Source of the DNA: a virus
Length of the DNA stretch: 35,530 bases
Virus record (IMG/VR): IMGVR_UViG_3300030390_001437
Coordinates: 1-35,530 of that record
Direction: 5' to 3' (one strand)
The position numbers were made by a program, and so were the translations under genes. Below the pieces are notes generated by a model. That model was not told the DNA's origin. It searched no databases and saw nothing but the letters and a program-made list of their open reading frames with translations. Of the stretch, positions 1-35,530 are shown piece by piece (the first letter of the stretch is position 1; each line of letters begins with the position of its first letter).

Positions 1-102
1 ATGTATTGTTGCAAAGTGATATTCGCTATCTGTCAACACAAAATCATCTTCATCGGTAGGTGGTAAACTTGGTTCATCTCTGTCGCATGTTATTTTGCCA
101 CC
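1..102. repeat. 102-bp terminal direct repeat, left copy
   Basis: The first 102 bases recur at 35429-35530 with one difference (C at 99, A at 35527). Joining the copies restores an uninterrupted reading frame with a good ribosome-binding site, so the contig closes into a circle. The headful-type packaging genes suggest an assembly overlap of a circularly permuted genome rather than a true fixed terminal repeat, but the sequence alone cannot separate these. Confidence 0.95.
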
Positions 103-126
103 AAAAAGTTTAAGTAAGTTACTCAC
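1..126 (-). CDS. Small hypothetical early protein, N-terminal part (continues at the right end)
   Basis: This is the first 42 codons of a 97-residue protein completed by 35261-35428 when the terminal repeats are merged. It starts with GTG at 126, placed after AAGGAGCAATAGCA, the ribosome-binding cassette shared by many small genes here. The N-terminal half is acidic (residues about 15-28 hold many D and E). I do not recognise the family. It is one of a run of short leftward early genes, and the open frame across the join is itself the evidence that the genome is circular. Confidence 0.75.
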   Translation of the reverse strand, partial: MSNLLKLFGGKITCDRDEPSLPPTDEDDFVLTDSEYHFATIH

Positions 127-142
127 TGCTATTGCTCCTTAA

Positions 143-445
143 TTACAAAAAATACTTGTTAGTTCTTTCGCTAGTCATGCCAATTTTACGCAACCATGAA
201 TCCAAATACTTATCACCTGTTACAATGTATTTAATGCCCATAATGATGATTAAAACAGGTATTAACGGGGATGTTAGTAACTGTATTAATCGTTGTAATG
301 CTGTATGTCTTGGGTCTAATTTAACAAGTAGATACTTATACTCTTCAAGTATATCAAATACTTCCTCACAACTCTTGTTAGCTAGCAACTCGGATAACTC
401 CTCTTGGTCATTATTCCATATACTTCTTTCATCTGTAAAAATCAT
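143..445 (-). CDS. Small membrane-associated early protein, unknown function
   Basis: The product is 100 residues. Its first 55 residues are charged and probably helical; a hydrophobic stretch at about residues 60-76 (ending LIIIMGIKYIV) looks like one membrane segment, followed by a short basic tail. It starts with ATG at 445 behind a strong AAGGAGCAATAG site. It lies between two other small genes in the leftward early operon, with short gaps. No family was recognised; the position fits host-takeover or accessory functions, which is inference. Confidence 0.7.
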   Translation of the reverse strand: MIFTDERSIWNNDQEELSELLANKSCEEVFDILEEYKYLLVKLDPRHTALQRLIQLLTSPLIPVLIIIMGIKYIVTGDKYLDSWLRKIGMTSERTNKYFL

Positions 446-475
446 TTTTCTATTGCTCCTTATCTAATTTATTTC

Positions 476-676
476 TTAAACTCTATTAAATGCCACAACT
501 TCAAACTGACCATTAGGTCTAATTTTTTGTAAATCCTGTTTGAATTTTCTACTCATATCATCAAAAACAAAAACGGGTTGTGCAAATATCGAACGATAAC
601 TACCCATAGTTGATTGAAAAGCGCAGCCCTTGCTATCAACACATTTTGCAGCCATAAAATATTGTCTTTTTATCAT
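476..676 (-). CDS. Small hypothetical early protein
   Basis: A 66-residue basic protein with no recognised domain. It starts at ATG 676 after AAGGAGCAATAGCAA, a close copy of the cassette used by its neighbours. It has two cysteines (near residues 12 and 18) but no paired CxxC, so a zinc site is not supported. It sits downstream of the SSB-like gene in the leftward early operon. Confidence 0.65.
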   Translation of the reverse strand: MIKRQYFMAAKCVDSKGCAFQSTMGSYRSIFAQPVFVFDDMSRKFKQDLQKIRPNGQFEVVAFNRV

Positions 677-722
677 TTGCTATTGCTCCTTTGTTGTAGC
701 ACTTCCGTGTGCTTTAATTTAA

Positions 723-1085
723 TTACTGTTGTGGTGGTGCTTGATTAAAGCTGCTGGCATTTCCTTGATTGTAGCCTTGCTGTTGAACACCTCCGTACTG
801 CTGACCGTTTGAGTTAAAGCCTTGACTGTTCGACTGTTGCGGTTGGCGTTGCTGCTGTTGGCTATCGTCAAATATTGACACCATAACCATGTCACGCTGC
901 TGACCACCTGTTTTAGCTGCTAAAGCGTTTTGCTTAACTAATACGCCAGCTAGGCTTACGCTTGGGTCTAAGAGCATGTACTCACCGTTGTTGTTATCAA
1001 GCATTACACCTAATTTTGTGTACTCGCCTTTGGTTTGCCCATCTTTCTGATACTCGCCTGTTTTTGCTGCTATACGTTTTGACAT
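723..1085 (-). CDS. Phage single-stranded DNA-binding-like protein with Q/N-rich tail
   Basis: The product is 120 residues. Residues 1-75 form a compact, beta-rich-looking domain (KTGEYQKDGQTKGEY, then YMLLDPSVSLAGVL and MVMVSIFDD) that resembles small proteins annotated as phage SSBs. Residues 76-120 are low-complexity Gln, Asn, Gly and Ser. The protein ends APPQQ and lacks the acidic DDIPF-type tip of bacterial SSBs, so recruitment of host partners through that tip is not expected. The neighbouring exonuclease and Erf genes support a role in recombination or replication. The assignment rests on recalled resemblance and context. Confidence 0.65.
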   Translation of the reverse strand: MSKRIAAKTGEYQKDGQTKGEYTKLGVMLDNNNGEYMLLDPSVSLAGVLVKQNALAAKTGGQQRDMVMVSIFDDSQQQQRQPQQSNSQGFNSNGQQYGGVQQQGYNQGNASSFNQAPPQQ

Positions 1086-1087
1086 CT

Positions 1088-1249
1088 TTATTTCCTTTTA
1101 TATTGATTGCTTTTGATTTTTGCGCGTCTAAACTCTGAATCGTCTAGTGTACTACGAGTCCATTGTTCACCGTTGTGATAGTAAATTCTATCGTGTACGC
1201 CTTTTTTGTACCAGAGGCTGTTAATTTCTACTTCCGCACCATCAGGCAT
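1088..1249 (-). CDS. Small hypothetical protein between exonuclease and SSB-like genes
   Basis: A 53-residue basic protein starting at ATG 1249 and ending with TAA at 1088, two bases before the SSB-like start. Its start overlaps the last eight bases of the exonuclease gene (stop at 1242), so translation is probably coupled. The sequence has several Trp and Tyr residues (SLWYKKG, IYYHNGEQW) and a Lys/Arg-rich C-terminus, which could suit nucleic-acid contact, but no family was recognised. Confidence 0.65.
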   Translation of the reverse strand: MPDGAEVEINSLWYKKGVHDRIYYHNGEQWTRSTLDDSEFRRAKIKSNQYKRK

Positions 1250-1988
1250 TAGTTAATCTCTCATGTATTCTTTTAACCATTTCTACGTCATCCATACAAT
1301 AGCCTATTACTTTTTGTGGGTTATCTTGCCATGTGTCGTAAACTTTCGATCCATCCATTCCCTCAGTCTTGCTTTTAATCTTTAGTACCTTGCATAAATT
1401 GTCAGCACTAATTGTATTACCAAACCCAGACCAAGCGGTCATAGTATCAAAACAATTTACACCATGCCTCGCATCTACCCACTTTGCGCCAGAACAAGGT
1501 TTTACACCGTTAATAATTGAGCGCTTCCAAATGAAAGGTAAATCAAACTTAGCTATGTTATGACCTATAAATACAGGCTTTGTTACTTGTGTTCCATGCT
1601 TTGATGTTAATTCGTCTATAGCAATATGAAACTCTTGAAGCATTTCTTCTTCACTAGTCATGTCGCTTATGTTAAATACATATTTTCCCCCGTCAACTAT
1701 CATACAAATACAGGCTATAGGCGCAACATCAGGATTAAAACTTGTCTTTTCCCATTTTAATTGCGCTACTTCTGCGCTTTTAGTCGCTGCCATTTTAGAC
1801 TCCCACTGAGATTTTATATCACCAGCGCTGATAAACTTAGCTGTTTTATCGTCAATACCTAAATCTTTAGCCATTACCCCTTTAGTAATACCGCTAGGAG
1901 CCTTAAAATTAGCCTTAACTTCTTCTAGTAGTTGAGCCTTGTGTTGTTCGTCACTGCGTAGTGTTTCAATGTCAATATAAATATTCAT
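1242..1988 (-). CDS. DEDDy-type 3'-5' exonuclease (DnaQ/PolB-exonuclease-like)
   Basis: This 248-residue protein should remove nucleotides from DNA 3' ends. The three exonuclease motifs are visible: Exo I as YIDIET at residues 4-9, Exo II as GHNIAKFDLPF near 142-152, and Exo III as GYCMDDVEMVKRI near 229-241 with a Tyr four residues before an Asp, the DEDDy arrangement. It matches the stand-alone exonuclease related to the PolB exonuclease domain. About 70 residues between Exo I and the core form a helical insertion. It follows the erf-like gene directly, a common pairing in which the exonuclease makes single strands for annealing. Confidence 0.88.
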   Translation of the reverse strand: MNIYIDIETLRSDEQHKAQLLEEVKANFKAPSGITKGVMAKDLGIDDKTAKFISAGDIKSQWESKMAATKSAEVAQLKWEKTSFNPDVAPIACICMIVDGGKYVFNISDMTSEEEMLQEFHIAIDELTSKHGTQVTKPVFIGHNIAKFDLPFIWKRSIINGVKPCSGAKWVDARHGVNCFDTMTAWSGFGNTISADNLCKVLKIKSKTEGMDGSKVYDTWQDNPQKVIGYCMDDVEMVKRIHERLTNA

Positions 1989-2500
1989 TATAAAAACCCT
2001 TTTATTTTATTTCTGTATTGTAAATCTTCAATAGCTTCAAGTGTTGTTTCACCGCTTTTAATTGCGTTAACCCATGATAAATCGTTACCTGTTGGCTGAT
2101 TGCTATTACTGCTATTATCCATGCTGTCAGCGTCTTTTGTATCGTCAATTAACAACAATCCATTTAAAGCATACTTTCTAGCATAGCTACTTGCTGTGCC
2201 TGTAATTTGTGAATCGTCCATACCTTTTTTAGTTAGTGATTCTCTTGCGAATGCTTGATTACTAATTGAGTTTTCGCCATCTGTAATCGTTGCTGTAGAC
2301 TTAACATAGATGCGATCACCAATTATCTGTATATCATCATTAACAGTTAACACCAAGTCACCAAGTAAAGGCTTTACGCCCTCTAAAATATCTTCGCAAG
2401 AACGGTATTTATATTTACCGAATTTGTTAAATTGATTCTTAGGTGCTTTCAGTTTTTGCTGTACCTCAGCAACTTTTTTTATAAATTCTTTATTCATCAT
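1988..2500 (-). CDS. erf: Erf-family single-strand annealing recombinase
   Basis: The product is about 170 residues and matches the ERF superfamily of phage annealases, which pair complementary single strands during recombination and genome circularisation. Diagnostic stretches are FGKYKYRSCEDILEGVKPLL near the N-terminus and ITGTASSYARKYALNGLLLI followed by DDTKDAD. The C-terminal part after about residue 125 is variable and Ser/Asn-rich, as is usual. ATG at 2500 or 2497 is preferred to the in-frame GTG at 2506 because AGGTGG lies just upstream. The start overlaps the preceding small gene, and its stop abuts the exonuclease start. Confidence 0.9.
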   Translation of the reverse strand: MMNKEFIKKVAEVQQKLKAPKNQFNKFGKYKYRSCEDILEGVKPLLGDLVLTVNDDIQIIGDRIYVKSTATITDGENSISNQAFARESLTKKGMDDSQITGTASSYARKYALNGLLLIDDTKDADSMDNSSNSNQPTGNDLSWVNAIKSGETTLEAIEDLQYRNKIKGFL

Positions 2501-2633
2501 TACCACCTGTTAAGTTATCTAACTTAGCATCACGCTCATAAGCACAGCCAAAACAATAACCGTCACTATCAATGTCTGATTTTGTGAGGTCACCTAAACA
2601 AGCTTTACAGTTTAATATCTCTATACTTTCCAT
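2490..2633 (-). CDS. Small zinc-ribbon-like protein
   Basis: A 47-residue protein with two cysteine pairs, CKAC at residues 9-12 and CFGC at 27-30, spaced like a treble-clef or rubredoxin-type zinc ribbon. It starts at ATG 2633, two bases after the preceding stop, and its end overlaps the erf-like start by several bases, which argues that it is translated. Small Cys4 proteins are common next to phage recombination genes; a DNA- or protein-binding role is inferred. Confidence 0.75.
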   Translation of the reverse strand: MESIEILNCKACLGDLTKSDIDSDGYCFGCAYERDAKLDNLTGGNDE

Positions 2634-2634
2634 A

Positions 2635-2826
2635 TTAAACCTCTGCCCACAATGTAAAACCCTCGCATACTAACGTCATGCAGTGCCATTCAATAGTTGC
2701 GCTATCACCGTACAATGTTACTATCTTTGCTTTGTCATCGAACTCGTATGACCCAACGTCTTTTTTAACAATTATCTTTTTTTCTAATGGTGGCTGGTCA
2801 ATGCCAATTTTTTTGTAATCTATCAT
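2635..2826 (-). CDS. First gene of the leftward early operon, hypothetical
   Basis: A 63-residue protein, the promoter-proximal gene of the leftward operon. ATG at 2826 is chosen because AAGGAG lies 8 bases upstream; a longer TTG-started frame would include that site in its coding sequence. The sequence is beta-rich (KAKIVTLYGDSATIEWHCM), without recognised domain. Being first after the divergent promoter region, it would be expressed earliest. Function is unknown. Confidence 0.7.
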   Translation of the reverse strand: MIDYKKIGIDQPPLEKKIIVKKDVGSYEFDDKAKIVTLYGDSATIEWHCMTLVCEGFTLWAEV

Positions 2827-2926
2827 TATTATAATCTCCTTAGTTAATGCCAATTTTCCTTAGTCTTTTTATTCGAAGCGGTAGATGGGGAAATATGGCT
2901 AACTGCTTAACCGCTTGATGAATGTA

Positions 2927-2954
2927 ATATTAGCACAACAAGAAAACATAGCAA
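2927..2954 (-). promoter_or_regulatory. Predicted leftward early promoter
   Basis: On the minus strand a -35 box TTGCTA (2949-2954) and a -10 box TAATAT (2927-2932) are separated by 16 bases. It lies about 100 bases upstream of the first leftward gene. An imperfect dyad GCAA(N7)TTGC (2951-2965), with perfect core CAATTAATTG (2955-2964), overlaps the -35 side and could be an operator. Confidence 0.5.
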
Positions 2955-2972
2955 CAATTAATTGCAATTTAT

Positions 2973-2988
2973 TTTTAATTAATTAAAA
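2973..2988. promoter_or_regulatory. 16-bp perfect AT palindrome, candidate operator
   Basis: TTTTAATTAATTAAAA is a perfect 16-bp palindrome midway between the predicted divergent promoters. It sits immediately upstream of the rightward -35 box, a natural place for the Cro-like protein encoded at 3051. AT-rich palindromes also arise by chance, so the role is inferred. Confidence 0.4.
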
Positions 2989-2990
2989 GT

Positions 2991-3019
2991 TTGATTTGTT
3001 AAAGAGATAATAGTAGTAT
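2991..3019 (+). promoter_or_regulatory. Predicted rightward early promoter
   Basis: TTGATT (2991-2996) and TAGTAT (3014-3019) are 17 bases apart, ending 31 bases before the ATG of the HTH gene. The arrangement mirrors the divergent leftward promoter, giving a lambda PL/PR-like control region. Confidence 0.5.
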
Positions 3020-3050
3020 TCAGTTAATTACAACTAACAAGGTTAACACA

Positions 3051-3242
3051 ATGGAATTAAAACAAGTTATTAGAATGGCAACGGCTAAGAAAGGTTTGAA
3101 TGGAATTATGGAGCTTACAGAGGCTTGTGGCATCACATACCCTAGAGCAGTTAAATTATGGAACGGTGACACATCAGGCAAATTAGCAGATTTACAAACC
3201 GTGTGTAAAACACTAGATATTAAAATTAAATACGAGTTTTAA
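3051..3242 (+). CDS. Cro/XRE-like HTH regulator
   Basis: A 63-residue protein with a central helix-turn-helix (about residues 17-45: MELTEACGITYPRAVKLWNG, then a LADLQTVCKTL helix). Its small size and lack of a dimerisation or cleavage domain suit a Cro-type repressor, not a CI-type one. It starts at ATG 3051 behind AAGGTTAACACA. It is the first gene rightward of the divergent promoter region and likely acts on the palindromes there. No partner CI gene was found. Confidence 0.8.
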   Translation: MELKQVIRMATAKKGLNGIMELTEACGITYPRAVKLWNGDTSGKLADLQTVCKTLDIKIKYEF

Positions 3243-3243
3243 C

Positions 3244-3459
3244 ATGAGCATTAATACGATAGGGTCGGAAGAATTAGATAGAAGAAAAGCACACAGTGAT
3301 TTAATCAATCAAACTGAGGATTTAACTTTTGAGGCTAAAAGAACACAGAGTAAGCAAGCAAAGTTTTATAAAAAAATACGTGAGCTTAAAGATAATAACG
3401 AGATTGAACGGCTTAAAAATTTAAAGCCAGACGATTATTTTAACCATTTACTAGATTAG
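3244..3459 (+). CDS. Hypothetical charged protein co-transcribed with the HTH gene
   Basis: A 71-residue, strongly charged, probably all-helical protein (FEAKRTQSKQAKFYKKIREL, then ERLKNLKPDDYFNHLLD). It starts one base after the HTH stop and has no clear ribosome-binding site, so coupled translation is likely. Its stop codon lies within a rho-independent terminator that ends this two-gene unit. No family was recognised. Confidence 0.65.
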   Translation: MSINTIGSEELDRRKAHSDLINQTEDLTFEAKRTQSKQAKFYKKIRELKDNNEIERLKNLKPDDYFNHLLD

Positions 3460-3479
3460 GCGCATCAAGCGCCTTTTTT
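3458..3479 (+). terminator. Rho-independent terminator after the HTH operon
   Basis: A perfect hairpin AGGCGC-ATCAA-GCGCCT is followed by a run of six T. It overlaps the stop of the rightward gene, and its loop holds the stop codon of the opposing gene at 3465. Confidence 0.9.
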
Positions 3480-3656
3480 ATTCCCGTCTATATTGTCGTT
3501 AGTCTCCACCATAAAATCATCGTACACAATTTGATAGCAATTGTATTCAGAATTTAAAGCGTGTTTTTGCGCGTCCTTAAGTGATTGACATACACAAGAC
3601 AGGTCGTGATAGCCTCCTTTTGGCGCGTAATCATTGTATGTAAAAACAAGGTACAT
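3465..3656 (-). CDS. Small hypothetical protein on the opposite strand
   Basis: A 63-residue protein (MYLVFTYNDYAPKGGYHDLS near the start) that resembles small phage proteins of the form 'YxxYxPxGGxxD' with no assigned function. It is the only leftward gene inside the rightward early region. A weak GAGA lies about 10 bases before the ATG. Its stop is in the loop of the terminator that ends the opposing operon. It occupies the place where lambdoid phages carry cI, but nothing in the sequence resembles a repressor. Confidence 0.6.
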   Translation of the reverse strand: MYLVFTYNDYAPKGGYHDLSCVCQSLKDAQKHALNSEYNCYQIVYDDFMVETNDNIDGNKKGA

Positions 3657-3708
3657 TTTATTAGTCTCTGGTTTATTTATGATGATGTAAAGTTAACATA
3701 AAAACACA

Positions 3709-3738
3709 TTGACAGTCAATACAATAATGTATTATTGT
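3709..3738 (+). promoter_or_regulatory. Predicted promoter with two overlapping palindromic operators
   Basis: A consensus -35 TTGACA (3709-3714) lies inside the perfect palindrome TTGAC-A-GTCAA (3709-3719). A second perfect inverted repeat, ACAATAAT-GT-ATTATTGT (3721-3738), covers the expected -10 area, with TATTAT at 3730-3735 (15-base spacing). It lies 31 bases upstream of the ATG at 3769 and would drive the replication genes. Confidence 0.6.
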
Positions 3739-3768
3739 TACGTCAATTCAATTAAAGGAGTTAAACAA

Positions 3769-4017
3769 ATGCAATTAAAAGAGTTGGTAAAACTAGCGGA
3801 ATTTGAGGCTATAGATAAATTATTAGTAACTGGTGGCGCTGGTAGCGGAGTTGATAGTTACGTAATAGCAATATTAAAAAAAGGTGAAAACTTTACTGAT
3901 AATGGTGTTGAGGTTTTAGAGTGTGCGCGTGGTGGTAATCGTGAATTTACATCGCTAGATAGTGTTTACAACTTAACTAGAAAATACTTACATAACCACC
4001 AGTTTACAGTATTTTAA
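3769..4017 (+). CDS. Small hypothetical protein upstream of the replication genes
   Basis: An 82-residue protein. ATG 3769 is chosen because AAAGGAG precedes it by 9 bases; an in-frame ATG at 3709 would lie on the promoter -35. The N-terminus is helical (LKELVKLAEFEAIDKLL), followed by a glycine-rich turn (GGAGSGVDSY) and beta-like segments. No family was recognised. It is the first gene under the operator-overlapped promoter and is followed by a 117-base leader region before the replication initiator. Confidence 0.7.
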   Translation: MQLKELVKLAEFEAIDKLLVTGGAGSGVDSYVIAILKKGENFTDNGVEVLECARGGNREFTSLDSVYNLTRKYLHNHQFTVF

Positions 4018-4019
4018 GC

Positions 4020-4047
4020 AAAAAAAAGCGCCCTAAAAAAGAGCGCG
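4020..4047 (-). terminator. Leftward rho-independent terminator
   Basis: On the minus strand, GCGCTCT and AGGGCGC form a stem (one mismatched pair) with a T-rich loop, followed by eight T. In the rightward direction no T-run follows, so it should stop leftward transcripts, for example antisense RNA coming from the holin gene at 7016. Confidence 0.65.
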
Positions 4048-4059
4048 AACTTAAAAAAA

Positions 4060-4101
4060 GAGATATGGGAAGCATGGCTAATCCATAAAAAGTATTTATG
4101 G
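4060..4101. promoter_or_regulatory. Dyad and repeated motif upstream of the replication initiator
   Basis: CCATAAA (4083-4089) and TTTATGG (4095-4101) form a perfect 7-bp inverted repeat with a 5-base loop. Just before it, GGGAAGCATGGCTAA (4067-4081) matches GGGAAATATGGCTAA (2888-2902) at 13 of 15 positions. The motif occurs in both early control regions and may be a shared binding site or an RNA element. Confidence 0.4.
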
Positions 4102-4134
4102 AAAGTATGATTAACCCACAAGAGGTATTTTAGC

Positions 4135-4752
4135 ATGATTAAAAACAAAAAGTCATTTTTATTACACATTGATAGCCTTGATGTACTCGATGATTTAACA
4201 AATGGGCAAGCTGGCGTCTTGTTTAAAGCAATAAAAGCGTATCAAAAAAGTGAAGTTTTTGACCTAGATAGTGTAGTTAAGGTTGCTTTCTCACCATTTA
4301 AAAACCAGTTTGAAAGGGATAATGAAAAGTATGAAAAACTGTGTGAAAAGAACAGGTTAATAGCAGAAAAAAGGCATTCTACCAAAAGTACCAGTGGTAC
4401 ATCAGGTAACCAAGCGTTACCAGAGTGTACCAAATCTACCGATAATGATAGTGATAGTGATAGTGATAGTGATAGTGATAGTGATAGTGATAATAATATA
4501 AACCACTTGTCAGTTGTCACTGACGGATTTAACCACTGGTGGAATTTATACCCGTCAACAAGACGAGTTAACAAAAAAGGTTGTTTAGTAAAATTTAAAT
4601 CCAAATGTAAAAATTTATCAGATGAAAAAATTATCGACTTGGTAAATTTAATCTCAGATGATATTGACAAGAAACTAAAAGAATTAGACGATGTTAAATT
4701 CATGACAACAACAACAACATACTTAAATCAGGAGAGATACAACGATGAATAA
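4135..4752 (+). CDS. Putative phage replication initiation protein with a Ser-Asp repeat
   Basis: The product is 205 residues. Residues 1-75 (FLLHIDSLDVLDDLTNGQAG, then FSPFKNQFERDNEKYEKLCEKNR) resemble the DUF6291 domain found in phage replication modules. A Ser/Asp repeat (about residues 103-119) links to a C-terminal domain (about 128-205) with HWWNLYPSTRRVNKKG and ending TTTTTYLNQERYNDE, like replication proteins that load the helicase. Its last codons overlap the helicase start, supporting a joint role. AGAGG lies 9 bases before the ATG. The initiator role is inferred from position and weak resemblance. Confidence 0.7.
   Translation: MIKNKKSFLLHIDSLDVLDDLTNGQAGVLFKAIKAYQKSEVFDLDSVVKVAFSPFKNQFERDNEKYEKLCEKNRLIAEKRHSTKSTSGTSGNQALPECTKSTDNDSDSDSDSDSDSDSDNNINHLSVVTDGFNHWWNLYPSTRRVNKKGCLVKFKSKCKNLSDEKIIDLVNLISDDIDKKLKELDDVKFMTTTTTYLNQERYNDE
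4441..4495. repeat. GTGATA hexamer tandem repeat inside the initiator gene
   Basis: About eight nearly perfect copies of GATAGT run from 4441 to 4495, encoding Asp-Ser dipeptides in frame. Each unit is six bases, so copy-number change keeps the frame. Lambda keeps its origin iterons inside the initiator gene O, so this may be an origin; alternatively it is only a flexible linker. Confidence 0.9.
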
Positions 4753-6154
4753 CGATAGCTTGCTAGCCGAGCAATCAGTCATTGGGGGCTTGATGAAACT
4801 CAGCTCACCCGAATCTAACTTAGTCATAAAAACTATGGGTAGTTTAAAGCCATCTAGTTTTTACAAGCGATTTCACCAACAAATATTTGCAGCAATCAAA
4901 ACTATTTTTACTCGTAATGAAAATATTGATTTACTTGTTGTACAGGAAGAATGCAAGAGACAAGGCGTAGACGATAACAACTTGTTTGTTTATCTAGCCG
5001 AGATTATTAGAAGTACGCCAAGTGCTGAAAATATCACAGCGTATACAAAAGTTGTGCGCGATTACTCGGTTGAGCGTTACGCATTAACAAAATTACAAGA
5101 TTTAGTTGGTAACTTTACTGATAAATCCCAAGGTGATGTATATCAGCGCATAGGACTCTTAGAGAGCACTTTTAATCAAATTGGTACAATGGCATTAAGA
5201 GGTGATAAAAGCGGCTTAAAACACATCTCAGAGAGTCTAGGGCTATGGTTAGACAACATAGAGCAAGTTACTAACGATGGTTTTGATAAAAACGCATTTA
5301 CAACGGGTGTTGAATCTCTTGATGACGTGCTGGGTGAAAAGGGAATGCGAAAAGGATCTTTAGTTGCTGTTGGTGCTCGTCCAAAAATGGGTAAATCTGC
5401 TTTTATGATGTTACTAGCCAATCATTTTGCGTTAGATTTAAAAGAATCTGTTGCTGTGTTTTCAATGGAAATGCCAAGTGTTGAGATATGCGAAAGAGCG
5501 CTAACAAATCGAGCCACAATCAATCCTAGCGAGTTTTATAGAACGTCTAGTAATGAAGTTGCTGGTCGTCGAGATATGGCTTTAAGCGAGTTACTAAGTA
5601 GTAAAATGTTTATTGATGACGGTTCAGCTTTGTCAATTTCTCACATTGAGAGAGAGTCACGAAATATCAGAAAAGAAAAGGGATCTATTGGTTTAATTTG
5701 TGTTGATTACCTAACGTTAATGGAAGCCGAGAAAGCAGATAGAAACGATTTAGCCTACGGGATAATTACCAAGAAATTAAAGAATTTAGCGAAAGAATTA
5801 GATTGTGTTGTATTGCTGTTAACTCAATTAAACCGAGGCTTAGAGCAAAGACCAGATAAGCGCCCGATGCCAAGTGATTCAAGAGACACAGGACAGATAG
5901 AGCAAGACGTTGATTTGTGGCTAGGTCTTTATAAAGAGTCTGTATATGACGAAAGCTTATGTGACCAAGGGTTAACAGAAGTAATTGTAAGATTAAATCG
6001 GCATGGTGGTACAGGTACAGGATTTGTAGAAATGCGCCAAGGTTTTCATGTGCCACTGTCAACTTTAGACGGTGCGAAAATGTTAAATAATAGACAGCAA
6101 AATAAAATTGACGAGCAACAAGAGCAGCATAGTAAAAGGAGTTTTAGACGATGA
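4745..6154 (+). CDS. dnaB: Replicative DNA helicase, DnaB family
   Basis: The 469-residue product is full length for DnaB. The N-terminal domain (LLAEQSVIGGLMKL onward, about residues 6-110) is joined to a RecA-like core. The Walker A is GARPKMGKSA at about 210-219, with Lys replacing the usual Ser of GRPSMGKT. Walker B is LICVDYLTLM near 318-327, and the downstream VVLLLTQLNRGLE motif is also DnaB-like. It unwinds the phage replication fork as a hexamer. It overlaps the preceding putative initiator, the normal loader-helicase order, and has AGGAG upstream of ATG 4745. Confidence 0.95.
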   Translation: MNNDSLLAEQSVIGGLMKLSSPESNLVIKTMGSLKPSSFYKRFHQQIFAAIKTIFTRNENIDLLVVQEECKRQGVDDNNLFVYLAEIIRSTPSAENITAYTKVVRDYSVERYALTKLQDLVGNFTDKSQGDVYQRIGLLESTFNQIGTMALRGDKSGLKHISESLGLWLDNIEQVTNDGFDKNAFTTGVESLDDVLGEKGMRKGSLVAVGARPKMGKSAFMMLLANHFALDLKESVAVFSMEMPSVEICERALTNRATINPSEFYRTSSNEVAGRRDMALSELLSSKMFIDDGSALSISHIERESRNIRKEKGSIGLICVDYLTLMEAEKADRNDLAYGIITKKLKNLAKELDCVVLLLTQLNRGLEQRPDKRPMPSDSRDTGQIEQDVDLWLGLYKESVYDESLCDQGLTEVIVRLNRHGGTGTGFVEMRQGFHVPLSTLDGAKMLNNRQQNKIDEQQEQHSKRSFRR

Positions 6155-6603
6155 AAAAAAGAAATAAAAAATACAATAGAGTTGAAGCGGTAAGAAAGAA
6201 TAATCTTAGATATTTAAAAGGCTACGCGTTAACTTTTTTTGCTGCTGACAATAAGCCAGAGCAAGACGTAACAATGACAACGTTAGACGGTGATAAGGCC
6301 ACTGTAACGCCTGTGATTGCCGATGCTATAACTAGATTTCCTTACCAATGGTCAATTATGATAGGCGTGTTTTGTATCGAAAAAGGCGTAAATACTTGTA
6401 AAATGGAATTGGTTAAATTTACTGAGCGTTATTATCAGAAAGATTTAATACATTATCTAAATGACAGGCATAAAGCATTCATAGCAAAACAGAAAAAACT
6501 TAACGTTAACATTACGGGTGCTGGTTGGATCGCTTCACCTAATGGACGTGATATTTCAGAAGATGAAGCGGGTAATATCTTTGTAAAACTTGGCGCTTTT
6601 TAG
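6151..6603 (+). CDS. Hypothetical protein downstream of the helicase
   Basis: A 150-residue protein whose ATG overlaps the helicase stop (ATGA) behind AGGAG. A basic N-terminus (MKKRNKKYNR) precedes a globular-looking region (NLRYLKGYALTFFAADNKP, later TGAGWIASPNGRDIS). It resembles conserved hypotheticals found after dnaB in marine phages, with no known function. Its stop overlaps the end of the convergent holin gene by four bases. Confidence 0.7.
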   Translation: MKKRNKKYNRVEAVRKNNLRYLKGYALTFFAADNKPEQDVTMTTLDGDKATVTPVIADAITRFPYQWSIMIGVFCIEKGVNTCKMELVKFTERYYQKDLIHYLNDRHKAFIAKQKKLNVNITGAGWIASPNGRDISEDEAGNIFVKLGAF

Positions 6604-7016
6604 TTTTTCTTAGTCTCATTATTTCTTGTTATTAAGTAACTACCAAAAAAGAAAGTAATTACAGCGCCAGTACCACCAATCATTACGGCACTGGTCGCTA
6701 ACTTAAAATAAAACTCTGCTAAATCCATTCGCCAAGGAGCGCAAATACAGCACATTAAAATGATACCTAGCTGTACTTTAATCCATAGTTTAGCTATCTC
6801 TCGTCTTGCCTTGCTACGCTCTGAGTTTTCGCCCATTGAAGCAACCGCATAGTTAACAACGGCCTTTCGTAGCTCTTTGTTATCCTCACTTTTCTCTTGC
6901 TCTGTGTATGATAAGTTATTTATCCAACCACCGGCTTTAACAAGTAAGCCTGTATCTTTATCAAGTACATTATCGACTGCTTTATCTGACCACGTAAACG
7001 GATTCCACCAAGCCAT
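6600..7016 (-). CDS. Putative holin, GTA-type 3TM family
   Basis: The 138-residue product starts MAWWNPFTWSDKAVDNVL, then AGGWINNLSYTEQEK, resembling the soluble N-terminal part of the GTA_holin_3TM family. Two strong hydrophobic segments follow at about 82-99 (VQLGIILMCCICAPW) and 107-130 (LATSAVMIGGTGAVITFFFG), with a basic tail. Such holins permeabilise the inner membrane to start lysis. It has AGGGG before the ATG. It stands alone on this strand, divergent from the middle operon and convergent with the helicase operon, with no lysin beside it. Confidence 0.65.
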   Translation of the reverse strand: MAWWNPFTWSDKAVDNVLDKDTGLLVKAGGWINNLSYTEQEKSEDNKELRKAVVNYAVASMGENSERSKARREIAKLWIKVQLGIILMCCICAPWRMDLAEFYFKLATSAVMIGGTGAVITFFFGSYLITRNNETKKN

Positions 7017-7036
7017 AAATTACCCCTAAAAATTTA

Positions 7037-7069
7037 ATTATAACTTTTTTTGATTTTATTTAAAATAAA
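7037..7069. promoter_or_regulatory. Divergent control region between holin and middle operon
   Basis: TATAAT on the minus strand (7037-7042) could be the holin -10 box. A 15-bp palindrome TTTATTT-A-AAATAAA (7055-7069) ends just before the rightward -35 at 7072 and could act on both promoters. Confidence 0.4.
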
Positions 7070-7071
7070 GT

Positions 7072-7100
7072 TTGACCTGTGCGACGATTTGACGTAATCT
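7072..7100 (+). promoter_or_regulatory. Predicted promoter of the middle operon
   Basis: TTGACC (7072-7077) and TAATCT (7095-7100) are separated by the optimal 17 bases, 45 bases upstream of ATG 7145. It would drive the coupled genes through ninG. Confidence 0.55.
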
Positions 7101-7144
7101 TAACTCAGATCAACAAACCACTTAAAGCAAAAAAGGGTAAAAAA

Positions 7145-7495
7145 ATGAGTAGTACAATAGAAATAAATGGCGAAACATACGTGAAGCAATCAGATATAGT
7201 TCAAAAGCCGAAAGGTGATTATGTAGTAATTCGAACTTATAGTGCTGGTGTACACTGCGGTTATTTAAAAAGCCGCAACGGTAAAGAGGTAGTGCTAACA
7301 AATACTAGACGTATTCATACATGGCAAGGTGCTGCGACACTATCACAGATTGCAGGGGATGGCATAAGCAAACCTAAGGAATGCAAGTTGCCCGCCCCTA
7401 TTGAAGAAATACTTCTTACTGAGGCTATTGAAATTATACCCTGCACTAAAGAGGCACAAAAAATCATTGAAGGCATTCCAGTATGGAAAGTATAG
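7145..7495 (+). CDS. DUF6948-like phage protein
   Basis: The 116-residue product contains VVIRTYSAGVHCGYLKSRNG, TRRIHTWQGAATLSQIA and LLTEAIEIIPCTKEA, a pattern I recall from the DUF6948 phage family of unknown function. ATG 7145 follows AAAGGGTAAAAAA and fits better than an upstream in-frame start at 7079, which lies on the predicted promoter. Its last codons overlap the start of the Gly-rich repeat gene. The fold looks like a small beta-barrel; a role in DNA or RNA handling is conceivable but unproven. Confidence 0.75.
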   Translation: MSSTIEINGETYVKQSDIVQKPKGDYVVIRTYSAGVHCGYLKSRNGKEVVLTNTRRIHTWQGAATLSQIAGDGISKPKECKLPAPIEEILLTEAIEIIPCTKEAQKIIEGIPVWKV

Positions 7496-7725
7496 ATTTT
7501 AAAGGCTCTGGCGATAGCTATGACTCTGGCGATAGCTCTGGCTATAGCTCTGGCTATGGCTATAGCTCTGGCTATGGCTCTGGCTCTGGCTCTGGCGATA
7601 GCTATGACTCTGGCGATCGCTATGGCTATGGCTGGGGCTCTGGCTCTGGCGATAGCTATGGCTATGGCTGTGGCTCTGGCTCTAGCTCTGGCTATGGCGA
7701 TGTCGATGGCTCTGGCTGTGGCTAA
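7483..7725 (+). CDS. Gly/Ser/Tyr/Asp dipeptide-repeat protein
   Basis: An 80-residue protein made almost only of Gly-Ser, Gly-Tyr and Gly-Asp pairs after a short leader MESIDFKG. It starts at ATG 7483 inside the DUF6948-like gene, with AAGG nine bases upstream. No fold is expected; such sequences are disordered and could condense or bind RNA, which is speculative. Similar dipeptide-repeat genes next to this neighbour occur in other phages as far as I recall. The real possibility remains that the DNA repeat, not the peptide, matters. Confidence 0.55.
   Translation: MESIDFKGSGDSYDSGDSSGYSSGYGYSSGYGSGSGSGDSYDSGDRYGYGWGSGSGDSYGYGCGSGSSSGYGDVDGSGCG
7503..7725. repeat. Imperfect GGCNNT hexanucleotide repeat array
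   Basis: About 220 bases are built from hexamers of the form GGC(T/G)(C/A)T with interspersed (A)GCTAT units. A 30-bp stretch at 7504-7533 recurs exactly at 7588-7617. The array is free of stop codons in several frames on both strands, a by-product of its composition. Confidence 0.9.
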
Positions 7726-7728
7726 ATT

Positions 7729-7745
7729 AAACGGGCGCATAGCGC
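7729..7745. other. Perfect GC hairpin between repeat gene and HTH gene
   Basis: GGGCGC and GCGCCC flank a three-base ATA loop just after the stop of the repeat gene. No T-run follows, so it is not a standard terminator; it could stabilise the upstream transcript or mark an RNA processing site. Confidence 0.5.
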
Positions 7746-7768
7746 CCACAACAACAAAAAGGAATAAT

Positions 7769-7951
7769 ATGAAATTCACAGAGTTACAAAAACAAGCAGG
7801 TTTAAGTAATAAAGAAACAGCCGAGTTATTAGGCGTGTCACTTAGGACTGTTCAGCGTTGGGTTAAGGGCGATACATCTGCACATAAATCAGCAATGTAT
7901 TTACTACAAAATCATATTAACAGTGGGAACTGGTATGGATTACAGGACTAA
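7769..7951 (+). CDS. Small HTH DNA-binding protein
   Basis: A 60-residue protein with a textbook helix-turn-helix, ETAELLGVSLRTVQRWVKGD (residues 16-35), preceded by a helix. ATG 7769 is set by AAAGGAATAAT; upstream in-frame coding potential is only the hexamer repeat read in another frame. The C-terminal helix (SAMYLLQNHINSG) may mediate dimerisation. As part of the middle operon it may regulate late or middle genes. Confidence 0.8.
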   Translation: MKFTELQKQAGLSNKETAELLGVSLRTVQRWVKGDTSAHKSAMYLLQNHINSGNWYGLQD

Positions 7952-8027
7952 AGAAGAAATAAAGATAGTCAAGGTTGCGCTAGTAATGCTAGTGTGTGAA
8001 TTAATTTTTTTGGTGTTTATCGCATGA
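7935..8027 (+). CDS. 30-residue single-pass membrane peptide
   Basis: MDYRTKEEIKIVKV is followed by a hydrophobic run (ALVMLVCELIFLVFIA) to the C-terminus, so it is probably a small membrane peptide with its N-terminus in the cytoplasm. The start lies in the preceding HTH gene, and the stop overlaps the next start as ATGA, which supports real coupled translation. Its size and form recall small phage inhibitors or lysis modulators; function unknown. Confidence 0.55.
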   Translation: MDYRTKEEIKIVKVALVMLVCELIFLVFIA

Positions 8028-8236
8028 GATTAGAAGATATTAGAGTTATTTATAACACGGGTGTTCAGCCGTTTGGACACCAAGGTTTAGAGAATTCAAC
8101 GGGTGGCCATAAGCTTTGTAGGAAATTAAAAGCAGAATGTATTGCTATGATGCGCTCAGGCATGAAAAACTACAAAGTATGTGAAATTATGGGCGTAAAA
8201 CCTCCTACTATGTCAGTGTGGAGACGCGAGGTATGA
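8024..8236 (+). CDS. Small HTH-like protein
   Basis: A 70-residue basic protein. The C-terminal half, KAECIAMMRSGMKNYKVCEI then MGVKPPTMSVWRREV, looks like a helix-turn-helix of the homeodomain-like type. The N-terminal half includes FGHQGLENSTGGHK without known motif. It overlaps its neighbours by ATGA at both ends. Candidate regulator of late transcription, by position only. Confidence 0.65.
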   Translation: MRLEDIRVIYNTGVQPFGHQGLENSTGGHKLCRKLKAECIAMMRSGMKNYKVCEIMGVKPPTMSVWRREV

Positions 8237-8556
8237 TAACCTATGAGAATGCCGAAAGTGCTTTACAGTATCTAGTTAACAGCGATGATGAGTATGCTAG
8301 AGCTAAAACTTTGTACGATGCTTTACACGAACAACGAAAAACAGTTGAAGCAATAGAATATAATTTATTAAAAACTGGTAGTGCTGCTGATAAAAAGCAA
8401 CTGGCTATTGGTAGTAATGAATACTCAAAGCATTTAATAGCCTTACATGATGCGCATATCGAGTATGAGACACTAAAAGCCAAACGGCTAACTAATCAGT
8501 CTATTATTGAGATGTGGCGCTCTGTGAACTCTGCTAGAAAGCAAGGCAATATATGA
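8233..8556 (+). CDS. Conserved hypothetical helical protein upstream of ninG
   Basis: A 107-residue, largely helical protein (YENAESALQYLVNSDDEYAR at the start, IEMWRSVNSARKQGNI at the end). ATG 8233 overlaps the previous stop and has GGAGA eight bases upstream, so it is preferred to an earlier in-frame start at 8218. The end motif of Trp-Arg plus a basic tail is typical of a conserved phage family of unknown role found near recombination and HNH-type genes. Confidence 0.7.
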   Translation: MITYENAESALQYLVNSDDEYARAKTLYDALHEQRKTVEAIEYNLLKTGSAADKKQLAIGSNEYSKHLIALHDAHIEYETLKAKRLTNQSIIEMWRSVNSARKQGNI

Positions 8557-8732
8557 GATTGATAAAAGGTAAAAAGCGTTGCAAATGTAAAACTTGTGGC
8601 GCTTATATTTGGAGTGGAGACCTAGTTTATGTATCTATACAGGGTCGGTATTGCTTTAGTTGCGGAAGAATTAAAAGCTTACACAGTGGCTTTGTGAGCT
8701 GGTTAAAAGGCGCTTTAAATGTCAAAGTGTAA
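8553..8732 (+). CDS. Small zinc-ribbon protein overlapping ninG
   Basis: A 59-residue basic protein with CKCKTC (residues 10-15) and CFSC (34-37), a plausible Cys4 zinc ribbon. It starts as ATGA on the preceding stop with AAGGC upstream and overlaps the first 14 bases of ninG in another frame. Small zinc proteins in lambdoid nin regions are common; a nucleic-acid role is inferred. Confidence 0.7.
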   Translation: MRLIKGKKRCKCKTCGAYIWSGDLVYVSIQGRYCFSCGRIKSLHSGFVSWLKGALNVKV

Positions 8733-9261
8733 AGTATGTAAAGCTAAGTTTGAGCCTAGATTTTTCTTACAAAAGACTTGTATGAATCCTACTTGTTTAG
8801 CTGAATGGTCAAAGCTAGAGCGAGAAAAAAAGCAAAAAGTTAAAGATAAGAAAACCAAGCAAAGGTTAAAAACTAAATCTGAATATAACAAAGAGGCGCA
8901 AATAGCCATAAATAAATACGTTAGGATTAGAGATAGTAAAAAGCTTTGTGTAAGCTGTGACAGCGTTTTATCTGTTGAGTATGGTGGCACTACAGATTGC
9001 GGCCATTATCGCTCTAGAGGGTCAGCTAGTCACCTTAGATTTAATTTATTTAATATGGCAGCACAGTGTTCAAGGTGTAATAGGTATTTATCAGGCAATG
9101 TTGTTGAGTACAGAAAAGAACTAATAAAAAGAATCGGTTTAGACAGAGCCGAAAAAATAGAGCAAGATAATCAGCCGCGAAATTTTACGATTGAATACCT
9201 TGCTCGTATTAAGCAGATTTTTACTAAAAAAGCTCGTCTTTATGAAAAGCGATTTAGGTAA
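8719..9261 (+). CDS. ninG: NinG/Rap-like Holliday-junction nuclease
   Basis: The 180-residue protein has an N-terminal zinc finger (CKVCKAKF, then CMNPTC), a Lys-rich helix, a second zinc site (CVSC at about 75-78) and the NinG core with DCGHYRSRGSASHLRF and CSRCNRYLSGN, ending in EYLARIKQIF. NinG (Rap) resolves branched recombination intermediates made by annealases, which pairs it with the Erf-like protein. It closes the middle operon and is convergent with the first tailspike gene with a 17-base gap. Confidence 0.92.
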   Translation: MSKCKVCKAKFEPRFFLQKTCMNPTCLAEWSKLEREKKQKVKDKKTKQRLKTKSEYNKEAQIAINKYVRIRDSKKLCVSCDSVLSVEYGGTTDCGHYRSRGSASHLRFNLFNMAAQCSRCNRYLSGNVVEYRKELIKRIGLDRAEKIEQDNQPRNFTIEYLARIKQIFTKKARLYEKRFR

Positions 9262-9278
9262 AATATCAAAGATGTGGA

Positions 9279-11120
9279 CTACGTACCTATCATTCCGTGT
9301 GTTTTTAGGTCTTGAATTAACGCCTTCAGCGCCTCTGCTACTTCTTGTGTTGTTGCTGTTGCTGTATCATACCCAACTCTAGATGATGCTCCTGAAGGTG
9401 TTACCCAGCCAGATATCCTAGATCCTAGGACCCTTTCATTATTTGAATAGTAATCACTTTCTATTGACATTGTGCCAAACCCTTTATCACCAGCACCACC
9501 AACAACAAGACCTTTCCATGCAAAAAATGGACGTAGTTCTGAGCCTGATTGATATGTATAAACTTCGTACTGGCCGTCCTCGCTTGAATCAGTATTGTCA
9601 ACAACTCTACATGCTGACCTGCTATATATTACAGAAGCCCCTGTGCTGTTGTCGCTCTGAAAAGCATAAGAGCCAATATTGTTATTTGCTGTAGCGTTAG
9701 GTCTATGAAGGATCTGTTTTGCTAAACCACTAGCTTGAGATACCCTGTCAACTCCATTATATCCTTTATAGGAAAGGATGCTGCCGATTTCTACAGTAGG
9801 AATAGGAGAACCATTGCCTCCGCTATATTCAATTATAGTGTTTTCAACAGCAGAACTTGACCCAGACACCGTTGCCTTGCTAAGTAGCCCCTTTGCTGCC
9901 TGAACGAAGCTTATGTTATTGTGTCTGCAATTATCACCCCTTGAAGGTACTGTTGTCATAGTGTCGTCAGCGTGTAGGATTATTTTTCCACCTTGCCCTA
10001 TTGCTGTAGCTCTGGTTCCTGCCCGTATAAAATCAAACGTATTACCATCACATCCACCCAATTCTAGTGCTATAGATGTGGACTCAGGAGTTAAAATCAA
10101 ATTAACAAAATGATTTAAACTAGTATTTGCAGAAGTATCTCCATGCAAAATACCTTGTGTTGTCGGCTGCGATCCGCTATTAACATCGTGACTTACTATA
10201 CTTACAGTATTTGACTGCGTATCAGCAGAGCTGCCAGCAGTTCCGTTTGTTAGTGTGTCAAACTTCCAGTGAATAATAGTGGCATAACAAGTAACGATAT
10301 CAATATTTGCACTACCCCACGACAGTACATCTATACACTGTCCAGCCACTTCACCTCCATCCAAGCAAACGCCTACAACTCCGCCTCCGTTCTTTCTTGT
10401 TTGTGTTCCTGTGTTGTCGGGGTCTGATGTAAGTGTAATCATTGTCTCACCAGCCAAACCTACCCATAACAATCTAGTTGCTGCTGTGGCTCTAGAACCT
10501 GATTTTGAGTTCGTGTAATCCCCCTTTCCCTCACCGCGAATCATCAACCCTTCGGTTGAGTTTATGAATTCAGTACCTATAGCTATAACACCTAAACCTA
10601 GATTTACAACCCCCCCAGAAGGGTGCTTTCTTTGGAAATAATTTCTTGCAGCGTTAATTACTGAATAATCATCGGTAACACCATCCACCTTAGCCCCAAG
10701 TGATTTTATATTTACTTCAAACCCAGCCCTACCTAGACTAGCGGATAACTCCCACTGATTACCATTGCCGTCATTTAATAAACCGTCTCCTAATTGTACT
10801 GGTGTTTGGCTAGGTGTTTGACCTGTAACGCCTGTAAACTTCCATTTAGCCCCGCCACCATCACCGCTTGAAGTGTACCCGTTAGCTTCTCTTACATCAC
10901 CTGTATTTGCTGGTAGTGTAGAATTTATTAAGCTTGTTGTAGTACCTACAACTGGATTAGCAAACAAAGAATTAACCGCTAAACCATCACCAAAATTAGC
11001 ACTATTTATTGTGTAGTCAATACCATTTAGGCTGACTTTTGTATCAACACGTACTTTACTTGCTTGTAAATCTGCTAAGGTGGCAAAGTTACCACCTGTT
11101 ACACCATTACTCATTGCCAT
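9279..11120 (-). CDS. Tailspike/tail fibre protein with pectate-lyase-like beta-helix
   Basis: The 613-residue protein has an N-terminal virion-attachment region (about 1-125), then NIKSLGAKVDGVTDDYSVIN at about 137-156, the hallmark start of Pectate_lyase_3 beta-helix domains, followed by glycine- and asparagine-rich beta-helix turns to about residue 470. The C-terminus ends in a helix (TQEVAEALKALIQDLKTHGM) that could trimerise. It probably binds or cleaves host surface polysaccharide. AGGA precedes ATG 11120. It is last in the late block. Confidence 0.85.
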   Translation of the reverse strand: MAMSNGVTGGNFATLADLQASKVRVDTKVSLNGIDYTINSANFGDGLAVNSLFANPVVGTTTSLINSTLPANTGDVREANGYTSSGDGGGAKWKFTGVTGQTPSQTPVQLGDGLLNDGNGNQWELSASLGRAGFEVNIKSLGAKVDGVTDDYSVINAARNYFQRKHPSGGVVNLGLGVIAIGTEFINSTEGLMIRGEGKGDYTNSKSGSRATAATRLLWVGLAGETMITLTSDPDNTGTQTRKNGGGVVGVCLDGGEVAGQCIDVLSWGSANIDIVTCYATIIHWKFDTLTNGTAGSSADTQSNTVSIVSHDVNSGSQPTTQGILHGDTSANTSLNHFVNLILTPESTSIALELGGCDGNTFDFIRAGTRATAIGQGGKIILHADDTMTTVPSRGDNCRHNNISFVQAAKGLLSKATVSGSSSAVENTIIEYSGGNGSPIPTVEIGSILSYKGYNGVDRVSQASGLAKQILHRPNATANNNIGSYAFQSDNSTGASVIYSRSACRVVDNTDSSEDGQYEVYTYQSGSELRPFFAWKGLVVGGAGDKGFGTMSIESDYYSNNERVLGSRISGWVTPSGASSRVGYDTATATTQEVAEALKALIQDLKTHGMIGT

Positions 11121-11131
11121 TTTATTTATTC

Positions 11132-13333
11132 CTATTTAGTTATCCAAGTTGCAGGATCGCCAGTTGCCGTACAAACAAACTGCGTATTTGTGCCGCTTCT
11201 ATCACTTAATACTGTTCCAGCGTACCAGTAACCATTAGTCGGTACACTTCTAACCGCGTTCATTTGCCAACCCGCCTCTTGCGCCTCTCTCATGTTTATA
11301 CTACCAGCGTTAATTGACCAGTGAACGTTAGTATATATCAGGTTTTCTTGTGGTCTGCCGCCTCTATATTCAATCTGTGAACCAGCTATCGTATCGTCAT
11401 TTTCAAGTAAATTAAAAACCTCATTATCAATATGTGAATACTTAGTAAAAGCTGGATGATTAACAGATATAACACCGCTAGGCCATGCTGTAGCCTCAAA
11501 GTTTTTAATGTTAATTTTGATATCTTGTCTACTCACTTGTTGACAGCCTCTGAAATCCCAACAATTAGCAGAGGTAGGGTTTACAGGCCACTTATTTAGA
11601 GGCGCTTGGCTTGGAGCGTAACAAAGCGCTACATCAGTATCGCCAATCGTGAGTTTATTTAATGTGCCAGCGTTAGTCAAAACACCTTCCATAAAATACC
11701 CTCGAACCTGACCTATCCTTATTTCTCCGCTTGTTACGTTACCGCTACGCGCATAAAATATTGATGTTGGTATGTTGCTTGGTAATGTAGAGTCATTATA
11801 AGCAACACTAGGAACACCAGTTACACTCCCAATAGATACAAAGCCGCAATTCTGATAATTAAAAGCACCTAAGCAACGGCCTCTAGCTACAATAGAATCA
11901 ATAACTGCGCTTTGTACAGCGTTTATTTGTGTCGCTTCTTCTGCGCCCTCGTAAGAGTTAATACCTATAACAACGTTGCCACCCAACAAATAACAGCCAT
12001 TGTCTGACATATTAGTACAGCGATTACTACCTAAGAACACGTTGCCGCCTGTAGTAACAAAGCCGCTTACACTGTCTTTTATGTCATGTGACTCGATATG
12101 ATAGCGACCTAAGCCAGTTACAAACCCCTGCGGAAAAGAATCATTACTTGATCCAGCATTCACCATATCACTACCGTACACCGCACCGCCTGTAACATCA
12201 TCACCGAACATGGTTACACCTGTATTTGTGTTGCCAGAGGTTGAAATTACTGTAACGCCTGAATATTTAATGGTTGAATAAACTTGATGATATCCTAGCC
12301 CTGCTGGAAAATACACACAGTTAACGTCTTTTTTATTTCCGTCAACTATAATATTTCCGACCAACTTACTATTAATTGCTAACACTCTTGAGTTTGACGC
12401 GCCTAACGCTTTAAATCCACCGCTAGACGTACAAGTGATGTAATTTTTAGCAGTTACAGAGGTTACACCGTAAAAGTTATTTATTATTACATTCTCACAA
12501 TTATCAAACGCGTGCTGCACTGCTGTTGTGTTGTCTGTTGTAGCGCTTTCGTATGCTCCGAAATGTAAAGGTGTCATTGTTTCGTTAATGACTAATTTTG
12601 CTTGCAATGCTGAACCTGTTAAATTCAATGTAGCATCTGACATATCGCCAACGCCAGTGCCAGCCGCAACTATTACCCATTCACACAAAACATCAGCATT
12701 GTAAAAATAAGTTTTTACTTTATCACCCGACACTAAGTTAATATCTAATATCATTTGTGTAACGCTAGCAAACGATAGCACACCGCTTGGTTTAATAGCC
12801 GTAATAGCCACTATAGCGCCATAAATTACAAATACTTGCTCATTACCCGTCAAAGCTGTAACAAGTGTTATATTGCCGTTTGGAGCGTCATACGTGTAAT
12901 CTATAGTTTCTTCTTGTGTATCACCATCTATAACAAGTATTAAGCCGTTTGGCGCATCTGGTACGTTTAAAACGGTTTGGCCGCTTGTAGCTGTTAGTGA
13001 CAGATAGTTAACTTCTTGCTCAAAATTATCACCAAATGGATTAATGTTCTGTGCCACTCTTAGCGCGTTAGTTGTGTCGTTTGCGTCAGCTAGTGCCGAT
13101 GTTTGAAACAAATACGCATCATAATTCTGGTTTAAAAACGGTATAAATAACTGCGTACCGTCAGTTGTTGGAAATCCGTCATTGTCCAATTGACACTTAG
13201 CAAGTAAAGTTGAGCCAGTGCTATTAATTGACATACTGATAGGTGTTGTTGTAGATGGTACGTAAAACTTTAAATACCAACCATCTTGCTCGTCGTATTG
13301 TGGGATTATCCCCGTAATTGGTGCGTATGCCAT
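11132..13333 (-). CDS. Second tailspike/fibre protein with T7/P22-like N-terminal adaptor
   Basis: The 733-residue protein opens with a podovirus fibre N-terminal module (PQYDEQDGWYLKFYVPSTTT, later LFIPFLNQNYDAYLF and NALRVAQNINPFG), a linker with ETIDYTYDAPNGNITL, and a HFGAYESATTDNTTAVQHAF beta-helix entry at about 255-275. A long parallel beta-helix follows, ending in a small domain with GYWYAGTVLSDRSG. It probably attaches the adjacent 613-residue spike or acts as a second receptor-binding protein. The start follows AAGGAAAAATA. Confidence 0.82.
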   Translation of the reverse strand: MAYAPITGIIPQYDEQDGWYLKFYVPSTTTPISMSINSTGSTLLAKCQLDNDGFPTTDGTQLFIPFLNQNYDAYLFQTSALADANDTTNALRVAQNINPFGDNFEQEVNYLSLTATSGQTVLNVPDAPNGLILVIDGDTQEETIDYTYDAPNGNITLVTALTGNEQVFVIYGAIVAITAIKPSGVLSFASVTQMILDINLVSGDKVKTYFYNADVLCEWVIVAAGTGVGDMSDATLNLTGSALQAKLVINETMTPLHFGAYESATTDNTTAVQHAFDNCENVIINNFYGVTSVTAKNYITCTSSGGFKALGASNSRVLAINSKLVGNIIVDGNKKDVNCVYFPAGLGYHQVYSTIKYSGVTVISTSGNTNTGVTMFGDDVTGGAVYGSDMVNAGSSNDSFPQGFVTGLGRYHIESHDIKDSVSGFVTTGGNVFLGSNRCTNMSDNGCYLLGGNVVIGINSYEGAEEATQINAVQSAVIDSIVARGRCLGAFNYQNCGFVSIGSVTGVPSVAYNDSTLPSNIPTSIFYARSGNVTSGEIRIGQVRGYFMEGVLTNAGTLNKLTIGDTDVALCYAPSQAPLNKWPVNPTSANCWDFRGCQQVSRQDIKINIKNFEATAWPSGVISVNHPAFTKYSHIDNEVFNLLENDDTIAGSQIEYRGGRPQENLIYTNVHWSINAGSINMREAQEAGWQMNAVRSVPTNGYWYAGTVLSDRSGTNTQFVCTATGDPATWITK

Positions 13334-13342
13334 TATTTTTCC

Positions 13343-13480
13343 TTAACTACTAAATGTGTATGCTAGAAAGGTGATCTCTAGCACTGTTATAAGCCCTAAT
13401 ACATTAGATAATCTTGGTAATTTCTCACTACTAAGATAAGCCCCTATTGGTGGCGTTGATAATAAAGCTAATTCAATCAT
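13343..13480 (-). CDS. Small hydrophobic protein between ejection and fibre genes
   Basis: A 45-residue protein with one hydrophobic segment near its C-terminus (VLGLITVLEITFLAYTF). The ATG overlaps the preceding stop as ATGA and has AGGGG nine bases upstream; the stop lies 10 bases before the fibre start. Coupling supports translation. Function unknown; a membrane or virion role is possible. Confidence 0.6.
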   Translation of the reverse strand: MIELALLSTPPIGAYLSSEKLPRLSNVLGLITVLEITFLAYTFSS

Positions 13481-15039
13481 TGTTGCCCCTGTACTTGCGG
13501 TGTTGTTATTGCTGCTGTTGCTGCAGTTTGCTGTGTTCTGCGTTTAATTTCTTTTGCAAAAAACTTTGAGTCAGCCACTAGTTTTCCTACCGCTGTTTTT
13601 GAGCTAGGCAAAGACTTTATGTCAGTAACGTTTAAATTCGGATCTAAAAGTAAGTCGGTTAAATCGTTAACGCTTCTATCCCTAACTGGGGTGTGTTTTA
13701 AATACGCTCTAACTACTCCTTTTGCGTTTGTGCCGCTTCTAGCTAAATCATCAGCAAACTTGGTGTTATTAAGTGTTATTCTTTGCGCTGTCTTTTTTGC
13801 TATTTGTCCTATTGCTGGAACAGTTGCAGCTCCAACAAATGCGCCTGCAGGGCCAAACATAGCGCCCAATGCGCCACCGCCACCAGCGCCAATACTAAAA
13901 CCTAACATGCTTGTTGCTTGTTGCTCTGATATACCAAACTTGCCGAAAAATTTAGCAATGTTAGCAGAGGCCGTACCTTGCTCTATCTCCTTAATTGCTT
14001 TTAACTCATCAGAAGTAAATCCGCGCTTTTTCTTTGGGCTTTTAAGTACTTTTCTTGCTTCAATCCTTAGTCCGTTTTCCATTCCGCTAGCGGTATGTGT
14101 GGCGCTTTCTATCATATCGTTAATTGCTTGGCTTTTAAATCCTCGCTGCGCTAGCCCTCTGGCTTCTTTAAATTTGCCGCCTATATCACTAGAAAGCTTT
14201 TCTATACCAGTGTCAAGCTCGTTGATAATAATTGCGCCAAGCCTAGCTTCTGTTTTATCAATATCGTTTACAGCACCTCTTGCAATTTTTCTTATGGTGT
14301 CCAATTCTTGCAAAGATTTTGGGGTTCCTTTTTCCGTAATTATTCTGTTAAGTGCTGCGGTAGATTTAGGTGTCAAAGTCGGGTCTATACCCTCTTTATT
14401 TAACCTTAAAGCTAACTTGTCGGCAAAATTATCATAAGTCTTTGCTTGTACCTTTACGCCAAAGTTATCTAACTCATCATAAGCCGCTTTTTTTGCTTGG
14501 TTTATTTTTTGAATGTCTGGTGCGGACTGTTTAATTGCTTCGGCAATGTTACTAGATAGCCTTTCGCCTTGTAACGGAGACTTAGCGCTACGCAAACCCT
14601 TTAACCCCAGCAGCTCTAAAGCCGCAGTTGGTAATGAATGTGCTACTGCTGCTAACTCTGGGCTTCCAGTAGCATCAAGAACTGAGTTGCCGAGCGTTGA
14701 TTCTGCTTTTTGTAGGGTTTCTGCTATAGGCTGTATAGCTCTACCTATAGACTGTAATTGCTGTTTGCTTTGTTCGCTTCTTGGTGAAATTGTTAAAAAG
14801 TCTTTTACTGACTCTATTTTTTTTACTGCTTCGTCAATACCTAAAAAAGGAGCTGTTACAGCGCCAACTATACCAGCTATAGGCTCAGCAATTGCGCTAC
14901 TACCAATTACAGCGGCGGTTTCTAACCCACCGATTAACTGCTCTGCTGCTGATGGTTCTTGATTGTCAACAACAAACCCCTGCGGTAATGCGGTTGGGGT
15001 ATTATCTAGTGAAAACCCTTGCGGTAGTTTTTGAGTCAT
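13477..15039 (-). CDS. Internal virion/DNA ejection protein (P22 gp16-like position)
   Basis: The 520-residue protein begins with two LPQGF repeats (residues about 5-9 and 18-22), then a small-residue, hydrophobic region (about 35-65, AVIGSSAIAEPIAGIVGAVT), long helices, and a second glycine/alanine stretch near 385-410 (SIGAGGGGALGAMFGPAGAF) that could insert in membrane. This fits an ejected protein that helps DNA cross the cell envelope. ATG 15039 overlaps the previous stop by one base (TAATG). The order gp7-like, gp20-like, this gene matches P22. Confidence 0.75.
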   Translation of the reverse strand: MTQKLPQGFSLDNTPTALPQGFVVDNQEPSAAEQLIGGLETAAVIGSSAIAEPIAGIVGAVTAPFLGIDEAVKKIESVKDFLTISPRSEQSKQQLQSIGRAIQPIAETLQKAESTLGNSVLDATGSPELAAVAHSLPTAALELLGLKGLRSAKSPLQGERLSSNIAEAIKQSAPDIQKINQAKKAAYDELDNFGVKVQAKTYDNFADKLALRLNKEGIDPTLTPKSTAALNRIITEKGTPKSLQELDTIRKIARGAVNDIDKTEARLGAIIINELDTGIEKLSSDIGGKFKEARGLAQRGFKSQAINDMIESATHTASGMENGLRIEARKVLKSPKKKRGFTSDELKAIKEIEQGTASANIAKFFGKFGISEQQATSMLGFSIGAGGGGALGAMFGPAGAFVGAATVPAIGQIAKKTAQRITLNNTKFADDLARSGTNAKGVVRAYLKHTPVRDRSVNDLTDLLLDPNLNVTDIKSLPSSKTAVGKLVADSKFFAKEIKRRTQQTAATAAITTPQVQGQQ

Positions 15040-16274
15040 TATAAAGCCACCCATTGCCCGTTACGATAAATAAGCTTTTGCCCTGTTTGCTGATTGGTTG
15101 CTGTCTGCCCCTCTTGATACTGCGCAGACTGCCCAACCTCTGCCGCTTGATTAGGCGTAGACTTAGGCTCTTTAAAAGTAAATGCCATAGCTTCCTTTAT
15201 CTCATTAGCTGTAAAGGTATCACCTTGATCTTTTGCCGCTGCCAAGCCTCGCCTAGCCGCCCTATCAGCCAGCTTTACGGCGCTTTCAAGCAATCTTTTG
15301 TTTGCTGCTGGACTTCTACCAAACCCTGCTTCAATTTTTTCTAGCCTTTCACCCTCTGCCGCTGTGAACGCCGCGCCAAATATAGGCTTAAGTTGCGCAA
15401 GAACCGACCTGCCTAAATTGGCTGATAGCTCGCCCTCGTCTGCACCCTCAACACCAAAAACTTGCCTGATGTTGAATGCGGCTTTATCAAACCCCCCTGT
15501 CTTGACGCTTTTAAGTAGCTCAATAGATCTTTTAATATTGGCTACACTGTCGGCAGCTTCAATACCACTATCAATAAAACCCTGCTTTCTTTTTGCGTTA
15601 GCTGTTCTGACTTCTTTTTGCTCAGCAGCAGTTACTTTAATGTCTGCCTTTTGCTGCTCTGTTGGCCTTTCAAAACCTGCCTGTCTGCCAAACTGCTCAG
15701 CAGCCACGATATCTTCATCAAGCCCAGTTTTGGACGCTTTACGCCTTAGCTCTTGGTATGCACTAAAGTCTCTTTGTGAAGCTGTCTGACCTGTTTGCTG
15801 ATTGTCCTGTAAATTTGTATTTACTTCTGCTTGTAGCTCTTGCATTCCTTGTGGGGTTGTTAATTGCTGCAAGTCCTGTGTTATGCCTTGTGCTACCTCT
15901 GGCAAGTCTTTGTACTGCTGTGCTTTGCCTTGGATAAACTGAGCTACAACTTCTTGATTGCCAGTTGCTAAAGCTTGCCCTAAACCTTGCGCGTAATCAG
16001 CACCTATAACTTGCATCTGCTCAACGCGATTAGCTTGTATGCTTAAAGGGTCGTTTGCTTGTGCTTGCTCTCTTTGCATAGCCGCAACCTGCATAGGTTG
16101 TACTTGCGTTTGATAGTCAACATTCATTTGTGCTTGCTGCTCTTTTAAGGGCGCTAAGCGTCTATTCTGCTGTAAGTTATCGAGCGACTGTACATTTTGT
16201 AATGCTTGCCCGAATCGCTGCCCTACGTTGATTGTAGGCGCTGGTGTTAATGATATTCTTGGATCGATAGCCAT
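15039..16274 (-). CDS. DNA ejection protein (P22 gp20-like)
   Basis: The 411-residue, Gln-rich, helical protein has a predicted coiled N-terminal half (QQAQMNVDYQTQVQPMQVAA) and a conserved core NLGRSVLAQLKPIFGAAFTA followed by EGERLEKIEAGFG, which I recall from phage DNA transfer proteins. It is probably packaged in the capsid and released into the periplasm at infection. The C-terminal SH3-like end is QTGQKLIYRNGQWVAL. It lies between the gp7-like and gp16-like genes. Confidence 0.78.
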   Translation of the reverse strand: MAIDPRISLTPAPTINVGQRFGQALQNVQSLDNLQQNRRLAPLKEQQAQMNVDYQTQVQPMQVAAMQREQAQANDPLSIQANRVEQMQVIGADYAQGLGQALATGNQEVVAQFIQGKAQQYKDLPEVAQGITQDLQQLTTPQGMQELQAEVNTNLQDNQQTGQTASQRDFSAYQELRRKASKTGLDEDIVAAEQFGRQAGFERPTEQQKADIKVTAAEQKEVRTANAKRKQGFIDSGIEAADSVANIKRSIELLKSVKTGGFDKAAFNIRQVFGVEGADEGELSANLGRSVLAQLKPIFGAAFTAAEGERLEKIEAGFGRSPAANKRLLESAVKLADRAARRGLAAAKDQGDTFTANEIKEAMAFTFKEPKSTPNQAAEVGQSAQYQEGQTATNQQTGQKLIYRNGQWVAL

Positions 16275-16276
16275 GG

Positions 16277-16927
16277 TTAACCCTTGTATAAATTGTTCGC
16301 ACTAAAGCCGCCTGAGCCAAAACCGCCACCCCTGCCGAACAAGTCAACAGCGCCAACAGCTAAATCTATTGTATTGCCCATAGCACCCGTTCTAGCATTT
16401 TGACCACCTACGGCACCAGCCGCTTTAGCTGCCGCACCACCTGTTAATAAGTCCGTAACTTGTTGTGCTGTGCCCATGTCAATGTTAGCCATATTGCCAG
16501 CCATGCCGCCACCATAGCGCATTAAATCGAATATGCTTTGTTTCTGTTGGTTAATTAAAGGTTGAGCCGCCATTACACCAGCGTTTTGTAATCCTACAAG
16601 AGTATCACCGCTTGATAAACGCCCTCGACTAGCTGCTGATTGGTTTAAATCTTCAGTTAGCATATCTCTTGATAGTTGGAATAAGGGATTGTTTTTAGCA
16701 AAGTCCATCTGTGCTTGTGGGTCAGTTAAAAAACCAACCTGTGACAAACCTTGCTGACCTGCTTGCTCATAAGGCGAAAGATAGTCTAATGACCGTTGAC
16801 CTGCTGGCTTAATTTCTTGTGAAATAGCATTAAGCGCTTGCTCTTGCTGTATATCACCAGCTTTTTGCCTAGCTTTTGCGTCCTCACTACCGGTAAAGAC
16901 GTTGGCTAATTGTGATAAAAACCCCAT
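16277..16927 (-). CDS. DNA transfer/ejection protein (P22 gp7-like)
   Basis: The 216-residue protein shows the typical pattern DYLSPYEQAGQQGLSQVGFL, NPLFQLSRDMLTEDLNQSAA, SRGRLSSGDTLVGLQNAGV seen in P22 gp7-type and p32-type DNA transfer proteins. Its C-terminus is Gly/Ala-rich. It is likely stored in the virion and ejected first. AAGGGC lies upstream of ATG 16927. It heads the ejection cassette. Confidence 0.85.
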   Translation of the reverse strand: MGFLSQLANVFTGSEDAKARQKAGDIQQEQALNAISQEIKPAGQRSLDYLSPYEQAGQQGLSQVGFLTDPQAQMDFAKNNPLFQLSRDMLTEDLNQSAASRGRLSSGDTLVGLQNAGVMAAQPLINQQKQSIFDLMRYGGGMAGNMANIDMGTAQQVTDLLTGGAAAKAAGAVGGQNARTGAMGNTIDLAVGAVDLFGRGGGFGSGGFSANNLYKG

Positions 16928-16940
16928 TGTATGCCCTTAA

Positions 16941-17276
16941 TTAGTTAGATAAAGTGCCACTAAAATTAACAACCACCGCATCAGCGTTTGTTGCGCTAGC
17001 TTGTATTTTTGATTCATTAGATATAACTTGCCCCATAACTTCAGCACATTGCCAAGTCTTACCAGCTAAAATATCTTTTACAGCTAAATAATTGGTAGCA
17101 TCTGCTGCGCCTGTACTGTTCAATCTCCACACTGTAACCGTTTGTGTTTGTGCGCTAGTATTAGTAAAAACAGCAGCACCAATAAAAATATTAGTATTTG
17201 CTGTTGACTCAATAATGCTAGATGCAGTTGCAGCTAATTTAGTGTCTATTGTTAATTCAGTTAATATTGTTGACAT
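16941..17276 (-). CDS. Small beta-rich virion protein
   Basis: A 111-residue protein with alternating Thr/Val/Ser strands (NTSAQTQTVTVWRLNSTG, then DILAGKTWQCAEVMGQ). This looks like a compact beta-sandwich, as in phage decoration or tail accessory proteins. AAGGT precedes ATG 17276. It lies between hub and ejection genes, so it is likely structural. No firm family. Confidence 0.65.
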   Translation of the reverse strand: MSTILTELTIDTKLAATASSIIESTANTNIFIGAAVFTNTSAQTQTVTVWRLNSTGAADATNYLAVKDILAGKTWQCAEVMGQVISNESKIQASATNADAVVVNFSGTLSN

Positions 17277-17285
17277 ATATATACC

Positions 17286-17945
17286 TTAAATAATTATCCA
17301 TTGATTTTTTACACCAGCAAACCTTAGCTTGATTCTATCATATATGGTTGTTGTAGTATAATTTTTGAGTGTGTGAACACCTTTTGAGCTTGCAAGTGTA
17401 ATTATACCTGAGCCAGCCCTTTTTATCGTTACTTGCTCGTTGTCGTTTGGGCTAGGGTTAAGTGTTACGGTAATGTTATTTGAGCCATCGGACACCACTA
17501 CCATTGATTCTGTCGTAATAATACTTGCTTGCGTTACAATTAAAGGCTCTTTTGTTTCTTCTGTATTAAATATCGGTGTAAATGTGTTTTTTAGTGTTAA
17601 CGGGTTAACTGTAGAGTTTTGGCTTGTCTCGCCTTGCTCAGTAACATTGTAAGTAAAGTTATTTACTTCTTTAATGCTTGGGTTAATTGTTATGTTGTTT
17701 TGTTCTGCATTATTTTTTTGGTAAAAGGCTTTTAACTCTCTGTTTGCCGCCTCTTGGTCTATAGCCTGTAAATTACTATATAGCTCATCTATCTGGTTGT
17801 TTTTAACAAAATCATCACCAGCGCCAGTGCGCTGCCACAACTGAAAAACAATAAAATTTAAATCATCAAATGCCTTTTTTAAGTCGGGATTATCATTAAC
17901 CGACTTAGGTAATTTTAGCTGTCGTGGTGGATTAACTCTAGCCAT
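17286..17945 (-). CDS. Virion protein, possible tail needle or fibre-adaptor
   Basis: The 219-residue protein starts with PPRQLKLPKSVNDNPDLKKA then FIVFQLWQRTGAGDD, a conserved N-terminus of podovirus structural proteins next to the tail hub. A short coiled-coil region (about 60-95) is followed by beta-rich sequence ending VKNQWIII, similar to fibre tips. P22 carries needle gp26 right after gp10, so this could be the analogous plug. Overlaps the hub stop by one base (TAATG). Confidence 0.65.
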   Translation of the reverse strand: MARVNPPRQLKLPKSVNDNPDLKKAFDDLNFIVFQLWQRTGAGDDFVKNNQIDELYSNLQAIDQEAANRELKAFYQKNNAEQNNITINPSIKEVNNFTYNVTEQGETSQNSTVNPLTLKNTFTPIFNTEETKEPLIVTQASIITTESMVVVSDGSNNITVTLNPSPNDNEQVTIKRAGSGIITLASSKGVHTLKNYTTTTIYDRIKLRFAGVKNQWIII

Positions 17946-19354
17946 TATCTTTTTGTACCTTTGACTTTAAGATAAGCGCCTTTGATAGTTAGTGGCACAG
18001 GGTCGCTCATATTTAATCTAAATATAAAACTCTGGCCTCTTGCCATTAAGTCAACTTCGGTTCGTAGTGTATGCTCGCCCAGTCTACCCAAGTCCATCCA
18101 ACTTGCATGAGGAAAAGAACGGCCACCATCAATGCTAACTTCTACCATAATTCTAGGTAATTCGCCTTGCCCACTCAGTAAGCCTACGCCCTGCTCAACA
18201 TCAAGCGTCAATCTTGACATCACCATAGAGTCATTATTCATCCCGAAGTCTTTACAGGTAAATTCGCCTGTAGTTCTTTTTCTCAATATCGTGTCAGTAT
18301 CTTGTGTGTATACATCACGCTCAAGTGTTAACCATTTGCCGCCACTGACAACATAAAGCTTATTATAAGCCTCTACTGAGTCCGTGGCGCTGTAAACGTT
18401 GTTTTGCGTACCGCTTGATAGATGCGACCAGCCTTGCTTGCCTAAAGCCTCGTTTAGTAGGTATGTTACATTTGCAGATGGGAACGTAATTATATAAAAA
18501 TCTTGTCCTTGTAGCGTAACTGTGTAACCTAAAGCATCGTCTATTTTTGTCATACCCTCGATAGAGTTACTTAGTGCATCACCGCTTATACGCTCGTATG
18601 TGTTGCCCGATACGCGATAGATAGCCTTATCATCACCAAGCCAATACAAGGCCTTGTTAGTGTGGGCTAGTGTATTAATAGCACCCACACCCACGCTAAA
18701 TTGTTGCCCTTCTAAACGGTCAATAGGTGGCTGACCTACGCCTGAGTTGTACCAAGGCTCGGTTGTTCTTGTGCCAAACCTGTAAATAGTCTGGTTAAAA
18801 GCGTAATCTCTTACAAGCTTATCAGGTGAACTTTCAGCACCAATGCCGTCTAGGCCAGATACTTTAAACGGTAAATTAGGTTGAGCAATAAAGCTTAAAT
18901 CAGGTGTTGTGTAGATAAATTGACTATTTATTAGCGTAACTGACTTAACATTAACTAAATTGCTATTAGTGTTTTCTTGTAGTGAATTAGAGCTTGACGT
19001 ATACACATAAACTTTATCACTAACGATTACTAGATTATCCCCATCATCATCCATTATAACCCTGTCAGCGCCAGTTATAGCGCCTTTTTGGGTATGGCTA
19101 CCGCTTCGGTCTACTTCATAAAGTGAGTTACCAACAACACGATAGACTTTTTCGTTCATTACATGACAGCCGCGCTCGTTAGTTTCTGCTACTTCGCTAA
19201 CTAACTTTTGACCGTACCATGATTGTAAGCTAGTTTTCTTGTCTGAATACTCGTTAACTTGTACATACATATTAGTTGTGTTTTGCACACTAACTGAGCG
19301 TGTGCGGTTTTCATGTGTGCCGCCTACTATGTTAAATGGTATAGTTTGAAACAT
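17945..19354 (-). CDS. P22 gp10-like packaged-DNA stabilisation/tail hub protein
   Basis: The 469-residue protein contains LVRDYAFNQTIYRFGTRTTE, PWYNSGVGQPPIDRLEGQQF and LGRLGEHTLRTEVDLMARGQ, resembling P22 gp10, the beta-propeller hub that closes the head after packaging. Strand repeats along the whole length fit the propeller. It overlaps the adaptor gene by one base upstream and the needle-like gene downstream. Confidence 0.88.
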   Translation of the reverse strand: MFQTIPFNIVGGTHENRTRSVSVQNTTNMYVQVNEYSDKKTSLQSWYGQKLVSEVAETNERGCHVMNEKVYRVVGNSLYEVDRSGSHTQKGAITGADRVIMDDDGDNLVIVSDKVYVYTSSSNSLQENTNSNLVNVKSVTLINSQFIYTTPDLSFIAQPNLPFKVSGLDGIGAESSPDKLVRDYAFNQTIYRFGTRTTEPWYNSGVGQPPIDRLEGQQFSVGVGAINTLAHTNKALYWLGDDKAIYRVSGNTYERISGDALSNSIEGMTKIDDALGYTVTLQGQDFYIITFPSANVTYLLNEALGKQGWSHLSSGTQNNVYSATDSVEAYNKLYVVSGGKWLTLERDVYTQDTDTILRKRTTGEFTCKDFGMNNDSMVMSRLTLDVEQGVGLLSGQGELPRIMVEVSIDGGRSFPHASWMDLGRLGEHTLRTEVDLMARGQSFIFRLNMSDPVPLTIKGAYLKVKGTKR

Positions 19355-19974
19355 TAGGGAGTAGCCCCCTCAATCCGCATGGTTGGTGCTGTGCCGTAAC
19401 GTGCTTTTTTATCTGCTTTGTTGGCGCCTTTAATAGCATCTTGAAACTTTAAAGCGTACTTAACTGACTCGTCCGTATCTTCTGACCACAAGAACACTTG
19501 ATGTAATACACCGTACAAATAAATATTAGGGTAACCAGTTAACACAGAATTAGTCTGATTTGTTTCAGTTAAAGCACATGGCTTTTTGTAAAATGTGATA
19601 GATAAATCGTAATAATCATTAGGAACACAATTAAATTCGATTTGATTACCGATAATCGTATAAAATACAGGTCTAGCACTACCAGATCGTCTTTGTAATT
19701 CTTCTGGTGCTTGATATTTAATAGTTAACGAATCGCCACCGCTTATTAAGGTGATAGAACGCATCTTTTCAAAGTTATCAGGTAAATCAATTAGCTTTTC
19801 ACTAGTTGTTAATACCTCGATTGTTTCCATTTCGCGAGTCATTAACTGAGTTTGTGCGTTGTTATACATTTCATATTCAGCAAGCATTATAAAATCAGGT
19901 ATCATCAATAAAATATCTTTACGATGAGACCACCTAACAACACTGTTCACTAAATTATCGTATGTATCTAACAT
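19354..19974 (-). CDS. Head-tail adaptor protein (SU10/P22 gp4-type)
   Basis: The 206-residue protein begins TYDNLVNSVVRWSHRKDILL, then PDFIMLAEYEMYNN and LMTREMETIEVL, the signature of the SU10-type phage adaptor family that forms the ring below the portal. ATG 19974 overlaps the previous stop (TAATG) with AAGG upstream, so a longer in-frame start at 20010 is less likely. It directly precedes the gp10-like hub, as expected for head-completion order. Confidence 0.88.
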   Translation of the reverse strand: MLDTYDNLVNSVVRWSHRKDILLMIPDFIMLAEYEMYNNAQTQLMTREMETIEVLTTSEKLIDLPDNFEKMRSITLISGGDSLTIKYQAPEELQRRSGSARPVFYTIIGNQIEFNCVPNDYYDLSITFYKKPCALTETNQTNSVLTGYPNIYLYGVLHQVFLWSEDTDESVKYALKFQDAIKGANKADKKARYGTAPTMRIEGATP

Positions 19975-20297
19975 TAAATTACGCCTTGTTTTGTTCTCAG
20001 ATAAGCCCAATCAGAGCTATTTAACTTACTTAATAAAAACTTTCTGTTTTGTGCCGAGGTTGGATTACAACAATCTGCGCCCCTAGCTTTTAATTCTTCA
20101 GTCCACATTTCAACAACAATTGGCGGTATAGATGCCATACGATGCCAATCACCTTGAAAACCTGAGCCGTTAGCGTCTTTGTATGCCGAGTTGTGAGCTA
20201 AAAATGGTTTAACATCTTGAGTCTTATAGACCTTAATTTTACCATCTTCTTTGCTGTACTTTTCTATTATACCTGTTTGTTGATCAATATCGTACAT
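19974..20297 (-). CDS. Hypothetical head-completion-region protein
   Basis: A 107-residue protein with FQGDWHRMASIPPIVVEMW and a C-terminal NSSDWAYLRTKQGVI. The last motif (Asp-Trp/Tyr-x-x-Leu-Arg-Thr) is common in small proteins just before phage adaptors, although their function is not known. Overlaps both neighbours by single bases. Structural or assembly role inferred. Confidence 0.72.
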   Translation of the reverse strand: MYDIDQQTGIIEKYSKEDGKIKVYKTQDVKPFLAHNSAYKDANGSGFQGDWHRMASIPPIVVEMWTEELKARGADCCNPTSAQNRKFLLSKLNSSDWAYLRTKQGVI

Positions 20298-20449
20298 TAA
20301 ATAGCCCCTACGCTTTTAAATAGCTTGTACTCATCTGCTGTACACGTAAATTCTTCACCACGATCAACCATACCTTTAGCCGTACACAATGAGCGTTTAG
20401 CTACTGCTTTTTTTGGCGCTGCTTTTTTAGTCTTTTTTACTTCTGTCAT
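20297..20449 (-). CDS. Small Lys-rich protein downstream of the capsid gene
   Basis: A 50-residue protein. The N-terminus is highly basic (VKKTKKAAPKKAVAKRS), and the rest (CTAKGMVDRGEEFTCTADEY) resembles the short DUF7210-type phage domain or head-region peptides. It starts at ATG 20449 after GGGTG and overlaps the next gene by one base. It lies after the capsid terminator, so its expression relies on read-through or an own promoter. Confidence 0.65.
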   Translation of the reverse strand: MTEVKKTKKAAPKKAVAKRSLCTAKGMVDRGEEFTCTADEYKLFKSVGAI

Positions 20450-20466
20450 AAATCACCCGTTAAAGT

Positions 20467-20489
20467 AAAAGGGGGCTATTAACCCCCTT
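20467..20489 (-). terminator. Terminator directly after the major capsid gene
   Basis: On the minus strand AAGGGGG-TTAATAG-CCCCCTT forms a perfect 7-bp GC-rich stem followed by TTTTACTTT, five bases after the capsid stop. It likely reduces expression of the downstream tail genes relative to capsid. Confidence 0.85.
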
Positions 20490-20493
20490 GTAG

Positions 20494-21450
20494 TTAGGCT
20501 GTTAAATCGCCTACGATACCACTAGACTTTTCGTTCTTACTAACTAGCGTGTACTCAGAAAGCAGTTGCACTCGGTCTGAATCGCCAGTTTTAGCAAGTG
20601 GAGTCTCTTGGAAGTCTGCAAGAGTAGCCAAGCAGAACATATCCATTTGTAATACAAGCATTGAATCTTGTACTTGAAAGCGGTTAGGCACTACTGCCAA
20701 TGAACCGAAATCAGATACATAAATATCAATTGCTGTGTGAACAGTTGCCGCATTACCATCAACTACACGTTGAGCTGCCCCTGCCGAGCCGCCATTAACA
20801 ATACCTGACATAGCTTGCTTGATAGTAGAGCCGACCATAATAGTATCTGGCTCACCGCCCTCATTCCAGCACTTAGCCAATACGCTTTTAAGTTGAGACT
20901 CAGAAAATGAACGACCAGTGCCAGTGGTACGCGCATCAGTACCGTCACCAGTTGGAGCCGCACCGCCTGAACCTAAGTTGACGTTAGTTGCTAGCCATGA
21001 TTCAACACCAGCTAGTTCACGTGCCACTGATTCAGAACCAACCGCTTTAGCTTTGTTAGCCAAAATAGCTGATTCCATATCACGTTTAAGTTCTTTAGCA
21101 GATTTCATAATCTGATAATCTAACTCATCACCGCGACCAGCACTATCAACTTGTCGTTGTGTGCGAGTAACGCGAGGAACTTTATCAGAAATCTGTGTGT
21201 AGTTACCTAAACGCACTGTTGGGCTTGCTGCGGTAGTTGTCGCATCATCGCCCTCAATTACTTTGTTAGCTGCGCTTGCAGTTGCTAAAGCATCTGTTTG
21301 CCATTCGTGATTAGTAGCTGTTGCCGCTTCACGCGAGATACCGCTGATAAATGGTGTTTGAGTAGGCGAAATGTCATAAATCATGTCGCTTAAATCTTCA
21401 CGATTACCAATGGCATCGTATGTACTTGTTGTATTAGCTGGAGTAGCCAT
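20494..21450 (-). CDS. Major capsid protein (SU10-like, DUF5309)
   Basis: The 318-residue protein matches the DUF5309/SU10 major head protein family: REDLSDMIYDISPTQTPFIS near the N-terminus, HEWQTDALATASAANKVIEG, and TRTQRQVDSAGRGDELDYQI. These are HK97-fold capsid subunits. The gene follows the scaffold gene and is followed at once by a strong terminator, the common arrangement for a highly made protein. AAGGT lies upstream of ATG 21450. Confidence 0.93.
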   Translation of the reverse strand: MATPANTTSTYDAIGNREDLSDMIYDISPTQTPFISGISREAATATNHEWQTDALATASAANKVIEGDDATTTAASPTVRLGNYTQISDKVPRVTRTQRQVDSAGRGDELDYQIMKSAKELKRDMESAILANKAKAVGSESVARELAGVESWLATNVNLGSGGAAPTGDGTDARTTGTGRSFSESQLKSVLAKCWNEGGEPDTIMVGSTIKQAMSGIVNGGSAGAAQRVVDGNAATVHTAIDIYVSDFGSLAVVPNRFQVQDSMLVLQMDMFCLATLADFQETPLAKTGDSDRVQLLSEYTLVSKNEKSSGIVGDLTA

Positions 21451-21452
21451 AG

Positions 21453-22391
21453 TTAATTACCTTTTTGTCGTTGAAGTTGTCGCAACTCAGCAAATGCCTT
21501 AGCGTCACCGTTTTTGGCTCTTGCCTTTAAAGCTTTTAGCTTTTCTGTTGCTGCGTTAGTTGTTTGCGCTCTTGGTTTTGTACTCACTGGAGCTTTGCGA
21601 ACTCGTTTTTCCACTACTGCCTTTCGTGTATTTGTAGCTTTATAACGTGCCGCGTCAATTACTGCTTGAGCAAGTAACGAGTTGGTATTAACCGCGTCCA
21701 CTTGTTCTTGTGTAAATCCATTATCAGTGTAATAACTGTTTAGCGCTGTCATATCATCTTGATATGCTTCGGTCGCTTTACCGTCATTTAACCACTGAGG
21801 ATTATTAGCAATTAACTTGGCTTGCTCTGCTTGTGTATCAACCTGTGGATTAGCATTAGATTTCGCACCTTTTAAAAACTCTTTGCGCTTCTGCTGCTTT
21901 TCTATGTGATTAATATACTGCTCTGGTTCGTACTCTCGCATTTCTGCAATTTGCTCATCAGATAAAGAGTCTTCGCTTACCATTGCCTCTAATGTTGATA
22001 GTTGCTCTGATAGTTTAGCTCTGTCACTGTTTAGCTTTTGCAAGTCTGCTTCAAGCGTTTTCTTGCTCTCTGCTAACTCTTGCGTCTTGCGAGTATAATC
22101 AGCTTGCTTTAAGCCGCCTGATTTCCACTCCCTGAGTTGGTCTGAGCTTACTTCTTCACCATCAAGTTCATAGTAAAAAAGGTCTGTTTCCTCGTCTTGA
22201 GTTTCTTCAATCGTTGCTGATTCTTCAATCTCCGCTGTAACGTCCTCATTAACTGCCTCTGCCACTTCTTCGATTGGTGCGCTATCATCTAGCACGTCTA
22301 CCGCTTCAACGGGTTCTGGTTGCTCGTTAGAGTCCTGACCTGTCCTAGCTGCTTTTCTTTTTTCTAAATATGCCTGTTCTGTTGCGTCCAT
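21453..22391 (-). CDS. Capsid scaffolding protein
   Basis: The 312-residue protein has a very acidic N-terminal third (many E and D up to about residue 75), a central coiled coil (about 90-140, KKTLEADLQKLNSDRAKLSE) and a basic C-terminus (LKALKARAKNGDAKAFAELR). This charge layout and the position just before capsid are typical of scaffolds, whose basic C-terminus binds capsid subunits. GGACTCAC precedes the ATG. Confidence 0.88.
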   Translation of the reverse strand: MDATEQAYLEKRKAARTGQDSNEQPEPVEAVDVLDDSAPIEEVAEAVNEDVTAEIEESATIEETQDEETDLFYYELDGEEVSSDQLREWKSGGLKQADYTRKTQELAESKKTLEADLQKLNSDRAKLSEQLSTLEAMVSEDSLSDEQIAEMREYEPEQYINHIEKQQKRKEFLKGAKSNANPQVDTQAEQAKLIANNPQWLNDGKATEAYQDDMTALNSYYTDNGFTQEQVDAVNTNSLLAQAVIDAARYKATNTRKAVVEKRVRKAPVSTKPRAQTTNAATEKLKALKARAKNGDAKAFAELRQLQRQKGN

Positions 22392-22416
22392 GTGAGTCCT
22401 TAAAGGTTATTCACGT

Positions 22417-22701
22417 TTAAATTATGTGCCTTACTTTATTTTTGACACGTTGAAGTAATGTAAATTCTGCGTTTTTACCCTCTTTTATTTGCGCAGTAAA
22501 CTTGTCTAAAAACTGATTAAATACTTGTGATTTATGCCAAGCATTACGCATGGCTTTTTCATCGTGTAGTTTTGAGCTTTCAAATTCATGTAATAGTTCA
22601 CCGCGAACAGCAATAATAAACTCTTGTATTAATGGGTCGCTCAATAACTCATCTGCTCGTTGTGCTTTTTGTATTGTGTTTTTTAGTTGTGTTTCAGTCA
22701 T
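22417..22701 (-). CDS. Hypothetical helical protein between portal and scaffold
   Basis: A 94-residue, all-helical protein (KAQRADELLSDPLIQEFI at the start) of a type often found between portal and scaffold genes. ATG 22701 overlaps the portal stop (TAATG). Role unknown; assembly-related by position. Confidence 0.72.
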   Translation of the reverse strand: MTETQLKNTIQKAQRADELLSDPLIQEFIIAVRGELLHEFESSKLHDEKAMRNAWHKSQVFNQFLDKFTAQIKEGKNAEFTLLQRVKNKVRHII

Positions 22702-24758
22702 TAGACAATGGAACCCTCAATATCTGTGTTGTTTTCTAGTTCTAACTCAGTTAGTTTTATCGCGGTATCTTCTTGATGTTTTGCCTTGTCTTGCAAGAGC
22801 TTTTCATTAAACTGTCTCTGCTGCTCTTGTAGTTTAGCGACTTCTAATTCTAACTTACCTTGTGCTATTGCTATATCACCCTCGCGCTTTACTAATTCTG
22901 CATCAGCTAATGGATTTTGAAGTTGTGCGTTCTGGTCTTGTAATTGTAAAACCGCTTGATTAAGTAATTCGTTCTCACGTTGCAGTAATTGGCTTTCTTC
23001 TTCAGGGTTGTTAAATAGGTTTTCAGACTTGTTAAAGCCTATACCTACTTTTAAACCCTCAAGGTTATTGTAAACTTTAGTCTGGTCTACAAGTGTAGAG
23101 CCTTGCGCCATTAGCTGTTGTTGAATAGTGTAAATACCCTGTCTAGCTTCAACCAATTCAGAGTTATTGCCACTACCTAAGCCTACTTTGCTTTCTACAT
23201 GGTGATTGTATTTCCATGAGCTAGGTTTAACGGTTAATGCCTTGCCTAAAACTCTTATCTCAGTAGTGGTGTCTTGGTAGCGACTAACTAGCCATGCTAC
23301 ACCCTCATAAAGCGACCTAAAACCTGTCTCAGCGTAGTTTCTTGCGATAGCTTCAATCTTGCCTTGTCCTTGCTCTTGAACACCATTAAAGCGAGTTGCT
23401 GTCTCTTTGGTTAAAGCATCAGCATCTAGCCCTTGACTAGCCATTAATGAACCGGTTGATTGCGCTCTGGCTTGGTCAGTGTACTGTAATACTTGAAGTG
23501 TTTTATCGCCCGTATAAGGGATGGTTAACGGAAATACAGCCTGTTGAGGTAAGATATTGGTATCATCGTCTAGTCTTACTACGCCATTTGTGCGCACTGT
23601 TAATAAATCGTCTAAATCAACATCAGGGTGTGCAACATTACGAGGATTATTAGTCATGTAAATGTTGTCGTTTAACCCACGCTGTAATGCTGTCTTTTGT
23701 CTTTGTGTCTCAAACACTACCTCTGCGCGACTTCTGCCAATAGCTTTGTGTGGCATTGGTATAGCTGACATAATCGAATAAGGAACATGATTAAAGTATT
23801 CGTTAACCAGTACCTTGTTGCCAGACATTAAAATATGTCTACGCTCTGCTATTCCGTCACCGTCAAAGTCAATCTTAACGTATAGGTCACTGAGTTGTAC
23901 TAATTCACTAGCCCAATTGTTAATAGTTTCTGAGTCATTAGCGCCACCTTGGTCTTTATTGCGGATAGCTTTTAAATTAGAGCTTCTGCGATTATCTTCG
24001 GTGTCAGTAGCGGGTAACTGGTTGATTAAATCTTTACTGTAGCCCTCTGCTAATAATTCGCCTCTTGTCTTTTGTATTCTGTCACCAACTAATTCCGCAT
24101 CATCTTTAGACTTAGCATTACGAGTTATTAAAAATAGTTCAGGGGGCACATTAACAATTGATAGTTTTTTAGTGGTGCGAGTTACACGAAATTTAATATC
24201 GAATTCTTGCTGCTCGTTTTCTGACTGCTCAGCTACTTCAACCTTTACTCTGTCAACATCAGCACCGACCAAGCTTTCTTGTATAGCTATGATTTCAGCA
24301 CCGTCAACGCCCGTATACTCTACTTCCTCAACTTCTTTTTGCTCGTCAATGAAATACTTAACTACACCTGTTTTTTGTATCTCGGCGTCCTTAAGCCAAC
24401 CTAGCAGTGTTTGATAGCTAGTTGGTTGGTTGCGAATAATCCAGTTAACATAATCTGTTTTTTCTTTGGCCTCTTGTACTTCTGTTTCGTTGTCAGTGTT
24501 GGCAACAAAATGAACAATATCACCTTGACCTAAAAAGGTTCGTGACAGGCTAACCATGTCAGCTTCAACAACATCATAAACATCAGTTGATACAACACTG
24601 GATTGCCCGTCAATAGCTGCAAAATCACCGCTTTTTTCTGCGTAATATGCCTTTAGATACTTTTCGTTTTCACGTGAGAATTCACCGCTATATTCAGCCG
24701 CTTGATTTTCTGCTGTGGATAACAACGAAACTAGCTCGTTATCTGTCATTTTACGCAT
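22701..24758 (-). CDS. Portal protein
   Basis: The 685-residue protein fits the large P22/SU10-type portal group: VSTDVYDVVEADMVSLSRTF, NWIIRNQPTSYQTLLGWLKD, RHILMSGNKVLVNEYFNHVP, SIMSAIPMPHKAIGRSRAEV and TALQRGLNDNIYMTNNPRN. The C-terminal 100 residues are a Gln/Glu-rich coiled coil, which could form a barrel extending into the capsid as in P22. AAGGCTCATCA precedes ATG 24758. It is the first gene of the main late block. Confidence 0.93.
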   Translation of the reverse strand: MRKMTDNELVSLLSTAENQAAEYSGEFSRENEKYLKAYYAEKSGDFAAIDGQSSVVSTDVYDVVEADMVSLSRTFLGQGDIVHFVANTDNETEVQEAKEKTDYVNWIIRNQPTSYQTLLGWLKDAEIQKTGVVKYFIDEQKEVEEVEYTGVDGAEIIAIQESLVGADVDRVKVEVAEQSENEQQEFDIKFRVTRTTKKLSIVNVPPELFLITRNAKSKDDAELVGDRIQKTRGELLAEGYSKDLINQLPATDTEDNRRSSNLKAIRNKDQGGANDSETINNWASELVQLSDLYVKIDFDGDGIAERRHILMSGNKVLVNEYFNHVPYSIMSAIPMPHKAIGRSRAEVVFETQRQKTALQRGLNDNIYMTNNPRNVAHPDVDLDDLLTVRTNGVVRLDDDTNILPQQAVFPLTIPYTGDKTLQVLQYTDQARAQSTGSLMASQGLDADALTKETATRFNGVQEQGQGKIEAIARNYAETGFRSLYEGVAWLVSRYQDTTTEIRVLGKALTVKPSSWKYNHHVESKVGLGSGNNSELVEARQGIYTIQQQLMAQGSTLVDQTKVYNNLEGLKVGIGFNKSENLFNNPEEESQLLQRENELLNQAVLQLQDQNAQLQNPLADAELVKREGDIAIAQGKLELEVAKLQEQQRQFNEKLLQDKAKHQEDTAIKLTELELENNTDIEGSIV

Positions 24759-24787
24759 TGATGAGCCTTAAAAATAGTTATTGCTAT

Positions 24788-24793
24788 ATTATA
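24788..24793 (-). promoter_or_regulatory. Candidate late promoter -10 upstream of portal
   Basis: TATAAT on the minus strand within GGTATAATA, 30 bases before the portal ATG. The same nine bases precede the other late block (34055-34060). No good -35 is seen, which would fit a phage-modified or activated promoter. Confidence 0.4.
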
Positions 24794-24862
24794 CCGCTTT
24801 TGCTAATCTGCATATACACCGTAAAACACAGGGTTATGACGGGTATTTATCGGGAAAATACA

Positions 24863-24976
24863 ATGGAAACAGAAATACTTAAAAATATAATCTCTATTGC
24901 CTTTGCTGTGAATGGGGTTTTAGTCTTAACCGCTGCGTGTATTAGATTGGTTATTTGGATATTAAGGGGAGAATAA
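24863..24976 (+). CDS. 37-residue single-pass membrane peptide
   Basis: METEILKNIISIAF leads into a hydrophobic stretch (AVNGVLVLTAACIRLVIWIL) with a short basic end. GGGA lies seven bases before the ATG. First gene of the rightward accessory block and divergent from portal. Small membrane peptides of this kind are often host-directed; function unknown. Confidence 0.6.
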   Translation: METEILKNIISIAFAVNGVLVLTAACIRLVIWILRGE

Positions 24977-24979
24977 AAA

Positions 24980-25063
24980 ATGACTATGGATGCTGTAGCT
25001 AACGCTATAAATAAAAAATTGCATGATTTAGATTATGAGTTAAAGGAATCCAATGATAAATAA
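24980..25063 (+). CDS. 27-residue peptide
   Basis: A short frame (MTMDAVANAINKKLHDLDYE, then LKESNDK) behind GGGGAGAATAAAAA, starting four bases after the membrane peptide stop and overlapping the next gene start. The strong ribosome site and overlap make translation credible despite its size. No function assigned. Confidence 0.5.
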   Translation: MTMDAVANAINKKLHDLDYELKESNDK

Positions 25064-25673
25064 ATTCACACGAACAATACATAACAAAGGCTGGACAGTT
25101 ACAGAGGCTTGTGAGTATTGGAATATACACTACGATACATACAACAAGCGCTGTAATAACGATAAGTTTGATAATCAGTTAATAAGTATGTGTCGAGGTT
25201 TAGAAAATAAATTAGTGAATATGCAGATATCAGAAATAGAGTTTACAGGCGCAAAGTATCATGACTTAGGGTGTGGTTTGTATTTGGATGAATTGCCTGA
25301 TGGGCATTACAAAAAAGACAATGATATTTACGTTAAAACAAGTGAGCATTACCTTGATTATAAATCAAAAGAAATAGTAAAAATGCAGGATAGTAAAATC
25401 AAGCGCGTAGTAAATATTATTGAGCGCCTATCTGCTGACAATGGCGTAAAAGTTAATTTGAGGGTTTGCGACGAACTTTTTAGAACCTCACCGCATAACG
25501 TTGAAGTTTGGGACTTGGAGCTGACGTATAATGATTACCACTTAATAGAGAGGTTCAACAGTAATACGCCAATACTCGACAAGCAAGATTCTTGTGAAAA
25601 AATAGCAGTTAACTTGCTTGCTTCATTGTTCGGTGATTACTACGCAAGTAAAGCCAAAAAGGTAAACAGTTAA
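25053..25673 (+). CDS. Hypothetical protein with N-terminal HTH-like segment
   Basis: The 206-residue protein starts with NKGWTVTEACEYWNIHYDTY, which reads like a short helix-turn-helix that recognises a site, followed by an RGLENKL helix. The remainder (about 65-206) shows no recognised motif; it contains CGLYLDELPDGHYKKDNDIY and a helical C-terminus ending in basic residues. AAAGGA precedes ATG 25053. As the largest accessory-block gene it may regulate this block, which is inference. Confidence 0.7.
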   Translation: MINKFTRTIHNKGWTVTEACEYWNIHYDTYNKRCNNDKFDNQLISMCRGLENKLVNMQISEIEFTGAKYHDLGCGLYLDELPDGHYKKDNDIYVKTSEHYLDYKSKEIVKMQDSKIKRVVNIIERLSADNGVKVNLRVCDELFRTSPHNVEVWDLELTYNDYHLIERFNSNTPILDKQDSCEKIAVNLLASLFGDYYASKAKKVNS

Positions 25674-25739
25674 CTGCTGAACAATGAACTCAACTTTTTA
25701 GGAGTAAGTAAAAATTGAACACAATAGAGGTTAATAGCA

Positions 25740-25913
25740 ATGAGTGAATTAAAAAGAGTATGGACAATTTTTAAAGATTCATCAATGAAAGATAGAGATA
25801 TGCAAAAAGCTTTTTATAGGGCTGTAACACCCAATGCTTGCATTGAGCTTTTGGAAAAAAACGAAAAGCTGTTAACAGAAAACGCAGAGCTAAAGCAACG
25901 AATTAAGGAGTAA
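25740..25913 (+). CDS. Small protein ending in a leucine-zipper-like helix
   Basis: A 57-residue protein whose C-terminus, IELLEKNEKLLTENAELKQR, is a short coiled coil. A 24-base stretch of this part (25872-25895) is identical on the opposite strand at 35324-35347, in the gene crossing the window join. Its stop lies in the ribosome-binding cassette of the next gene. Possible dimerising regulator or anti-host peptide; unknown. Confidence 0.65.
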   Translation: MSELKRVWTIFKDSSMKDRDMQKAFYRAVTPNACIELLEKNEKLLTENAELKQRIKE

Positions 25914-25918
25914 TAGCA

Positions 25919-26146
25919 ATGAGTAAATGGATAAGTGTAGAAGATGAATTGCCAGAAGTAAAAGATGATAGCGTTTTGGTTCATTTTGAAAATGGTAGCA
26001 TTGAAACTGTACATTTAGAATGGTTTGACGACATTACATGCGGATTGGGTGAGGACGATGAGCAATTATATTGTAAAAGATTTACAAATCACAATCCTAA
26101 ATTTACACACTGGATGTCATTACCAGAGCCACCAGAGGAGCAATAG
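25919..26146 (+). CDS. DUF551-family small protein
   Basis: A 75-residue protein with the DUF551 pattern: MSKWISVEDELPEVKDDSVL at the start and THWMSLPEPPEEQ at the end. This is a common phage accessory protein of unknown function. Its final codons, GAG-CAA-TAG, form part of the ribosome site of the next gene. Confidence 0.88.
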   Translation: MSKWISVEDELPEVKDDSVLVHFENGSIETVHLEWFDDITCGLGEDDEQLYCKRFTNHNPKFTHWMSLPEPPEEQ

Positions 26147-26148
26147 CA

Positions 26149-26544
26149 ATGAGTGATAACGAAAGGGTAATAAAATTCATAGTAGATATAGCAAGCTGCT
26201 ATCGATTATCCCCGCAAGATTATGACGAGGCCGCGTCCTTGCTTGTTAAGTACAGAGGTGTAACTTGTGATAAGCAAGAAACAAAAGAAGTTAAAGAAGA
26301 TTTAGTAAACAACCCTAAGCATTATATGCTATTTGCCGATGGTACAGAGTCTTTCGATGTTATACGTAAAACTTTAACGCCAGAAGAATTTATAGGATTC
26401 CTTAAAGGTAATATTCTTAAATATCGCCTTAGAGCTGGTAAAAAAGGCGGCGCTAGTATTTGTATTGCCAAAAGTGATTGGTACGCGAACAAGCTTGTTG
26501 AGTTGCAAGACGATATACCATCTTTTAAAACTTATAAGGATTAA
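26149..26544 (+). CDS. DUF3310 protein (T7 gp1.7-related)
   Basis: The 131-residue protein has a variable N-terminus followed by the DUF3310 domain (about 53-130): VNNPKHYMLFADGTESFDVI, then LKGNILKYRLRAGKKGG and KSDWYANKLVEL. The domain occurs in T7 gp1.7, a nucleotide kinase, and in many small phage proteins. The Walker motif is absent here and in relatives, so kinase activity is only suggested by the family. GAGGAGCAATAGCA precedes the ATG. Confidence 0.85.
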   Translation: MSDNERVIKFIVDIASCYRLSPQDYDEAASLLVKYRGVTCDKQETKEVKEDLVNNPKHYMLFADGTESFDVIRKTLTPEEFIGFLKGNILKYRLRAGKKGGASICIAKSDWYANKLVELQDDIPSFKTYKD

Positions 26545-26548
26545 TACA

Positions 26549-26707
26549 ATGATTGAATATGTAATTTTTAGTTACGCGTTTATGTTTTTATTAACTATTT
26601 ACAGTGTAACCATATGGAATGGTAGCTTATCCGAGTGTATAAAGTGGTGGGTGTTCTCACCAATTAGTATGCCTATTTTTATTATCTGTTATTTGGTGGA
26701 AAGATGA
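26549..26707 (+). CDS. Small two-segment membrane protein
   Basis: A 52-residue protein with two hydrophobic segments: about 4-21 (YVIFSYAFMFLLTIYSVTIW) and 34-49 (WVFSPISMPIFIICYLV). AAGGATTAATAC precedes the ATG, and the stop overlaps the next start (ATGA). It could be a holin-like or superinfection-type membrane peptide, but nothing specific is visible. Confidence 0.65.
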   Translation: MIEYVIFSYAFMFLLTIYSVTIWNGSLSECIKWWVFSPISMPIFIICYLVER

Positions 26708-26874
26708 AAAAACTTAGAGTGTTTAAATGCCTTTGCGGTCAACGTATCGAGCGACTAGTTAAAGATAATGTGCGTGTGGTTAAGTGTGAGTGCGGCAAAG
26801 ATGCCGAGCGTACATTATCAGCGCCTAGATGTTTCGGTAATACAACGGGCAGTAGTCCAAGTGTGAGGTATTAA
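26704..26874 (+). CDS. Small zinc-ribbon protein
   Basis: A 56-residue basic protein with CLCGQ (residues 9-13) and CECGK (28-32), a Cys4 ribbon like those in FmdB-type small proteins, followed by TLSAPRCFGNTTG. It overlaps its neighbours by ATGA at the start and TAATG at the end. Role unknown. Confidence 0.72.
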   Translation: MKKLRVFKCLCGQRIERLVKDNVRVVKCECGKDAERTLSAPRCFGNTTGSSPSVRY

Positions 26875-27173
26875 TGTTCCGTATTAAAATATGCTATCAC
26901 ATAAAAGATAACTGGATTAGAGCAAGACTAACAAGTAAAAACTTTAATAAGTTCACTTATACTGCTGGCAATACTTATATCATAAGGAATAACAATCAAC
27001 ATTGGGATGAGTTTTTGTATCAACTTAAAAAAAGTTGTAATGAAATAATCAGAGATGAGTTATTTCGCAAGTATGGCAAAGATTGGCGCAAGTACGAGCA
27101 ACCAAAGCTAGTTTGGAACTCATACATAAGCGCGATAAATAGAATGCAGCCCGGGCATATTAATAATGATTAG
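26874..27173 (+). CDS. Hypothetical basic protein at the end of the accessory block
   Basis: A 99-residue basic protein (MFRIKICYHIKDNWIRARLT at the start). GAGG lies five bases before the ATG. Its 3' end overlaps the convergent terminase large subunit by 14 bases, with no terminator between. No family recognised. Confidence 0.6.
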   Translation: MFRIKICYHIKDNWIRARLTSKNFNKFTYTAGNTYIIRNNNQHWDEFLYQLKKSCNEIIRDELFRKYGKDWRKYEQPKLVWNSYISAINRMQPGHINND

Positions 27174-28686
27174 TCTTGCCATAGTTTAAAGGTTTTCTAG
27201 TCTTATCAAGCCTAACAGGTTCAGCAAAAGTTAATGCGGCAGCATCTCCATAATCGGGGCTAAAGCCGTATTTTTCTTTTATTCTATCTTTAGACCATAA
27301 CACACGCCTATCTTTTGCATCCCTACTGTACGGACTTGCGCATAAATCAGCTTGTAACTCATCACAGTCAGGTATCTGTACTGGTAATGACTCATCAACA
27401 AGCCAATCTGCTAACTCTTGCCATATCTCGTTACGTTTGTTTGTGTACTTTTCAGGATTTAGCGGAGTTGAACCAAAGTGTACAGACTTAACTTTCTTCT
27501 TATATCCTAACTCATGTAGTCTGTCTACGATATCAGCGCCCGAGCCATAATCGACAAACATCATATCTGGAACTTTCTTTGTCAGCGGGTCTTTTGTGTC
27601 TAATATCTTTTTACAGATAGCAACATTTTTAGGTAGCTTGTCGCATTGTTCACCTATGTAGCTTTCCATGCCAAACATTTTACGACCTTGACGCTTAACT
27701 ATTGCAAATCTATCACCGCCCCTAGATGGATCAACACCTACAACATAAGCCCCGCTTGCCACAACGGTTTCTTTTCTTGCTGCCATGCAATGGTCTGACT
27801 TTATTAAACCGTCACCGCCAGACACTTGAAAAGCCTCTGCTGCATTCATTGGGTATTCTTGTTTAAATGCTTTGTCACCGTTAACACCATCCGTCGTTAA
27901 CTCGGCAACTTTCATTCTGCGCCAAAACAACTGATTGTCGTCTAGGCTGTATAGTTTCTTTAGTTTTTCTTCTTCTTCTGTGGTTGTGAATTCATCAGGT
28001 AGTTTTTTCCTGTATTCTGATTGCCAAAACCAAGGAACAAAGATAGCTTGGAACTCGCTTAGTCCTTTTTCTGCTAACTTCCATTGCTCATGAAAAAAAT
28101 TACCCACACCGTTTGCGGTGCTCTCCCAGATGACTTCTGTACCATCAGCATCGGGTACAGCTTGCATAATACCTTTTGTGTGCTCACTTGCATTCATCCA
28201 GAAAGCAACCTCTGAACCATGAAAGTATTGTAAAGTTTGTCCTCGTCCTACTGCTTTATTCCCTGCTGTACCTATTTTGTAACCAGAATCTAATAAGCCA
28301 AAGTGTAATTCTTTAGCGTTTGCTTTACTGGTTTCTGGCTTAACCTGTGGCGGTAAGTTCTCATAATACCTATCTGTCATTTCAAACAGTGCGTTAGTTG
28401 ATTCACCATCATGTGTAAGGATAAAAGCTCTAACGCCTTTATTGTGTGTTGTCTTATGTATAAAGCGGCCACCAACGTATGTACTAGCGCCTTGTTGTCT
28501 ACCTTTTAAAAGTATAGCTCTAACCTTGCCAGTTTCTTTTAATTGGTTTTCTAGGCGTGTATGTATATATGTTTGAGCCTCATTTAATTTAAATGACTGC
28601 AAACCTTTATCTTTAGTCCTTATGCGTAAACAATTTCTAGCATAAAAATCAAAGTCATCTTTTAATCTTTGTCTTTTATCAGTCAA
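27160..28686 (-). CDS. terL: Terminase large subunit
   Basis: The 508-residue motor has an N-terminal ATPase with Walker A-like LLKGRQQGAST (about 59-69) and a C-terminal RNase H-like nuclease with VVGVDPSRGGDRFAIV (near 322), MMFVDYGSGADIVD and a final PDYGDAAALTFA. It pumps DNA into the prohead and cuts it. The start is a TTG at 28686 overlapping the small subunit end by eight bases; no ATG is available near the N-terminus. It lies at the end of the second late block, away from the portal. Confidence 0.93.
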   Translation of the reverse strand: MTDKRQRLKDDFDFYARNCLRIRTKDKGLQSFKLNEAQTYIHTRLENQLKETGKVRAILLKGRQQGASTYVGGRFIHKTTHNKGVRAFILTHDGESTNALFEMTDRYYENLPPQVKPETSKANAKELHFGLLDSGYKIGTAGNKAVGRGQTLQYFHGSEVAFWMNASEHTKGIMQAVPDADGTEVIWESTANGVGNFFHEQWKLAEKGLSEFQAIFVPWFWQSEYRKKLPDEFTTTEEEEKLKKLYSLDDNQLFWRRMKVAELTTDGVNGDKAFKQEYPMNAAEAFQVSGGDGLIKSDHCMAARKETVVASGAYVVGVDPSRGGDRFAIVKRQGRKMFGMESYIGEQCDKLPKNVAICKKILDTKDPLTKKVPDMMFVDYGSGADIVDRLHELGYKKKVKSVHFGSTPLNPEKYTNKRNEIWQELADWLVDESLPVQIPDCDELQADLCASPYSRDAKDRRVLWSKDRIKEKYGFSPDYGDAAALTFAEPVRLDKTRKPLNYGKTNHY

Positions 28687-29065
28687 GAGAATCTAACCAT
28701 TGTTCATGTGTAACCTCAACGTTAGTATTTTCAACTTCACTTTTATCTTTCCAGTTAAAGTTATTTTTTAAGTTAAAAATTACACCTGTTACAGTGTTGC
28801 CGTAAAGTTTTTGTTCAAGATGGTTTTCTATTCTCGACCTAGCCTTTTTTATAGTGTCGAAATACTGCTCTTTATAGCTGTAGTTTACTATTGTTGCTCT
28901 ACTTACACCTAAATACAAAGCTAGTCCTGACATTGTTGGCGCATAGATAGAGTCATCACCTTGTACCAAGTAACAATCTTCACTTACAAAGTACGCATCT
29001 ATTTTTTCTTCTAGTTCTTCTACTGAATTAAATGATAGCGGTCGCCCGCCTTTTTCTGTTGTCAT
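28679..29065 (-). CDS. terS: Terminase small subunit (P22 gp3-like)
   Basis: The 128-residue protein starts GGRPLSFNSVEELEEKIDAY and has a HTH-like TMSGLALYLGVSRATIVNY, then LEQKLYGNTVTGVIFNLKNN, as in DNA-packaging proteins of the GP3 type. It recognises the packaging start. AGGACTCACA precedes the ATG. It overlaps terL by eight bases. Confidence 0.9.
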   Translation of the reverse strand: MTTEKGGRPLSFNSVEELEEKIDAYFVSEDCYLVQGDDSIYAPTMSGLALYLGVSRATIVNYSYKEQYFDTIKKARSRIENHLEQKLYGNTVTGVIFNLKNNFNWKDKSEVENTNVEVTHEQWLDSLD

Positions 29066-29097
29066 TGTGAGTCCTCTCGGTTATTCACTGTTAAAAT

Positions 29098-32000
29098 TTA
29101 CGGTACGTCCGATACTATATCTGCACTAGTCATGTTATACATAACAAAAGTACAATTAGCTGCTGTGCCTACGTCTTGTATGTTAGGGTATGTGTCACCA
29201 TCCCCCATTCTCCACCAATGATTAGGCTTGTTGGTTAACGACAAGAAATCAAAAGGTGAACCGCTATTGTATATTGTTGATACGTTAGCGCTTTGGTCAC
29301 TATTCCACGTAGCTAACTCATCTATTCTAGCGTTATCTCTTAGATAATTACCACTAGCATATCTGCCTACCCTTAAATTATCAGCATCTATTGCTCCAGT
29401 ATAGCCAAAGTTATTATGTGACCATGTTCCTGCACTTATCACGTTTACACCATTTATAAACACTTTAAATCTTGAGTAATAATCTGCTACATCAGCACTT
29501 GAGGCGCCCGTAGTGCCTCCATCGTAACTTATTAAGATGTGATGCCATTGGTTAGCTGGCAAGGTATTGTTAGCTGACTGAAAGCGCACATAGTTATTAC
29601 TGCTACCGTACTGCAATCTTAAATTGTCATTACCACCTAAAAACCTTACGTTAATATGCCCAGCATTTGTAACATCATTATCACCAAAATAAAAAATAGT
29701 CTGACCTAATATTCTAGTACTTGGCTTAAAAAACTTACTTATTGTCCATGCGTCACTTGAGCCGCTACCATTACCCGTTCTACCTAGTGTACTTGCTAAT
29801 AAACTAGCGTTAGCACCTAGATAATCTTGGTTGGTAAATTGTATAGATTTTGTATTTGAAAAAGCTGGAGCACTTACAGTTAAAACCAATGTTTCTGAAT
29901 CTTCACCGTTATAGTTAATAGCCTTGACTGGAATATTATAAGTACCTACCGCTAAACTACTACCACCTATTAAGTTTCTTATGTGCCCCTCAACAGTAGT
30001 TATACCGCTAACATTAGATAAATCCCACTCATAACCCACACCAAAATCAGCTAGTAGCTCATAGTTTAATGTTGAACCTTGTTCCATACCAACAGCTAGA
30101 CTAGAAGTGATTGTGGGTGCTTGGCCTGTAGGGCTTCCAGAGTGTTGTAGCATGGCGTTTAAGTCATTAACTTTTTCTTGGTCTGTGCCCGTTAAAGCAA
30201 CACCATCAATACTAGCACCACTTGCAGACAGGCTAAATTGTATCTTCTCAGAGCCTTTTAGTAATAAGTTTATATTACTACCATTTAAGCTTGCCTGTAA
30301 GTCATGCAATGTATACGGGTTCAACCTGACACCGTTAACACCCTCTTTTAAAATAACGCTTTCACCGTCAATTGAAAAATCACATTCTTTTAAATTTGTT
30401 ATGTGGTTGCTGAAAGGTTGTTCATAATAAGAGCCTGACGCTATATTTATATTAGTTTCTGTGGTTTCTATGTATCTGTTATCGCCTACTGTTAATTTAA
30501 CATCATCTAAATTAGCTAAAACATCAATGGCGTAATCTTGGCTGTGAAAGCCTGAGTCATCAATATTTATTAGGTTGCTTTCGTAACTACCTGTTATATT
30601 TTCAACGTCTTGTAGTATCTGCAAGCCTATTCTCGAAGTGTTAGCGCCCAAACCTGTGTTGTATACTTCACAATTAATAATGCTTGCTATATAGCCTTTA
30701 TTAGCTCTTGCTGTATTACCGCCAATAGTTAATGAGCTATGAGCATCACCAGTATTACCTATCCCGTTGTATTGTGTTCTATTGTTATTTGTTAAATCTA
30801 AATCTCTGAATCTCGTATTTGAAACGTGCCAAGCCATAGCACCAGCATTCCAGTTGCCCTCCACAATATTTAAAGAAATCATATTATCAATGCCACCAAC
30901 AACTAAAATCCCGTTATTAGCGTTATATTTACACACATTATTGAAAACTGTTGTATTTTCACACCCGCCTGTTGAACTGTATGTGCTACTAGCTAAATAT
31001 ATGCCTGATTCAATATTATTGAATGCCCTGTTGCGTGACACAAATTGATAACCACCTATAGCGCAATCTTGTAAACGTATACCCCGCAAATTATACGATA
31101 CTGAGTTGCTAGTGATTTCAACTTGTGGGCATTCCTGTATACGCATTGCCCCACCATTACTAGCGTTAGTGCTTGCGTAGAATGCTTGTAATTCCGCCTG
31201 TGTTGAGTCATAACCTAATAGTCCACTTACTGAGCTTGATAGTACTGTGTTTAGTTGTGTGCCGTTCCATCCGTTGTATTTAAACTCACAATCTTTTACA
31301 ACCACTTTAAGCGGCTTTTTAATGTAAAGGCCATAACCGCCAGCGTTTTGTATATCTATGTTGTCGAATCTAAACTCTTGTGTGTAATCCGTACCGTTAA
31401 AATAGAATAAATCGCCATTGGTTGAGTCATAACTTACATATTTAATTACAGCGTTTTCAGTGCCATAGAAAAACAAGCCATGAGGTAATGTGTAAGCGTC
31501 TGTGGAGTTATTGGTTACGGTTATAGTGCCTTTTATAGATATGCTGTTACCTGCCGATGAAACTGTTATAGCGTCCGTTAAATTATTAAATGGATGTACA
31601 TTCGATCCTGTTCTAGTCGTGCCTGTGTAATCAGCATCAACATATAAATCATACTGAGCTAGAGCGCTGTTTTCTATATCATCAAGTCTTGCGTCTGAAT
31701 TAACAATAACAGACCATGTTTGAGAACTTGCAGTAAACTTTACTTGGTCATTTACTTTTAAATCGTAACTAACACCGCTTAATGTTTGTGTTCCTGCCAC
31801 CGTTATAAAATACCAGTCACCATTATTAAAGCCACTTAAATCCGTTGTAATATCTGGTGTATTTGTACTAGCGTTGTAACTTCCAAGATAGCCCACATTT
31901 ACATCGGTTGGCGCTGCGACATTGCCATTTAAAGTTATATAGTCTGCTGCTGCTTGTGCGTTAGCAAATGTATTATTATCTTTATCTCTAAACACTGTGT

Positions 32001-32184
32001 AATGTATGTTTGAGAATTCAAAAAAATCTTCGCCTAGCTGTAACGAACGAATATCATTTTTTACATTAACATTATCACCCGTAAAACTTGCCGATAAACA
32101 CGCGTTAAAATATGCGGGAACACTTGATCCGTCAAAGTTTATACAGTTTGCCGCTTCATTTCTTTCAACTTTAATAATTGTCAT
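29098..32184 (-). CDS. Large multidomain fibre/tailspike protein with beta-helix and LamG-like C-terminus
   Basis: The 1028-residue protein has an N-terminal virion-attachment area (about 1-190), a right-handed beta-helix of PbH1-type repeats (about 190-590; NGGAMRIQECPQVEITSNSV, SNLINIDDSGFHSQ), an Ig-like/cadherin-like domain (about 695-785; GSTLNYELLADFGVGYEW) and a concanavalin/LamG-like C-terminal domain (about 787-1028; PANQWHHILISYDGGTTG, FINGVNVI). It probably binds surface glycans. The start follows AAGGGTTCATAA. Confidence 0.85.
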   Translation of the reverse strand: MTIIKVERNEAANCINFDGSSVPAYFNACLSASFTGDNVNVKNDIRSLQLGEDFFEFSNIHYTVFRDKDNNTFANAQAAADYITLNGNVAAPTDVNVGYLGSYNASTNTPDITTDLSGFNNGDWYFITVAGTQTLSGVSYDLKVNDQVKFTASSQTWSVIVNSDARLDDIENSALAQYDLYVDADYTGTTRTGSNVHPFNNLTDAITVSSAGNSISIKGTITVTNNSTDAYTLPHGLFFYGTENAVIKYVSYDSTNGDLFYFNGTDYTQEFRFDNIDIQNAGGYGLYIKKPLKVVVKDCEFKYNGWNGTQLNTVLSSSVSGLLGYDSTQAELQAFYASTNASNGGAMRIQECPQVEITSNSVSYNLRGIRLQDCAIGGYQFVSRNRAFNNIESGIYLASSTYSSTGGCENTTVFNNVCKYNANNGILVVGGIDNMISLNIVEGNWNAGAMAWHVSNTRFRDLDLTNNNRTQYNGIGNTGDAHSSLTIGGNTARANKGYIASIINCEVYNTGLGANTSRIGLQILQDVENITGSYESNLINIDDSGFHSQDYAIDVLANLDDVKLTVGDNRYIETTETNINIASGSYYEQPFSNHITNLKECDFSIDGESVILKEGVNGVRLNPYTLHDLQASLNGSNINLLLKGSEKIQFSLSASGASIDGVALTGTDQEKVNDLNAMLQHSGSPTGQAPTITSSLAVGMEQGSTLNYELLADFGVGYEWDLSNVSGITTVEGHIRNLIGGSSLAVGTYNIPVKAINYNGEDSETLVLTVSAPAFSNTKSIQFTNQDYLGANASLLASTLGRTGNGSGSSDAWTISKFFKPSTRILGQTIFYFGDNDVTNAGHINVRFLGGNDNLRLQYGSSNNYVRFQSANNTLPANQWHHILISYDGGTTGASSADVADYYSRFKVFINGVNVISAGTWSHNNFGYTGAIDADNLRVGRYASGNYLRDNARIDELATWNSDQSANVSTIYNSGSPFDFLSLTNKPNHWWRMGDGDTYPNIQDVGTAANCTFVMYNMTSADIVSDVP

Positions 32185-32781
32185 TTATGAACCCTTAAAT
32201 ACTCTTATTACTGAACCAGCGTTTATTAATGTACCATCAGTAGATAAATTGACTTGTAATTTTATTGGATTGTTTAGCGTGTTTAAATCGCCCATGTAAA
32301 CATAATCTGTGGTTAGACTAAATGGGTAGTATTTACCGCTACCATCATCTAACCGACCCAAATTGGTTTCAAGATTGTATGTGTTACCGCCAGCACCTAG
32401 CTGATACCTAAACTTTAAAAGTGCGTTGTTAATGTTTGGGCTTACACGGAAATCATTACGCGTAATAAAATCATCACCAAGGGCTAGTTGTGCTGGATCA
32501 ATAGCACCTGTTGTGTTATCCATTAGCTCAGTAACACCTTTAGGTAAGAAATTCTTGTTGGTGAAAGCGCCTAGCCCGTCATTAGGTATTGTTGTCCATG
32601 TATCAGCTAATAAAACTAAAGGGCTTGCCGTTGTGCTAGTATCGTTGTAATCAATAAAGCCATTATCAAAAGGGCTAACACCTTGCGCCCCTCGCTTGAC
32701 AATTTCAACAACCTCTTTGCTAGTCGTATTTACATCAACTACGCACTTAGTCTCACTCACTGTTACATCATTACAACTCAT
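32185..32781 (-). CDS. Virion protein, probable fibre assembly or head-fibre component
   Basis: The 198-residue protein has beta-rich sequence with VEIVKRGAQGVSPFDNGFID and PNDGLGAFTNKNFLPKGVTE, of a kind seen in receptor-binding or head-fibre modules. It overlaps the preceding gene (ATGA) and is followed closely by the 1028-residue fibre gene. Structural role inferred from sequence and position. Confidence 0.65.
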   Translation of the reverse strand: MSCNDVTVSETKCVVDVNTTSKEVVEIVKRGAQGVSPFDNGFIDYNDTSTTASPLVLLADTWTTIPNDGLGAFTNKNFLPKGVTELMDNTTGAIDPAQLALGDDFITRNDFRVSPNINNALLKFRYQLGAGGNTYNLETNLGRLDDGSGKYYPFSLTTDYVYMGDLNTLNNPIKLQVNLSTDGTLINAGSVIRVFKGS

Positions 32782-33143
32782 CGTGTTGTGCCTTGTGTGA
32801 ATCTGACTGATACATCAAGCAAGGTTTCTACTGTTCCAGTACTACTTATCGCTTCAATGTCATAAACGTAATCAACAAAAAGCTTATTATCTGGTACTAA
32901 TGCTTGTGTTGTGTCCTTATCTAACGTGCAGCTAACAATGCCTAATTCAGTTGAGGTGCAAACTGGTGTTGCTGATATTGTCGAGCTAGTTATTTTTTCA
33001 CGCATCTGTGAGCGAAAAGTAAAACCCGTAAAATCTCGCTGTATTTTATCTTGCTTATAGCTAGACTCTAAAGTGTAGGTATCGCCAGCCCTCGCTTGGT
33101 CTTTATAGCTCGGTACTGCGTTGGTTTTAGTTGTGCAAGTCAT
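32778..33143 (-). CDS. Small Ig-like virion protein
   Basis: A 121-residue protein (DQARAGDTYTLESSYKQDKI, DFTGFTFRSQMREKI, later FVDYVYDIEAISSTGTVETL) resembling BppU-like beta-sandwich domains that anchor receptor-binding proteins. AGGGGCAATA precedes the ATG. It forms a coupled set with the following two fibre genes. Confidence 0.65.
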   Translation of the reverse strand: MTCTTKTNAVPSYKDQARAGDTYTLESSYKQDKIQRDFTGFTFRSQMREKITSSTISATPVCTSTELGIVSCTLDKDTTQALVPDNKLFVDYVYDIEAISSTGTVETLLDVSVRFTQGTTR

Positions 33144-33151
33144 TATTGCCC

Positions 33152-33475
33152 CTATATAAATTTAAAGCCAATCAAGCCAAGAACAGCAATTACAACAAGC
33201 CCACTCACTTTAACTGTCACGCTATCAAATGCCTTGTGAAACCTTTCAGCCCTTACAATAGTATCTCTAGCATCATCCCATAATTGCATGTTTTTAGCGT
33301 TAATCTTTTTTTGTTCAACGTTAATTTCTTGCTGGTGCTCATCTTTTACAATACGTTGATTCTCACTAGTAACCAGAGCTTGTACGCTGCGAGTTAATTC
33401 TTTTACTGTGTCGTTAGTAGCTTCAATTGTTGATATTAAAGCTTGTATGGCGCTGTCGGAGTAATCACTCATTTT
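33152..33475 (-). CDS. Coiled-coil protein with C-terminal membrane anchor
   Basis: A 107-residue protein with a long amphipathic coiled coil (about 10-75) and one C-terminal hydrophobic segment (VKVSGLVVIAVLGLIGFKFI). The layout resembles XhlA-type hemolysin/holin accessory proteins. ATG 33475 is chosen by the conserved-looking MSDYSDS start, but no clear ribosome-binding site is seen; a TTG-start at 33514 is possible. Lysis role is inference. Confidence 0.6.
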   Translation of the reverse strand, partial: KMSDYSDSAIQALISTIEATNDTVKELTRSVQALVTSENQRIVKDEHQQEINVEQKKINAKNMQLWDDARDTIVRAERFHKAFDSVTVKVSGLVVIAVLGLIGFKFI

Positions 33476-33495
33476 TTTGTGTATGTTGGTTGCGG

Positions 33496-34041
33496 TTATC
33501 TGATATTGTACCAAGAATTGAGCATATAATAAACACTACGCGACAAATGATTAAAAGCACTAGTGATACTGCGTAAATAGTCTCTAATTTTTGCAGTATT
33601 AATAAATGAGCAGATAAAGAAAAAATGAGCGAGTAAAGAAAGATAATCTCCCACCGCATAGATAATCGTTTGATTCTCTCCATAAATACCATCTATTCCA
33701 AAAAGTGCTGTATCAATATACAAAATTAAACTCAGTAGCAATATTGTAACACAGCATACCTTACTTTTACTTGTGCGACATATCTGAAAAACATAGCTAT
33801 ATACAACAAAAACAAGTAAATAAACTACTGATTCACTAACAATTAACATGATAGTAGCGCTTTGTAAAAATACGCACAATAAAAAAGCCAGCAAAAAAGC
33901 TGGCCTCTTGGTTAAGATTGATAATACCGTATAACCCAAAATTAAACTACTTAGTATACTTAGGTTTAGGCTTAGACTTTGGTTTAGCTTTTGGCTTTCT
34001 AGTGCGCTTAATAGGTGCTGGCATAATTCTATAAACTCCAT
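33496..34041 (-). CDS. Membrane protein, start uncertain
   Basis: The frame encodes up to 181 residues with about four or five hydrophobic segments, including SILSSLILGYTVLSILTK, LLVFVVYSYVFQI, VTILLLSLILYIDTALFGID and LSLLAHFFFICSFI. A strong leftward terminator (33879-33904) sits inside the frame, and a 25-residue basic frame uses the same DNA at 33947-34024, so the true protein may begin at an internal ATG near 33849 (117 residues). No family recognised. Possible holin or antiholin because it precedes a coiled-coil membrane protein. Confidence 0.5.
   Translation of the reverse strand: MEFIELCQHLLSALESQKLNQSLSLNLSILSSLILGYTVLSILTKRPAFLLAFLLCVFLQSATIMLIVSESVVYLLVFVVYSYVFQICRTSKSKVCCVTILLLSLILYIDTALFGIDGIYGENQTIIYAVGDYLSLLAHFFFICSFINTAKIRDYLRSITSAFNHLSRSVYYMLNSWYNIR
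33879..33904 (-). terminator. Leftward rho-independent terminator
   Basis: On the minus strand GCCAGC-TTTTTT-GCTGGC is followed by TTTTTTATT. This is the first strong stop after the leftward early operon that crosses the window join. Confidence 0.88.
33947..34024 (-). CDS. 25-residue Lys/Pro-rich peptide
   Basis: MPAPIKRTRKPKAKPKSKPK, then PKYTK, begins at ATG 34024 with GGAG 11 bases upstream and ends 43 bases before the terminator hairpin. Its strongly biased Lys-Pro composition is unlike random sequence, and it overlaps the N-terminal part of the membrane frame in another frame. It could be a real nucleic-acid-binding peptide or a chance frame. Confidence 0.4.
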   Translation of the reverse strand: MPAPIKRTRKPKAKPKSKPKPKYTK

Positions 34042-34054
34042 AATTAAAAATCCT

Positions 34055-34083
34055 ATTATACCCGAATTATTTCTAAATCAAAA
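34055..34083 (-). promoter_or_regulatory. Predicted late promoter
   Basis: A perfect -10 TATAAT (34055-34060 on the minus strand) with TTTTGA (34078-34083) 17 bases upstream. It lies at the end of the DUF5675 gene and upstream of the second late block. The -10 context GGTATAATA equals that upstream of portal. Confidence 0.5.
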
Positions 34084-34445
34084 TCTTTGCCGTTAGCTGT
34101 TATCATAAAGCGATTGTAAGCGCTTTTACTACTAAGTCCTGCCCATTCGCTATTAATGATACCGTAGTCTGCCACAGGAGCTATACAGCCTTGTAATTCA
34201 CTAGCCCTGTTAGCTTTGTGAAATAATATGTGGGTTCGTCCGTCAACATTATTAACTTGATAAGTTAAGCCGAATCTTGGGCTATTAGTTATTGAGCACT
34301 TATAATTACCTGCTGGTATGCAGCTAATATTAACTTTATTATCTAGCCATTCGCGTTCGATAGTATTACAGATAAATGCTTCATTGAAATAAAACTTACC
34401 TAATGTGCAGGTATTTGTACTAAATGTTTTTAGTATTGCTTTCAT
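34056..34445 (-). CDS. DUF5675-family protein, candidate peptidoglycan-acting enzyme
   Basis: The 129-residue protein has the family signature ISCIPAGNYKCSITNSPRFG, then DGRTHILFHKANRASELQGC with the following IAPVADYG. The HFHK...GC layout, a His and a downstream Gly-Cys, is reminiscent of L,D-transpeptidase active sites, but the family's activity is not established to my knowledge. It is the last gene of the leftward early operon. AAGGAGTAATAGCAA precedes ATG 34445. Confidence 0.75.
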   Translation of the reverse strand: MKAILKTFSTNTCTLGKFYFNEAFICNTIEREWLDNKVNISCIPAGNYKCSITNSPRFGLTYQVNNVDGRTHILFHKANRASELQGCIAPVADYGIINSEWAGLSSKSAYNRFMITANGKDFDLEIIRV

Positions 34446-34459
34446 TTGCTATTACTCCT
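34415..34459. repeat. 45-bp direct repeat, copy 1 (leader and first codons)
   Basis: Matches 35036-35080 at 42 of 45 positions. It covers the ribosome-binding cassette and the first nine or ten codons of the DUF5675 gene, giving both genes the N-terminus MK(A/P)xLKTFST. Confidence 0.9.
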
Positions 34460-34796
34460 TGTTAGCTTCAATTATCGCTAGACATATAGCGCGTTGAGGA
34501 TCTTTATTCCCATAACCTTTGTTTAGGTACATATCAGGCGCACCATATACATCATACTTTTTTATTGGTGTAGCTAAGAAATGCCCTCCCTTCATTGGCG
34601 TTAGCTCTATCTTGTACTTAATCATCAAATAAAAACATAAGGCTTTGTCGGTTAGTGGATTGTACACATCCGTCAGTTTATCTTTTATTGCATTGGCTGG
34701 ATCTTTGGGGAGTATCTTTTTGTTTTGTATTTGAAAATCAATATCCTCAATCTCTGCAATACGTTTACATATTTCTAAGCCTGTTAATTCAGTCAT
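34452..34796 (-). CDS. Phage ABA-sandwich (DUF2591-like) protein
   Basis: A 114-residue protein with the typical pattern LTGLEICKRIAEIEDIDFQI, VYNPLTDKALCFYLMIKYKI and YGNKDPQRAICLAIIEANKE, as in the phage ABA sandwich family. Function unknown. It ends KE-stop inside the cassette that starts the next gene, and its own start follows AAGGAGTAATAGTA. Confidence 0.85.
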   Translation of the reverse strand: MTELTGLEICKRIAEIEDIDFQIQNKKILPKDPANAIKDKLTDVYNPLTDKALCFYLMIKYKIELTPMKGGHFLATPIKKYDVYGAPDMYLNKGYGNKDPQRAICLAIIEANKE

Positions 34797-34808
34797 TACT
34801 ATTACTCC

Positions 34809-35066
34809 TTACCACTCCAAACCTCTAACGTTAAATTTTTTCTTACAAATTCCACATGTAATATCTTCACACTCAAAATCTTCATGTGTGCTATTTTTAG
34901 GAAACATTTGCCTTATCAAATAACCATCATCATTATGACAATATCTGTTGGTATCACCTTCATTTAAAAGATCAATTAAATAGTCACAATGTGGACAGTT
35001 TACAAGCATTTCAATGTCTAAATGTGCTCTTACTGTTGTACTAAATGTTTTTAATGTTGGTTTCAT
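34809..35066 (-). CDS. Small zinc-ribbon protein
   Basis: An 85-residue protein with CPHC (about 24-27) and CGICKK (about 71-76), a probable zinc ribbon. Its N-terminus MKPTLKTFST is nearly the same as that of the DUF5675 gene because of a 45-bp repeat. Start after AGGAGTAATAGCAA. Function unknown. Confidence 0.72.
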   Translation of the reverse strand: MKPTLKTFSTTVRAHLDIEMLVNCPHCDYLIDLLNEGDTNRYCHNDDGYLIRQMFPKNSTHEDFECEDITCGICKKKFNVRGLEW

Positions 35067-35080
35067 TTGCTATTACTCCT
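35036..35080. repeat. 45-bp direct repeat, copy 2 (leader and first codons)
   Basis: Second copy of the repeat at 34415-34459. It joins the ribosome-binding cassette to the first codons of the zinc-ribbon gene at 35066, where the homology stops abruptly. Confidence 0.9.
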
Positions 35081-35258
35081 ATGCTGTTAAACCCGCTACA
35101 CATGCTAGCCACATTTTAGCATGGTGTTCAGCCTTTCTATCTCTCGGCTTTTTGTATTTTTCAGGATTGTCACGTTGATCTTTTTCAAGTGCCAAACGCT
35201 CTTGGTGCTTTTGGTTAAACTCAATAGCACGTTGCTTTTTTAACTGATTATTACTCAT
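35079..35258 (-). CDS. Small charged hypothetical protein
   Basis: A 59-residue, Lys/Arg/Gln-rich protein (NNQLKKQRAIEFNQKHQERL, then KPRDRKAEHHAKMWLACVAG). ATG 35258 follows AAAGGAGCAATAGCA; an in-frame GTG-like longer start at 35303 would lie in the upstream gene. Its stop TAG overlaps the next ribosome site. No family recognised. Confidence 0.7.
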   Translation of the reverse strand: MSNNQLKKQRAIEFNQKHQERLALEKDQRDNPEKYKKPRDRKAEHHAKMWLACVAGLTA

Positions 35259-35260
35259 TG

Positions 35261-35530
35261 CTATTGCTCCTTTGGTGGTCTGGGTGCACCGATTAGTCTG
35301 CAATTATGCTCATATATGCGATTCTTTAGCTCTGCGTTTTCTGTTAATAAATTCTCATAACTATTAACAGCATTAACAATGTACTGCGCTCGCATTCCTG
35401 CTAGTCCATCGTCATGTGCTAAACTGCTATGTATTGTTGCAAAGTGATATTCGCTATCTGTCAACACAAAATCATCTTCATCGGTAGGTGGTAAACTTGG
35501 TTCATCTCTGTCGCATGTTATTTTGCAACC
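35261..35530 (-). CDS. Small coiled-coil early protein, C-terminal part (start lies at the left end)
   Basis: This is the right-end portion of the 97-residue protein that begins at 126 on the left. The C-terminal half has SYENLLTENAELKNRIYE, a short leucine-zipper-like helix, then APRPPKEQ-stop. Twenty-four bases encoding the zipper (35324-35347) are an exact inverted copy of 25872-25895. The last codons AAG-GAG-CAA-TAG supply the ribosome site for the gene at 35258. Confidence 0.75.
   Translation of the reverse strand, partial: GCKITCDRDEPSLPPTDEDDFVLTDSEYHFATIHSSLAHDDGLAGMRAQYIVNAVNSYENLLTENAELKNRIYEHNCRLIGAPRPPKEQ
35429..35530. repeat. 102-bp terminal direct repeat, right copy
   Basis: Right copy of the terminal repeat, 101 of 102 positions identical to bases 1-102. 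The single mismatch lies four bases from the window end, where sequencing or assembly error is most likely. It lies inside the leftward small gene that crosses the join. Confidence 0.95.

Follow-up and report, generated by a model that had tools for sequence, protein, structure and literature searches.

Short translational joints between small accessory genes in a marine tailed phage and in uncultured phages: probable sites of cassette exchange

In integrons, interchangeable single-gene cassettes stand in arrays and are separated by a common sequence. In the lambdoid nin region, small accessory genes lie close together and their stop and start codons are fused (ATGA). For lambdoid boundary sequences, which are short conserved sequences at the borders of mosaic modules, homologous recombination has been proposed; boundary sequences are said to be absent at most mosaic borders (PMC3029335). 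The SAS of cluster K mycobacteriophages have been proposed to be regulatory start sequences (PMC3203893, PMC12699233). SAS/ESAS are short asymmetric repeats with an AGGAG core and conserved bases outside the Shine-Dalgarno (SD) sequence, which lie a few bases before non-structural starts in many copies per genome, sometimes with the upstream stop inside, and the element reported here resembles them in all these points (PMC3203893). The promoter-stem-loop (PeSL) cassettes of T4-type phages contain a repeated intergenic regulatory element that is reported to shuffle accessory genes (Arbiol 2010, Comeau 2014). Here we describe a joint that is related to boundary sequences, SAS and PeSLs but represents a distinct variant with unusually clear intermediates.

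The window, by which we mean the whole stretch of DNA analysed, is the 35,530-bp IMG/VR record IMGVR_UViG_3300030390_001437 of a marine tailed phage (virus). This record, classed as linear, is circular, as its positions 1-102 overlap 35429-35530 (102 bp, one mismatch). Terminal repeats of 99-144 bp are also present in three portal relatives, and the window and these three are circular or permuted genomes. Genes for a head module are present in the window (terminase, portal, major head protein and head closure), along with genes for a DnaB helicase, for NinG and for an annealing protein of the Erf type. Pseudoalteromonas phage H6/1 has a terminase that is 75% identical to the one encoded in the window, and Vibrio phage 1.182.O one that is 66% identical, identities from which a marine gammaproteobacterium appears the likely host. 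Two repeats were also seen in the window. A degenerate 220-bp tandem repeat (7504-7724) of GGCTCTGGCTATAGC-type units, with several frames open, continues into the N-terminal coding part of a small protein that is helix-turn-helix-like (MTLAIALAIALAMAIALAM...), and a near-perfect GATAGT hexamer repeat of 8.7 copies (4441-4492), a possible length-variable locus, specifies an (SD)n linker in the product of the gene that precedes DnaB.

Table 1 Positions of the joints, cassettes and candidate recombinase gene in the window
Feature	Position	Strand	Evidence or remark
Joint A (128-140) + GTG start 126, 97-aa cassette crossing junction to 35261	1..140	-	
Joint A (449-461, one mismatch) + cassette 445, 100 aa	146..461	-	no family match
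Joint A (679-691) + cassette 676, 66 aa, MIKRQYFMAAK...	479..691	-	exact motif
Erf-type single-strand annealing protein, candidate recombinase	1988..2497	-	PF04404 E=4.9e-37, phrog_155
Joint B (CAATAGAGGTTAATAG at 25722, within ATTGAACACAATAGAGGTTAATAGCAATGAGTGAATTAAAAA) + cassette 25740, 57 aa	25708..25913	+	
Joint A (25905-25917) + cassette 25919, DUF551	25905..26146	+	PF04448 E=2.6e-11
Joint A variant (26135-26147) + cassette 26149, DUF3310	26135..26544	+	PF11753 E=1e-15
Joint A (34448-34460) + cassette 34445, DUF5675	34056..34460	-	PF18925 E=3.9e-30
Joint A variant (34798-34810) + cassette 34796, 114 aa	34452..34810	-	
Joint A variant (35069-35081) + cassette 35066, 85 aa	34809..35081	-	first ten codons copy 34445 start
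Joint A (35260-35272) + cassette 35258, 59 aa, MSNNQLKKQ...	35079..35272	-	
Remainder of 126 cassette	35261..35530	-	stop CAA-TAG inside next joint

A sequence-only reading of the window had described ten small genes, in two clusters on opposite strands, whose starts share one extended ribosome-binding site, and all ten sites were found in place and on the strands it gave. When the ten start regions were aligned on AATAG, this pentamer proved invariant (10/10), as did an A two bases beyond it, and the conservation of AATAG was at least that of the SD bases. Exact AAGGAGYAATAGC occurs at 126, 676, 34445, 35258 and 25919, and one-base variants of it at 445, 34796, 35066 and 26149; these nine start regions correspond to AAGGAGYAATAGCA or differ from it by one or two bases (joint A). 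The tenth, at 25740, is no simple variant of joint A but a sister form (GAACACAATAGAGGTTAATAGCAATGAGTGA; also given as CAATAGAGGTTAATAGCA). Taking the starts with an SD sequence, 28 pairs of start regions were alike at 13 or more of 16 positions, versus a mean of 0.27 after column shuffling, and the median longest identical run was 11 among cassette starts versus 7 among the 43 other starts of the window. Of those 43, a single one, that of accessory gene 26549, matched at three mismatches, and weakly; none of the structural or replication genes among them carries the joint, so the outcome named in advance as contradicting the reading, a joint equally common before core structural genes, did not occur (0 such genes). 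The extended site is confirmed as real and not due to chance.

The two clusters stand as two arrays on opposite strands, but the minus-strand groups need joining: because the ends of the record overlap, 34445-35258 and 126-676 form one seven-gene minus-strand array across the junction, and the second cluster is the plus-strand trio 25740, 25919 and 26149. The fusion of the upstream stop into the joint (GAG-CAA-TAG or GAG-TAA-TAG), also part of the original description, holds for four of the ten starts (35258, 34445, 25919 and 26149) and not for 126, 445, 676 and 25740; at 35066 and 34796 the upstream stop overlaps the first bases of the joint. Homology frequently runs beyond the ATG into ATGAGTRA. 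In the pair 35066/34445 it covers ten codons, with an identical 20-nt run, AGGAGTAATAGCAAATGAAA, and a common N-terminus (MKxxLKTFST), while the remaining protein differs. Genes 126 and 25740, on opposite strands, have an identical 24-nt block in common, and the gene tails of 126 (whose cassette ends ...APRPPKEQ) and 25919 both contain CCACCA(A/G)AGGAGCAATAGCAATGAGT. These shared stretches are what exchange at joints would leave.

The ten accessory starts agree with SAS in that the element is restricted to non-structural genes and lies just upstream of their starts. They differ in the sequence itself, since the 13-bp SAS consensus is GGGATAGGAGCCC and the window joint is AAGGAGYAATAGCA. Moreover, SAS occur mostly at genes with an upstream gap of more than 50 bp, whereas the genes here are tightly packed and 6/10 joints contain or overlap the upstream stop. 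About half of the SAS have 17-bp inverted repeats, and none were seen here on reading the upstream sequence by eye. A further difference is that exchange of genes at the joint is visible here, in the phages described below.

Joint A was absent from 13 relatives of the window (11 contigs, four of them near complete, and two cultured phages), so that the window alone shows repeats and cannot show exchange. Exact joint A was found by scanning in 13 and 29 viral contigs and in 2 genome contigs, in one copy each and before unrelated genes; these lone copies were rejected as a cassette signal, as a single site is just a good ribosome-binding site. No second phage with a joint-A array was found in these viral and genome contigs or among the 13 relatives. 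The DUF551 gene of contig L070 (81% identical) and the DUF5675 gene of L080 have ordinary, differing start regions. In the window, small plus-strand genes occupy 24908-27173 between the minus-strand portal and the minus-strand terminase; relatives keep an HTH-like gene (25053) and a zinc-ribbon-like gene (26704) at this locus and vary in the other small genes, and in L060 and L064 it holds other or fewer small genes with ordinary ribosome sites. Other extended ribosome-site families were seen in H6/1 (L052; AGGAGAGAGTT, four to six times), in G005 and G002 (three each), and in L066, where TTGGAGGATAGGAC occurs three times consecutively (7448-7978). The families in H6/1, G005 and G002 are too small for interpretation; lineage-specific joints may be common, judging from H6/1 and L066.

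A search with the DUF551 cassette led to contig L071, in which the joint found at 25740 is repeated five or six times with differing genes behind. This sister joint (joint B), CAATAGAGGTTAATAG(A/C)ATG, forms arrays of small genes in 12 uncultured phage contigs. The CAATAGAGGTTAATAG scan returned 25 contigs, 12 of them with real arrays, defined as sites followed by small ORFs; the others carry isolated matches without such a gene, in a number that, by our own estimate, chance could give for a 16-mer in such a collection. The prediction that related phages would carry the same joint before different genes was thus borne out by joint B and not by joint A, for which no such relative was found, and the contrary outcome, the same gene order with diverged joints, was not seen. 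A further element, joint C (TTAAATAGGAGTTATAAAC), opens several joint-B arrays, and the arrays mix B and C. At least five arrays (L119, L121, L126, L127 and L129) end in an orphan joint with no gene behind. The orphan joint-B copies have no start codon behind them, and the orphan joint doubles as the stop of the array's last gene; four of them continue as A(C/T)ATAAAAAAGCCCC, a hairpin terminator. A scan for AATAGAYATAAAAAAGCCCC, the element at the array ends, added no array to the four already known, its other matches being unrelated terminators, and blastn of the 39-nt and 31-nt joints against named phages gave matches at chance level. In a more distant relative, L156, a diverged orphan joint (AACACACAGTAGAGAGTAACA) stands directly before a different hairpin terminator (7265-7320).

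Several cassettes of the window recur in these phages. At 25740, the joint and first codons are 97% identical over 38 nt to L071/L126, and the gene body behind differs. Cassette 35258 is 53% identical to an L136 cassette that lies behind joint B and replaces another cassette there. Homologues of cassette 34796, whose weak PHROG matches are of unknown function, occur in L129, L135 and L067 behind other start regions. A gene behind joint B in L113 begins with the residues of cassette 676 (MIKRQYFMA), a likeness confined to the N-terminus, and cassette 676 had no match among named phages. Through DUF551 and the 35258 family, the window cassettes belong to the joint-B pool. Members of the 35258 family differ in their joint, which is A in the window and B in L136. 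This indicates that the joint does not simply travel with its gene and is instead a property of the phage lineage; a cassette might change its joint through, for example, gene conversion among joints.

For all pairs of joint-B contigs, the ends of homology blocks inside arrays were compared with the joints, with 80 bp as the minimal block length. In both partners, 27 of 31 block ends inside arrays fell at a joint, compared with 7.2 expected (query side), and 0 of 100,000 simulations reached 27; all four exceptions lay in the terminator flank. BLAST extends through a shared joint, so that breakpoints at ordinary gene boundaries, too, would be placed at the edge of a joint; the test locates the borders at joints and does not by itself make the joints their cause. 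The genes of all arrays were clustered for cassette comparison. L119, L127 and L129 have flanking genes of 92-95% amino-acid identity (DnaB helicase 95% between L119 and L129; Sak 92-93% among the three), and the cassettes between them differ: the order is F13-MEDKEL-F14-end in L119, F13-F14-F3-end in L127 and four others in L129. What distinguishes L119 from L127 is the gain of one cassette to either side of another that is 95% identical. Between L118 and L136, the left neighbours are 99.2% and the right neighbours 95% identical in nucleotides, and the middle cassettes are unrelated, the one in L136 being the 35258 homologue described above, which has taken the place of the other. Scars of deletion were also found. 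L127 retains, behind joint C, the final 31 bp of a gene that L126 carries whole, and in L119, joints C and B lie about 20 bp apart with only an 11-codon remnant. Together, the block ends and the gain, loss and swap of single cassettes support, for joint B, the earlier proposal of gene-cassette exchange at a short joint.

With 27/31 block ends at the joint, the joint-B phages do carry a short conserved sequence at the borders of mosaic modules, as boundary sequences are defined. In contrast to the ATGA of the nin region, the unit here is 20-45 nt long, combines stop, ribosome-binding site and start, is repeated through the array and leaves an orphan joint at the end. PeSLs, as reported, combine a promoter and a stem-loop, whereas the joint is a translational element; read directly, the joints show neither a promoter nor a stem-loop at most junctions, and a hairpin terminator only at the end of joint-B arrays. 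The arrays resemble those of integrons in their interchangeable single-gene cassettes and common separating sequence, and differ in that general annealing recombination is likely here and the joint is translational. No integrase or tyrosine recombinase was found among the selected window proteins scanned against profiles, and no attC-type structured site was noticed. A literature search for other intergenic joints returned nothing direct.

The reading frames of the joints give some indication of their origin. AACCACCAACACAATAGAGGTTAATAG ends DUF551-type genes as ...KPPTQ and stop, and other genes, in another frame, as ...NHQHNRG and stop; the third frame has no stop within the joint and continues into the start codon. 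Since the same letters are read in two frames, protein function is not what conserves them. Joint A has the same design, its second stop being supplied by ATGAGTRA, and an alignment of A and B takes the form CCACCAA..CAATAG..AATGAGT, the SD sequence lying before or after CAATAG. The DUF551 gene in L126 has a AAGGAGTAAATAACAATGAGTAAATGG leader. From this alignment and leader, we conjecture that the two termini of a DUF551 gene gave rise to the joints.

In the explanation that we propose, the small accessory genes of an array are strung together polycistronically, and a joint of 20-45 nt provides stops in two of three frames for the preceding gene, a ribosome-binding site and the next start codon. 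With near-identical joints at every junction, any two could recombine by homologous annealing, in one genome or between the genomes of two co-infecting phages, and the segment between them would be added, lost or replaced as a whole, still translatable gene. The likely catalyst would be the phage's own annealing protein, Erf in the window and Sak, with YqaJ exonuclease, in the joint-B phages, which encode both near the array. Red and the Erf of phage D3 can use short and diverged homologies for recombination in lambda, and the reported minimal pairing length is 23-27 bp for Red-beta and 31-34 bp for RecA (PMC3945230). The joint-B identities between contigs, of 24-43 nt, are within reach of the Red-beta minimum. 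Joint-A copies, with identical runs of up to 20 nt (median 11), fall below the reported minimum, which leaves two options, help from flanking homology or decay of joint A. Homologous exchange at a translational joint of 20-45 bp is, in our judgement, the probable explanation overall; that the joint served as the recombination homology, and that Erf or Sak did it, is what we infer from the sequences. Against exchange weigh the finding of only one phage with joint-A arrays, which leaves joint A with no series for comparison, the short joint-A runs, the pull of shared joints on block ends, the two different joints of the 35258 family, the metagenomic origin of the contigs and the stop that the orphan joint supplies. 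Exchange is well supported for the joint family, and for the main joint of the window it would follow by analogy, the joint-A arrays having presumably arisen like those of joint B. A broader version, in which a marine phage lineage keeps accessory arrays and a DUF551-derived joint acts as an Erf/Sak recombination adaptor, which would stop incoming genes in two frames, start the following gene and persist as shared homology, integron-like without an integrase, with A and B as lineage alleles, is offered tentatively, as somewhat less probable than its negation.

The joint might instead be conserved for its function, serving co-regulated early accessory genes as a start that is strong or under special regulation and to which a phage factor may bind, and the gene-boundary mosaicism would then be random recombination filtered by selection. 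The joint does contain a good SD sequence at proper spacing and precedes accessory genes only; SAS are distributed alike and read as regulatory (PMC3203893, PMC12699233), and joint A also stands, as a single ribosome-binding site, before unrelated genes in other phages. Yet such a role fits less well with the highest conservation lying outside the SD sequence (AATAG, 10/10), with orphan joint-B copies that lack a start codon, with arrays that mix B and C and homologous cassettes that carry differing joints between phages, with joints that are upstream-gene coding sequence in two frames, and with scars of partly deleted genes between joints. We regard a functional start as an unlikely sole cause of the pattern; a factor that binds the joint and regulates the genes, like the one suggested for SAS, is compatible with exchange.

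Tandem duplication followed by divergence, in which an array grows as a gene and its leader are copied together, the joints being what has changed least between recent paralogues, would account for the ten N-terminal codons common to 34445/35066 and the 24-nt block common to 126/25740. However, proteins within one array are otherwise unrelated by sequence, and near-identical phages differ by whole unrelated genes; duplication is very unlikely as a general account and for joint B is largely excluded. The joint-B contigs are all metagenome assemblies, in which short repeats can yield chimeras, and joints of 24-43 nt are such repeats, so that fragments of different phages could have been joined at them. 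Against such an artefact, the same cassettes, orphan ends and terminators occur in contigs from different metagenomes, partial-gene scars and 2-5% divergence beside breakpoints are not expected of chimeras, and the window is a circularly closed contig. We therefore consider misassembly the least probable of the explanations, scarcely to be expected, and homologous exchange at the joint remains the preferred reading.

It has long been asked whether the sharp gene-boundary mosaics of phages result from random joining followed by selection or from homologous exchange at short boundaries. The phages described here provide a natural series, with a boundary sequence at nearly every border, scars, orphan joints and swaps of single cassettes, and as they themselves encode annealing recombinases, the homologous model becomes directly testable. 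The joint also offers an easy sequence tag by which hypervariable accessory cassettes can be found; in phages, the products of such cassettes often act against the host or its defences. These arrays constitute a strong natural example of phage gene shuffling via short shared sequences.
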